Assembly (NCBI GenBank): GCA_035578175.1
Contig: JAQMRL010000008.1
Location: forward strand, 11,466,963-11,530,962
DNA length: 64,000 nt
Direction: 5' to 3'
Source of the DNA: Catonia carolina
Lineage: Eukaryota > Arthropoda > Insecta > Hemiptera > Achilidae
In this document: piece after piece, positions 1 to 64,000 of the stretch
How the letters are laid out: every line of letters starts with the position of its first letter
How positions within the stretch are numbered: the stretch's first letter is position 1
Notes under the pieces: generated by a model
The model's database searches: none
Told to the model about the DNA's origin: nothing
The model's input: the letters and a program-made list of their open reading frames with translations, nothing else
Program-made: the position numbers and the translations under genes

Positions 1-465
1 TGGATAATATCGAGATTTATTTCTTTCACAAAATAACTATAATTTCTGTTATAATTATTTTTTGTTTTACGATAAATGAAGGAAAGTGTCGTGTAAAAGA
101 GTACATAACATTATTGCATCTGCTCAGAGCGCACTCTTCCAAAGCGAACATGTGGCCACGACAACAGAGATCTCAATGGCAAATATGCGCGCCTAAATCT
201 CCCTACTCATCCCCGAAGAGTGAAGAGATTGCTCCAGGTCGACCAGCCTACTGCACCTGTATGTTCTATGTACATGTATGGTAAGTTGTTTTATATTTGC
301 GATGTCACACATTTGTTTTTTGTGTATTTTACATTGTTTCACTCTTCGGAGTCTCGTGGATACTTATCAATACACTAGTTTTACTCGGTTTTTTGGAACT
401 CTTCACCTATTTTTAAAGGAACAAGCCTCCACTGTTTTCCCCGTAGACTTAAAAATTAATCTATA
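1..465. repeat. MITE-like repeat (GGTGAAGAG family), cut by window edge
   Basis: Non-coding repeat related to copies at 22905-23235, 24910-25225 and 43120-44640. Shared segments include the run near 20-110 (tttcacaaaataactataat) and the end near 400-440 (actcttcacctatttttaaa). In the 43120-44640 copy the two ends are inverted repeats, so this is probably a non-autonomous DNA element. Only the right part lies in the window. The small open frame inside it is chance. Confidence 0.55.
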
Positions 466-495
466 ATTTTAAAAAAATTTTAAATTATAACTTAC

Positions 496-928
496 TTCAG
501 TTTTGTCGTCATAATCTGGCCATATTGGTATTGGTTGCCAGTTTAAAGTTTCCTCCCAAATTTGTTCTTCATCTGGTGGAAAAAATCCAGCTAATAAAGC
601 TGCACTACTCATATAAGTTCTTGTTACTTGAGTACTTTTAGCATGTAAATCTTCTTGTTTAAATTTACCTTTAAATAATGTTTGGAAATAACGATCACGT
701 AGATTTTTACCTTGTTTGTACATTTGTTGTCTGCCAAGCTGAAAAATATTAATCGTTACCATAATTTTATGTCTAAATGTTATCTTTTTAGCATTTTTAC
801 ATTCTCTTGCCTATATGAATATATAGGAAGGAAAGTATTGTTTTCATGTCGATTTTTCTAAATCGAGTTTTCACCGGATCTACACATTTTCAGACTCCTG
901 AACCCAAAAAACATGTTTTTAGCGATTG

Positions 929-963
<35 letters not shown>

Positions 964-3900
964 TGCGTGTGTGCGTGTGTGTGTGTGAGTGAGTGTGTAT
1001 ACAAAATATCTCAAGAACGGAACATCGTACGAACTTGAAACTTGAAACTTAAGTTACATACCACTATGGGATCCAACACGAACATTTTCATCAAAATCGG
1101 TCCACCGGAAGTAGTAGTTTATTCGTGTAATTTTTCACTTTTTTGCGATTTTCTCAAAACCGGTCCTACGATTATTTTTAAAATTGCCTTGTTTACTAAA
1201 TTTTTTATGCTCTACAAGATATTGTAGGCGCCATGTTTTCTGAAATTTTCGGTGAGGCTGTTTTCACGTAAAAAAAGACTTTTGTTAAGATTACGGCTTT
1301 AATATGCATTTTAGCGCAAAAAATTACAAAAGTTGTAGAGAATTTAAAATTCTACAACTTTAATTTCAAACATTTTTTTGTATAACGCTTAGTTTAGCGG
1401 TATTTAGCAATTTTCTGTTTTTTTCTCACAAAAACGTGTGAAAAATTGATTTTTTTAAGATTTCGGCCTTAGTATGCATGTTATGACAAAAGTATATAAT
1501 CAAATTTAAAGAAAATTAAACGATCTACAACTTTTATTTATATATTTTTCTCTACAGAGCCTAGTTTAGTGTGAAAGGTGATTTTCCGTATTTTTAAGCT
1601 AAACTGAGGTCGATTTTCATTTTGCGTCTTTCACTCATGATTAAAATTAGGTTAGGCCTATGTTATTAAATTTAGTTTTTTATTTATTTCTAATGTTTTA
1701 TTAATAATGTTAGGTTATGTTGTTTAAATTATTTGCATTGGCAAGAGAAAGTTGTGTGAGTGTTTCACACCAGATTTTTATTATTATATTTTTATCGGGT
1801 ATTCCTAATTTTGAATTGATATTATGGTAATGATAGCTGCCCACAAACAAAGATTGTAGAGTGGAGAAATGATGTTTATGACAAGTCACTCCAGATTATA
1901 GAGGCAGAAAATTACAGACATCAGACACATCTGAAATTCTTCACTGGTAAAAAATATCAAAAACTACAAGGCAATTACAAACACATTACCACACACTGAA
2001 GGAATGAGTCCGGACCGGATTCCCAAAGCAATTGACGGTACAAACCCAAGGGTAGATTTCAGACAGGGATACTTCAGCTCTGAGATACTCGAAAACAATA
2101 ATTATAAATTGGATGGCACTTTGCAGAAAGGGACCAATCCACGTGGAAACAAAACTGAGAAAAATGGGTTTAAAGTTTATTGCCCCTAGTTAATTCTGAA
2201 CAACTATAATTTTAACTGTCTCTTATTGGTTTTAATCTTTGAGTATTTTTATTTATGGATAAATGATAAAAAGTCATGATTTTTCAAATTTAAATAAAAA
2301 TTTATTGAAAAACATTGACTGGTTCTTTTTTGCAAAATTCCACATTTTAATAAATTGAGCTGTATTTGTGGATTGGTTCATTATAACAGGAAAACACTGA
2401 TGAATGATGAGAAGTAAATATTTTTATTTGTTTATCACTATACAACAAAAATGAGAATTATTATTGAAAAGTATAAAAGTATAAAGTATAAAAGTATAAA
2501 AGTATAAAAGTATTATTGAAAAGCAGAAAAAATAAAAAGTGAATAATAATAATATTAAAATAGATTACAAAATAATCATAAAATCTTCATCCTCCCCAGG
2601 TTCAAAGTCTAGTTCATTATCAAATCCATCAATGTCTTCTGGTGTATCTTTTTCTGTAGGTTGTAATTTTTCATAAAAAGTATGATAGCTTTGAGGTATG
2701 AGATGCATCAAGCTTTTCAGGTCTTTTAATTTAGCTGGTTTAATTGTTTTACCGTTGGGCCACAATGAAACAAGTCTATTTAGAGCAAAAGTTACAGTTG
2801 GTCTTCCAGGTGTCCTTTTTTGAAAATTAATTATATACTGTTTATCAGAGTGAAAATCATACCTCATACGTACAAGAAATGGCTCCTCTTTCACTATTTC
2901 AATTTCCCTAGTTTTAAACCAATTAATTTTTTCTTTATCGATAGACATTTTCCTGTTAGTTATCATTTTTTCAACTTTTTCCGTTCCAAAAAAATCACTT
3001 GAATTCATTTTATTAACTATCAGTGGAGATTTTTGTTTTGCATTTTTTATAACTTCAAGGTAGTCAGTGTGATCATACAATCTGTCTTTATGCTTCAGCG
3101 CTTTCTCAATATGTGAAAAATCAGTATCGTTAGGCAAGAATGTATGGCCTGGTATTAAGTATCGTAATGTTATTTTCTTCAAGTTTAAAGCTTCTTTTGA
3201 ACTCAGAAAACACCGCAACATAAGAGTAATTTTTATGTTTCTGTTCTGACCGCCACATGCGTCAGACCAAAGAACTAGTTCATTTACTTTTTCACTCAAG
3301 TTTTTTTTTAAATGTTTAATCAGACAGGAACCTACCTCTTGTGCCCCTCTACCAGCTTCATTCTCTAACCACAAATAGCAATAACCCTTGTCTGTTTTGG
3401 CACAGTGTACACCAGCATTGTATAGCCAAAATTGGCGTTTATAAAAAATTATATTTGTTTGCAAGCGGGGTAATGGCAAAGTTTTTTCAAGATCAAACGT
3501 AATACATGAAAATGTATCAGATTCTTTTGCTTGCATGATATCCGAGTTCATTTTATCTCTTGCAAGCTGTGCTGAAGATATGTGATCATTATGCTTTTTC
3601 TGAAGATCTTGTTTCTTAATAATATCTTTCTCATCTTTAATTGCTGTGTTAAATGTATCGCACATATTGCACGTATCCTTTTTCAGAGGTTTTACTTTTA
3701 AATTGAAATTTTTGTACAGTACATCTTTGTACTTAGTAAAACTTACACAGTCAGAATTTTCAGCCTTATACATTTCAAATGTTTTCTTAATCGTCACACC
3801 TGGTGGTAAAAATTTGCAATCAAGATTTTCTTTTCGGCTATAGTGGGATGTATACTTAGGTATTTTGTTAATATGCTGTATCACTTTAGCTAAACGTTCA

Positions 3901-6900
3901 TCACTTACTTTATTTTTCCCACCTTGCAAAATTCCTCTTTTGTCTTTTATACAGGATTCTCTCATTTTACTTAAAGAAGTATTTACACGTTTAGTTGAAA
4001 TGCCTAAGGTTTTGCAGAACATTTCTCTACAAACAACCGTTCCAGCTAAAACATATGACCTGGAAAACTTGATTTTTTCTGTGTTGCCAAAGTAATGTCT
4101 TTTTTTGGGTTGCTCAGATACAAGAGAAGTAATATAGGTGGTTTGTGTATTGTACGAACCTAAACTGTGGTACTCATTAAATATTTTCTCCCTAACAGCT
4201 AAACTAATTAAAGAAGCACAGTTTTTTGTACATTTACAATCATAATTGTTATTAAATATTTTTGGAGCAATTTGTTGTCCTGTAAAATTAACAAAGCTTT
4301 CATTGCCATACCTCTTTTTCTTGCATTCCAACCTGTTTTGAGATGGATACTTTCTTTTCCGTCCTTTTTTTCTCCTTCCTTTCATTTGTTCATCATCTTG
4401 CTGAAGTGACGATTCATTGTAGTCTTGGTTTAGGCAACTGCTAGTTTCTTCAACAATTTCAGGAACACAAATATCATCATTGTTATTAGAAGTAATATTT
4501 GTGCAGTCTTGTAAAGTTTGCATTTCATAAACTAAAACCACGTCACTTTGGAGAACACCATTTTCTAATACAACACATTCACTAGTATCTGCGTTTTGAT
4601 GTACCACTTGATCACTAATAATTGAGATATTTTCATCAATCACAAAATCTATGTCACTTTCAGGAACAGCATTTTGTAACACAATATATTCACTAGTAAC
4701 TACATCTGAATGCACCACTTCTTCAGTAATTAAGGCACTACTATTAGCAAAATTGTTTTCATTGTTACCTGCAAAAAAAAAAAGAAACCAATGTAGACCA
4801 ACATAGTACTCAAAGTAACACAACAAAATTTATTATAGTGAAATTATTTTTATAATAGCTACTTGCTAAACCAATCTTATTATGAATTTAGAATGTGTAT
4901 AACAGAAATTGGTAATAATAAAATTGACATTTAAAACAGAAATTATTAGAAATTCACATTCATAAACTGATAATAGCTTGTTGATTACTAATACCTGTTA
5001 TGTATTTACACTGGCATGAACAGTTTTAATGAATTTAAACAATACGAATAAAAATGATTATTTTAAGAGAGCCGATGAAATTATCGGTAGTCAGCAAAGA
5101 TATTTTTTTAATAACAATCACAAAATAATGAACACAGCTAAACAAAATACCAATTTTTGTTTATTGTAAAACAGTAAATAACTGTTAAGAAGCAGAGAAC
5201 TCTTTTTAAAAAGAAAAAATACATTATAATAAACAAAATAATAATAGTTATCATTAATCTACCAACATGATCAATAATATTATCAGGAGTAAATCATTTT
5301 TTTGTCCTTAATGAAAGGGACTAGATGTAACTTTTAGGTTAAAAAAATTAACAAAGATTAACAACTGCCGTAATACTAGGTTATAAAGAATAACAATATT
5401 TACTCACCGGTATTTGAAGTTGAATTATTATATTTCAGTAATTCCATCATCTTATGTGCACGTGAAGAAAACATTGTTCGTAATATATTTAATTTTTGAA
5501 AAGACTTAAAAACAATAATTTAGCTCACTCTAAAAGACTCAAACGCACAATAACTCAGCTCAGCTGGTAAGGTTAACCTAAAAATGTGGAGTGGTTCCTT
5601 GGTGACTTATTCAGTATGAACTAATCATTTTGCTGAAGAGATCCATCTGTGGATTGGTTCTTTTCACAACATAAAAACGTGTACATCATGTTTCGTAGAA
5701 AGGTTACATTGTGGACTGGTTCTTTTCAAAAATCTTCTCGAAATAATTTTTGACAATGTAGGAACCAGTAATGATTGGTTCTATTATGCAAAACACGAAT
5801 ACAACAATCTGTGATTGGGAACTTTTTATATCGGCTACTAATGGGAACCAGTCCACAGAATCGACTGGTTATTTTTGTGTATATAGTTAATTGAGTCGCA
5901 CAAACGCGCCTGTAACCTTATCTCAAATTTTAAAATTTTGTGGACTGGTTCCTTTCTGCAAAACGCCATCCAATTACCCTCACTACTTAACTTTACATAT
6001 TAGTTCCCCCTCTTTTCATTGTTATGTAGAATCTAGTCTCAAACAGAAGTCCCTGGTTTACTTCATATCTTTCAGTGAAGGTTTATAAACCGAGCGACTG
6101 GGGTACATAATATATTCTACTTATTTATTTTTCTGTTTGCCACTGTGTAAAATATCTTACATTGGCCACCTCCATGGCGCAGTGGTTAGCATGCTACCCT
6201 ATATAGCAGAAGGTTCCCAGGTTTGATTCCCAGTAAACGTCTGGGAATTACTACAAGTTAAAACCCACCGTTTCAGTTTGATGATGTACAACCTGTCGAT
6301 GCAACTTTAAATAAACTGAAGAAAATACCTTACATTGTTTTAAACATTATTTTGCCTCGTATGAAATAAGTAAGGGAAAGCTATGTTTTTATATCTCATT
6401 TTTGAAACCAAGTTTTCAGGTCTAACATTACATCTGACTTTATATTACATTTCATTACATTATTTTAAACACTTTTTTGCCCTGAGTGAAATAAGTAAGG
6501 GAAAAGTTTTTTTTTTTATGTCATATTTTTTAAGGCAAGTTTTCACCGGAAATAGACATTTTCAGGTCCCCTGAACCCCCAATAAACATGTTTTTACTGA
6601 TAGGTTTGAATGCGTGTGAACAAAATAACTAAAAAATGGAAAATCTTACAAAGTTGAAACTTTGAACTTATGTTCGGCACCACAAGGAAACCCAGTACGA
6701 ATTTTTTTTATAAAAATTGGTTAATTAGAAGTAGCAGTTCATTCGTGCAATTTTTCAGGTTTTTGCAATTTTATCGTGAACGGCTCATATACGATTTCAA
6801 TTAAACGCGTCTCATATTATAAATTTTTTGTGGTCGACAAGATGGGGTCAGAGGTAAGTCTGGGAAAATTTATGAGGATTTTGTTCTTAAGGTAACTTTT

Positions 6901-7005
6901 TTTTAAGTTTGTGACCTTAATACACATGTAGGGGAAAATATAAAATGAAGTTATTAAAAAAAAAATTTAATGGAACTGTTACCAATAAGGTCTTGCGATT
7001 TGCCA

Positions 7006-7036
<31 letters not shown>

Positions 7037-10000
7037 TAAAGTTTTACATGTGAGAGCAACAGGTAAGACCCAATACTGCTCTCTTAAAACATACATAACA
7101 ATACAATCGTAATTTAATTAGCTTATAAGTTATAATATATACAATAATGATGCTTATAACCTACAAAATTATAACCTTATATTCATAACCTACAATATAA
7201 TAATGAATGTACTAATGATTATAACATATGAATATGAATAATATAATAATAATAATATGAATAATATAATGAATATGAAGAATATAAAATATTTTGCTTA
7301 TTAAAATCAGTTTTCAAAATGTTAATGTTTTGTAATATGACTAAATATATATAATAGTTTTGTTTTTGGCCAAATTATTGTTTTGTTCAATTGCGATATT
7401 ATTTTATATGTTAAATTAAATTTTGTTTTGGTTCTTTGAAACTGTACAGCATTAGGAATATTGTTTATGTTAATTACTTTGTTGTGGGTAAACTTATGTA
7501 TAGGCTTATAATCAGATTTGATTTTTCAACCTTTGATTGTTTGTACAATTTGTATTTATTTATTATTTCACATGTCGGGCATGGGCCAATGTTTTTTTTA
7601 TTAACAATTTTTTGATTTTTTTATGTTACTTTTTTTCGAATGTTGTATCAGTAAGTGTCAATTTCTTTGGCATACTAACCTGTTATACTAACTGTTGTGT
7701 ACAATCTTAGTTTTGTTGTATTAATGTCAAATGGACACAGAATGTATAGCGTTCAATGATTTGGAGAACAACTTTTTCGTTTCTCATGACATGAAAATTA
7801 ACTTTGTCCATGTCAATATAAGAAGCATTAGGAAAAACTTCAATTTGTTTATTGCCCTTTTTAATAAACTGTTAGAATCCAAATCGATACAATTTGTGAT
7901 AATGAGTGAAATCTGGATAACTAATGCGGAATTAAAACTCTATGAAATTCCTGGTTATTCTTGCTTCGCTAATTGTAATGAGACTTATCGGGCCGGAGGC
8001 TCTCTTATCTATGTAGATAAGAACATTAATGCTACTCAGGTCCCATGCCGTCTCACCTCGGCTGACTGTACACTCTTACAATTTAAAATTAATAATTTGC
8101 TTTTTTCTATTGCTGGTCTGTATAGACTCCATGGTGTCTCGCTATCAATTTTTTTACAAGAACTCCCGACTTTCCTTGCAAAATTTAAAACAAACGCACT
8201 GTTTTTTGGTGATGTTAATGTGGACATACTCGGAAAGGCAAATAATCCTGATAGGGATCGTTATATTTCAATCATGAACAACAGTGGACTTACGTCATTA
8301 ATCAACATTCCTACTCGCATAACTGATATTTCTAAAACATGTATAGACCATATTTTTGTTCGTTACAGTAATATGAATGCACTGAAAGGTGGTGTTTTTG
8401 ATATCGACTTATCTGACCATTGTGCAGTTGGATTAAATCTTTCTATCCCTAATAAAAAGTCATTTATTCCTAATCATGTCTATGATAACAAGAAATACAT
8501 TGATATAAATAAATTAAAATCACACCTCCAATTAATAAACTGGAACGGAATTTTTAACAAAAATGATGTTGATTTCAGCTTCAATCAATTTCATTCTTTA
8601 CTATCAAGTTGTTTCTTAGAAAATACTTCTGAAATTAAAATAAGTAATCAGTTATTTAGAGCAAAACAAATTAGCCCTTGGATGAATGATAACTTATTAA
8701 AACGAATTAGGATAAGAAACAAGTTGTACAATCAATTAAAATGTAGGCCTTACGATATTTGCTTTAGAAATAACTATGTAAACTTTAAAGATAAACTAGC
8801 TTCAGATATAGAATTAAGAAAAAATCAATACTATGCAAATAAATTCCAACAATGTGGAAATAGACCAGCTGATAATTGGCGAGTCATTAATTCATTGCTG
8901 GGAAGGAAAAATAAATTAATTGAAAAATTAGTAGTTGATGGTCGAGAAATAAATAACGAAAGGGAGATAGCAAACACTTTTAATAATTTCTTTTTGAATA
9001 GTGTTAATGTGTGCGCAATTTCTAAAAATTTGAGTGATTCACTTTATTTAAAATCACAGCCTAGTTCTCTATTTCTCAATTTTGTTCACAAATGTGAAGT
9101 GGAAAGTGTAGTTTTAGGTATGCAAAATAAAAAATCATCTGGTTTTGATGGTTTTAATGTCTCTTTCATAAAGCAGATTATTCACCTAGTTTCTTGTCCA
9201 CTTGCTCAACTGATTAATATTAGTTTTGTTACTGGGAAATTTCCTGAGTTGCTAAAAAAATCTGTTATTGTGCCAATTTTTAAAAGGGGCAACCCAGATG
9301 CGGTCGAGCAATATAGGCCAGTTTCATTACTTTCAATATTTTCCAAAATATTTGAGAAGGTTATGAGGACCAGATTATTAAACTTTTTAAATGTTACCGA
9401 CTTTTTTTCCCCCAACCAGTTTGGCTTCAAAAAAGGAAAAAGTACTGAAGATGCGATTGAAGTCGTCTTACGCGATGTATTTGAAAACTTAAATTGTAGT
9501 AAAAAAGTGTCAGGGCTATTTGTTGATTTCAAAAAAGCGTTTGATTTGGTGAATCACAATCTACTACTTATCAAACTAGAAGCTGCAGGAGTTAGAGGCC
9601 CAGCTTTGAATTGGTTCAGAACTTTCCTTGAAAACCGGACGCAACAAGTCCGTGTGAAAAATTGTTTAAGTGATGAGAGGGTGGCAGGAGTTGGCGTCCC
9701 TCAGGGATCTGTCATTTCAGCAGATCTTTTCTCGTTATTTATTAACGATTTATTATTTGAACCCTTCCATGGTAGAATTACAGCTTTTGCTGATGATATT
9801 GCATTTATCTACGCAAGCGATGAATGGTCGCAAATTTATGACTTTATATCACATGATTTAGTATTGCTAAGAAAATGGTGTGAGAGAAATGCAATGGTAG
9901 TAAATGCATCAAAAACAAAAATAATTAGTTTTGACTTAGTCGGTGTCAATTTCAATCGTGACATTAAATATCACGTTTGTTCCGATCCTGTTGGATGCAG

Positions 10001-12437
10001 CTGCGAAGTAATTGAACAGGTAAAAGAAATAAAATATTTAGGATTGATTCTTGATGATAAGGTCTCCTTTAGAAATCATGTAAATCAGCTACATTCTGAT
10101 ATCAGTAAATCAATTCGGGCATTTTATTTCTTAAGAAACCTATGTGGCTTAAATTTAATGAGATCTTTATACTTTTCTTTGGTTCAATCGCGTCTTCAGT
10201 ATGCTATTGAATTTTGGGGGGGTACTCATGATAAACTAATAAATAAATTGTTTGTAACTCAAAAATATTTCATTAAAATATTATTATTTAAACGTCAGAG
10301 AGACAGTACTGTTAATGATTTTAAAAATTTACGTATCTTGCCCATTAAAAACTTATTTATTTTTAAAGTTTTAAAACTATTTTATAAAAAAAGTGGCAAC
10401 AGAGGTACTGAAAACTTATATCACAGAACTAGAGGTTCAAGCCAACAACTTTTTGTAAGACCGAAAGTTAATAAATCCTTTTTTGCTAAAACTTTTGTTT
10501 TTTTGGGTCCCAAGTGTTTTAATCTGTTGCCTGTTGAAATTAAAAATAGCTTAAACGTGTTAATATTTTCAAGAAAGGTTAAAGATTGGCTCAATGAGAT
10601 AACTGATGTTGATTCACTTGTAAGAATTGTTGGTTAGTGTTGGTGTTTTACCGTTGCTGACTTGCAGTGCTTGCTATTCAGTCTTTGTAGGAATTTACTG
10701 ATCTCAGTAAACAATATAACAATAATAACTGATTTTAGTGTTAGTCATGTACAGGTGAATATCTGCTCTGAAGATTGACGGCTGGGTTAATATTGTTGTT
10801 GAAAAATATAGTTAACATGCGCTGTAGCTGCCGCTAAAATTTGAATTGTCATTTGTAGTGGATGACGACATTTGATGTGTAATTTATTTCTATAATTCAT
10901 TTGTAAACTTGTTTTTATGTATTTTGTGTGTTTTTTTTATATATATATAACCACCGTTTACTTGAGTTGGTGGTTATTTATTCCTAGTAGATAAGATATA
11001 ATTTTGTATTTGTATAAAGTGGAATAAATAAATATTATTATTATTAAATATTATTATTATATTAACGGTGTCCTTTGTGTCCCAAAAATTGAAGGAGAGG
11101 TCATTCTCGGAAAACATGGACACAGGGAGTTGAAGACGATGGTAGCGAGAACTCTCAGGGAGGGTAACCGGGAAGACAGAAGACGATGGGCTGTAGAATA
11201 TGGCTAGCAAAGAAATCTGTACGTGTTAAATACGACGAAATAAAATCATAGAAAATTTCATCTTTCTACCCAATTTGAAATGAATGATGCATGAATCAAC
11301 AAGCGACTGATCGAGGGAGCGAGTTCTGCATTTGTATGTAGAGGTGTAGGAAATAATTTAATTAGAAATATTCACCTTTGTGAGTGCACCTTTTCCATCT
11401 GGCCAATATTTTTCACCTGGATAAGGATCTGTTGGAAAAGTAAGAATTGGTGCTCTACTCCCATGTCTGCTCAGCTGAAACCAAAATTTAAGAAAGTTTA
11501 TGTAAAAATCATTTATAAATATATTGTTACATAGTAATTTTTTTGTTTTTATTCCTAATTTGTGTACGTTGCAATCTGTTCAGTTCAGAACAATAAGCAG
11601 CCCCATGACCCAATGAGATGAGGATGATGTGTATGACGTGTAAATGAGGTGTAGTCTTGTACAGACCCAGGCGGACCATTCCTGAGAGAGTATGGTTAAT
11701 TGAACCCCAACCATCAAAGTACACCGGTAACCACTGTCTAGTATTCAAATCCGTATAAAAGTAACTAACTTTACTAGGATTTGAACCAGGAACCTTCGTC
11801 TCTGAAAATCAGCTGTTAAACAGCTGATTTTGGCGACGACTTTACCTCTATACCAACCCGGAGGGATTACATAGTAATGAAGCATTTTACAACATAGTAG
11901 AGTCCTTTCTAAATATTATTTTAGTTTTTCTTGTCCTGTATGAGTAGAAAGGCAATGTGAGTATTGTTTTCATGTCAGTTTTTATCAGATGTTTCAATTT
12001 CGTGCGATATCCGTTCCAAGATAAATTTTGTTCACACACATACACACACCAATCGCTTAAAAACATGTTTTTTTGGGTTCAGATGGCCCTGAAAATGAGT
12101 ATTTCCAGTGAAAACTCCATTTTGAAAAATTGACATGAAAACAATACGTTCCTTCTCTATAATTTTATTCATATAGGGCAAGAGAAAGTAAAAATATGTT
12201 CGGATTATCCGAAATATCAGATTCCTGGGTGTTTGTATTACCAAGGTTCTACTATGGAAGAATAATTTAAAAACAATTTATACTTACAAGAATTACAAAT
12301 TCCAAATTCTTTTCAATTTCATTCGAATTGACAGTTTTGAAAAAAATAGTAACTAAAACGCCACAAGAGATTATGAATAATGTAATAAAACCACCCCAAA
12401 CAAATATTCGCATTTTGGAGTACTTATGGTATTTCAT
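496..12437 (-). CDS. Histidine acid phosphatase, gene A (5' exons 1-3; continues beyond left edge)
   Basis: Paralogue of gene B. Exon 1 is 12288-12437 (50 codons, ATG at 12437, donor GTAAGT), exon 2 is 11376-11474 (33 codons), exon 3 is 496-738 (81 codons, donor GTAAGT). All three are phase 0 and identical in length to gene B exons 1-3. Exon 1 starts MKYHKYSKMRIFVWGGF, a charged start followed by about 22 hydrophobic residues: a signal peptide or type II anchor. Exon 2 carries the branch 2 histidine phosphatase motif RHGSRAP, whose histidine is the phospho-acceptor in this family. Exon 3 has the ADxxR-less stretch LGRQQMYKQGKNLRDRYF typical of acid phosphatases. Exons 4-7 with the second catalytic motif are expected to the left. 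Intron 2 (739-11375) is filled by the 2111-5971 transposon, an intact LINE and smaller repeats. Family assignment is firm; substrate and whether it is secreted or lysosomal are not shown. Confidence 0.88.
795..1755. repeat. MITE-1 family copy with (GT)n tract
   Basis: About 960 bp of non-coding DNA that begins near cattctcttgcctatatgaa and ends near ttggcaagagaaagttgtg, so the ends carry an inverted CTCTTGCC / GGCAAGAG core. A (GT)n/(GC) microsatellite sits at 938-1000. Other copies or pieces: 6366-6970, 11930-12200, 23375-24062, 29692-30065, 34175-34520, 39832-39920 and 61128-62305. No transposase is encoded, so a non-autonomous DNA transposon is the simplest reading. Confidence 0.6.
1756..2106. 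other. Intronic DNA, nothing recognised
   Basis: Lies in intron 2 of gene A between MITE-1 and the transposon at 2111. I see no convincing coding frame, repeat or structural RNA. A 61-codon open frame here runs into the transposon end and looks like chance. Confidence 0.4.
2317..2379. repeat. Left subterminal repeats of the 2111-5971 transposon
   Basis: Two copies of the motif TGTGGAYTGGTTC on the plus strand: a partial GACTGGTTC at 2317-2325 and TGTGGATTGGTTC at 2367-2379. A third inverted copy forms part of the left TIR (near 2131-2142). Together with the right-hand cluster they look like transposase binding sites. Confidence 0.7.
2565..5474 (-). CDS. Putative transposase, two exons (5408-5474 and 2565-4768), 756 codons
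   Basis: The unbroken frame upstream of 4768 reads through a pyrimidine run ending in AG, an intron acceptor rather than protein. A matching first exon lies at 5408-5474: ATG at 5474, 22 codons plus one base, donor GGTGAGTA. Joining restores a Gly codon in frame. Visible features: a basic stretch KGRRKKGRKRK near residue 155 (nuclear localisation or DNA binding), cysteine pairs CKCTKNC and CNMCDTF (possible zinc sites), and a C-terminal core. Candidate acidic catalytic residues: FDLEKTLPLP (near 445), LWSDACGGQNRN (near 520) and FLPNDTDFSHIE (near 565), an order and spacing that fit an RNase H-fold DDD/E transposase. The C-terminus is very acidic (EPGEDEDF). The family is known from insect genomes as uncharacterised proteins; the transposase role is inferred from the flanking TIRs and repeats. 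Confidence 0.75.
5585..5951. repeat. Right subterminal repeat cluster of the 2111-5971 transposon
   Basis: At least seven copies of TGTGGACTGGTTC or close variants: plus strand 5585-5597, 5648-5660, 5710-5722, 5773-5781 (short), 5863-5871 (short) and 5939-5951; minus strand 5844-5857. Spacing is about 60 bp for the first four. The outermost copy overlaps the right TIR. They lie just upstream of the transposase start, so they could also affect its promoter. Confidence 0.7.
6171..6330 (+). repeat. tRNA-derived SINE (SINE-C family)
   Basis: Starts with a tRNA-like segment: box A-like gcgcagtggttagcatgc near 6177 and box B-like ggtttgattccc near 6218, followed by an unrelated body. Copies of the same family are at 56190-56340 and 56690-56835. 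There is no tRNA 3' half able to close an acceptor stem, so it is not a tRNA gene. Confidence 0.65.
6366..6970. repeat. MITE-1 fragment (diverged)
   Basis: Shares with other MITE-1 copies the phrase around 6540-6600 (ttttcaccgg, then ttttcaggtcccctgaaccc and aaacatgttttta) and the following 300 bp. The CTCTTGCC terminus is degraded and the right end is missing. Confidence 0.5.
6971..7730. other. AT-rich leader of the LINE, with (TTTA)n
   Basis: A (TTTA)n run at 7005-7035 is followed by AT-rich DNA with no long open frame up to the LINE start codon. It may be the 5' untranslated region of that LINE, or the tail of another inverted LINE. No ORF1 (gag-like) protein is visible here. Confidence 0.35.
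7700..11064 (+). mobile_element. Non-LTR retrotransposon (Jockey/CR1-like) with (ATT)n tail
   Basis: The ORF at 7731-10637 is followed by a 3' UTR with a stem-loop (AACCACC near 10950 pairing with GGTGGTT near 10969), an AATAAA signal near 11022, and a tail of TTA/ATT repeats ending near 11064. The 5' boundary is not certain, and no target duplication was found by eye. Confidence 0.7.
7731..10637 (+). CDS. LINE ORF2: APE endonuclease plus reverse transcriptase, intact, 968 aa
   Basis: A single uninterrupted frame. Residues about 20-240 match an apurinic-like endonuclease (HVNIRSI, MSEIWI, GDVNVDI, DHIF, SDHCAVGL). The reverse transcriptase is at about 470-760: PIFKRGNPDAVEQYRPVSLL, NQFGFKKGKSTEDAI, LFVDFKKAFD, GVPQGSVISADLF, and the catalytic AFADDIAF near 683. 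The C-terminal extension has no obvious zinc knuckle. It resembles the Jockey/CR1 group of non-LTR elements; exact clade not decided. The intact frame in a window full of broken elements suggests recent arrival. It lies in sense opposite to gene A, within its intron 2. Confidence 0.92.
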   Translation: MDTECIAFNDLENNFFVSHDMKINFVHVNIRSIRKNFNLFIALFNKLLESKSIQFVIMSEIWITNAELKLYEIPGYSCFANCNETYRAGGSLIYVDKNINATQVPCRLTSADCTLLQFKINNLLFSIAGLYRLHGVSLSIFLQELPTFLAKFKTNALFFGDVNVDILGKANNPDRDRYISIMNNSGLTSLINIPTRITDISKTCIDHIFVRYSNMNALKGGVFDIDLSDHCAVGLNLSIPNKKSFIPNHVYDNKKYIDINKLKSHLQLINWNGIFNKNDVDFSFNQFHSLLSSCFLENTSEIKISNQLFRAKQISPWMNDNLLKRIRIRNKLYNQLKCRPYDICFRNNYVNFKDKLASDIELRKNQYYANKFQQCGNRPADNWRVINSLLGRKNKLIEKLVVDGREINNEREIANTFNNFFLNSVNVCAISKNLSDSLYLKSQPSSLFLNFVHKCEVESVVLGMQNKKSSGFDGFNVSFIKQIIHLVSCPLAQLINISFVTGKFPELLKKSVIVPIFKRGNPDAVEQYRPVSLLSIFSKIFEKVMRTRLLNFLNVTDFFSPNQFGFKKGKSTEDAIEVVLRDVFENLNCSKKVSGLFVDFKKAFDLVNHNLLLIKLEAAGVRGPALNWFRTFLENRTQQVRVKNCLSDERVAGVGVPQGSVISADLFSLFINDLLFEPFHGRITAFADDIAFIYASDEWSQIYDFISHDLVLLRKWCERNAMVVNASKTKIISFDLVGVNFNRDIKYHVCSDPVGCSCEVIEQVKEIKYLGLILDDKVSFRNHVNQLHSDISKSIRAFYFLRNLCGLNLMRSLYFSLVQSRLQYAIEFWGGTHDKLINKLFVTQKYFIKILLFKRQRDSTVNDFKNLRILPIKNLFIFKVLKLFYKKSGNRGTENLYHRTRGSSQQLFVRPKVNKSFFAKTFVFLGPKCFNLLPVEIKNSLNVLIFSRKVKDWLNEITDVDSLVRIVG
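11539..11866 (-). repeat. tRNA-derived SINE (SINE-A family), 12-bp target duplication
   Basis: Bounded by TTACATAGTAAT at 11527-11538 and 11867-11878. On the minus strand it starts with a tRNA-like head (box A-like tggtatagaggtaaagtcg, box B ggttcaaatccta), contains a stem-loop around tcagctgtttaacagctga, and ends in a T-rich tail. Other copies: the interrupted one at 36368-38580 and a diverged one at 54375-54755. Lies in intron 2 upstream end of gene A. Confidence 0.8.
11930..12200 (-). repeat. MITE-1 remnant, internally deleted
   Basis: Holds the MITE-1 end (tatagggcaagagaaagt, near 12170-12190), the phrase around aaacatgtttttttgggttc and a shortened CA repeat. The central 600 bp are missing. 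It sits in intron 1 of gene A. Confidence 0.55.
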
Positions 12438-12725
12438 TTTTAAAAAAAAAATAATTTATATTGAGGTATACTATAAATGAAGAACGTAACCAACACCGTA
12501 TGGAGTTCGAATTTAAAGATTAAAAAAAAAAATTAGATGTAAAATCCTAGCAATATATATATCCTAAAAGCATCAACAGAACTACTTGTGATAACTGGCA
12601 TATTATTTAAAGAGAGCTTTATACAAAGTTAAATGTACAATTTGTGTAACTTATTAAATAAAAATTAAGTTTATAAGTTATTATTTTATTATCATACCTT
12701 TTAGTCTGATAATACTACTAGTTTA
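12438..12725 (-). promoter_or_regulatory. Upstream region of gene A conserved with gene B
   Basis: This stretch aligns by eye with 36033-36325 upstream of gene B: shared pieces include aatgaagaa-gtaa-caac-ccgtatgga, acttgtgataactg and ttgataatac. Conservation of non-coding DNA right up to the start codon shows that the duplication unit included the promoter and 5' UTR. I could not pick a single TATA box or initiator with confidence. Confidence 0.5.
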
Positions 12726-12786
12726 ATTTTAATAGCATTTATAATTTTTAATTCTTCGTATCATCTTAAAAGTTTTGCAACATTGT

Positions 12787-12972
12787 GATAATAGAGAGAG
12801 AGATATATAAAAGCACAGTTTCCACACACATAGTTTACTTGTGCCAAATTTTATAACATGGACTGGCGCAAGTTTATTTTGATTTTCATTGGCACCAGTT
12901 TATGTTTCCATAAAAATTCGGATATTGGCACACCAGTCTACGAGTTGTTTGCTGAGAAACTACCGAGTTGTA
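12787..12972 (+). other. Possible orphan first exon with TATA box, diverging from gene A
   Basis: A TATATAAAAG box at about 12803 is followed roughly 50 bp later by an ATG at 12858. The frame starts with a signal-peptide-like stretch (MDWRKFILIFIGTSLCF) and then about 20 non-repetitive residues. The frame then runs into a 5'-truncated LINE (from about 12975). It could be the start of a secreted-protein gene truncated by the LINE, or simply chance upstream of a repeat. I see no downstream exons. Confidence 0.25.
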
Positions 12973-12974
12973 CT

Positions 12975-13476
12975 TTTTTAAGTGGTTTCGTTGTTTCTCA
13001 AATGGATTCAACAGTAGTAAAAGCAGATATCAACGCTGTTGTGCAAGTTTGTAGTAAAATATCATCTGGGGTATTTGCACTAAAACAAATCGCCAGATTA
13101 AATGATAAAAAAAGTTACTAATGGCAGCTTATCATGGCTTCATTCTGTCTCATATCCGTTATGGTATCTTAGTATGGGGTAATTTTAGCATGGGTAATAT
13201 GAATAGGGTTTTTAAAATTCAAAAGAAAGCTATTAGGTGTATGGTGGGAGCTAACCAGCTAACCTCATCCACACCACTATTTAAGGAGCTTAAATTACTT
13301 AAAGTTCCCTCTCTGTACATTTTTGAGGTGATTATGTATGTTAGGCAAAATAATTTTATGCAGAATTTCAATGTTCACAATCATAACACAAGAAACAGAA
13401 ATGATTCGTATGTGGCTAATCACTCCACAAAATTGTTTGAACAAAAACCTACTTATGCAGGGAGAAAATTCATGAA
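12975..13476 (+). pseudogene. LINE RT C-terminal fragment, left half (split by errantivirus)
   Basis: Frames covering 12975-13118 and 13121-13476 encode the end of a non-LTR reverse transcriptase (CSKISSGVFALKQIARL, then HIRYGILVWG and KIQKKAIRCMVG). One frame change occurs around 13118. The frame continues on the other side of the retroelement at 20934 (LPQFLKCCEDLNSFKRNLKN), proving the two parts were once contiguous. A related copy lies at 45819-47860. Confidence 0.8.
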
Positions 13477-13716
13477 AGTTATAGAATAAGATACTAGTGT
13501 AAGTTGATAGTTTAGGCTTTAGTTCTAAGAATTCTTTATTATAATTTTCTTAATGTTAATAGAACAATAGTTTAGTCTTGTACTCAACCGCATACAATGA
13601 ACATGTATGTTTTCTTTACAGTGTATATGTAAAAGTCTTAGTTCGATTCCCATGTATGTGGAATTAAATAAAATTGTTTTTTTAAAAAGTGTCTTGATTG
13701 TTTTCGAGACCTAACT
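13477..13716 (+). repeat. 5' LTR of errantivirus
   Basis: 240 bp, AGTTA to TAACT, apparently identical to the LTR at 20690-20929. Contains an AATAAA polyadenylation signal near 13668. No clear TATA box, which is usual in this group. Confidence 0.95.
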
Positions 13717-13733
13717 GGCGCAGTCGGTAGGAC
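13716..13733 (+). other. Primer binding site (tRNA-Ser type)
   Basis: TGGCGCAGTCGGTAGGAC starts at the last base of the 5' LTR and is the complement of a serine tRNA 3' end with CCA. Serine tRNA priming is known from the 17.6/297 branch of errantiviruses, whereas gypsy itself uses lysine. Confidence 0.8.
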
Positions 13734-14059
13734 ATCGCTTCGAGAAAGTTAATGCATATAATTTTCGTCGATTTTAATCGTTTACGAAGTATATCCACGC
13801 TACAACCAACTTTAGTATGTAAGAAGAAATTTATTAGTTTAATGAATAAAAAGTTTCAGTGAATAAAGTGAAAAAGTTAAGTGAAAACAAGTTAATATAA
13901 ATCTTGAAGGTGAATAAAATTAAAGTATTCAGTGCAACGATACTATGATGAGCATAGATCTAATCATTTTATTACAGTAAGTAATTTGTTGTTTTGTATT
14001 AGTGTAGTTAATAATTTTTGTACTAGTTTTAAGATTCATTTTTATCAAAATACTTAAAG

Positions 14060-15118
14060 ATGGCAACCCCAACTTTAAAAAGGGAGTATTTAGATATGAT
14101 ACCCGAATTTACAGGTGAACCTACGATGTTAAATAGGTTCATATCAATTTGTGATAAATTAGTAGCTAAATTTTTTGTAACCAATAACCCAGAGGATTTC
14201 CAAAATGAATATTTATTCTCAACCATTTTAACAAAAATAAAAGGACCAGCTTTAGAATTAGTGACCAGTTCAAACAGCTATGCTTGGGCTGATGTTAGAC
14301 AAAATTTATTATCTAGCTATGTAGATAAACGTGATTGTTTTACTTTAAATTTAGAAATGGCCGAACTTAAACAAGAAGCCGGTGAAACACCTTTTAAATT
14401 TTATGAAAAGATTCAAAAACATTTAAATCTACAGGTAGCCTATTTTATTAACAAAGAACCAACAAACGCTAAAGTATTATGTGCATATGTAAACAAATTA
14501 GCTTTAAGAGTATTATTAAGAGGATTACATGAGCCTTTAGGATCATTAATGAGAACTAAAAATCCAAGTACGCTGGCCGAAGCATTGAACATGCTCACCA
14601 ACGACTTTCAGTTTAAACCAAGTAAACATAACCCACAAAGTAAAAGTCAGTTTGTTCATAAAAATCAGAATAATTTTAGTAATAAGCCGCAACAGTACCG
14701 AAACCCAAATTTTAATCAAAATCCAGCTTTCCCAGTACAAATTTACCAAAAACCATTCTATCAAAATCCTAATCCAAGATTTATACAACCACACCAATTC
14801 CGTCAACCGTCATTACCTAATAATTCCAATACCAATATTCCTAGACCAACACCAATTCAAAATCAACCGTATCGTCCTACTCCTATGAGTACATCGACTA
14901 GGCAATCCGATGGAACTCCGAGACCGAAACTCTACCAAATATCCGGACATAATTTAGAGCAAGAACAGGAGCCACAAGAAAACTTCGACTCTTTCGAATT
15001 TCAAACTTTTGAACCCACGGTTAACAATGATCAAAGTAATTATCAGGATAGCCAAACACTAAATTTTGAACAGAACCCTTTTTTAGAAATAGAGGGCCAA
15101 ATAGACAGTTCGCCATAA
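14060..15118 (+). CDS. gag: Errantivirus gag-like protein, 352 aa
   Basis: Structural protein of the retroelement. The N-terminal two thirds look like a capsid region (helical, with repeated hydrophobic residues); the C-terminal third is rich in Asn, Gln and Pro. No CCHC zinc knuckle is visible, which is common in insect errantiviruses. Its stop codon overlaps the pol start (TAATG at 15116-15120), suggesting termination-reinitiation or -1 recoding for pol. About 340 bp of leader precede the ATG. Confidence 0.88.
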   Translation: MATPTLKREYLDMIPEFTGEPTMLNRFISICDKLVAKFFVTNNPEDFQNEYLFSTILTKIKGPALELVTSSNSYAWADVRQNLLSSYVDKRDCFTLNLEMAELKQEAGETPFKFYEKIQKHLNLQVAYFINKEPTNAKVLCAYVNKLALRVLLRGLHEPLGSLMRTKNPSTLAEALNMLTNDFQFKPSKHNPQSKSQFVHKNQNNFSNKPQQYRNPNFNQNPAFPVQIYQKPFYQNPNPRFIQPHQFRQPSLPNNSNTNIPRPTPIQNQPYRPTPMSTSTRQSDGTPRPKLYQISGHNLEQEQEPQENFDSFEFQTFEPTVNNDQSNYQDSQTLNFEQNPFLEIEGQIDSSP

Positions 15119-18100
15119 TGAACCTCCAAGATGAAAAAAATGAATTACCGTATTTTATAGATCCAGCAACTAATTTTAGGATATTAATTGACACCGGGAG
15201 CACTAGATCATTTGTCAAAAAATTAATTGGAACAGAAGTTTATAAGACTAGTTTAACAAAAGACCCCTTTCAAGTAACCACTGCACATGGAAACTCAAAA
15301 GAAAATTTTAGTTGTAGAATCGCATTATTCGGCAAGTTTAAGAGTAAATTTTACTTGTTCGATTTTCATCAAGATTTTGATTTATTATTAGGATTAGATA
15401 TTATAAGAAATTTGCAAATTAATTTAGACTTCGTTAATAATAAATTAATCTTTAAAGGTAAAGAAATACCTATCTTTTATTTTAATACAGAATATAAAGA
15501 AAACGTACAATTAGATAAGTCACCTAAACAAACAGAGCGCACATCTGTTCGTCAACGTGAAATAGTATCTTTTAATATAGAAGGTAGAACAAAGAGATTT
15601 ATAAAATTAAATGTAAAGAATATAGTGAATGGAAATGGAGTACTACGCTACAGAAATATATCTGGCCTAGAAATTCCAGAGAGTATAGTACATGTCAGGG
15701 ATGGTATAGCATTATGTCCCATATTAAATCCTACATTAGATGATAAGAAAGTAACAATAAAAGAATCTATTACGTTAGAAAACTTAAATAATTATTATTG
15801 CTTAACGAATGATGATTTAAAATCCGGAAAATATAACGCAAATTTTAATATGATTAATCACCAACCAAAACAGTTAGATTTTTCAAAAATTAGGACAGAC
15901 CATATGAACCAGGAAGAAAAAATCGCTATAATAAACTTAATTAAAAATTACGAAGATATTTTCCACACTGAAGGTAGTAACTTGACCTTTACAGATAAAA
16001 CTAAACACATAATTAGAACTACAGACGAAATACCAGTTTACACCAGAAATTATAGATACCCTGAAATTTACAAAGAAGAAGTAAACAGACAAATTAAAGA
16101 TATGTTAGACCAAAAAATAATTCAACACTCACGATCACCCTGGAATTCACCAATTTGGATCGTACCGAAAAAACCCGACGCTTCTGGCAAGAAAAAATTT
16201 AGGTTAGTTATAGATTTCAGAGGGCTTAACTCAAAAACAATAGACGATAAGTTTCCATTACCAAACATCAACGATATCTTAGATAAATTAGGAAGAGCGC
16301 AATATTTTACTACTTTAGACTTAGCATCTGGTTTTCATCAAGTAGAAATGGACCCCGATAGTGTAGAGAAGACCGCATTTTCAACTGACACAGGACATTA
16401 TGAATTTTTACGCATGCCGTTCGGTTTGAAAAACAGCCCGCCGACATTCCAACGTATAATGAACAATATTTTAAGAGGTATTCAGAACGAAAAATGTTTA
16501 GTCTATTTAGATGATATTATTGTTTATTCAACTAGTCTTGCAGAGCACATCGTTAGATTAAAGGAAGTATTTGAAAGATTAAGAAACGCTAATTTTAAAA
16601 TACAATTGGACAAAACCGAATTTTTGAGAAAAGAAGTAGCATACTTAGGACACTTAGTTACCGCAGAAGGAGTTAAACCAGACCCAAAAAAGGTAGAAGC
16701 AGTTAAACGTTACCCAATTCCAAAAACTACCAAGGAAATCAAAGCATTTTTAGGACTTTTAGGTTATTATCGAAAATTTATAAAAAACTTTGCTAGTATT
16801 ACTAAACCAATGACAAAATGTTTAAGAAAAGGAGTAAAAATTGATATAAATAATCCACAATATGTAAATTGTTTTGAAATTTGTAAAAACGTTTTATCTA
16901 ACGAACCGTTACTACAATATCCTGATTTTCAAAAAGAATTTCATTTAACTACGGATGCCAGCAACTTTGCAATTGGTGCCGTACTCAGTCAAACTAAAAA
17001 CGGTTTAGATTTACCAATAGCTTATGCAAGTCGAACTCTCAACGATAGTGAGACGAGATACTCCACGATCGAGAAGGAACTCCTAGCAATCGTGTGGGCA
17101 ACCAAATATTTTAGACCTTATTTATACGGAAGGAAATTTAAAATATTTTCAGATCATAAACCGCTTCAATGGTTATTTTCCATTAAAGAACCAAATTCAA
17201 AACTTTTGCGATGGCGTTTAAAATTGGAAGAATTTGATTATGAAATTGTATATAAAAAGGGTAAACGGAACTTAAATGCAGATGCGTTGTCCAGAATACA
17301 ATTGTTAAACATGAATAAAAACAATTCCCAAAATACAGGAGAAAATATTGAAATTTCAAATAATGACGACCTTCAAAATCTTATAGAAGAGTCAGTAAAC
17401 TTGTATTTTCCCGAATTAGATGATAGCCAATCAATGGTAGCAAATTTAGACATAAACGAAGATTTATCCAGTGAATTAATAGACGCAGCACTTAAGGAAA
17501 ATTTGGAAAACATTGACGCAGAAGATGAAGAACAAGAAGACAGTAATCAGACAATTCACTCTAACTATGAAGGAAACACTATAACAAAAATACCAATTTT
17601 AGAAGAACCTGTTAATTATGGAAAACATCAAGTAATATTATCTTTAGTAAAGTATAACCCACGAAAGCCAAAAATTAAAAAATTATTTAATAATAGTAAA
17701 ACAAGATTAACCGTAGAAATTTCGGAAAATAATTTGGAAAGTGATGTTATTAGTTTTGTTAAAGAATATTTAGTACCTAATATAAAATACCATCTTTATT
17801 TTGAACAAAGCTTTTATGAAAAATTCACAGCAATAGTCGCCAAGTATTTTAAAACATCTCAGTTAGAATTAGTTAGGTGTACGAATAAAATTTTAGACAT
17901 AACAGATGAAGAGGAGTTAAAAGAAATTATAAATAATTATCACATAGGAAAAAATAATCACCGAGGTATTCAAGAAACCTACGAACAAATTAAAAGAAAA
18001 TATTATTGGCCTAATTTAAAATCTCATATTCAAAATTATATTAATAAATGTGAAACGTGTTTAAAAACCAAATACGATAGAACACCATTAAAGTTAGAAT

Positions 18101-19038
18101 TGAACTTGACACCCACAGCATCAAGACCACTTCAAATAATTCATGTAGATAGCGTAACACTAGATAAACAAAAATTTTTGACAATCATTGATAGTTTTTC
18201 CAGATACGCTCAAGTATACTCGATAGCCGGTGCACAAGCAATTGAGATCGTAAACAAACTGTTAAATTATTTCACTCACCATGGAATACCTGAAACGATA
18301 GTCTCAGATAACGGAACAGAATTTAATAATAGTTTAGTTAAGGAATTCATGCAAATTTATAAGATTAAATTACATTTTACAAGTACACAGCACCCACCAT
18401 CCAATGGAATAACAGAAAGATTTCATTCGACATTAATAGAACATATTCGACTAATAAACAATCAACCTGAATTTAAAAATCAAACTATCGAAAATAAAGT
18501 AAAATTTGCAACGTTAGCGTACAATAACAGTATACATTCTGTAACAAAATTAACACCGTTTGAAGTTTTATATGGACACATTAACACAAATTCACTCTTA
18601 GACATAGATATTGATAGGCAAGTAGTAAACGACTTTATTAGTAATCATAGGGAGAAAACACAAAAATTGTACGAAATTATTAAAGATGTTAACCACCTGA
18701 CCAAAGAAAATATCATAAATCAACGAAATACTGGAAGAGAACAATTACCTGAAATCCCAGCCGAAGTTTATGTTAGGAACATGCAAAAACAGAGCAAGAC
18801 CAAAAATAAATACAACAAGGAAAAGATTACATCGATCAATGAGCGACTAAAAACCGCAAAAATTGAAGAAAGGCACCATAATACCAAAGGAAAGATCCAC
18901 CTGTCAAAAGTTAAGAGGCCTAGAAAAATTAAGGTAATTAAAGGGAGATCCCAACCCCAAAATACTAATCCTGTTTTTTACCCTGTTCCAGGTCAATCCT
19001 ATTCCTCAGTGGAGTCACTTGCGGAACTGAACAAATAA
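15118..19038 (+). CDS. pol: Errantivirus pol polyprotein: protease, RT, RNase H, integrase, 1306 aa
   Basis: Domains in order: aspartic protease (LIDTGSTRSFV near residues 23-33), reverse transcriptase (VIDFRGLN, LDLASGFHQ and catalytic YLDDII near 462), RNase H (TTDASNFAIGAVLSQ near 610), and integrase with a HHCC zinc region (HIGKNNHRG ... CETC near 943-980) and DDE core (HVDSV, SDNGTEF, GITERF). Length and order match Ty3/gypsy elements. No stop or frameshift is visible, so the enzyme could be functional. The end overlaps the open frame of env. Confidence 0.95.
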   Translation: MNLQDEKNELPYFIDPATNFRILIDTGSTRSFVKKLIGTEVYKTSLTKDPFQVTTAHGNSKENFSCRIALFGKFKSKFYLFDFHQDFDLLLGLDIIRNLQINLDFVNNKLIFKGKEIPIFYFNTEYKENVQLDKSPKQTERTSVRQREIVSFNIEGRTKRFIKLNVKNIVNGNGVLRYRNISGLEIPESIVHVRDGIALCPILNPTLDDKKVTIKESITLENLNNYYCLTNDDLKSGKYNANFNMINHQPKQLDFSKIRTDHMNQEEKIAIINLIKNYEDIFHTEGSNLTFTDKTKHIIRTTDEIPVYTRNYRYPEIYKEEVNRQIKDMLDQKIIQHSRSPWNSPIWIVPKKPDASGKKKFRLVIDFRGLNSKTIDDKFPLPNINDILDKLGRAQYFTTLDLASGFHQVEMDPDSVEKTAFSTDTGHYEFLRMPFGLKNSPPTFQRIMNNILRGIQNEKCLVYLDDIIVYSTSLAEHIVRLKEVFERLRNANFKIQLDKTEFLRKEVAYLGHLVTAEGVKPDPKKVEAVKRYPIPKTTKEIKAFLGLLGYYRKFIKNFASITKPMTKCLRKGVKIDINNPQYVNCFEICKNVLSNEPLLQYPDFQKEFHLTTDASNFAIGAVLSQTKNGLDLPIAYASRTLNDSETRYSTIEKELLAIVWATKYFRPYLYGRKFKIFSDHKPLQWLFSIKEPNSKLLRWRLKLEEFDYEIVYKKGKRNLNADALSRIQLLNMNKNNSQNTGENIEISNNDDLQNLIEESVNLYFPELDDSQSMVANLDINEDLSSELIDAALKENLENIDAEDEEQEDSNQTIHSNYEGNTITKIPILEEPVNYGKHQVILSLVKYNPRKPKIKKLFNNSKTRLTVEISENNLESDVISFVKEYLVPNIKYHLYFEQSFYEKFTAIVAKYFKTSQLELVRCTNKILDITDEEELKEIINNYHIGKNNHRGIQETYEQIKRKYYWPNLKSHIQNYINKCETCLKTKYDRTPLKLELNLTPTASRPLQIIHVDSVTLDKQKFLTIIDSFSRYAQVYSIAGAQAIEIVNKLLNYFTHHGIPETIVSDNGTEFNNSLVKEFMQIYKIKLHFTSTQHPPSNGITERFHSTLIEHIRLINNQPEFKNQTIENKVKFATLAYNNSIHSVTKLTPFEVLYGHINTNSLLDIDIDRQVVNDFISNHREKTQKLYEIIKDVNHLTKENIINQRNTGREQLPEIPAEVYVRNMQKQSKTKNKYNKEKITSINERLKTAKIEERHHNTKGKIHLSKVKRPRKIKVIKGRSQPQNTNPVFYPVPGQSYSSVESLAELNK

Positions 19039-19169
19039 AAAATATTACTTTTAATCAAGGAGTAATACCAATAGATTTAGGTTTAGCTAAGTTACAATTT
19101 TCATATCATAATTTTATACATTATTATAGTTTAAGTGAAATATTTAATCAAATAGAAAAATTTGATCAT

Positions 19170-20702
19170 TTGTATAAAAATGTAACAGATAGTTTTAATA
19201 TTAATTATAATGTTAGCGGAAACAATGAATATGTTACCGAAAACAGTAATAAACATAGAGATGTTATTAATTATATGAAATTTATTAATCATACAAACTC
19301 AGTTATTAACGAAAAATTAGAAATAATAAATATTGATAGTAATAATATTGATAATAACAATGCAAGAAAAAAGAGAGGCCTAATAAATGGGCTAGGCTCA
19401 GTTATTAAATTTATTACCGGAAACCTCGATGGATACGATGGTGAAAGGTATGATAAAATGATTAAACATATTAAAAATAATCAACAAAATATTAAAAATC
19501 AAATAGAGAACCAATATTCAATGAATATGAATGTTATGTTAGAATTTAATGAAACATTAGGTATAGTAGAAAATAATTTTAATGAATTAAGAGATAAATT
19601 AAATATAATAAATAATAATGTTAAGGATTACGTAGAATTAGAAAAGTTTAGAAACTTATTAAATCAGCTAAATATTTTATATAATATTATGTTAAACTTG
19701 GTAAATGACATAGAAAATTCATTGACCTTTTGTAAACTAGGTGTAATGCATCCTAGTATTATATCAACAAAAGAATTGTATAACGAGATAAAGAAAATTT
19801 CTAAGTATTATAATAATCAACTGCCGTTAGAACCAGATGTTAAAAATATGTGGGAGTTTGAAAAAATAATAGAAGTAAGTTGTAACATTAATAATAATAA
19901 TATTGTGTATTTTATGAAAATGCCATTAGTAAAAGAAACTGTTTTTAACTTATATATGCTGTATTCAGTGCCATCAAAATATGAAGTAAATTTTGTGACC
20001 ATCTTACCAAAAATTAGATATTTATTAAAATCAAACTCAGTAGATAGCAAAACAAAAGTTTTAGGTTTAAGCAATTATTGTAAAAATAAAATTAAATCAA
20101 AATATCTATGCTCATCAGAAAATTTAGTGAACGACGATTTAAATTGTGAAAGTGCGATTATCAGCTCAGGAACAACCACAAACTGTAAATACACAGCCTT
20201 AGAAATAAATGAAAATATAATTAAATGGGTTCCAGAAATGTCTCAATATTTGGCAATACTACCAAACAAAGAAACATTAAAATTTGAAAATTCTAGGGAA
20301 ACACTGTCCAAAACACTTCAAGGAATTTATTTGTTAAATCCAAATAATAATCAAATTATTTACAAAAACAAAATACTTCAGCATTCATCCGAAATAAAAG
20401 GACATCCAAAACTCTTGGATACTAGCGAATTAGACCTTCATGTAGAACAAGAACCTGAACTCTCCATAAATATTAAACACTTAGAATTGGACAAAATCAA
20501 TTTAAATAGAGTTTCTACAATCACACAAAGAACTGTAATTCTTACAGATAAAATTAGTATATGGACAATAGTTTTATATGTCTTATCAATTGTTTTTATT
20601 TGTTATTTTGTGTATCACAAATTATTTAGGAAAACTTCACCCGAATTCGGTGGTCCGAATCCCCCGGAAGTTTTATTTAGGGGTGGAGGAGTTATAGAAT
20701 AA
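19170..20702 (+). CDS. env: Errantivirus envelope-like glycoprotein (frame open, start uncertain)
   Basis: Features fit insect errantivirus Env: a basic cleavage site (RKKRG) about 70 residues in, followed at once by a Gly-rich fusion-peptide-like stretch; an ectodomain with several Asn-x-Ser/Thr sites; and one C-terminal membrane segment (near residues 465-485) with a short tail. The first in-frame codon at 19170 is TTG, and the frame is open further upstream across the end of pol. In this group Env is made from a spliced RNA, so the true start probably comes from an upstream leader exon. The stop codon falls inside the 3' LTR. Unbroken Env suggests the element may have been infectious recently. 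Confidence 0.85.
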   Translation: MYKNVTDSFNINYNVSGNNEYVTENSNKHRDVINYMKFINHTNSVINEKLEIINIDSNNIDNNNARKKRGLINGLGSVIKFITGNLDGYDGERYDKMIKHIKNNQQNIKNQIENQYSMNMNVMLEFNETLGIVENNFNELRDKLNIINNNVKDYVELEKFRNLLNQLNILYNIMLNLVNDIENSLTFCKLGVMHPSIISTKELYNEIKKISKYYNNQLPLEPDVKNMWEFEKIIEVSCNINNNNIVYFMKMPLVKETVFNLYMLYSVPSKYEVNFVTILPKIRYLLKSNSVDSKTKVLGLSNYCKNKIKSKYLCSSENLVNDDLNCESAIISSGTTTNCKYTALEINENIIKWVPEMSQYLAILPNKETLKFENSRETLSKTLQGIYLLNPNNNQIIYKNKILQHSSEIKGHPKLLDTSELDLHVEQEPELSINIKHLELDKINLNRVSTITQRTVILTDKISIWTIVLYVLSIVFICYFVYHKLFRKTSPEFGGPNPPEVLFRGGGVIE

Positions 20703-20929
20703 GATACTAGTGTAAGTTGATAGTTTAGGCTTTAGTTCTAAGAATTCTTTATTATAATTTTCTTAATGTTAATAGAACAATAGTTTAGTCTTGTACTCAA
20801 CCGCATACAATGAACATGTATGTTTTCTTTACAGTGTATATGTAAAAGTCTTAGTTCGATTCCCATGTATGTGGAATTAAATAAAATTGTTTTTTTAAAA
20901 AGTGTCTTGATTGTTTTCGAGACCTAACT
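20690..20929 (+). repeat. 3' LTR of errantivirus
   Basis: 240 bp, same ends and apparently same sequence as the 5' LTR. Followed directly by the TGAA target duplication. Confidence 0.95.
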
Positions 20930-21150
20930 TGAATAAATTACCCCAATTTTTAAAATGTTGTGAGGATTTGAATTCCTTTAAAAGGAATCTGAAAAATTAC
21001 TTTATCGGTGAAACTTTTTATAGCGTACAAGAATTTCTTTCTTGATAGTAGTGTAGTGATACATTGTGTAATTCTTATATTATATTTCAGGTGTTATAGC
21101 TGACATGTCCTATACTCCTCCTGGAGTCTCCAGGGCGAAAAAAAAAATCT
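20930..21150 (+). pseudogene. LINE RT fragment, right half, and LINE 3' tail
   Basis: Continues the frame of 13121-13476 for about 35 codons to a stop near 21044. It then has a 3' UTR ending in a short hairpin (ctcctcctggagtctccagg near 21115) and an A-run near 21140. The same tail motif (gacatgtcctatactcc) ends the related copy near 47817, so it marks the LINE 3' end. Confidence 0.75.
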
Positions 21151-21165
21151 TATCATTAGAACTAT

Positions 21166-21690
21166 TGTTGTTTAGGTCATCAGCCTAAACAGTACATATC
21201 CATGTTAGGTATCCATGTTGTATCCATGTTTAGGTGGTTTGAATCTGTAGAGTTTTACTAAGTGAAACGAGGAGTGAGGTGGTTACTATGCCTTCCTCAC
21301 TCAGTTGAAAGAATACATGCTTATCAGCATGCCAAGCTCTCTTAAAAGCACATATTTTCCACTCTGCACATGACCACTTCACTTTATTCTCCACAGGGTC
21401 TGACTGTATAATGAAATTCATTACTTTCAGAGGAAATAAGACACTAGTCATATTTTATCTCCTCTGAGAGTAATTAATTTCATTATACAGCCACCCTGTA
21501 GTGAATGAAGTGAAAGTGTCATTTGCAGGGTGGAAAGTAGATGCTTATTAGAGGGCCTGGCATGCTGATAAGCATACTTTTCAACTCAGTGAGGAAGGCC
21601 AGGAAAACCACTTCATACCTCGTTTTACTTGGTAAAGCCTCTAGAGGTTTAAACAAGCCTTTCAGCTATTGACCTGAACAACAACATGTA
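21166..21690. repeat. Two SINE-B copies head to head
   Basis: SINE-B is a family of about 400 bp whose 3' end reads aggttcaaaccagcctttcg, then gctgatgacctaaacaac and (AAC)n. Here 21166-21450 is a minus-strand copy and 21451-21690 a plus-strand copy, meeting at their truncated 5' ends. Other copies: 26535-26940, 26970-27325, 30637-31020, 34729-35115, 52756-53155 and 57915-58300. The body is not clearly tRNA-derived, and it may be the tail of an unseen LINE. Confidence 0.7.
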
Positions 21691-21699
21691 GTAGGTATT

Positions 21700-22080
21700 T
21701 ATTCAAGAATCCAGAATCCAGGTCGAAAGGGCTAAGAAGCCCTATGTTGGCGACATCGTGTTAAGAAACACCTGGTCGCTCGTTGAAAAAAATTACGAAG
21801 CTAATGCAACCTCAGGGAAATTCAGGGGAATTTTATTAGATTAATTTAAGGTAAATTGGATTCGGGTTCAGTAAGAATGGGTAGTCTTACGTACTTGAGG
21901 ACAATAGTTATTAAAATGGAGTGAATTAAAAATTTATAGGGCTGTGGCAATTTAGTAAAATTTGTAAGACGGGTTATTTTATATATATTTTTAATATATT
22001 TATTGAATCTATTATTTTTTTAGACTTTATAATTAATCGGTTATGACGTCATAAAACGGTTGTTTTTCACAATATTGATT
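21700..22080. other. Intergenic, nothing recognised
   Basis: AT-rich, no coding frame or repeat that I can name. Confidence 0.35.
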
Positions 22081-22089
22081 GACAGTTCT

Positions 22090-22480
22090 TTTTGAATTGA
22101 AATATTGGCTAACGATAAAAATCTCTCTTGGCTTATAGTATTTCTTGATTATGTTTTTATTCTTTTAAGACATGAAAAGCTTCTTTCATACAAACACTTG
22201 TAGATGGAATCGTTAAAACAAGCGAAAGTAATTTGAAGGCTTCGGTAAAAATGTCCTTGTTTTCATGAAGTTCTTGAAAAACCTCTCGCATTGTTTCAGT
22301 TTGGTAATGTTGGAATAAATCAGGCTTAGTTTGTTACGAAGGCGCTGTAATTTTGTAAATATGAGTGGATAAAATGACTGTAAATTTTGCAAAGCTTCAG
22401 AAGGAAAACTTGATTTATATTGTTCAAGTTTCGACAAGGCAAAGAATTTAATTTTTTCAGTCCTGAGATCTATCAAACAT
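22090..22480 (-). pseudogene. hAT-type transposase C-terminal fragment
   Basis: The minus strand encodes FPSEALQNLQSFYPLIF and NKLSLIYSNI, then after a frame change LLSLVLTIPSTSVCMKEAF and LKE. This is the hAT dimerisation region as found in ZMYM1-like transposon proteins (usual pattern TIPxTSxxxERxFSxLK). It has stops and a frameshift and no N-terminal part. Confidence 0.65.
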
Positions 22481-22904
22481 TTTCATTTAAATATGGTCTA
22501 AAATTTCAAAAAAATGCAATCATTATTTTCTTTTAATTTGCTCTTAGTCAAAATTAGCCTCTTTCCTTTTAATGATCGTTTCTACATTGAATTCTGTCAG
22601 TTCAATAGTTTTATTAAATAAAATGTTAAAGAACTGTTCCGTTCTTCTTCCTTATAATAATTTAGCAAGTTTTTTCACCTGTGATATGAAATAAGTTAAA
22701 TCTGATGATTATTTTAAACGATGTCATATAAAATATCGGCGGACAAAAAATTTTATTAAAAATAAAACATGATAAATTAAAAAACGGCTTTTATCGTGCT
22801 GCGCCAACACCACAAATACAAAACAACTAATGTACACATAGACAGGTGTAGAAAACTTGGTCAACCCTTGTTAATCTCTTCACCATTAAGGATAGGGTGA
22901 GGAG

Positions 22905-23235
22905 AGCTAGGAGTTCTTATTTGATATTAATGTCACCGTAGTCATGGCAACCCGCTCGCACTGGAAGTGAAGCATAGGCCACCCATCTAACTCTTCACTT
23001 GGGCATTTATTACGTACAATAAGACCATTACAGGGACTAATTATTAAAACATTAGAAAGCACTCTAAGCAGATATAATAATTTTATGTACTCTTTGACAC
23101 GCCACTTTTCTTCATTTATTATAAAATAAAAACTCATTATAACAGAAATTATAGTTATTTTGTGAGAGAAATACATTTTGATACTATCCAAAAAGTAGGT
23201 GAAGAGGCTCTTCACCTACTTCACCTGAATAGCTG
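22905..23235. repeat. MITE-like repeat (GGTGAAGAG family), partial
   Basis: Shares 300 bp with 24910-25225 (actcttcacttgggcatt, attagaaagc-ctctaagcag) and ends with the perfect palindrome ggtgaagaggctcttcacc near 23205. The left end is truncated. Confidence 0.6.
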
Positions 23236-23374
23236 CAGCTCTATTTAAATACTTTGACATTTCCACTCTCTAAGAATGGACCCAAGAAGGAAGGAAAACA
23301 GAACAAATTGAGACAAACCAAAACATCAATAAGGTAACTCAGTAGTGGGTTAAATAAATCACAAAAAATACATG

Positions 23375-24062
23375 ACTTTCTCTTACCAATTTAAATAATG
23401 GTAAATATAACCTATGGTTAATCATGAATGAATGACCCAAAATTAAAATCAATCTTGGTAGAACTTAAAAATTTGTAAAATCACTAATTAACACTAAAAT
23501 AAGGTCTGTGGTAAACAATATTATCGAAATAGAAGTTGTAGATTTTTTAAATTTTCTATAACTTTTATTATACACTTTTGTTGTTAAATGCTTACTAAAG
23601 CCCCAATCTTTAAAAATATCCCGCTTTTTACCGATTTCGATGAGAAAATTACTGAAAATAACTAATTGACACTAAACTATGCGTTGTAGAAAAAACCCCT
23701 TAAAATAAAAGTTGTAAGTTTTTTCATTTTCTACAACTTTAATTACACCATAAAATTTTTCCTTGAAATGTATATTAAGGCCACAACCTTAAAAAAAATA
23801 TTTTTTACTATGACAGCACAGCCTTCCTAAGAATTCCAGCAGACATTGCACTTAAGCTCCAAGTTTTAACCTTGTACGATTTCCCATTTTTTAAAAAAAA
23901 GTACTCCTACTTTGTTAACGCATACACAGATCAATCAGTAAAAACACATTTTTGGGTTACTTGAAGATGTATATTTCCGATGAAAAAATAGATCTCGAAA
24001 AATCAACATGAAAACATAACTTTTCCTTCCTATATTTCATATAGGGCAAGAGAAAGTAAACA
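23375..24062 (-). repeat. MITE-1 copy, nearly complete
   Basis: Ends read actttctcttaccaa (left) and ggcaagagaaagt (right), an inverted pair. It lacks the CA repeat of the longer copies. Confidence 0.6.
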
Positions 24063-24600
24063 TTTATAACAAGAGTAATTTTGATAATATTTATCATTAG
24101 CTTTCTTGAAGTTTCTTTACAAGAAGAATCGTTAAAATACTACACTCAAGTACAATTATAAAAACTCTTCAGAATTTTCTCATTTTATGTATATTTTCTT
24201 TGGAGAATTTTTATACGGAATATTTCCCATTTCCCGTTTAAATAGGAATTTTCAATTTTTTTTTTTATCCGAGGCGGTGAGAAACTCATGTTCACTCCCT
24301 CACGATGGGGGAAATAGTGTTGGACTCAATTGAGGCGTCCTCGTTCAGCCCCAAGGAGGCCACAACCGCCAACCAACCAAAAATCTGCCACCTGGCCACT
24401 TGATCCGACATCAGCAAAGAATCCTCCACTTCCCTTAAAACTGCTTATATAATACTACAAGGGAAGGAATTTTCAAATTGAAGAATGTTTACATTCTCGC
24501 AAGAAAAATATTCCATGATGAAATTCACAAAATCTTTCATGATCCTTGGAATATTCTGGGCCAAATCAAACTGGGTTAATACAAAATAAAAATTTCCTTT
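24063..24600. other. DNA downstream of gene B
   Basis: No gene is recognised. A short block near 24270-24440 (cgaggcggtgagaaactcat, gaggcgtcctcg) is locally GC-richer than its surroundings but has no open frame. Confidence 0.3.
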
Positions 24601-24614
24601 GGTGATAAATTTTT

Positions 24615-27600
24615 TTATTTATTATGACACTCTTCATCCCAGTCACCACGTGTTTCCATATCTTTAGTAATCTTAAGAAAATCTGTCAATGAACATGGAT
24701 CTGGACATTTTGGCATAACTAAATGTTGTGGAGTTTCCATCATACTGCTATTTGAATAAAACATCTGTAAACAAAAGAAAAAAAAATTTTTTTAAAACTT
24801 TCTCCTGCGTTTAGAAATAATGAAAAATGTAACTTATGTTTAATCATAAGTAACCAATGTAAAATAAAAAAACAACCTAAATTTAATCATGAGTGGATGA
24901 TTCTTAAACCCTATTCCCACGACACTACCAGCTAGCGTTGACTACTCTTCCCGCTCGTACTGGAAGAGTAGCAGCATCCACCCGTCAAACTCTTCACTTG
25001 GGCATTACGTACATTAAAGTCATAGCGGAGCTAATTAAAATATTAGAAAGCATTCTAAGCAGATACAATAATTTGATATACTATTTTACTCGACACTTCT
25101 TCACTTATTGTAAAACAAAACATAATTATTACTGAAATTGTACTATTTTGTGAGAGATATAAGTCTCAATAGGATCCATTAAACAGGTGAAGAGGCTCTT
25201 CACCTACTTCACCTGAATAGCCGCAGCTAATTTTAATATAAACTGCCCACAAGTCTCCAAACCTCCTGTTAAAATTACTTTGTTTTTATCATATTGTGAG
25301 GGGGTACTCAAAAGAAACTGGAATTATTTTTCAAAAGCTATTTATTTTCAATTTTTTTTACAAAACATCCTTATCCCCTTCAAAATACTCTCTATTACAA
25401 CTAATAAATTTATCCCGCCGGTGCTTCCACTGTTCGAAACATTTTTTGTAGTCATCTTTAGAAATGGCTGACAGCTCCTCCCTCGTTTTTTTCTTGATCG
25501 CTTCAATGTTGTCAAATATGTGTCTTTAATGTCCCTTTTCATGCATGGAAATAAGAAAAAATCGCACAGAGCCAGGTCAGACGAGTAAGGTGTGTGGGTC
25601 AGCGGAATCATGCCATTTTTAGTCAAAAAATCTTTCACCAAGATGGCTATATGTGTAGGTGCATTGTCATGGTGGAAGAACCAGTCTTCTGTCTGCCACA
25701 AATCAGATCTTTTTTGACGAACACTGTTGCGCAATCTTCTTAAAACTTCCAAATTGTCAGTTGACGGTCTGAGAGCACACGCTCTCGAATTTTTTAAACA
25801 TTTTCATCGATTTGGGCAGTTGATGGACGTCCAGAACGAGGTTTGTCATCAATCAACATGACACCATTTTTAAACTGAGAAAACCACTCGCATACTTGAG
25901 ATTTTCCCATAGCATCATCTTTGTAAGCTGTTTTCAACATTAAAACAGCTTCAGCAGCACTTTTATAGAGTAGAAAACAAAATTTCACAGCTACACGTTG
26001 TTCACTTAAACTTGCCACCATAAAAAACAAACAAGAACAAAACAGCGCCAGCAAAAACAATCACTGCATATGAATATTGAACTTGCAATGAGTTGCAATC
26101 ACTGCACTAAACTCGCAATGAGTTGTCCTATACACGTCTCTGCGGCAGAAATGCGTACTACACAAGCACCGCCCACGGCAATGCTATTCCGGTTACTTTT
26201 GGGTACCCCCTTGTACATGTTTAATTTAAAGATTTCTATCATTTAATTGTTATACTGATCAGTACTATAAGAAAAGCTTACTTGAACAGTGCGACGATTA
26301 AATGATTTATGGAATTCAAATATCAGCGAAGCAGCTGGTTGCACAACATCTATGTCTTCAAACCCAAAAACACTGAGTAAACCAAACATGGTGAAATCAT
26401 GACCACTATGATATAACATTTTTTCTTTAGCAGCTCCATTTATTTTTCTTTCAATCCAAGAATTGAAGTATTTTAATAACGGTCCTGAAAATATAAAGAT
26501 CACATTTCAGTAAATGCTACAACAAAGCACTTCTTGCCCATAACAGACAGGTGGAGTGTCAAATTATTTACACTCGATCTGTTAGTTGCAGGGCTAAAAT
26601 AAATAGTTCTGTTTCTTATCACATGGTCAGCCAATTAAATGACTGAATCATCTAAGAACAGAAGAGGTAGAGGAGTAAAAGACACTAATCAGAGTTATCT
26701 CGTCTGAAAGTAATGGATTTCATTATACAGCCAGACCCTGTGGTGAATGAAGTGAAAGTGTCATTTGCAGAGTGGAAAATATATGCTTTTCAGAGGGCCT
26801 GGCATGCTGATAAGTGTACTTTTCCACTCAGTGAGGAAGGCAATGGTAAACCACCTCACTCCTCGATTTACTTAGTAAAACCTCTACAGGTTCAAACCAG
26901 CCTTTTGGCTGATGACCTTAACAACAACAACAAAGCACTTTATTGAAAAAGCAAAGCATAAGCTAAAAATGTTGTTTAGGTCATCAGCTGAAAGGCTGGT
27001 TTGAACCTCTAGAAGCTTTACTAGGTAAATTAGGAGTGAAGTGGTTTACCAAAGCCTTGAGTGAAGAAGTATGCTTATCAGCATGCCAGACCCTCTGAAA
27101 AGCATCTACTTTTTGCAAAATGACACCTTCACTTCATTCACCCCAGGGTCTGGCTGTAGACTCATTACTCTGAGAGGAGATACCTGTGACAAGTGTCTTT
27201 TACACCTCTACCTGTTAATAATTGGCTGACCATGTGATAAGAAACAGATTTTGTATATCTTTTGTAGCCTGGAACTAGCAGATCAAGTGCAAATAATTTA
27301 ACACTCCACCTGCTTGTCATAGGTTAAAGCTAAAGACAGTCGATCTCAAATTACAAATAAATAACAGACAGGATAATTTTCAAAAGGACCAGTAAATAAA
27401 GGGATGGATGTTTATAAAAATTATCGAAACAATAAAAATAAATTCAATTGAATCTATAATACGATGACAAAAATTGATATTGGAATAATTACTATAAAAG
27501 TAACAATATAATGCTTGAGAAGTACTTCAACAACAGAGTACTATGGGAAGCAGTGCACAAAAAAATGACAATACATTGACTTCCAGATTTTTAGCCTATT

Positions 27601-30600
27601 ACGCAGTTTAAAATCTCTGCTTTAAAAGGGTGGTAAAAACTTGAAAATCAGAGAAGTAGAAGTATTTTTATTTATTTATTTTCATGGAAACTATTGTACT
27701 GATGGTTGTACTGGAAAGAGCTTAGTGTTGAACCGAAATTTGAACTGAAATGAACAAAACTGTGGTGTTTGAGTATGGCCAGTCATGTTGCCAAGGGCAA
27801 TTATTGAGGGTAGAGATGATATTCTAGGGTCGAGCACGATATGTGGTGCACTGCGCCATTGTGACCTCGGCCTAAGAGTACTTCTCAACAACATAACATT
27901 ACGCTGATGGTACATGCGTATTTATCTTTCAATCTTGGCCAACTACACCCAGTCCACAAACTTTAATCAGCTTAGTGGTCGCAGAAAGCTACCTAGCAGG
28001 CGAACCCACAACCCCTGAGAGGCCAAACCCAAATGAGTGGGTGCAGACGTAAGCTGCAGGGCGCCCCACTCCCCTCAGTACTCGTGTAAACATTGGTCGA
28101 GTCGCCATCAAGCTCGTTACGCCGCTAAAGTGCTTTGCACGTGGCTCTACCACATATGGAAGTACTACGCACAACCATACACTATGAGTAGCACATGGAA
28201 GCGCTACGGCCAGCGCCCATTAACCTCGAAAGCAGGCAAGGATAGGGTAGCTAAACCACAGTTTTATGGCCATGCTCTGTGTGGTCTGGGGCGTGCCCCC
28301 ATGCTGATGGTACACGCATATTTATCTGTACACCTTTCAGCCAGCTACGCCCATTCCGGAGGAATTTAAGCAGCCTAGTGGCTTTGAAGCGCTACCTAGG
28401 AACCCACAACTTGTGAGAGGCCAACCCAAATAAGTGGGTGCGGTCACGTCCGCAGAGCGCCCCACTCCCCTCAGTACTCATGTAAACGTTGGATGAGTCA
28501 CCGTTGAGCTCGTTACGCAGCTAATGCTTTGCACGTGGCTCTATCACATATGGATATTCTGCGCACAACCGTGTACTACGAATAGCACATGGAGCTGCTA
28601 CAGCCAGCATGCGTTACCTCAAAAGCAGGCAAGGATAGGATAGCTAAACTGCAGTTCTATGGGCACGCTCTGTTTGGTCTGGGGTGTGCCCCCCATACTG
28701 ATGGTACAGTAATTTTTAAAGATTCAGCAGAGGGTCTTCAGCACTTGATGAATAGAATTACGAAAGAGGGAAATGCTCTCGGTCTAAATTTTAGCCAGCT
28801 GAAAACTAAGGTGATGGTAGTCAAGTAGGTTCCTCACACTCGATGTGACTTAATTATTGAAGATCAATGGCCTAAGCAGGTTAATAAATGTAAGTATTTA
28901 TAAAGTTGGATTACAGCAGATTTAAGCATAACAATTAATTAATGTAATTGGAGAAATATTTTATTTTTATTATTAATATAGCCTACCTGATAGTAGATGG
29001 TTCATAATTTTCGTATAACTGGTTTTTACTTTGAATGTATGTGCGATAAGTGGTTTCATTTTATCAGGAAACACTGACTGTGTCCAAGGTGGTAGGATGT
29101 ATCCATTTTCTTGCTAAACATAAAAATCGCATATCATTGTAAATCATCTTTTTGTCATTTTTCAACAAGTAATCATTTGACAATAATAAACTGTTTCACA
29201 ATTGATAAACTGGGTTAAAATCATGGCTGTAAAACCTATCATTTTTATTTGAATCATTTTCAACAGACTACTATTACCATTATTCCATTTGAACTTGTGA
29301 AGAATCAGGTTTCATAGCTCTTGAATTTCTGATATTATTTCTTCAAGCACGCTTTGCAGAAAGCCCCGCCCTGTAAAACGTTCGACCAGGGTGGTCACTC
29401 AGGCCAACCTTAACGCCTTTAAATGTATCTTTAATTTGCTTCCTATTTACATATATATATATATATATATATCAAAATATTTCAAAGGATCCACCTTCAT
29501 CAGTGTACAATATACTACCTATTCAAATTAAAACTAAAGTCCAGCCTCTCTTAGTTTGCTCGTAATGTAAACAAATAATGACGTCTCTGCGCATTATATC
29601 AAAATGTGTACACGCTGATTAAAAAGTAACAACAAAATACTTTCAAAAGTATTTAAATATAAAATACTTTTAAAAGTATTTTTCTAAATGAAATTGTTAG
29701 GTATTTTAGCGATTTTCTGTTTTTTTCTCACGAAAACGTTTGAAAAATCGATTTTTTTTAAATTTTGGCCTTAGTATGCATTTTACGACAAAAGTGTATA
29801 TAATCATATTTATAGGAAATTAAAAGCTCTACATCTTTTATTTAGAGCATTTATCTCTAAACAGTGTCTGGTTTAGCATGAAAGAGTGATTTTCCGTATT
29901 TTTTAAGCCAAACTGAGGTTGAATTTCATTTTGTGTTTTTCACTCTTGATTAAAATAAGGTTTTGTTTTTTGAGGTTATCTTTTTGTTTATTTCTAATGT
30001 TTTATTAATAATGTTAGGTTATATTGGTCATTATTTGCATTGGCAGAAGAAAGTTGTGTGAATGTTTCACACCAGATTTTTCTCTAAATTTTCAAATATG
30101 TCAAACAAACATCATGAAACGTAAAAAGCGCTCGTTGCAAATTATCCTCATTATCCAAATATTTTTTTATCAAAACTTAAAATCCCTGAATTTAAAAGAA
30201 TATCTTTCTGTTACTGAAACCAACTGATACTATTTTGCTTTAGTTACTTTAATTATTTCAGTCAAAAACAACCAAATTATTGAAGTGACTTAAAACTAAA
30301 CTTAAAAAAAGAAAATGTACACATTACCTCACAAGTAAGCACATCCCATACACGGAAACAGTCTAAAAATGTTTTTATGGTCATACCAGTATGTTTTGTT
30401 AAATAATCAATTAATTCTTGATGTTGCTGTAAATATTTTCCTTCATCTTTTGCAAGTGCCAATTTTTGCTCTTCTGTAAATCGTAAACAAGTATTATCAT
30501 TTGGTATCTGAAATCATATTTCACAGTAATTAAATTTTTAGATTTTTAAAAACTTGCCTTTATGCATGTTTTTGTAATATGGAATGAGTCAAACTTTTTC

Positions 30601-33600
30601 ACACGTCCATATTTTTTAATTATACAATTATATTTTTCTCATAACGGCCAGGTAGAGTGTTAAATTATTTGCACTCGATCTGTTGGTTCCAGGGCTACAA
30701 AAAAAAACTCTATTTCTTATCACATGGTCAGCCTGAACTATTTAAGTACAGAAGAGGTAGAGGAGCAAAATACACTAGTCAGAGTTATCTCCTCTAAGAG
30801 TAATGAATTTCACTATACAGCCAGACCCTTCGGTGAATGAAGTGAAGGTGTCATTTGCAGGGTGGAAAGTAAGTGTTTTTCAGATGGCCTGGCTTGCTGA
30901 TAAGCATACTCTTTCAACTCAGTGAGGAAGGCAATTGTAAACCCCTCATTCCTTGTTTTTACTTAGTAAACCTCTAGAGGTTCAAACCAGCCTTTCGGCT
31001 GTTGACATAAACAAACAACATAAATTTTATTATACATATTTATATTTCTTATACTATATTTAATTTTATAAGCAGAAAAGACTAATTTTTAAGTTGGAAT
31101 GTAGAACTGGTAGAAAATTTAATAGCTATGAGGACGGCTCTCATTCTAAGGACTTCAAAGTCTGAGTGCGCAGCATAGAATGTTGGAATTCTGTACATTT
31201 ACAACATTTTACATTCATGGGTTGATACATTCCAGATATCTTTAAGATATTTCTGAGCGTGCACTGTACAAATTTAAGAAATTTCAGATTTTTTGCTAGT
31301 CCACAAGAAGTAAAATAGCTCCAATTAATAGGTGTAACTACAGCAAATGATATAAATGGAGTGGTAGATTTATTTCACAGATATACCAGAGTTTAAAAAA
31401 AATTATACAAAATACTGTGAAAGAAGGCTGTGAATATTACGTAATGTTTATGTTATTTTATGTGTTTTATGTTCTTTGTGTCTGTATGGTATGTGTTCGG
31501 CTCAGCAGCTGATTGTTTTTCTGGTGAAGTAAAAAATGTCAATGATAAGAATATAATGGTGCAGTATACCACAGTAATATTCTATTGGTCTTCTGCTGTA
31601 CCACCTCGCATACTAGAAACCAGCCATAGTAGTGGGTGGAGACGGTGGGGTGTAGGGGAGTTTGGGGCCCCCCAAAAACAAAAATAATTATATTTAATAT
31701 TATTTAACGTCCCTCATAGTACAAAACATATATTTTGCTTGTGTTGCATTTGTTTCTATTTCTCTTAATAACACTTTCAGCCCTATGTGTATCAATTTGC
31801 CTCACGAAAGAGTTTTCTCTGGGCCCGCGTGAGCTAATATGATTCACAGTTAAGTTTCATCATCAGCCCGTGTGTATCAGTTTGATACATGGGTCATAAT
31901 TACGTTCTGCATGCTGTGTACGTATCTGCTTCGCATTTTCTGTGTATTTAAACGTATGAACAATTCCTACTGGGTTCTAGCAATAGATTTCAGACCTTGG
32001 GTTGGAAAAATATTCACCAGGTAGCAGCACATTGTGCCCGTGGTTTTTGTGTTCTCGCCAGCTGATTGTGTATAGTTTTGTTGCTGTTACAGTTAACCTG
32101 CAAGTGGCTTGGACCACTACCAAAACTGAAAAATACTTGTCTGGGGCTGAAAGTGTTAAAATTATGTTGCAATAATTTTTGCTAATAACTACATACATCA
32201 ATCATAGACGAGCGATGTGATGTATGATTTTCTACGCTAATATCCCGTCTCTTAAGTATAACTCTGAGAAATTAAACTTTTGAATTTATAAATTTGTACT
32301 ATTTGTTATAACTTACATCAGCTTTGTCATCATAATCTGGCCAAATTGGTATCGGTTGCCAGTTTAAAGTTTTCTCCCACAGTTGTTCTTCATCTGGTGG
32401 AAAAAATCCAGCCAATAAAGATGCACCGCTCATATAAGTTCTTGTTTTTTGTGTACTTTTTGCATGTAAATCTTCTTGTTTAAATTTTTCTTTAAATAAT
32501 TTTTGGAAATAATGTTCACGCAGATTTTTACCTTGTTTGTACATTTGTTGTCTGCCATGCTGCAAAATATTAATAATTTACTACATTATGTGTTAATGTT
32601 TTTTATGTTAATGTTTATGTGTTTTATGTGTTAGTGTTTTTTTTAATTTTTTTATTGTTGTTTGATTTTAGTTTCATATTGAGAACTGAGACGTAGCTGT
32701 CCACAAGTAACTTTTGTAATAAAAGGCCAGAGGAAAATAAAGACTGAGCGAGCTAACAAAATTTATTGAGAAGAAATACGTAGAAAAACTACTTTTTTAT
32801 AAAATGTCTTATTAAATGTTAACTTATTGTTACAAAACTCAATTATGATTGAAAGAGAATGAGGAATTTCACGATGAAAGGAATTGTGACTGTTTTTAAA
32901 AGTGTCTCAAAATTTTATTGTAACTGGGATGAGCTCTCTCAAAAGTGAAGCTAAATGATTATTTATTAATTTGTTTCTGATACTTTTTTTCAAAATCTCA
33001 GGGTAGAATAACTCGTTCACCATCAGAGGATGATGTAAACATAGTAGTTATCTTCTAGGCATGAGATTTCAAATTTAGAAAACTTGATTTTCATCTAGTT
33101 AACTACTTTTGAGATGTTACAAAACAACTGCTTCAACTCAGTACACTATAACTCAATTAGTTTAAGCAGACATTTTGTTCTGGCTGTTTCACAATCCTAA
33201 TTAAATGGTATGAGCTACTGAAAATACGAAAAAATAAATTTTTGTTGAGGTTGACAAAGATGAACACTTTCCTCTTCTAGGAACACGGAAAATAATGTTT
33301 GTAAGTAGGTTGTCATTCAAGACTCAGTCATGGGTTGGTTTACACCAGTCATGCGGAATGAGCTGGCGCATTGTCTTGGTGGAGAACCCATGATATGTCC
33401 TTCCACATTTCTGGGCGTTTTTTCCTTACTCTTTGATGTAATTTAGAAAGTACCTTAAGGTAGTAACATTGATTAATTGGTTGACCTTCAGGAACCCACT
33501 GAAGGTACACAATCCCATGAATATCAAAAAAAAAAAATCATCATTGCTTTAAATTTTGACTTAGTCATTCGAGCTTTTTTGGCTTTCAGTGAAGTTCAGC

Positions 33601-36032
33601 TCTTCCAGTGCATGGATTGGCGCTTCGTTTCCAGATCATAAGTAAAAACCACGTTTCATCACATGTTATTATCTTCTACCTGTTCTATAAAGTGAAATCT
33701 GCATTAAAAGGGACAAGATTTGAGTCTGTGAAAGCTGTAAAAGAGAAAGCGGCACGTGTCCTGAAGGAGCTGACAGAAGATGACTTCCAGCACTGTTTCC
33801 AACAATGGAAAATTCGCATGGAGCATTGTAGGGATAGAGAAGGAGTGTATATTGAAGGTGACAATAAGTAATTATGTATAAAATTAAAATAAAATATTTT
33901 ACGTCAGTCTCGTTATTTAATAGCCACACCTCATATATATAGTAAGTGAGGGTTTTTGAATTTGTTTGCATCTGTATCGGAAATAGTTGAATTAGAATTA
34001 TTCACCTTTGTTAGTGCACCTTCTCCATCTGGCCAATATTTTTCACCTGGATAAGGGTCTGTTGGGAAAGTAAAAATTGGTGCTCTACTCCCATGTCTGC
34101 TCAGCTGAAATCAGAATTTAAGACACATTATATAAAAATCTTCTATAAATAAATTATTAATAAAACATAATATAATAAAAACAGTTTTTGAAAAAAATTG
34201 CAAAAAAGTGAAAAATGACACGATTAAACTACTACTTCCAGTTGACCGATTTTGACGAAAATGTTCGTGTCGGGTCCGGTAGTGGTATGTAACTTAGGTT
34301 TCAAGTTTCATTTTCGTAAGATGTTCTGTTCTTGAGATATTCTGTACACACGCGCACGCACGCACACACACACACACACACACAGACCAATCGCTAAAAA
34401 CATGTTTTTTGGGTTCAGAAGGTCTGGAAATGTGTAGATCCGGTGAAAACTTGATTTTGAAAAATCGACATGAAAACAATACTTTCCTTCCTATATATTC
34501 ATATAGGCAAGAGAATGTAAAAATTGACCAAAGCACACTATATCAAGAACATAGTTTTATACAGATGACTGAACAAACTTTACAAATTCTATAAAAAATT
34601 TTAAAAATTAGGTAGTTAAAATTTTGTTTTATTTCAAATACTATATAGATAATGTTGGATCCACCGAAATATAAATGTTTTTGAATGAAATCATAAATAA
34701 AGAAAATCAATGAAGCTACAAAAATTTGTTATTGTTTAGGTCATCAGCTGAAAGGCTGGTTTGAACCTCTAGAGGGTTTACTAAGTAAAACAAGGAGTGA
34801 GGTGGTTTAACATTGCCTTTATCACTGAGTGGAAAAGTGTACTTATCAGTACGCCAGACCTTCTGAAGAGCATCTACTTTCTACTCTGCAAATGACACCT
34901 TCAGTTCATTCACCACAGAGTCTGGCTGTATAATGAAATTCCTTACCCTCAGTGGATATAACTGTGACTAATGTCTTTTACAACTGTACCTTATCTGTTC
35001 TTAAATGCTTCAGTCAAACAATTGATCATGTGATAAGATACATAACTATATTTTGTAGCCTTGGAACTAGTAGATCGAGAGCAAATAATAAAACATACCA
35101 CCTGCCTGTTATGGGAAAACAAAAGTTTAGTGAAGAATTTAGAAAAAATATTGTAAAATTATTCCAGAAACTATTGATGGAATAGGTTGTTTATTGTAAG
35201 AATTGTGTATTTTATGGGATGGAGTGTGTTAATTAAAGGTAGTGAACTGTGATGAATGAGATATTTTGATAGTTATTCTAAGAAATCAAAAATAGTAGAT
35301 GTTCCACTAAAATGGAGAAAGTATTCAAAGGGTCTAGATTAACTATTAGACCACAGGTATAAAAATAGTTAGCACCTTACGTGATAGATAGGCAGACAGA
35401 AACATGTTTTTTCCTAGTCGTGTGCTTCAACGTTTTGTGAATTATCCCGCAAATATTCTTAAACCTAAAGGTGGGCAGTCATTACCTGGATCGTGAATGG
35501 TAAATGTTGGGCCATTCGAAATAGTGTCGTTATGGGATCGGTTCTGAACTACGTTAATAGTGTTAGTGCGTACAGGTGGTAACAAGTGATTTTAGAAGAT
35601 AAAATTGTTTTAATATCTAAAGTTTGGTTCAAGCTTAAGATTTATAATTGATTTATTTTATATAAATTTTATGTAAATTGTATTTTTTAGTAGGTTAAGA
35701 ATGTTTGATTTTCATTAAATGTAATTATTAATTGTGAAAAATAAACAATTAATTGTTATACTTTAAAGTAAGTCTGCTTGTTGTTTATCATACCCAGATC
35801 CCGAACGGACCTAGGCTTAGGTGTTACAATAATTATAGACTAAAGTAAAAGAATATTTATAAACAGATTAAGCTGTACTTACAAGAATAACAAATTCCAA
35901 ATTCTTTTCTATTCCATTCGAATTGACAGTTTTGATTAAAACTGAAATTAAAATGCCACAAAAAATCATAAACAACATAGCAAAACTGCCGCAAACAAAT
36001 AATCGCATTTTTGTGTACTTCAGGTATGTCAT
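24615..36032 (-). CDS. Histidine acid phosphatase, gene B, complete, 7 exons, 383 aa
   Basis: Exons: 35883-36032, 34006-34104, 32317-32559, 30328-30507, 28987-29113, 26282-26484, 24615-24764; all introns GT-AG. Exon 5 leaves one base, completed by exon 6; every other junction is phase 0. Exon 1 holds a hydrophobic signal or anchor (MTYLKYTKMRLFVCGSFAML). Exon 2 carries RHGSRAP, the phospho-histidine motif; exon 6 carries SGHD, the catalytic proton donor pair. Exon 7 has paired cysteines (KCPDPCSL and DEECHNK) as in lysosomal and prostatic acid phosphatases. Length fits the family. The stop codon overlaps an AATAAA signal. There is no C-terminal membrane segment, so a secreted or type II membrane enzyme is likely. 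Function in phosphate-ester hydrolysis follows from the family; substrate is unknown. Introns contain mariner, SINE, MITE and LINE copies. Confidence 0.93.
24910..25225. repeat. MITE-like repeat (GGTGAAGAG family) in gene B intron 6
   Basis: Parallel to 22905-23235, including the palindrome ggtgaagaggctcttcacc near 25190. Truncated on one side. Confidence 0.6.
25297..26213 (-). mobile_element. mariner element, internally deleted
   Basis: Ends are inverted: GGGGGTACTCAAAAG on the left and CTTTTGGGTACCCCC on the right, about 28 bp of TIR in all. TA lies at 26214-26215 and a mutated TG at 25295-25296. The minus strand encodes the N-terminal DNA-binding region (26025 to about 25796, SGRPSTAQIDEN) and the C-terminal catalytic part (about 25750-25490). 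In the latter HHDNAPTH and YSSDLALCDFFLF give the second and third aspartates of a DD34D enzyme. The segment with the first aspartate is deleted and a frame break lies near 25790. Non-functional; lies in gene B intron 6. Confidence 0.85.
26535..26940 (+). repeat. SINE-B copy, near full length
   Basis: Begins cttgcccataacagacaggt and ends ttggctgatgacctt with (AAC)n. Forms an inverted pair with the next copy. Confidence 0.75.
26970..27325 (-). repeat. SINE-B copy, inverted relative to 26535-26940
   Basis: Begins gttgtttaggtcatcagctg and ends near cacctgcttgtcataggtt. With the previous copy it could form a hairpin of about 350 bp in the gene B pre-mRNA. Confidence 0.75.
27690..28730 (+). repeat. 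Tandem ~400-bp GC-rich repeats (probable LINE 5' region)
   Basis: Two and a half units; corresponding points are gctgatggtac at about 27911, 28304 and (as atactgatggtac) 28695. Shared blocks include gcgccccactcccctcagta and aaagcaggcaaggatag. GC content is clearly above the surroundings. The last unit runs straight into a reverse transcriptase fragment, so these are probably tandem promoter monomers of a LINE with most of the element deleted. Confidence 0.6.
28715..28905 (+). pseudogene. LINE reverse transcriptase fragment
   Basis: Encodes DSAEGLQHLMNRITKEGNAL and GLNFSQLKTKVMVV, the region after the YADD box of many LINE enzymes, then a stop and WPKQVNKCKYL. Only about 60 codons remain. It joins the GC-rich repeats on its left without the intervening 2 kb. 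Confidence 0.65.
29451..29505 (-). other. (AT)n followed by decayed hammerhead-like core
   Basis: On the minus strand CTGATGA (29497-29503), a 13-base possible stem II with GGTGGATCC, and GAAA (29480-29483) are in the right order for a hammerhead. The stem III and cleavage-site bases do not fit. Probably a decayed Penelope terminus related to the active-looking copies at 40306, 40477, 50150 and 52374. Confidence 0.4.
29524..29692 (+). repeat. MITE-2 fragment (AAGTCCAGCC family)
   Basis: Matches the left 170 bp of the copies at 44855-45185 and 54757-55070 (taaagtccagcc start, taacaacaaaatactttcaa inside). It is then interrupted by MITE-1 sequence. Confidence 0.65.
29692..30065 (+). repeat. 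MITE-1 right part
   Basis: Matches 1400-1790, including agcgattttctg and the end ttgcattggcagaagaaagt. Confidence 0.6.
30637..31020 (+). repeat. SINE-B copy in gene B intron 3
   Basis: Begins ctcataacggccaggtagag and ends gacataaacaaacaac. Same internal landmarks as the other copies. Confidence 0.7.
31025..31764. other. Intron DNA, unrecognised
   Basis: No assigned repeat. A minus-strand stretch near 31130-31330 can be read as about 60 codons with several Cys, but I do not recognise it. A 75-codon frame at 31460 looks like chance. Confidence 0.3.
31769..32155. mobile_element. TTAA-flanked MITE (piggyBac-like ends)
   Basis: 387 bp between TTAA at 31765-31768 and 32156-32159. Left end TAACACTTTCAGCCC, right end GGGGCTGAAAGTG, inverted. 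TTAA duplication and a C/T-rich TIR fit piggyBac-type non-autonomous elements. A similar but different one is at 55079-55470. No coding capacity. Confidence 0.65.
32585..33335. other. Gene B intron 2, unrecognised part
   Basis: AT-rich, no coding frame or family repeat detected by eye. Confidence 0.3.
33340..33933. pseudogene. Rearranged mariner: inverted middle joined to direct 3' end
   Basis: 33671-33871 on the plus strand encodes the mariner C-terminus (KVKSALKGTRFESV ... QQWKIRMEHC) and runs to the TIR (acgtcagtctcgttatttaa, then tagccacacctca) near 33933. But 33340-33670 encodes, on the minus strand, the middle of the same protein (ITCDETWF, LHQDNAPAHSA). So the catalytic middle is inverted relative to the end, with the switch near 33668. 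Sister copy at 59614-60544 has a different inversion. Lies in gene B intron 2. Confidence 0.75.
34175..34520 (-). repeat. MITE-1 part with (CA)n
   Basis: Ends tcatataggcaagagaatgt near 34510 and contains a (CA)n run at 34345-34384. The other terminus is absent. Confidence 0.6.
34729..35115 (-). repeat. SINE-B copy in gene B intron 1
   Basis: Begins ttattgtttaggtcatcagc and ends acctgcctgttatggg. Same landmarks as other copies. Confidence 0.7.
35190..35828. other. Possible solo LTR
   Basis: A stretch that starts near TGTAAGAATTG and ends near TAGGTGTTACA. It has an AATAAA about 90 bp before the end and GC-richer terminal DNA (cccagatcccgaacggac), the layout of an LTR R-U5 end. No target duplication or internal region was found, so this is a weak call. 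Confidence 0.25.
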
Positions 36033-36325
36033 TTGTACAAAATTAACTTATATTGTTGTCATATACAAATGAAGAATGTAATCAACTCCGTATGGAATTT
36101 TAATTTAAAGATAAATAATTAAAATAAGGCATGATGTAAAACCCTTGCAATACATCCGTAAAGGCACACTAAAACACTTGATCCGTAGAACACTTGTGAT
36201 AACTGACATTTTTTAAGTGAACTTACACAAAGTTATGTACGTATAAAACTTGTGTAATATTATCATATAAAAAAAGTTTATGAGTTATTAGAGTACTTCA
36301 TTATCACGTTTCTTAGTTTGATAAT
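36033..36325 (-). promoter_or_regulatory. Upstream region of gene B conserved with gene A
   Basis: Counterpart of 12438-12725. Homology runs from the start codon to about 36325, where a Tc1-like end begins. Candidate core elements lie in the shared block acttgtgataactg and the tandem tgtgtaa/gtacgtataaaact near 36240, but I cannot fix the start site. Confidence 0.45.
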
Positions 36326-36635
36326 ACAGTGTGTTTCAAAAAGGACTACTAGTTTTTAATGTAAGTTTTTTTTTTTAATTCTTAATATGTGTACATTGCA
36401 ATCTGTTCAATTCAGAGCAATAAGCAACCTCATGACCTAATGAGATGAGGATGACATATATGACGTGTAAATGAGGTGTAGTCTTGTACAGACTTAGGCC
36501 GACCTTTCCTGAGAGAGTATGGTTAATTTTACCCCAACCATCAAAGAACACTGGTAACCACTGTCTAGCATTCAAATCTGTATAAAAGTAACTCCCTTTA
36601 CTAGGATTTGAACCAGGAACCTTTGTCTCTGAAAA

Positions 36636-38531
36636 CACTGGTCTGCAAAAAAAAATTAAAAAAATTCCCCTTGGACTTTGATGGGTGATTCTTATGTATC
36701 TTGACCCCCTGAATCCAGATTTGACCTTCGTTTCTCTCTATCACCCACTGTTTTTGAGGGGGGCGCCCCCCCGAAATTCTCAAAAAAACACCTAAAAGCG
36801 GTTATTCCTAATAAAGCGAGGGATGGGGGGATGTTGTAAGTACCCCATCCTCCCCTCCATAGAAAATGTTATCTCAGTGTACTCACATTTATGCATGAAG
36901 ACCGTAGGGGGAGGGGTGACATCACCGTTAGTTCAGAGGTGTAGCAGGGTGGGAAGCCGGGCCAAGTGATAAGCTTAGCGACGATTAAACGTTTTCAGTA
37001 CATTTTTTACGCTTAGAGCCTCATCTTGTCACACAAGAGGAGCTTAATGATCTCATCCGGGATTTAAACCTCCCAAAAACTAAAGCCTAACTGCTTGGGT
37101 CTCAGCTTCAGCAATGGAACTTCGTGGAGAAAGAAGTGAACATTTCTGTTTCTAGATCCCGGCTAGATTTGTTTAAATGATTGTTTTCGGGGGATGGTGA
37201 CTTAGTGTACTGCAATAATGTAAATGGATTAGTGATTTAACCTAACATGCCGATGATCCAGAAAATTGGCTCTTATTTATCGACTCATCTAAAACCAGTT
37301 TAAAAGCTGTTTTATTGGCAAATGATAATGATTTGCTCTCAGTTCTGGTTGCATACACGGTCAACATGAATGAGACATACAAAAATATCAGCCGTATCCT
37401 TGAAAAAATTGGTTATAAAGATCATCCCCTAAAGCACTATGCTGATTTTAAGGTTGTGGCTTTACTTACAGGACTTTAATCGGGATACACCAAACATTGT
37501 TGCTTTCTGTGTGAGTGGGATAGCAAGCTCGCGATAAAAATTATACTGTTCGAAATTGGCCCTCGTGTAAAAGTTTAGTTCCTGATCAAAACACTGTTGC
37601 CAATGAGCCTTTAGTTTCGAGTGAAAAGATATTTTTGCATCCTTTGCGTATCAAACTCAGTTTGATTAAACAGTTCGTGAAAGCTATCGATAAAACAGGA
37701 GATGGATTCCAGTATTTGAAGAGCAAATTTCTACGTTTGAGTGAAGCAAAAATTAAAGAGGGAATTTTTGTTGGTCCACAAATTAGAGAGCTTTTTAAAG
37801 ATTCAGTGACCATCAATCACTTAAATTGTAAAGAAAAAAGAGCTTGTGCTACATTTAAGAACGTGTGTGAAAATTTTTCAGGATTTAACAAAAATGAAAA
37901 TTATGTTGAACTTGTCGAAGAATTGCATATGAGAATCTGCATATGAGTTGACGGTTGCAACATGTTATTAAAATTGCACCTTTTACACGCGCATTTGGAC
38001 TTTTTCCCAGAAAACTTGGAAGTAGTTTACGATGCACACAGAGAAAGGTTTCATCAAGACATTGCACTCTTCAAAAAACTGTTCTCTGGGAAGTGGAACT
38101 TAAGTATGTTAGCAGACTACTGCTGGTTACTCTTGCTTGAAACTCCCAGAGATCAGTACAAGAGAAAAGCTACCTCCAAGTAAAACCACTCTCTTTAAGT
38201 ATATGTATTCGATGACAAGTATCTTGGACCAGAAAAATTGTATAAGTAAAAATGCACTAAATGTATCAATACATCAATACTCTCTTATTGTACTCTTTCA
38301 GTGTTAGGTAGGTCTTGAAGTACCATAAAAACGAGATACAACTGCACAATTTCATTTCATAGTTAAACCAGACTGATAAAAAGTTGAAATTTCCCAAATA
38401 AGGGTGAGTGGCCCACCCCCTAAAAATGGTGGGTGATGGAGCAAAACGGAGGTCAGATTCGGATTCAGGGGGTCAAAATACATATAGATCACCTATTAAA
38501 GTTCAAGGGGAATTTTTGATGCAGACCAGTG
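36636..38531 (+). mobile_element. DNA transposon with CACTG ends, ~100-bp TIRs and AAA target duplication
   Basis: Both ends start CACTGGTCTGC and remain inverted repeats for about 100 bp (shared blocks aaattccccttg, ttgaccccctgaatcc). Flanks are AAA (36633-36635 and 38532-38534); the empty site in the SINE at about 11806 reads ctctgaaaatcagctg, consistent with a 3-bp duplication. A CACTR terminus with a 3-bp duplication is the rule for CACTA/EnSpm (CMC) elements. The encoded protein, however, is not one I can match to that group's known transposase. Confidence 0.75.
36990..38183 (+). pseudogene. Decayed transposase-like protein of the CACTG element
   Basis: Pieces in changing frames: HLVTQEELNDLIRDLNLPKT (near 37025), LLFIDSSKTSLKAVLLANDN (near 37273), YTKHCCFLCEWDSK (near 37488), IKEGIFVGPQIREL (37755), LDFFPENLEVVYDAH RER region (37995-38035) and GKWNLSMLADYCWLLLL (38090). 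The family occurs in many copies in insects and spiders as uncharacterised proteins. It is broken here by at least three stops or frameshifts. Its place between TIRs supports a transposase role; the catalytic residues are not established. Confidence 0.65.
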
Positions 38532-38929
38532 AAATCAGCTGTTAAACAGCTGATTTTGGTGACGATTTACCTCTAGACCATAATGTAAGTTAGTAGAGAA
38601 ATATTGAACGAGGCTAATGAAATATTTAATTTAATTTTATGCAACAATATTTTAAATTACAATAAAATTTACCATTAATAACTTTATAATAGATGTTAAA
38701 AATGATTCCCTGTGACCAAAATGCAATTCGTAACATGAATCGTGGATATCCAAAACATTGTAAGTGCCAAAAAAAAAAAAATTTACAGAAGGAATAAACA
38801 CATTTGCGTTACAATATTTTGACCAGCACAGATGTTTCTAGAGTTCAAATTTTTGTCACTAAGATCTACAATCTAATACAAAATTATTATGCATAACATT
38901 TATGAGTTTTTTTTAATAAAATGCATTTC

Positions 38930-39420
38930 ACCCAAAATGGAAATTATAACACTTTGGAAATGCTTGATTCATTTGTAGCATTTTTTCGTAATGTTTGCTG
39001 ATCAGTTAAAATTTTCATGTTAAATGTTTGCCTTCAATTCATCAAAGAGTATGAAAAGATTGTGGTTAAAAACAACACGAGAAACTGTTAAATAAATCCA
39101 CACGAAAATTTCTGCTGGTGTTAAGTTCTGGAAACCTTGAAGGCCACAACCCTTTTGATTTCAAACGGTGGCCAAAAAATCCGTAACACGTCATGGGTGA
39201 TATGTCATGTTGTGTTATTCTGCTCTAAGTAACATTCTCGGTCATATAAATCTAACACTGTGAAGAAAACTTCCTGAGTGATTTTCTAGGAAAGCGAGTC
39301 AAACATTCTTTTACATCCTCCAGAACTTCCAAGGTTATCTCTGATTATCGTCCTGTGTTTTTGCAATCTTCTATATTCCTAGTCTTACAAAATTTATTAA
39401 ACAAATGCAAGATTGTTGAT
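38930..39420 (-). pseudogene. Tc1/IS630-like transposase remnant
   Basis: The minus strand near 39190-39050 reads RWPPFEIK-like then FPELNT..., matching the WPPRSPDLTP region with the third acidic residue; further down FDELKAN corresponds to the C-terminal helix. Many stops. Belongs to the element bounded at 36328 and 39711. Confidence 0.4.
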
Positions 39421-39831
39421 TTATTTGAAACATTTATTCAGAAATGTTAACAGACACTAGTACTTTACTTGTTCGTAAGATTTATAAGCGAAATAAGTCT
39501 CAAGAATACACACGTTTATCTTTGGAAAATTACATTATTGATACAATAGATACTGGAATATCACAGGTGCACAATAACATCATTTCAATTGTTACAAACT
39601 GTTAACCTTGAATACAGTGTTGCCAACTGACATGTAACGAGATATGAAATTTACCTATGCATCATTTCTAACTTCTTAATGTTACGATTCGTCATTTTTG
39701 AAACACCCATTGTTATATTACTATTTTATTTTTAATGGAATTAATAATAAATTACATTCTTAGAATTTTTTTAAATGTCACTTAAACAAGTAGCCCTACC
39801 TCAGTTAATTAAAACGTTTAGAGTTTCTCTC

Positions 39832-39920
39832 ATCCTATATAAATTATAGGTAAGGGAAATAATGATTTCATGTAAATTTTTTGAAATGGAGTTTTCGGAC
39901 TGTGTGTAAGTGTGCAAAGA
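39832..39920 (+). repeat. MITE-1 short fragment
   Basis: Matches the first 90 bp of other copies (tatataaattataggtaagg, gtaaattttttgaaatggag), then is lost. Confidence 0.4.
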
Positions 39921-40305
39921 AATTCAAAATCATCTTTTTACAGTCTGAGTTTTATTATAAACTTGACATCATAGTTATTACACTCTTTTATTTTTTTTTA
40001 TCTTAAAAAAGTACTTTATAGTTCAACTAAATTATGTTTTATCAGATCATTTGTTTCATTATAAACTTGACATTATTAAAATAATAATAGTAGTTAAAAC
40101 TTGTTTCTTTTTACTCTTTATTCTTTACTTTTTACATTTTTCCCTTCTTGCTTTTTTGTCTTGACCTATATAAATAAAGGTTATAGGATGGGCCATGTAT
40201 TGCACATAATTAGCCATTAATTATGTTGTTTCTATTTCATATAATGAATTAATATAATAATTTCACCATCCTTCTTTTTAAACTACGTCACCTTTATTTT
40301 TATTC

Positions 40306-40347
40306 TTACTTACACGTGTTTCGGTGGATCCACCATCATCAGAGTAA
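40306..40347 (-). ncRNA. Hammerhead ribozyme (Penelope type), left arm
   Basis: On the minus strand: stem I TTACT, core CTGATGA (40336-40342), stem II GGTGGATCCACC, GAAA (40319-40322), minimal stem III CACGTG, TA cleavage dinucleotide, stem I partner AGTAA. All invariant core bases are present. Confidence 0.8.
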
Positions 40348-40476
40348 ATAAAAAAATTGAAATTAAAAAATTTTTATCTCACTTATTTAAAATTTACAGA
40401 AGATGACTGAAGATGTATAATCTTCTGTAAATTTTAAATAAGTGAGATAAAAAATTTTTAGTTTCAATTTTTTTAT

Positions 40477-40518
40477 TTACTCTGATGATGGTGGATCCAC
40501 CGAAACACGTGTAAGTAA
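40477..40518 (+). ncRNA. Hammerhead ribozyme (Penelope type), right arm
   Basis: TTACT (40477-40481), CTGATGA (40482-40488), stem II around GGATCC, GAAA (40502-40505), CACGTG (40506-40511), TA (40512-40513), AGTAA (40514-40518). The 3-bp stem III has no loop, as in Penelope hammerheads thought to act as dimers. Confidence 0.82.
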
Positions 40519-40641
40519 GAATAAAAATAAAGGTGACACAGTTTAAAAAGAAGGTTGGTGAAATTATTATATTAATTCATTATATAAAATAAAAATAATT
40601 TCAAACTTCAGGATGCATTATAAAGATTAATAATTATGTTG

Positions 40642-41480
40642 CTTATAAATAAATGTATATTTAAAAGAAGCGAAGAAAATAGTTTATTTTAAATATTCTT
40701 TAAAAGTAATCATTTTAAAAATAAAAGAAAACAATCAATAAATTAAATGAACAAATTAAATGAATAAATTAAATTAATTAAATGTAACCGTTAGCTCATA
40801 AATTAATGGTATCGACATAATAGTGATACATTTTTATGTATGTTTGTCTCAGCAAAATTTATTTTAAAATTTTTTTAAAAATATTAAAATTAATGCGTCG
40901 GTGTTTAAGTCAGCAATCACTACACCGTACATTAACTGGTATTGTGTGTAGTAAATGCTTACCCTGTCTTTTGGAAATTTTAACGGAAAATGAGACCTTC
41001 AAAAGTTAAAAGAAGGGTTCTCATTGGTTCGATGTAATACATAGGAGGGGTGGGGTTTATACCGAGTTTTTATAAAGAAGGCAATTTTAATTTTTAAAGA
41101 AAGTTTGTCATAATTTCAATATAGTATGTCGTGATTTCAGTAGAGTATGACAGTATTTTCCATTATTATTTCAGTTATATTTGATTTAAAGTTAATTAAA
41201 GACACGACCATTTTAATATTTTATATTTTGAGCTGCGGAGAATTTCAGTGTTGTTAATCAGGTTTTTATAAAGAAATAATATAAAATTTAAATTGTTAAT
41301 ATTTTATATCTTGTAGTCATCAATTGTTTAAATATAAATAAATTATTTAAATATTATTATAAAATTAATATTAATTATTTTTATTTTGTTCTACATTGCT
41401 GAATGTTTCCATTCCACTTAATTATTTGTTGAATACCACATCTTTGGAATAATACTTGATTTTAATTTATTTTTTAATTG
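40642..41480. other. AT-rich intergenic DNA
   Basis: No gene or named repeat seen. Short (aaattaaatgaa)n-like runs near 40740-40790. Confidence 0.3.
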
Positions 41481-42520
41481 TATGTTACCTTTTTTGTCAT
41501 CAGTCTGTCGACTGGTTTGATGCAGTTCTCCGAGCTGTTCTATCTTGTGCAAGTCGTTTCATATCTACATATCTGTAACACCCTACATCTTTTGTAATTT
41601 GCTTTATATATTCTAATCTTTGCCTCCCCCTACAATTTACTCCCTCAATATTACCCTCCATTATTGATAGCCCAATACCTGGATGTCTTAAGATATGCCC
41701 CACTAGCCTATCCCTTCTTCTGGTAAGATGCTTCCATATACTTCTTTTTTCATCCACTCGCCTGAGAACCTCTAAATTACTTATTTTGTCCACCCACCTA
41801 TAATAACAATTTATAATCAACCTATCAACCTATAACCTAATCAACCTATAATCTATAACATTTTCCTATAACAACACATTTCAAATGCTTCTATCCTCTT
41901 CTTTTCTGCAGCCCCTATCATCCACGTTTCACTCCCATATAATGCTACACTCCAAACATAATGTTTTAAGAAATTTTTCCTAATCTTTAAATCAATGTTT
42001 GTAGTCAGTAAGCTATTTTTCATTTCAAAGGCTTTTCTAGTTAGAGCAATTCTACTTCTGATATCACTTGTGCTTCTACTGTCCTTTGTTATTTTACTCC
42101 CTAGATAGCAGAATTCCCCAACTTCCTGTATGTTCTCGCTGCTTACTTTTAAATTTCCCATCGCTTCTAAACCAGTCTTGCTGCTGCACAACACTTTCGT
42201 TTTGTTCTTATTAATTTTCATGAAGTAATCCTTTCTCAAGATCTCATCCATTCCATTTAAGACATCCTCTAGTTCTTTCTTTGTCTCGGCTAATACTACT
42301 ATATCATCGGCGAATCTCAGCATTTTTATTGTTTCTCCTTGAATTTTTATTCCTGTGACAAATTTTTCCTTCACTTCATTTATATCCTCTTCTATATTCT
42401 AGTTAAAAAGTAGTGGTGACAAAGAACAACCTAGTCATACACCTTTTCTTACAGCAGCCTCTTTTTCGTACCCCTCAATTCTCAAAACAGCCATTTGATT
42501 CTTATACAGACTGTAGATAT
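41480..42520 (-). pseudogene. LINE reverse transcriptase fragment (RTE-like)
   Basis: 42374-41853 encodes FADDIVVLAETKKELEDVL, then NKTKVLCSS and ALYGSETWMIG; upstream, with a stop, GCSLSPLLFN. 41820-41500 continues with RSIWKHLTRRRDRLVGHILR and RLAQDRTARRTASNQSTD. A local insertion of (tataacctaatcaacc) units at about 41820-41870 breaks the frame. N-terminal endonuclease absent. Confidence 0.75.
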
Positions 42521-43115
42521 TTGTATGTTACCATACAAATTTATAACGATACAAACAATATTCAATTATGGAAAAATTCATGATTTAAATTCACAACTGT
42601 ACAATTCTTAGCACAAAAAATGAAAACGATAAAATGTAATTATAAAAAACTACCGTTAAAAACTTTGAGGAGACCGCTGTCCAGTAAGAGTGCTCCAACG
42701 ATTAAGTGGCTTAGTTAAATTTGTCTGATGATATCTCTGACAAAAGAATAAACCAGTACAAACATTTTGTAATAAAAATATAAATATATTTCAATCATCA
42801 AAATGCACATACACACAAATAAGTACATTAAAAATTTAAAAAAAAACACACAAAAAAAATTTATTATAATTTCTTCCACAATAATATCAATAATGCTAAC
42901 ATAATTGTTTTTAGAGCTCATTTTGATATGAAACAAATACTGGCATGTTTTTAACATTAACTAGAATACTACAAAGATAATTTGATTGCTAGTTCACGCA
43001 TGCATTATGACAGCAAGATTATGGTAAATATTTTTTAAATGAATAGTATAATCTTTCACTGCATGGCATAATAGAAATTCCTCTCATGGATCACGAGCTG
43101 GCGCGCTTACTGTAC
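42521..43115. other. Intergenic, nothing recognised
   Basis: AT-rich with no supported gene. An 80-codon minus frame at 42715-42957 is composed of low-complexity hydrophobic residues and is not convincing. Confidence 0.3.
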
Positions 43116-43119
43116 CTTA

Positions 43120-44640
43120 GCTGAAATCAGCGGTGGCTATTAAGGTAAAGTAGGTGAAGAGCCTCTTCATCTATTTTCTGGATAGTATTGAGAATTATTT
43201 CTTTCACAAAATAAATATAATTATTTTTTTGTTTTACATTAAATGGAGAATTGTGTAAAAATGTACATAAAATTATTGTATCTGCTTAGAGAGCTTTCTA
43301 ATGTTTTAAATAGTCATTGTAATGGATTTAATATATACGAGGTGTGATCAAAAAGTAAGGTGACTTTTTGAATTTCGCGCGCTCTGTACACTCTAATTTC
43401 AAAATATTTTATTCGTAGCGTTTGTACACTCGTCTTGATCATATGTTCAAAGTTTTGACTATATAGCACGTATTGTTTTTATGTGATAGGCATAAAGGTT
43501 AAACTCGTGTTTGCGTGCTTGGCGATTTTTTGCTGTTGAAAATAATGGAGCAGAGTGTAAAAAATGGTATTAAGTGTTCAAAAACTGTTGAAATGTTGAC
43601 AGAGTCGTACGGTGAGTCAACTTTGAGCAAAAAAAAATGTTTATAAATGGTATAAGTTATTCCAAGAGGGCCGAGAAAATGTTAACAATGAACCTTGCTC
43701 TGGGTGGCCCAGCACGTCAAAATCCGACGAAAATGTTCAGGAAGTGAAAGAAATTGTGTTGAAAAATCGTCGAATCATGATTAGAGAAATAGCTGATGAT
43801 CTTAACATATCGTTTGGCTCATGCCAATCAATTTTAACGGATGTTTTGGGTATAACATGTGTGTCAGCGTAATTCGTTCGAAAACTGCTTAATTTTGATC
43901 AGAAGCAGCATCGCATGAACATCGCCCAAGACATGTTGAACGACGTCAATGATGATCCTGATCTGCTCAAAAGGGTTATAACTGGTGACGAAACCTGGGT
44001 CTATGGTTATGATGTCGAAACCATAGCCCAATCATCCCAGTGGAAGAGCCCAGGCTCTTCTTTGGAGATTAAGGCTGCATCGCTGGAGGAGCTCAAGGCA
44101 ATACCCAAAAGTGCATTTCAGAAATGTTTTGACGAAAAAAGCGCTGGTACAAGTGCATTGCCTCAGAGGGGGATTGTTTTGAAGGGGATAACATAATTTT
44201 GGATGAATAAATGAATATTTTTTTATAAAAATAAAAAGTCACCTTACTTTTTGATCACACCTCGTATAAAAAAAAGGGAAAGGGTTATAAATGCCGAAGT
44301 GAAGAGTTAGACAGGTGGCCGACATTTCTCTTCTAGTAGGAGTGGATTACCATGACAACAGAGATATCAGCAGCAAATACGCTTGCCTAGCTTTTCCAAC
44401 CCGTCTTCGAATAGTAAAGAGATTACAGCGGGTCGAACAGCCTACTGCACCTGCAAGTTCTATACATGTGTACAATAGTTGTTTTGTATTTATGGTGTCA
44501 CACAGTTGTTTTGTAAGTGTATTTTACATTTTTTTACTCTCGAGAGTCTCCAGAGTACTTAATAATACTAGTTTTTCTCGGGTTTTTTGTAACTCTTCAC
44601 CTATTTCTGAAGGCACGAGCCACCACTAGCTGAAAGGTCT
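43120..44640. mobile_element. MITE (GGTGAAGAG family) interrupted by a mariner
   Basis: Left end agcggtggctattaag then gtaggtgaagagcct; right end actcttcacctatttctgaa then gcacgagccaccactagct: an inverted pair. The mariner occupies 43338-44264, so the MITE itself is about 590 bp. This is the only copy in the window with both ends. Confidence 0.65.
43338..44264 (+). mobile_element. Decayed mariner with intact TIRs
   Basis: TIRs CGAGGTGTGATCAAAAAGTA and its inverse, about 30 bp, with TA at 43336-43337 and 44265-44266. The frame starts at about 43544 (MEQSVKNGIKCSKTVEML) but is soon broken. 43915-44060 still reads DMLNDVNDDPDLLKRVITGD then ETWVYGYD, with the first catalytic aspartate. The middle is deleted; the C-terminus (KCIASE-like) follows in another frame. 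Confidence 0.85.
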
Positions 44641-44854
44641 CCGTTTAGAAGCGACAAGAACTGGAGTTTCACCTCCTGTTTTGACAAAGAGTGTGAAATT
44701 AACAAAATAAATACATTGTTTTTATAGAATATTTGAAATGATTTCAATACACTAAGGAACTGGGCTTGCAAATGTACATTGATGAGATTTTATAACATGA
44801 TGGCAGTTCTAACTCTTTTGAATGGCAGTGAAACATGGGCACTTACACGTAAAG

Positions 44855-45185
44855 TCCAGCCTTTCTTTGTTTGCTCCTAATGTAAACAAATAATGACATC
44901 ACTGAGCATGCGCACTATGTCAAAATGAGTACATGCTGATTAAAAAGTAACAACAAAGTACTTTCAAAAGTATTTAAATACAAAATACTTTTAAAAGTAT
45001 TTTTATAAATTAAATTGTTAGGTCTACATCATATCATGACTGATGTTGTTAGTACTTTAAGTACTTATAATTTAAAAAATGGTTAACTTAATAGGAATAC
45101 GACATCTGTAAAGGCGCAGACTCTAGCGTGCACCCTGTAGGAGGTGGCTTTGGTTTGTTGACAGTAGGAGCAAACTAAGAACGGC
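44855..45185. mobile_element. MITE-2 copy (AAGTCCAGCC family)
   Basis: About 330 bp with inverted ends: tttgtttgctcctaatgtaa (left) and ttgacagtaggagcaaacta (right). Internal palindromic stretch aaatacttttaaaagtattt. Sister copies at 54757-55070 and (partial) 29524-29692. Inserted in a LINE relic. Confidence 0.7.
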
Positions 45186-46057
45186 TCAACTGTAGAAGGA
45201 AACAGAAATTGGAAGCTGTAGAGATGTTTTCTACAAAAGATAAGGGTTGTATGAAGGAAGACAGAATTTGAAATTCTGATAAAAGGAAGTATTGTATAAC
45301 CTCATTTATCCGGCCCTCGTTAATCCAGATCTCCGGATAATCCAGATCAGATTTGTAATTTTTATTATTTAAGTTCACACAGATAATTTACATAATTTTT
45401 AACTATGATAGCAAGAGCGTAACAATAAGTATGCCAAACGTTTGCTTTTTTTATTTTAATTAAATGTACAATTCCTGCATAGATTGTACAATAAATTATA
45501 GTAATAATATATGCTTTTTGTCGAGTTTAAGACAGCTTTGCTAGAATGTCACTCCAGTTGAAGTATTAACGATGCAAGATTGTGCTTCATTCAAACACAT
45601 GTGTTTGAAAAAGAAGACACTGGAGCATTTTTTTTGTTAAGAAAAATGATATGAAAAATTATTTTTAAACAATTCTATATAATTTTGTTACAAAACATGG
45701 TTTTTTATCATAATAAACATTAAATCTGCTTATTTAAGGATTTTTTTTTGCTTATTACTCATATTACCCGGATTTTTGATTTTCCGGTTTGCCTTTGGTC
45801 CTAGTTATGTTGTAGTGTATGATGGGAGTCAACCACCTTACCTCATGCAGATCACTATTTAAAGAGCTGCAATTGCTCACAGTTCCTTCTTTGTACATTT
45901 TTGAAGTGATAATGTACGTAAAGAAAAATAACTTTTTACAGAATTTAGATGTTCACAACCGCTACCCAAGAAACAGAATCGATTATTATGTTGCTAATCA
46001 CAACACTAAATTGTTTGAACAAAAACCAACTTATGCAGGTACAAAATACATCAATTA

Positions 46058-47473
46058 CCGTATTTTCCGGACGATAAGACGCACTTTTTTTTGTAGGAAA
46101 ATGACCTAAAAATTACCATGCGTCTTATGGTCCGAACGCTAGCTATATTTCAGGGTAGATGCTTTCTATACTAATATTTAATACTACCCTACACTACTTA
46201 AACACGTTCAATAACTAGCGATTTCAAAACAAACCATTCAATGATATGGGATGTACCGTAGTTTTTAAACTGTAGGCTATCGTCTTGAAGTTTCTAAGCA
46301 TACACAGTAGTTTCTGTATCGATATTACTTACGGTAAATATCATAGCATTTTAAAATGTGAAGCATGTTTCGCACTCTTTCGCTTTTAAATTAAAAGTGG
46401 TTCAATATGCAAAAGATAATGGCATTCGGGCAGTAGAAAGGCATTTTTTACCTCCTCTAACAGAAAAAATGATTCGGGAATGGCGGAAACAAGAAGATTC
46501 ATTACTCAAGGCAGATAATAAGAAACATACTAGTAAATTTCGAACTCTTACTGTCAAATGGCCTCAAATAGAAGCACAATTGAAAAATTGTATTATCAAT
46601 TACTATTAGACTAACCATGGTGCCTGAATCTGATTGTCTACCTGAGTTGACAATGCAGTCTGTCAATTCAGGTAAACAGTCCGACAGGATTTCACGTACA
46701 CAAACTAGCAACATGGATAGTAACACCAATCCCCCGCATTACCCTTCTATTTTTCAAAATTCTAAAAATTTGACCACAACATTGGCCAATCGATATTTCA
46801 TGTTAACATATCTGTACTAAGTTTTTACGCTGAATTAAACGATAGTTTGCCCGAGCTGAACGATCGTGCGGTTACCGAGATAGCAAGGGATCAGAATATT
46901 GTTAATAAATCAAAATTTAAATAACGTATGAATTTGAAATTTCGTACACGCTGTAAGAATATAATTGTCTATGTTGTGTTAAAATTTTATACTCACATAT
47001 TAATCAAGTTACACGCCTCTAAACGCATGAACTTTGTTGCGATATCAAAAAAAAACCGGGTCTTTTCGTCTTCCAACCTCGATATGGCAATTTTTAAACA
47101 TTAAAAATATAGGACTATTATAGGTAAACGCAGAATAAAATTAGCTAAATTTTGATGTAAAGTATGTAGAAATCCGACTCATAATTTTGTAGATGCTTTG
47201 GGTTCAAACTCGGGTGTCTATGATTATGAAACCGATAGTAGTAATTTACGTACTTACAGTTTCTATATCCATTTTTTTTTTGTAAATTTATGACTATGAA
47301 ATAATTATATATATTGTATCTTCTGTACTTGCTGTTTTTCAATAAAAGACATCACATTTATCTGTTATAAAAAACTAATTAAAATCAGTCAAAATAATTT
47401 TTAGATAATTTATGCCTTGAAAAACAAGGGTGCGTCTTATCGTCCGATGCGTCTTATCGTCCGAAAAATACGG
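46058..47473 (+). mobile_element. pogo-like element with TA duplication
   Basis: TIRs CCGTATTTTCCGGACGATAA (left) and its inverse at 47446-47473, where the inner part gcgtcttatcgtccg occurs twice in tandem. TA at 46056-46057 and 47474-47475. Encodes only the transposase N-terminus. Confidence 0.8.
46358..46609 (+). pseudogene. pogo-type transposase N-terminal (CENP-B-like HTH) fragment
   Basis: 83 codons: SFAFKLKVVQYAKDNGIRAV followed by TEKMIREWRKQEDSLLKADN matches the helix-turn-helix of Tigger/pogo transposases. The DDE domain is missing, and the remaining 860 bp are non-coding. Confidence 0.75.
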
Positions 47474-48060
47474 TAATTGCCACAAGGCTTAAAAAGTTGT
47501 GACAATTTAAGTCATTTTAAAAAAAAGCTAAAACAATATTTGATTGATGAAACATTTTAGTGTGCACGAATTCCTATCTAAATAGTTATGGTTGAAAAGT
47601 ACTAAACTTCTAATTAAACAAATATTGTGTGCTATTTGATACAAAGGGGTTCATGACAAGCCTACTGAGTTAAGCAGTAGCGGGAAAAAATTATTGGTAA
47701 GTGATGAATTTATCATTGCGGTTGACTTTTTATTTTTTAATTTTGTGTGATATTTTTTTTGGTGGTAAGTGATGGATTTATCATTGTGATAAACTTTTAG
47801 TTTTTCAGTTTTATCTTGACATGTCCTATACTCCCTTTGGAGTCTCCTGGAAGCAAAAAAAACAAAAAGTTTGTCCGAATAAATGAGGTTGTACTGTATT
47901 AGCAAAAAATAATTGTAATGAGAGAATCAGTGATTATTACAATAAATGGATGAGGCGTCTTCAAAAAATGAAGGGATTTTGAATATCAAAATTGGTTCTG
48001 GGAAACGGCTGAAGGAAGAAAAGGCTTAGGAAGACCTAAACAATGGTTGGAGTATTTTTT

Positions 48061-48690
48061 TTTAATTACAGCTTTCTAATGTAAGTAAAACATTTTGATA
48101 GCGGAACAGGCTAAATGCCATAAAGAGTTACAAGAAAAAACTAAACAATCTAAAAATTACTCTGAGTTCAGAAAAACCAATTTTGAGTAATTCTTTTTAA
48201 ATATAAGTAATTTTTAGTTAGTCTTTTTACATAATGGCACTCTCAAATTTGATATAGAAATTTAACAATTAAATTTTGACAATTTTATATGAGTCAATAA
48301 CTGACAGATAAAAAATTTAAAATCTATTAAGACATATTAATGGCACAATAAAAATTATAACCATGTTAAACAGTACTAAAAATAATTACATACATTAATC
48401 TAATAATTAAATACCTATAATAAAACAAATTACAAATGTACTAGAACACCACTTAAAAATTACCTTGAAAAAACACTTTTACAAACAATATAATAAAAAA
48501 TTACAATGTAAACTTATAAAAAGTTTCTACATAAATATGTTAAAATTATCGTTTACAATATAAATAATTTAATAATAGTAATACCACGTAATAATTTGAG
48601 TACAATAATCATTAAAATATTGCGAAATATTTTGAGCACATTAATTGGAAATTCACAAACGTATAAATGAGGGATGTTCAACAATTAAAA
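48061..48690. other. AT-rich DNA, nothing recognised
   Basis: No convincing frame, repeat or RNA. Confidence 0.3.
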
Positions 48691-48695
48691 AGACA

Positions 48696-49340
48696 AATTC
48701 TGTACCTAAGAGGTAAAGGAAGTTAACTCCATTTTTGTAATTTTTCAGAAGAACCAAAAACATGAAATTTTTAATTTTGTAACAAATTTCTGGAGATTTT
48801 TTAAAAAATTAGTACCAAATAAAATAGCTTCTGATACAGAGATTTAAATGACTAAACAACTTAACTTTCACACCCCCTGACCACCCACAGGACTTCATAC
48901 TCTTTATGTCTTTCTGCGTTTTAATTACATCACCGTTAACCCCCAATATTGACTTGAGTTAATCAAAGGAAAACAAAACTTGACAAAATATAATGTAAAT
49001 AATATAAAATGACAAAATATATTTTGCTAACTCTATTCTGATAAAGAAACAGCATTTTATTCACAACAATGTTTGAAAAAAATACAGAATTCAAGCAAAT
49101 TCTGAGGCCTGTCTGTAAGACAATAAAAACAAAATAATTCAAAATAAAATAACTTATTGTCAAAAATGAGTATAGATTCAATTAGAGTTAAATAGTAGTC
49201 ATTTTAAAGAACTTCCACATCATTATACAAAAGTGGAGTTAATGTGGTTACTGCAACTTTTATAGAGCTTTGTTACTGATTTTCAAACTTAATTTTGCCA
49301 AAATTGGAGTTAACGCCCTTTATTTCTAAGGCACAGAATT
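48696..49340. mobile_element. Candidate MITE with ~40-bp TIRs
   Basis: Left end aattctgtacctaagaggta then aaggaagttaactccatttt; the reverse complement of the right end reads aattctgtgccttagaaata then aagggcgttaactccaattt. No other copy in the window and no coding capacity. Target duplication not seen. Confidence 0.5.
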
Positions 49341-50149
49341 AATATAGAGAAAAACCGGTTCATTTAATGACAATGTAACTTTTTGAGGGTCAAGTTAACA
49401 ACTTTGGTAACACTGTTAATCAGCTGATTGATCAAAATTTATTTTTTATTTTTTCATTCCTTTGTATGTATTGTGTGGTTCCAAGCTCCGTGTAGTTGCG
49501 GTTTGAAGGGTACGGATGAGGTATAATGAATGAGTGATGCATGCTGGGAGAACAATTGTTGTACGAGGTACATTCATAAAGTAAGTACTGTTTTGAAATA
49601 AAAAAAGAACAAGTACAGATACATCAATGAAATTTATTTCATAAAAATCTATAGCTCTTAAGGAGGGATTGTAGAGGAAAAATGAAAAAAAAAATCGATT
49701 TTCACTTTATAGGCTCATATTGTAGTTTGAAATTCCATCTTTCCAACACCACCAAAATTATGTTTCTACGACAACTAGGAATATTTTTATTAATTATTTT
49801 AGTACATGACGTTTTGCTAGAATTTCACTTCCCCACTCTGAAGATATATAAAATACTTTTTACTGTTTTAGCGCCATTTTGGTAAAGATCTAATTATTAT
49901 TTCTTTTTTATACATGTTACAAGTATTTTTCTTATTGTTTATCAACTGACGGTTGGCAATGATGAACAGCTGTTTACAATAATATTGACTTATTAACATG
50001 TAAAATATAGTAATTTTGAGCACTTGTAACACTTTAAATGCGTTTTACCGAAAATTTATATTTTCTGTACACATTTCTATTTCATATAATGAATTAATAT
50101 AATAATTTCACTAACCTTCTTTTTAAACTGTGTCACCTTTATTTTAGTC

Positions 50150-50191
50150 CTACTTACACGTGTTTCGGTGGATCCACCATCATCAGAGTAA
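50150..50191 (-). ncRNA. Hammerhead ribozyme of Penelope-like element, left
   Basis: Minus strand: TTACT, CTGATGA (50080-50086 offset +100, i.e. 50180-50186), stem II around GGATCC, GAAA (50163-50166), CACGTG (50157-50162), TA (50155-50156), AGTAG. All invariant bases are present; the last stem I pair is a G-U. Confidence 0.82.
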
Positions 50192-50297
50192 ATAAAAAAT
50201 TGAAACTAAAAATTTTATTCATTTATTTAAAATTTACAGAAGATGATACATCTTCAGTCACTTGTATAAAACTGATTTAAAATTAATTTATTTTAAT

Positions 50298-50660
50298 TTA
50301 TCCCTTCTCATATTTACTGTAGATAGCAGCAGCAGTCAATATCACTTCATCATTCCTAAATTTTATCTGTTCATTCAAAATGTCCTGCTTTTGCTCTTTT
50401 AAATATTTATAAATGTGGAACATCTCATATTTTTCAATTTTATTTTTATTCTCTATATTACATTGTTCTATTATATTGAAATGTTCATCTATTTTACCAA
50501 ATTTATGTTTTTCTTCTTTTATATGATTGGTATAGTTAGATATAATGTAGTCACATTTCAGTGCTTTTTTATGTTCATTATACCTCACTTGAAAATTACG
50601 ACTAGTCATACCAATATAAAATTTTTTACAATCCTCATTACCACAATCTATTTTATACAC
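50298..50660 (-). CDS. Penelope GIY-YIG endonuclease domain (minus copy)
   Basis: 120 codons. Starts YKIDCGNEDCKKFYIGMTSR, with the Cys pair and YIG of Penelope GIY-YIG nucleases, then FQVRYNEHKKAL with the catalytic Arg and His. Conserved Glu is expected in the helix near IIEQCN/NKIEKYE. The domain is intact, but it is separated from the RT frame by an AT-rich expansion at 50760-50870 (tatttatactattttataat repeats) that brings stops. Nearly identical to the plus copy at 51899-52267. Confidence 0.85.
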   Translation of the reverse strand: MYKIDCGNEDCKKFYIGMTSRNFQVRYNEHKKALKCDYIISNYTNHIKEEKHKFGKIDEHFNIIEQCNIENKNKIEKYEMFHIYKYLKEQKQDILNEQIKFRNDEVILTAAAIYSKYEKG

Positions 50661-50850
50661 ACCCTTTTTATTGCTTAGTGTTTCATTTATATTATTTTTA
50701 ATTATATTTGTGGACAGTAGTTTTTTATTATTACATGTGTATGCGATTTTATAAAATTTATTTAATGTTCTGTATAATTTTATACTATTTATAATATTTA
50801 TACTATTTTATAATATTAATAATTTATAGTATATTTATAGTATATTTATA

Positions 50851-51783
50851 CTATTTTATAATATTAATAATTTTATTGTATTTTAATGCAATAAATGGTT
50901 TATGTTTTATTTTATTATCTAATATAAGGGTGGTTCTCAAGTTATTTTTAAATTGTAGTTTGTTTTTAATTTTATTTATTACTTTATTTATTTCTTTTTC
51001 ATGATACCCATTCTTTTGTGCTATGAATTTTATTGTTCGTAATTCATTTTCTAGTAGTTTTTTATCTTTTATATAATTATATGCTCTGTGAATCATACTA
51101 TGGTAAGCTGCCATTTTATGTGAGTATGGGTGGTTAGATGACTTATTTATATTTGTTACTGGTAATATACTTTTACGAAATACACCTGTTGTTATTTTAC
51201 TATTACCCTTGATTAATTGTATGTCCATGAAATTTAATTTATTATTATTTTCAAGTTCCATAGTGTGGTGTAATTTATCATCAAATGTATTTAATTTTTT
51301 TTAAATAACATCCTCTTCATTTTTATATGTCTTTTCCAATATTACCAGTATGTCATCTACATATCTGTGCCACATTACTACATTATGTGTATGTTCTATT
51401 TGATACACAGTTATTTCTTCAAAATATTGTAAATAAATTTCAGACAAAATAGAGCTTAATGGTGCTCCCATAGTAAGTCCATCTTTTTGTTTGTATATTT
51501 TTTCATTAAATTTAAAATAATTTTGTGAAGTACATTGTCTCAATAATCCTATAACTTGCTTTACTTCATCTTCATGCAATTTATGTTCTGTTAATTTATT
51601 TTTTATAATGTTTATGGTTTTATCAATGGGTATATTAGTGTACATATCTTTGATATCAAAAGACAAAACACAGACAAAAAACAAACTACAATTTAAAAAT
51701 AACTTGAGAACCACCCTTATATTAGATAATAAAATAAAACATAAACCATTTATTGCATTAAAATACAATAAAATTATTAACAA
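50851..51783 (-). pseudogene. Penelope reverse transcriptase (5'-truncated, one stop)
   Basis: From about 51670: FDIKDMYTNIP (motif A), GLTMGAPLSSILSEIYL (motif B), RYVDDILVI (motif C, catalytic YVDD). After KNEEDVI a TAA stop at 51301-51303 interrupts, and the same frame resumes to 50851 with the thumb and linker (KLNFMDIQLIKG, HKMAAYHSMIHRA). The region above about 51672 is the inverted partner, not RT. N-terminal fingers are missing. Confidence 0.85.
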
Positions 51784-52267
51784 TAAATTATACAGAACAT
51801 TAAATAAATTTTATAAAATCGCATACACATGTAATAATAAAAAACTACTGTCCACAAATATAATTAAAAATAATATAAATGAAACACTAAGCAATAAAAA
51901 GGGTGTGTATAAAATAGATTGTGGTAATGAGGATTGTAAAAAATTTTACATTGGTATGACTAGTCGTAATTTTCAAGTGAGGTATAATGAACATAAAAAA
52001 GCACTGAAATGTGACTACATTATATCTAACTATACCAATCATATAAAAGAAGAAAAACATAAATTTGGTAAAATAGATGAACATTTCAATATAATAGAAC
52101 AATGTAATATAGAGAATAAAAATAAAATTGAAAAATATGAGATGTTCCACATTTATAAATATTTAAAAGAGCAAAAGCAGGACATTTTGAATGAACAGAT
52201 AAAATTTAGGAATGATAAAGTGATATTGACTGCTGCTGCTATCTACAGTAAATATGAGAAGGAATAA
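51664..52267 (+). CDS. Penelope linker and GIY-YIG domain (plus copy)
   Basis: The open frame is continuous from the junction (about 51676, KNKLQFKNNLRTTLILDNK) through the linker (NKLYRTLNKFYKIAYTCNNK) to GIY-YIG (YIGMTSRNFQVRYNEH) and stop at 52267. It lacks the AT expansion seen in the minus copy, so it shows the ancestral reading. Codons before about 51676 come from the inverted RT and are not native. Probably not expressed as such. Confidence 0.8.
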
Positions 52268-52373
52268 ATTAAAATAAATTAATTTTAAATCAGTTTTATA
52301 CAAGTGACTGAAGATGTATCATCTTCTGTAAATTTTAAATAAATGAATAAAATTTTTAGTTTCAATTTTTTAT

Positions 52374-52415
52374 TTACTCTGATGATGGTGGATCCACCGA
52401 AACACGTGTAAGTAG
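52374..52415 (+). ncRNA. Hammerhead ribozyme of Penelope-like element, right
   Basis: TTACT (52374-52378), CTGATGA (52379-52385), stem II GGTGGATCCACC, GAAA (52399-52402), CACGTG (52403-52408), TA (52409-52410), AGTAG (52411-52415). Same design as the other three copies. Confidence 0.82.
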
Positions 52416-52755
52416 GACTAAAATAAAGGTGACGCAGTTTAAAAAGAAGGTTAGTGAAATTATTATATTAATTCATTATATGAAATAGAAATATTTCAAA
52501 CTGCAGGATGCATTATTAAGATTTATTTCTGTACACATGTTCCATTTTCTGAAAAACTATTAAAGATATAGTCCTGAAATTTCTACAGCAGTATGATATA
52601 CACATACTGGACCACATTCATGCGAAAACATTGGTTACAAAAAATTTTTTATGAAAAATCAATGAAAAAAAAAAATTTTTTAACTGTCACAGAAATTATT
52701 TTTCAAACCCCCCCTCAAAATGGGATCACTATGAATGTGGTTCAGTAAACTAATA

Positions 52756-53155
52756 CGACCTGTTGTTGTTTAGGTCAACAGCCGAAAAGCTGGTTTGAAC
52801 CTCTAGAGGTTTTACTAAGTAAAACGAGGAGTGAGGTGGTTTACCATTGCCTTCCTCACTGAGTGGTAAAGTACACTTATCAGCATACCGGGCCCTCTGA
52901 AAAGCACATATTTTCCACTCTGTAATTGACACCTTCACTTCATTCACCACAGGGTCTGGCTGTACAATGAAATTTATTACTTTCAGAGAAGATAACTCTG
53001 ATTAGTGTCTTTTACACCTCTACCTCTTCTGTTCTTAAATGATTCAGTCATTTAATTGGCTGACCATGTGATAAGAAACAGAACTATTTATTTTAGCCCT
53101 GCAACGAACAGATTGAGTGTAAATAATTTGACACTCCACCTGTCTGTTATGGGCA
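52756..53155 (-). repeat. SINE-B copy inside the TTAA element
   Basis: Begins ttgttgtttaggtcaacagc and ends cacctgtctgttatgggc. Flanked by similar aatacgacct / attacgacct, a probable target duplication, followed by local (acgacctataataat) repeats to 53240. Confidence 0.75.
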
Positions 53156-53442
53156 ATTACGACCTATAATAATACGACCTATAACCTAATAATAATACGA
53201 CCTAATTACGACCTATAATAATACGACCTATAACTACATGCTGTAAAAATTTCAGAAGGTTCCATTGAACAGTTTCTGAGAAAAAGGAACATGAATTTGG
53301 TAAAATTAACATGGGTAGCTTATGCACTACAATCCCCCCTTAAACTATTTCTCGACATAACTGCCGTGATTTTCCAGGAATTTGTCATAGCGTGGTACAA
53401 GCTTTTGTATACCCTCTTCATAGAATGCTACCGCCTGCATAG

Positions 53443-53945
53443 TCACCTGTATGAGTTAAACCAAAACAAATCTTGACACCTCAAGAAGTCATGTGTTCAG
53501 GATACATGTTTTGGTACAGAAAAGGAATTTTACTGATTGATTTTTTGCCGCGAGGTCAAACAATCAATAATGAAGTTTACTGCGAGACTCTCAAGAAACT
53601 GCGCCGCGTAACACAGAACAAGCGCCGAGGAATGCTCACAAAAGGTGTGGTTTTCATTCATGACAATGCTTGATCACACACTGCGAATGAGACAAAAAGA
53701 CTCCTTCAGGACTTTGGCTGGGAGTTGTTCGACCATCCTCCGTACAGCCCTGACCTCGCTCCTAGTGACTTCCATTTGTTTCTGCATCTGAAGTCTTTCC
53801 TTGGCGGTCAGTGGTTGAACAAGAGCTGAAAGAACAAGTTACCTCTTGGTTGACTACACAGGTGGCAGCATTCTATGAAGAGGGTATACAAAAGCTAGTA
53901 CTAAGCTATGACAAAAGCCTGGAAAATCACAGGAGTTATGTCGAA
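53443..53945 (+). pseudogene. mariner transposase C-terminal half
   Basis: Encodes GILLIDFLPRGQTINNEVYC, then VVFIHDNA with a stop in place of the next residue, LLQDFGWELFDHPPYSPDLA then PSDFHLF, and ends near 53945. The second and third catalytic aspartates are visible. A frameshift follows LKSFLGG. An inverted copy of its last 130 bp lies at 53340-53443. Confidence 0.8.
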
Positions 53946-54374
53946 AAATAGTTTAAGAGTTGTAGATTTTTATGAAATAAATTTCATTGTTGTATCTGTA
54001 CTTGTTCTTTTTTTATTTTAAAACGGAACTTACTTTACGAACATACCTCGTATTACTCTGGTACAAAACATTCGTTTTCAAACTTTCCTTATTTAACATA
54101 TTTGTTTGTATTTATTACATTTATCTATTTACATATTTTAATATAAATTAGCAAGTTAAATATTATGAATCTGACCAAGTTAATAACCCGGTAGGTATTT
54201 GTTAAATTAATGCGCCGGATGATAAGAATATTTTTTTAGTCTAGTTAGTACACGCTACCACTAGAAATGCATCAGCTGTGAATCACTACTAACTCATTCA
54301 TTCTCCCTTTACTATAACAACGCACTGCATTCCTTTCAACTACACGGAGCTGGGACTCAATCAATACATTACAA

Positions 54375-54755
54375 TTTTTTCAATTTAAAAACAATAAACA
54401 ACCCCATAATTGAATAAAATGAGAATTTTTTTTTTTGGTTTAACGTCCGACTGTTCTGCAATTCCTGCTAATGTAGACGGTGAAGAATGAAACGATTTTT
54501 TTGTAATGTATGAAAATATGAAATGAGGATGATATGTATGACATGTAAATAAGAAGTAGTCTTATACTAATTCAGGCCGATCATTTCTGAGAGAGTATGG
54601 TTAATTGAACTCCAATGATCAAAGTATAACGGTAACCACTACCTAGTATTCAAATCCATATAGAAGTAACTACCTTTAGTAGAATTTTAACCAGGCACCT
54701 TCATCTCCAAAAATCAGCTGTTAAACAGCTGACTTGCGGTAACAACTTTACTACT
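54375..54755 (-). repeat. SINE-A copy, diverged, with insertion
   Basis: Aligns with 11539-11866 (gagagtatggttaattgaac, aatcagctgttaaacagctg) but carries about 60 bp extra near 54435-54500. Confidence 0.6.
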
Positions 54756-54756
54756 A

Positions 54757-55070
54757 AAGTCCAGCCTTTCTAAGTTTGCTCCTATAGTAAACAAATAATG
54801 ACGTCACTGAGCATGCGCATTATATCAAAATGAGTACACGCTGATTAAAAAGTAACAACAAAATACTTTCAACAGTATTTAAATACAAAATACTTTTAAA
54901 AGTATTTTTCTAAATGAAATTGTTAGGCCTACATCACATGACTAATGTTTTAAGTACTTATAATTTAAAACATAGTTAACTTAATCGGAATACGACATCC
55001 ACAAAGTGGTGGACTCGAGCGTGCACCCTGTAGTAGCGGGCTTTTGTTTGTTTACAGTAGGAGCAGTAGG
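54757..55070. mobile_element. MITE-2 copy (AAGTCCAGCC family)
   Basis: Same landmarks as 44855-45185. The right end (ttacagtaggagcagtagg) is cut or altered just before the next element. Confidence 0.65.
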
Positions 55071-55078
55071 TGGGTTAA

Positions 55079-55470
55079 CCCTTTAAGTGCTAACGCCCAG
55101 AAAACAGGACATCAATATCTTTTATGTAAAGTGCCAATATTCAGTTTACCGAATGTCCATAATTTATCCATAAAGCGGCATCGTCCTGATATCTTGACAT
55201 TTACAAAAATCATTTTTTTAAACAAAAATTAATGGAATAATGTATTTTAAATATTTTAGTGTTATCAGAATGATAAATTTTTTTATGAACACAATTAAAA
55301 TTAATTTTTAATGAGAAATTTTTTCCCCTAACGTTGAAATTCAGGTTGGCAATGGTAGGCTTACGCCTACAAGTTGTTGAAATAAGGGGTGACATTTTGT
55401 GTACATCCTTATCCAAATTTTTTGGCACTTAATAATAAAACTTTTAAAAACTGTTTGGGCACTGAAAGGG
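55079..55470. mobile_element. TTAA-flanked MITE (piggyBac-like), 392 bp
   Basis: TTAA at 55075-55078 and 55471-55474; ends CCCTTTAAGTGC and GCACTGAAAGGG are inverted, and the next bases also pair (gggca/gccca). No coding capacity. Related in style to 31769-32155. Confidence 0.7.
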
Positions 55471-55509
55471 TTAATAATTAATATAAATATAATTTTGTTT
55501 ATAACGTTT

Positions 55510-55978
55510 GCTATCATACACCTGGAGGTGTATGATAGGATCCACCGATTTCAACACATATGTGGTACTATCCACAGGAACTTGAAAAACATCACAAGTA
55601 AAGACACTAGAATGAGATTTTATAAAACGATAGCTGCTCCAACAGTACTTTACGGAAGTGAAACGTGGGTTCTGTCAAGACGAGAAGAGAGCCGATTACA
55701 AGCAGCAGAAATGAGATTTCTCCGGAAAACTTATGGCTGTAGTAGAGAGGACCGTTACAGAAACACGGAGATACGACAACATCTTAATATCTTCTCCATA
55801 AATGATAAAGTAATGGAGGGCAGGAAGAAGTGGATAGATCACTTAGATAGAATGAAGGATGAAAGAGTACCCAAGCAGGCACTATGGTACAAGCCAAGGG
55901 GTAAAAGGGATCGAGGACGTCCAAGGAAGAGATGGGCAGATGGTGGAGGTTCGGAACAGGCAGCAACGCCTAACCCGT
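55510..55978 (+). pseudogene. LINE RT C-terminal fragment (RTE-like) with (GAA)n tail
   Basis: Open for about 155 codons: TRMRFYKTIAAPTVLYGSET, WVLSRREESRLQAAEMRFLR, RKKWIDHLDRMKDERVPKQA and KRDRGRPRKRW. A (GAA)n run follows at 55984-56002. 5' two thirds are absent. The start at 55399 belongs to the neighbouring MITE, not to the LINE. Confidence 0.8.
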
Positions 55979-56189
55979 GAAAGGAAGAAGAAGAAGAAGA
56001 ACTTTTGTTATTAAAAAAAATTGAATATTTAATCTTACTGGTTATCAAAGGTGCAGTGATAAAGAGTTTTATGTTTTGTTTTTACATGCAACTGTTGCAC
56101 CCAAAAGCATTTATATGTGTAAACACCCAGATGTAAAATAAAATACAAAAATAGAGTTATAAAAATTATTTCAATTTTTATACAACTAT

Positions 56190-56340
56190 CCAGGTGTTGG
56201 CATAGTGGTTAGCACAACTGGCTTCTACACCGGGAGTCCCGGGTTTGATTCCCAGTTAGGTCCGGCATTTTTTCATCACTCATTTTCATGTGTCATCATT
56301 ATCTACCATCTGCATTAGCAGAAATTGCATAAAAGTCAGA
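56190..56340 (+). repeat. tRNA-derived SINE (SINE-C family)
   Basis: tRNA-like head with ggcatagtggttagcacaac (box A side) and ccgggtttgattcccagtt (box B), then catcattatctaccatctgc shared with the next copy. Confidence 0.7.
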
Positions 56341-56689
56341 CGTACAACCAAAAAAAAATATACATATATACACACAAGTATCAAGCAACTCTCTCACATA
56401 CTTCATTTTTTTATACTTTTTTTATTTTTTTTAAGTCAATTTGTTCATATATTTAAAAAAAAGACACTACGCAACAACTATAATACATTTGGAAGACATT
56501 TAATTTTACCATATCTCTGTAATTTTTATTCTACAAGGCATGTTTTTAAATTAAATACTGTTTTGAAATATTAAGGCACTTACTGTTATCACAACCAGCT
56601 TTTGAATCCCATCCTCATAGAAGTCTACCACCTTATTGGACAATATAATATGAACTCAACTTTCAAACGTTCTGTCCCAATTGAAATGT

Positions 56690-56835
56690 TGCCAGCCGCA
56701 TTGTAGTTGGTAACGTGCTCACCAATTATGCGGTCTTGGGTTTGAATCTCATTCAGATTTGGCATATTTTCATATGTTACAAAAAATCATTTCATCCTTC
56801 ACCATCTGCATTAGCAATAATTGCACAACAGTCGG
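56690..56835 (+). repeat. tRNA-derived SINE (SINE-C family), second copy
   Basis: Box A side cattgtagttggtaacgtgc and box B side cttgggtttgaatctcatt, with the same tail (ccatctgcattagcaataat). More diverged than 56190-56340. Confidence 0.6.
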
Positions 56836-57914
56836 TAATTTACAAAATTAAAAATTAGCAGTAATTTAAAAATAAAAAATAAAAAAATAGAAAAGTTCTG
56901 TTCTAACTTCATACACAACACTTCTTGACAAGTGAAGAAACGTATCAGATAACAATGAAATCATAAAACATCTGTTCTCTTTCACTTTTTCATCAACTTC
57001 CTGCACCAAATCTTCAATATTGAGTAAACAACCACTTCATTCCTTATAATAAACATTCTTGCGGCAATCTTTAATAGCTCTAACCCATTTCCAAACCATT
57101 CCATCACTTACAGTTTTTTTCTCCATAAACTTCACTGATATCATGATGAATGTCAGCCACTTTTACAACTTTAGCACTAAGAAAACAAATTAGGGCATAT
57201 TTCACAGTCAGTGGGATTGTCATTCAGTAGAGGCATTTTAAATACACACGAATGTAAACGTGTTTAAATGTTTCTTTAATAGCATCTGTGGTTTCCTAAC
57301 TGATGTAGTTACACTGTGTGCACCACTACAGTGGCCAAATTCTAAAAGTTCTAAACAGTACAAACTTTAAAAATATGCCTCCCATATTTAAAAATAATAC
57401 ACTTTACAATACATTTGGAAGACATGAAATTTTACTATATCCCTGTAATTTTTACTCTATTTATTAAGTTATTTACCCTGAAATTTGATGGAACACCTGC
57501 AGCATAAAAATGGTAATAAATTCATTTGCAGGATACCTTAAAAATATAAAATAATTTTTAAAATATTCATCCAACAGGTTCTTAAAATAAATTCAATTTT
57601 TAACAATATTGTACATAATCAATAAAATATTTTTAAGAAATTTATAAATTAAAAACACCTGTTTTCCTTGACAAGTTATAAAAATTTACGATTAAAACTT
57701 CAATCATTTGTCTTCAACCATTTAAAATAAAAAAGACGGTTTTTTATTAAAAAAAAGTTAAGCAGAGAAACTAATGCCTTTTAGAAATGAATAACACATC
57801 AGATTTTTTGTACAAATAATTTTCCTAATAAACAAAGAAAAATTTGTCTTGAGATAAATCAAGACATAAGCTCAAAAGTTATAATATAATTTTATAAATT
57901 AAAAATTTGCCCAT
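56836..57914. other. Unrecognised AT-rich DNA
   Basis: No long frame. A part near 57000-57260 has codon-like composition on the minus strand with stops and may be an old transposase, but I cannot name it. Confidence 0.3.
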
Positions 57915-58492
57915 ATTAGTGGAGTGTTAAATTATTTGCACTTGATCTGCTAAGTCCAGGGCTAAAAAAAATATTTCAGTTCCTTATCACATAGTCAGCC
58001 AGTTATATGACAGAAGCATTTAAGAACAGAAGAGGTAGAGATATAAAAGACACTGGTTGAAGTTATCTCCTTTGAAAGTAATAAATTTCATTACACAGCC
58101 AGGCCCTGTAGTGAATAAAGTGAAGGTGTCATTTGCAGGTTGGAAAGTAGATACTTTTCAGAGGGTCTGGCATGCTGATAAGCATACTTTTCCACTCTGT
58201 GAGGAAGGCATTGGTAAACCACCTCAGTCCTTATTTTACTTAGAAAAGCCTTTAGAGGTTCAAACCAGTCTTTCAGCTGATCACCTAAACAATAACAAAC
58301 GAGTAAATGCTTCTGAATGCCTGTGAAGGTTAACTGAAAAGAATCTGTGAGGAAGGCATGGTAAACCACCTCAGTCCTCATTTTACTTAGAAAAGCCTTT
58401 AGAGTTCAAACCAGTCTTTCAGCTGATCACCTAAACAATAATTAATGAGTAAATGCTTCTGAATGCCTGTGAAGGTTGACTAAAAAGAATCC
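57915..58492 (+). repeat. SINE-B copy plus tandem duplication of its 3' end
   Basis: SINE body 57915-58300. The block 58199-58346 (gtgaggaaggcattggtaaa to aaaagaatct) is repeated at 58347-58492, including about 45 bp of flanking DNA, so the duplication happened after insertion. Confidence 0.75.
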
Positions 58493-58652
58493 AAGAAGTT
58501 CTTTTTCAAGATCATTAGCTAAACAATTAAGAACGGATGGTAAAATTTATGGGGAAGACAACCAACAACAGGGAAATGAATGAACAATAGAGAAAAGTAC
58601 AACACACAGTGAAATAACGTCGAGAAAAAGAAGTTCACAGAATGTTCAGCAA

Positions 58653-59012
58653 CTACTGCTCGAGTCCCAGCTCTATGTAGTTGCGTAGTGAAAGGTATGG
58701 GTGAGATATAATGAATGAGTGATGCATGGTGGGAGAACGATTGTTGTATTACACTGACACAAAACATTCGTTTTCAAACTTTCCGTATTTAACATATTTG
58801 TTTGTATTTATTACAATTATTTATTAACATGTTTTGATATAAAATGGTAAGTTAAATATTATGAATCCAACCAAGTTAATAACCTGGTAGGTATTTGTTA
58901 AATTAATGCGCTAGATGATAAGAATATGTTTTTAGTCTAGTTAGTACACGCTACCACTACAAATGCAGCAGCTGTGAAATACTTCTACACGAAGCTGGGA
59001 CTCAAGCAGTAG
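58653..59012. mobile_element. MITE-3, uninterrupted copy with 28-bp TIRs
   Basis: Left CTACTGCTCGAGTCCCAGCT, right its inverse with AGCTGGGACTCAAGCAGTAG. 360 bp, non-coding. Serves as the empty-site reference for the nested copy at 49471-54360. Confidence 0.8.
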
Positions 59013-59105
59013 ATATAATCTCCAATAGTGTTATTTAATTTCTTAAAGACTAATTTATCTCCGCCTTATTGTTTATTAAGCTCAATGTCGTTTTTGTAAA
59101 AAATA

Positions 59106-60815
59106 CCAAGTGGCCCAAAATCAGTTGTCACTAGCAATCCTTTGACTTTGTTTTGCCTAGCACAGTGGTATTCAGTTGTGAACTTGACTAGTACATAGTA
59201 CCCAAAAGTCAGTTGACACTAGCAGTTTAAGCACTGAGCAGTTAAGGAAAAGTTAATATAGTATAAAGATGGAGCTTCCCCGAATAATGGAGTTATTGTG
59301 AGAGACTTAATAAATGAAAACTAAGATAAGTGGATTGGCAGACGGGGCACTACTGAATGGCCTCCATGATTGCCAGATATTACATTCATGGATTTTTCAG
59401 TCTGGGGTGTATTAAAAAATGAGGTTTACTCCATCAAGATTCATGATGTTGAGCATTTTAAGGAACAGGTTCAAACGGAATTTGACAACCGAAAGTCCTT
59501 TAAGATTTTCATCAAAATTTGTAAATCAGTGTTGAAAAGATGCAATGGTTGCTTAGAATATGGAAACCACTTTGAGAATCTTTTGTACGTTCATTAAATT
59601 CTATATAGGCCTACGAAGTGTGGCTATTAAATAACGAGACTGACGTTGTAAAACATTTAATTTTAATTTTATACACAATCACTTATTGTCACCTTCAATA
59701 TACACTTCTCTATCCCTATAACGCTCCATACAAATTTTCCATTGTTGGAAACAGTGCTGGAAGTCATCTTCTGTCAGCTCCTTCAGGAAACGTGCCGCTC
59801 AAAAATGTTTGAAATGAAGCTCGCAAAAATGTTTGTACTGACACTTTGTACACGATTGAAAATGGCCCAAATTTTTTGGAAGCGATAATAACATGTGATG
59901 AAACATGGTTTTTACTTATGATATGGAAACGAAGCACCAATCCATGCACTGGAAGAGCCGAACTGCACTGAGAGCCAAAAAAGCTCAAATGAGCAAGTCA
60001 AAGTTTAAAGCAATGATGATTATTTTTTTTCATATCCATGGGATTGTGTACCTTCACTGGGTTCCTGAAGGTCAAACAAATAATCAATATTACTACCTTG
60101 AGGTACTTTCAAACTGTGTCAAAGAGAAAGGAAAAAACGCTCCGAAATATGGAAGGAAAAATCATGGGTTCTTCATGAAGACAATGGCCAGCTCATTCTG
60201 CAATATCTGTAAAGAGGTTCCTAGCCAAATACAGCATCTCAGTGTTAGAACATCAACCTTATTTACCAGATCTTGCACCATGTGACTTCTACCTGTTCCC
60301 TAAGGTGAAATCTGCATTAAAAGGGACAAGATTTGAGTCTGGAAGCTGTAAAAGAGAAAGCGGCACGTGTCCTGAAGGAGCTGACAGAAGATGATTTCCA
60401 GCACTGTTTCCAACAATGGAAAATTCACATGGAGCATTGTAGGGATAGAAAAGGAGTGAATATTGTAGGTGACAATAAGTGATTATATATAAAATAAAAA
60501 TAATTTTTTTTACGTCAGTCTCGTTATTTAATAGCCATACCTCGTATTCCGTCAAGATTCGTGATGTTGAGCATTTGAAGGAACAGGTTCAATCAGAATT
60601 TGAAAAGTCCCGTAAAATTTTCGTCAAAATTTGTAAATTAGTGTTGAAAAGATGCAATGGTTGCTTAAAACAAAATGGAAACACTTTGAGCATCTTTTGC
60701 AGCTTCACTGAATTCTATATGTATTTTTGTGTTGATAATAAAGTTGTATTTTCATTTGTTTGAGTTTTATTTATTAGCCAAACACATTTAAGACAACTGA
60801 TTAATGGGCCACCTG
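59106..60815 (+). mobile_element. Tc1-like element (GTGGCCCA ends), rearranged and interrupted
   Basis: Ends CCAAGTGGCCCAAAATCAGT and the inverse of CAGGTGGCCCATTAATCAGT, with TA at 59104-59105 and 60816-60817. The transposase C-terminus occurs twice: 59370-59597 (FSVWGVLKNEVYSIKIHDVE) and 60549-60763 (YSVKIRDVEHLKEQVQ). The mariner at 59614-60544 lies between these repeats. A second left-end-like segment is near 59205. N-terminus and catalytic middle are missing. Confidence 0.7.
59614..60544 (+). mobile_element. mariner with an inverted 3' end at its left side
   Basis: TA at 59612-59613 and 60545-60546. 59614-59808 is an inverted copy of the 3' end (cagctccttcaggaaacgtg). From 59810 the plus strand reads the middle and end of the transposase in broken frames: ITCDETWFL, LAPCDFYLFPKVKSALKGTR, QQWKIHMEHC. 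So both TIRs are 3'-type. Confidence 0.75.
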
Positions 60816-60912
60816 TATTTGTCAGTCATCCTTAAAAATAATAATAATATCATGGTTATAAAAAACATTTAAAATAAATTAAGAAGTTAATATCATAATT
60901 TAAAAATTATCG

Positions 60913-62123
60913 CTATTTTAATTTGGCATTTAACTTTGGAGGTTTGTTGTCTAATTGACATTCGTGTTGCCAGTCGATCGGTCTTACGTCTTTCAATGCT
61001 TCGGAAAACTCTTCCAATGGGCATGGATCTGAGCATTTAGGTATTCTTAACGTGTATGGTTCGTTGAGATCAGTGTTGTTCATATAAAACATCTGTCAAC
61101 AAAACCAAACAAATAAATTAAAATAATCAGGTGTAAAACACTCACATGACTTTCTTTTGCCAATGTAGATAATGAACAACATAACCAATGCTTGAATTAA
61201 ACTATGTTAATACAACCTATGTTTGATCATAAGTAAATAATGTAAAATGAAAAACATAACCTATTTTTAATCATGAGTGAATGACACAAAATGAAAATCA
61301 ACCTCTGTAGAACTTAAAAAATCTGGTGTGAAACACTCACACAACTTTCTCTTGCCAATGCAAATAATTTACAATATAACCTAACATTAGTAATAAATCG
61401 TTAGAAATAAACAAAAAAATTAACCTCAATAAACATAACCTAATTTTAATCATGAGGGAAAGACGCAAAGTGAAAAACAACCTCAGTTTGGCTTAAAAAT
61501 ACGGAAAATCACTCTTTCACGCTAAATTAGGCTCTGTAGAGAAAAATGATCTAAATAAAAGTTTTAGATCTTTTCATTTCCTATAAATTTGATTATACAC
61601 TTTTGTCGTAAAATGCATACTAAGGCTGAAATCGTAAAAAATTGAATTTTTTACTTGTTTTCATGAGAAAAAACAGAAAATCGCTAATACCACTAAACTA
61701 AGCGTTATACAAAAAAATGTTTGAAATGAAAGTTGTAGGACTTAAAATTCTCTACAACTTTTATTAAACGTTTAATTTGCGTTAAAATGCATAATAAAGT
61801 CGCAATCTTAAAAAAATAATTTTTTTAGGTGAAAACAGCCTCAGCAAGAATTTCAGCAAACATGGCACATACCCTATCTTGTAGAGCATAAAAAATTTAG
61901 TAGACCAGGCGATTTTAAAAAAAATCGTAGGGCCAGTTTTTGAGAAAATCACAAAAAGTGAAAAATTACACGAATAAACTACTACTTCCAATCGACTGAT
62001 TTTGATGAAAATATTCGTGTTGGGTTCAGTAGTGGTATGTAACTCAAGTTTAAGTTTCAAGTTCGTACGATGTTCCATTCTTGAGATATTCTGTTCACAC
62101 CCACGCACGCATGCACGCGCGTG

Positions 62124-62162
<39 letters not shown>

Positions 62163-63959
62163 CAATCACTAAAAACATGTTTTTTGGATTCAGGGGCTCT
62201 GTCAGAAAACATGTAGATCTGGTAAAAACTTGATTTCAAAAAATCAACATGAAAACAATACTTTCCTTCCTATATATTCATATAGGCAAGAGAAAGTAAA
62301 AATGTGCACATCTATAATGATTAAACATTCTATTCAATCTGTACAAAAAAGTAACTAACTGACTTACTTTCACGTAATAATTTCTGTCAGGAAACTCGTG
62401 CAACTCCCAGATAAGAGCAGCACCAAAAGACGGTACTATGTGTTCTTCAAATCCAAATGTTCTCCATAAAGTAACTATAGTAATATCATGACCAGAATAT
62501 AAAAATAATTTTTTATCTTTCAATTTGCCGGTGAGTTTGTCCTGAAAAGTTTGCAGAAGTTCATTGACAAATGGACCTGAAAATAAATACTAAAATTACT
62601 TTTGATAATGCACACAAATAACGGATGTTTTTTTTAGAGGTATAGAACTTTAAAATGAAATAAAATACAGAATAACTGAACAACTGATGTGAAATCGGTT
62701 TTATTTTAAAGATAATTATTTGCCATTTTTATTTTAAAATAATTTCTGGCATGTGGCCGCCGCGGCTGGCTCGGACGTGGTCCAATCGAGACGTCCAATT
62801 TGTGACCACTTTTTGCAGCATTTGGGGCCATATATTGGTAATAACGCGGCGAATGTTGCCTTCCAAGTCGTCAATTGTCTGTGGCTTATTGGCATAGACT
62901 GGCGACTTCACATACCCCCACAGAAAATAGTCCAGCGGTGTTAGATTGCACGACCTTGGAGGTCAATTTACAGGTCCAGAACTTGAAATTATGCGTTCAC
63001 CAAACGTTTCCTTCAGTAAATCGATTGTGGCACGCGCTGTGTGACATATTGCACCATCTTGCTGAAACCACAGCTCTCCAACATTAAGGCGATTTAATTC
63101 AGGAACAAAAAAGTCATTGATCATAGCTCTGTAGCGATCACCATTGACTGTAACATTCTGCCCGGCATCATTTTTGAAGAAGTTAGGACCAATGACTCCA
63201 CCAGCCCATAAAGCACACCAAACAGTCACTTTTTCTGGATGTAAAGGCTTCTCAGCAATATATCGAGGATTACCTTCACTCCAAATGCGGGAGTTTTGTT
63301 TATTCACGTAGCCATTTAACCAAAAATGGGCTTAATCACTGAACAAAATTTTCATGTGAAAATCGGGATTAACAGCAATAAGTTTCACAAACCGAACCAT
63401 GATTTGCAATAAATGCAATAAAATGTTTTAATACGTGTATTCAGTGGGCAACAGAGAATGAAATCCCACCACACAAACTACTTTTATTGGCTCAAACACA
63501 AATAAGGCAGTAGAAAAATCACAAACTTCAAAGAAACAGATAAAATCACTAATTTTTTGAAGTAAAATTAATTTTTTAAATGTCTGTATCAGTATAGTAT
63601 TAAAAGTGTTGTTTGCATCAAAATAGAATGAGTTACGTGACTTATTTCAGCTTCCAAAACTCCCCTTGATACTCTATCTTGTTCCTTTAAATTGAACTCT
63701 TTGATAATTCAAAATTTTCATAATCCAAACAGCGGAAAATTTTATTAGTTTGGATTATCCAAAGCGCCCTGCATTAATAATTTACGTAAAAATAAAAGTT
63801 TATTTATTTATTTGTGAGTACAGAACAAAACACACCTCCATGTAGTCTTTTCATGATAGTATTCCATGCAAATGTTGCAAAACTCATCTGAGTTTTCTCC
63901 TTCATTGGTTGAGGATATACTTTCTTAGTCCATTCTGGTAATTGATAACCATTCAACTC
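60913..63959 (-). CDS. Histidine acid phosphatase, gene C (3' exons; continues beyond right edge)
   Basis: Three exons matching gene B exons 5-7: 63836-63959 (41 codons plus one base), 62368-62576 (two bases plus 69 codons), 60913-61092 (59 codons and TAG). The middle exon holds YSGHDITIV, the catalytic GHD motif. The last exon has KCSDPCPLEEF and HECQLD cysteine pairs and a longer Lys-rich end than gene B. Phases equal those of gene B. The start, with the RHG motif, lies to the right. The first intron here holds a Tc1-like remnant, the last one a MITE-1 copy. Confidence 0.9.
61128..62305 (-). repeat. MITE-1 copy with partly duplicated end, in gene C intron
   Basis: Left terminus occurs twice (actttcttttgccaatgtag near 61147 and actttctcttgccaatgcaa near 61343), right terminus once (ggcaagagaaagt near 62292). 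Contains a (CA)n run at 62130-62158. Longest copy of the family in the window. Confidence 0.65.
62729..63410 (-). pseudogene. Tc1/mariner-superfamily transposase, N-truncated
   Basis: Minus strand from 63400: KLIAVNPDFHMKILFSD then a stop in place of the following Glu, AHFWLNGYVNKQN, KVTVWCALWAGGVIGPNFF, WFQQDGAICHTARATIDLLK (second Asp), then WPPRSCNLTPLDYFLWG with the third Asp after a stop near 62965. Resembles IS630/Tc1-type enzymes common in aphids and other bugs. DNA-binding N-terminus absent. Confidence 0.75.
63411..63834. other. Gene C intron, unrecognised part
   Basis: Near 63690-63770 a phrase (tttgataattcaaaattttc, ttggattatccaaag) recalls Tigger/pogo termini, but no pair of ends is visible. 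Confidence 0.3.
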
Positions 63960-64000
63960 CTGAAACAGTTACACTATCATTCTATATCACTTTGCTTATC

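Follow-up and report, generated by a model that had tools for sequence, protein, structure and literature searches.

A palindrome of two Penelope termini

The 64,000-nucleotide stretch of Catonia carolina DNA analysed here (the window) contains a 402-bp palindrome (40229-40630) that consists of two terminal arms of a Penelope-like element (PLE), each with one hammerhead motif, and that has no coding sequence, raising the question as to how such a structure arises and whether it multiplies in its own right. It was first noted as a miniature palindrome of hammerhead termini with its own 11-bp target duplication, and this is borne out: when the centre is chosen optimally, 171 of 183 positions are paired across the two arms (at most 86 in 200 same-letter shuffles), and the palindrome is flanked by exact copies of TAATTATGTTG (40218-40228 and 40631-40641), for which the probability of chance occurrence is about 5e-5 allowing for slack in the boundaries.

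We describe positions within the arms by d, the number of bases upstream of the left boundary in the sense orientation, such that d=1 is the final base of GAAATAGAAA, which is position 40595 of the right arm and, mirrored, 40229 of the left arm. The left arm (40229-40406, minus strand) is an antisense pLTR with its outer end at d=1, the putative reverse transcription (RT) start 1, and has no tail. The right arm (40404-40595, plus strand) is a sense pLTR that runs from d=187 to d=1 and is followed by a 35-nt PLE tail (40596-40630, plus strand), the end of which is the putative RT start 2. The earlier view that the palindrome is made of two termini only is thus right as to the two pLTR arms, but these are unequal, the tail being present on the right alone. 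The last three bases of the left arm, TGA, are common to the right arm and constitute the junction homology. The arms are mismatched at seven of 176 sites, with no indel, and ten alignment columns unite them against both arms of the related insertion described below (four further columns, which arose from where the sequences were trimmed for alignment, being set aside). The palindrome matches no Rfam family at gathering score, and relaxing the threshold to E 10 still brings up no hammerhead model; the matches below threshold are chiefly to microRNA precursors, as is expected for any long hairpin.

A second inverted insertion in the window

BLAST identifies a sole clear relative of the palindrome elsewhere in the window, an insertion at 50075-52525 that had been regarded as a full element. 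It is not full length, and is itself an inverted pair of 5′-truncated arms: a tailless antisense left arm of about 1.6 kb (50075-51672, minus strand; inner end approximate) is joined to a sense right arm of about 0.82 kb (51673-52491, plus strand; start approximate), which is followed by a 34-nt tail (52492-52525, plus strand), and the whole is flanked by an exact 13-bp target duplication, TTTCTGTACACAT (50062-50074 and 52526-52538). The two arms are mismatched at only six of 815 sites, and the coding part of the left arm contains a 79-nt TA-rich expansion (approximately 50781-50859) that is absent from the right arm. A stop codon in the sense arm (52265-52267, plus strand) lies 24 nt before AGTTTTATAC (52292-52301, plus strand; d=200 to 191), the preceding two bases of which make the initiator-like TCAGTT. 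Comparison of joined flanks reveals no empty site for either insertion within the window.

The left arm carries reverse transcriptase and endonuclease-side coding sequence with breaks. The reverse transcriptase part matches PF00078 (E 5.6e-11) and its best relatives of solved structure are telomerase reverse transcriptases (E 3.3e-06), a likeness that is expected for a Penelope-like element. The GIY-YIG endonuclease is recognised by eye only, from a GVYK..FYIGMTSR motif in an ORF of this insertion; this part has no Pfam match and no relative of solved structure, and a single-sequence structure model of it is poor (pLDDT 53). For the endonuclease-side protein, viral_contigs (viruses), genome_contigs (prokaryotes) and a protein database yielded no relatives; the first two of these say little.

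Copies across the genome

When the 402-bp palindrome was used to search the 1.47-Gb Catonia carolina genome and the best 40 of 2564 candidates were scored and fetched, all 40 proved to be near full-length copies; one (L010) is a duplicate of another (L007), a single insertion having been duplicated, which leaves 39 independent copies. The locus is thus not unique. Because this first set is ranked by likeness to the whole 402 bp, and favours similar length, we also searched with the outer 131 bp only, scoring 40 of 1036 candidates and fetching 30 loci, of which 24 are new and six were already in the first set. This outer-end sample is still a best-scoring set, and since both queries include the tail the two samples cover tail-bearing palindromes. 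To map the left arms we used DP for the first set and BLAST for the outer-end sample. The outer-end sample comprises 22 short palindromes, six solo copies, one nested copy and one longer copy (L062) that bears a 20-bp inverted stub; counting this stub, 23 of the 30 loci are inverted, and a single locus (L074) has direct neighbours.

Exact target duplications of 11-14 bp flank 29 of the 39 independent copies (12 bp in 19 of these), and in these 29 the left end deviates from d=1 by -4 to +6 and tail length ranges from 33 to 49 nt. For the remaining 10 the best exact repeat is 0-9 bp by script, and by eye a 12-13-bp duplication with one mismatch is seen at L004 and L036. The fixed left boundary that was seen in the window is therefore a genome-wide property, with no sign of scattered boundaries, and the outer ends as a whole are fixed: the left lies at the RT start, and the right follows a tail whose length is mostly 33-50 nt. 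In a single copy, L029, both ends bear a tail.

Several individual loci have unusual structures. At L026 the flanks past both tails are inverted copies of each other, such that the palindrome exceeds the element; the main copy at L007 is adjoined by a diverged mini palindrome (L007:1170-1291) in which two hammerhead cores are close together; and L074 (L074:821-1630) contains nested arms of this family side by side, some inverted and some direct.

Junctions and the relationships of the arms

The 39 copies represent 38 distinct combinations of the two arm ends and the filler between them. Ten have no filler, 26 have 1-10 nt and three have 20-30 nt, and the sole shared junction (L002 and L034) is at a 7-nt homology and its two occurrences have different target duplications. 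The arms, compared in the 39 copies together with the 50074 pair, diverge by 6.5% within pairs, as against 9.0% when left and right arms are paired at random, and none of 10,000 permutations is as low; arms are thus more alike within than between copies. Own arms are nonetheless tree sisters in only eight of 40 pairs, and the own partner is the nearest arm, or tied for nearest, for 21 of 80 arms, a weak clustering such as old arms of 138 bp would give. For 43.3 of the 80 arms the most similar arm from another copy is a same-side arm, so that there are no left and right lineages. Because the junctions differ and the arms are closer within than between copies, these comparisons indicate that the palindromes are not replicated as units and that each is made afresh. 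An early idea of ours, that the window locus is a one-off truncated twin insertion, was overturned by the genomic copies and their junctions.

If a master palindrome gave rise to further complete palindromes, in the manner of a MITE, these would also be numerous and have fixed outer ends, target duplications and terminal inverted repeats. The variety of junctions contradicts this as far as sampled, the tail ends are variable, neither left-arm nor right-arm lineages exist, and the copies do not have the common interior from a master that is characteristic of MITEs and DNA transposons; we find this explanation hardly credible.

The inner limit of the arms

The arms rarely extend past about 200 nt from the RT start, at a position between TC and AGTTTTATAC. 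In the first set right arms are concentrated at d=195-202 (15 of 39; scan P 0.0016 against a uniform spread), a range in which, by script, only two of 39 left arms end. Among the sense arms of the outer-end sample 17 of 30 end at d=195-202, two extend beyond (to 264 and 449), and 11 are shorter (130-187); for three of these loci (L050, L055 and L071) the script overran into left-arm letters and the sense-arm start was taken by eye. At least one arm ends at d=193-202 in 17 of the 22 short palindromes, and both do so in eight. The 83,673 bases of flanking sequence, which neither query selected, add two examples: L006 contains a solo fragment whose start is at d=199-200, and the arms of a diverged palindrome in L021 meet at AAAAC/AGTTTT. 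The window copy is among those that stop short, with inner ends at d=187 and d=170, and five left arms stop at d=139, inside an A/T run. If the arms reflect copying that runs off the end of a template, then early stops or later central deletions must be assumed for such copies; inspection by eye suggests that in L012, L035, L021, L005 and L019 both arms were once at d~198-200 and that one has lost an inner piece.

The TCAGTT at this inner limit fits the initiator consensus TCAKTY, which is that of Drosophila (PMC6483594). At 13 arm starts at AGTTTT, in 12 copies (L062 and L063, both of which continue upstream, are left out of this count), the preceding base is G in six, the genomic C in five and A in two; the frequency of G at inner bases is 14%. 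Copying of a cap would leave an extra G. The exact first base of the RNA is unsure, as G precedes six of the 13 starts yet the genomic C precedes five and the numbers are small, and where C is present some templates would begin a base or two earlier. There appears to be a defined 5′ end of the template at the inner arm ends, about 200 nt inward of the left boundary. The preliminary description also invoked a defined RNA 5′ end, but placed it at the left boundary, which is better explained as the RT start. At the centre of L053, AGTTTTATAC is present twice in direct orientation, as though the 5′ ends of two templates had been fused.

Hammerhead motifs and probable reverse transcription starts

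The sequence CTGATGATGGTGGATCCACCGAAACACGTGTA is present in each arm of the palindrome, and a minimal hammerhead motif is found in all four arms in the window. In the palindrome the motifs are at 40311-40342 (minus strand; predicted cut after 40311) and 40482-40513 (plus strand; predicted cut after 40513, with the ATG at 40488), the predicted cut being 26 nt downstream of the ATG. The left boundary is 108 and 107 nt from the hammerhead ATG in the two window insertions, in agreement with the earlier observation that it is the same to within one base, and their right ends are 141-143 nt after the ATG. The hammerhead assignment, and with it the predicted cleavage, rests on motif and geometry. Across the genomic copies the hammerhead core diverges by 2.5%, as against 6.1% for the rest of the arm, and is exact in 36 of 80 arms; from this lower divergence the core probably matters to the source element. 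Exact matches to the core were found neither in viral_contigs (viruses) nor in genome_contigs (prokaryotes), a result of little weight for this insect.

The frame from the hammerhead ATG (52385 and 40488 onward, plus strand) reaches a stop at codon 9, by eye, and this stop lies within a GTAAGT that resembles a splice donor; introns are known in PLEs.

A similar geometry has been described for the Poseidon element PAc of Anolis carolinensis, in which the hammerhead cut is 26 nt, and the RT start 111-118 nt, after the ATG (PMC11167929). Since the arrangement in Catonia parallels this, with the same 26-nt cut and with 107-108 nt in place of 111-118 nt, the constant left boundary most probably represents an RT start, 3′-proximal on the sense strand.

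Origin of the palindromes

We consider it likely that the palindromes are solo inverted-pLTR insertions, generated by target-primed reverse transcription from both cut strands that runs off the 5′ end of the RNA. The positions of the ends are the basis for this model, including its RNA start, cap and run-off. The RNA would begin within the pLTR, at the initiator-like TC/AGTTTT. The element endonuclease would then cut both target strands; the duplications of about 12 bp imply staggered cuts with 3′ overhangs of about 12 nt, as priming on two strands requires. Each 3′ end would prime reverse transcription at an internal site of the RNA, the first site being d=1 and the second lying 33-50 nt 3′ of it, consistent with the fixed ends observed here and with the internal priming at two sites on both strands that is reported for PAc in vitro (PMC11167929). 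Where the 5′-proximal start site is used, two short run-off ('strong-stop') cDNAs, terminating at the RNA 5′ end or short of it, would result, because only about 200 nt separate the 5′-proximal RT start from the 5′ end of the RNA; the limit of about 200 nt is observed, and run-off would be its cause. Finally, the 3′ ends of the cDNAs would be joined through short homology or filler to give a head-to-head palindrome, with the new junction each time that is seen in the copies. Longer inverted pairs such as that at 50075-52525 would fit the use of a start site that is distant from the 5′ end of the RNA.

A head-to-head structure would also be generated if one strand were copied and then folded back and copied itself, and such self-priming on an antisense template has been proposed for the Penelope elements of Adineta (PMC3846280). 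The centre of the window palindrome can form a 7-bp hairpin (-8.0 kcal/mol), and its 3-nt junction homology would permit snap-back. Self-priming predicts a tail at both ends, however, and among the 22 short palindromes in the outer-end sample only one has a tail on its left arm. Moreover, in the 50075-52525 insertion the tailless arm is the longer and has its private 79-nt expansion, so neither arm is a copy of the other, which favours two priming events over the self-priming reading; we regard self-priming as quite improbable.

A third explanation, similar to that suggested in the preliminary description, is that the short copies form a non-autonomous lineage, self-feeding or retrozyme-like, which is transcribed and the RNA of which is inserted in trans by Penelope proteins, apart from any coding element. 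In the outer-end sample short copies far outnumber longer ones, only two of 30 sense arms passing d=202; short arms hold the initiator-like site together with both RT starts, and most short copies share a pLTR subtype unlike that of the coding copy in the window. This same subtype is nevertheless found at L063, which reaches d=449 in endonuclease coding sequence, and the mRNA of the parent therefore suffices as a template. In addition, all 30 sense arms of the outer-end sample (the shortest reaching d=130) cross the hammerhead cut site at d~82, so that their templates had not been cut by the hammerhead; the units are inverted, with direct neighbours at L074 only; and a read-through transcript of the window palindrome would form one long hairpin, with computed energies of -239 and -247 kcal/mol for the two strands. 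We consider a separate lineage of this kind unlikely, and the same holds for a retrozyme as such. The fixed boundary, the multiple copies and the likeness of arms within copies on which the earlier interpretation turned are all upheld, and what falls away is the boundary as an RNA 5′ end and the need for a retrozyme-like lineage.

There is also a variant in which insertion from two templates is normal for the element, two RNAs being copied at once, and the run-off products are now a self-feeding non-autonomous family. The two RNAs might be paired via the hammerhead palindromes GGTGGATCCACC and ACACGTGT, with a computed dimer gain of 16.6 kcal/mol, and run-off products of about 200 nt would carry the initiator and both RT starts and need no downstream sequence. 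We think it unlikely that this combination as a whole is correct.

Relationship to known elements

The telomerase-like reverse transcriptase of the 50074 insertion, the minimal hammerhead recognised by motif, the inverted pLTRs, the one-sided tail and the short target duplications are together those of EN-containing Penelope elements. In Adineta vaga, Pen2a and others are described with an inverted left pLTR of about 200 bp, an optional one-sided tail of about 31 bp and target duplications of 8-10 bp, an arrangement regarded as typical, and cases are given in which other sequence is caught between solo pLTRs with target duplications (PMC3846280). The anatomy of the palindromes, including a pLTR of about 200 bp, is thus within a known class. 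In Catonia, unlike in the Adineta elements as described there, nothing lies between the inverted pLTRs, the form is abundant, and the inner ends share a stop point. With PAc the insertions have in common not only the position of the cut but also a tail between two RT starts and AT-rich targets: PAc is reverse transcribed from two neighbouring internal sites, the intervening sequence corresponds to the genomic tail, and cleavage and extension occur on each of the two target strands (PMC11167929). PAc itself is described as tandem repeats and its reverse transcription was tested on given RNAs; the accessible portion of that account yielded no description of short double-primed insertions that end at the RNA 5′ end (PMC11167929).

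Animal retrozymes are small (170-400 nt), AT-rich, non-coding hammerhead repeats that are possibly served by PLE proteins (PMC7229834), and the palindromes resemble them in being small, AT-rich, hammerhead-bearing and non-coding. Retrozymes are nonetheless described as direct tandems of a type I hammerhead unit (PMC7229834), whereas here the units are inverted pairs, the ends of which would correspond to starts of reverse transcription and to the 5′ end of an RNA rather than to hammerhead cuts.

In LINE-1 twin priming the second target strand also primes reverse transcription and the cDNAs are joined by short homology, which yields a 5′ inversion of one copy. The Catonia insertions differ in that the two primers would start at sites next to each other, giving a duplicated head-to-head pair.

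The inverted pLTRs and one-sided tails of Penelope elements have been described before, and their origin is not settled. We recognised no description of palindromes made of pLTRs only in the portions of the Penelope literature that were searched, which is weak evidence of absence. The palindromes are genuine and abundant products of a known class of element, and informative ones: dozens of independent insertions would record the RT start for each strand at their ends and the end of the template at their centre, and thus provide a readout of the process. The run-off model predicts a transcription start at TC/AGTTTT, priming on two strands, and run-off products. It would also provide a source of abundant small hammerhead palindromes, and potentially of hairpin RNAs, without a separate parasite lineage.

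Two other features of the window are noted. A further palindromic stretch is present at 21237-21654, with a self-inverse match of 431 columns at 79%, in which the hammerhead core was not matched. An additional CTGATGA-N-GGTGGATCC motif at 29503 (minus strand), which occurred in none of 200 simulated windows, is possibly a decayed hammerhead of another PLE.
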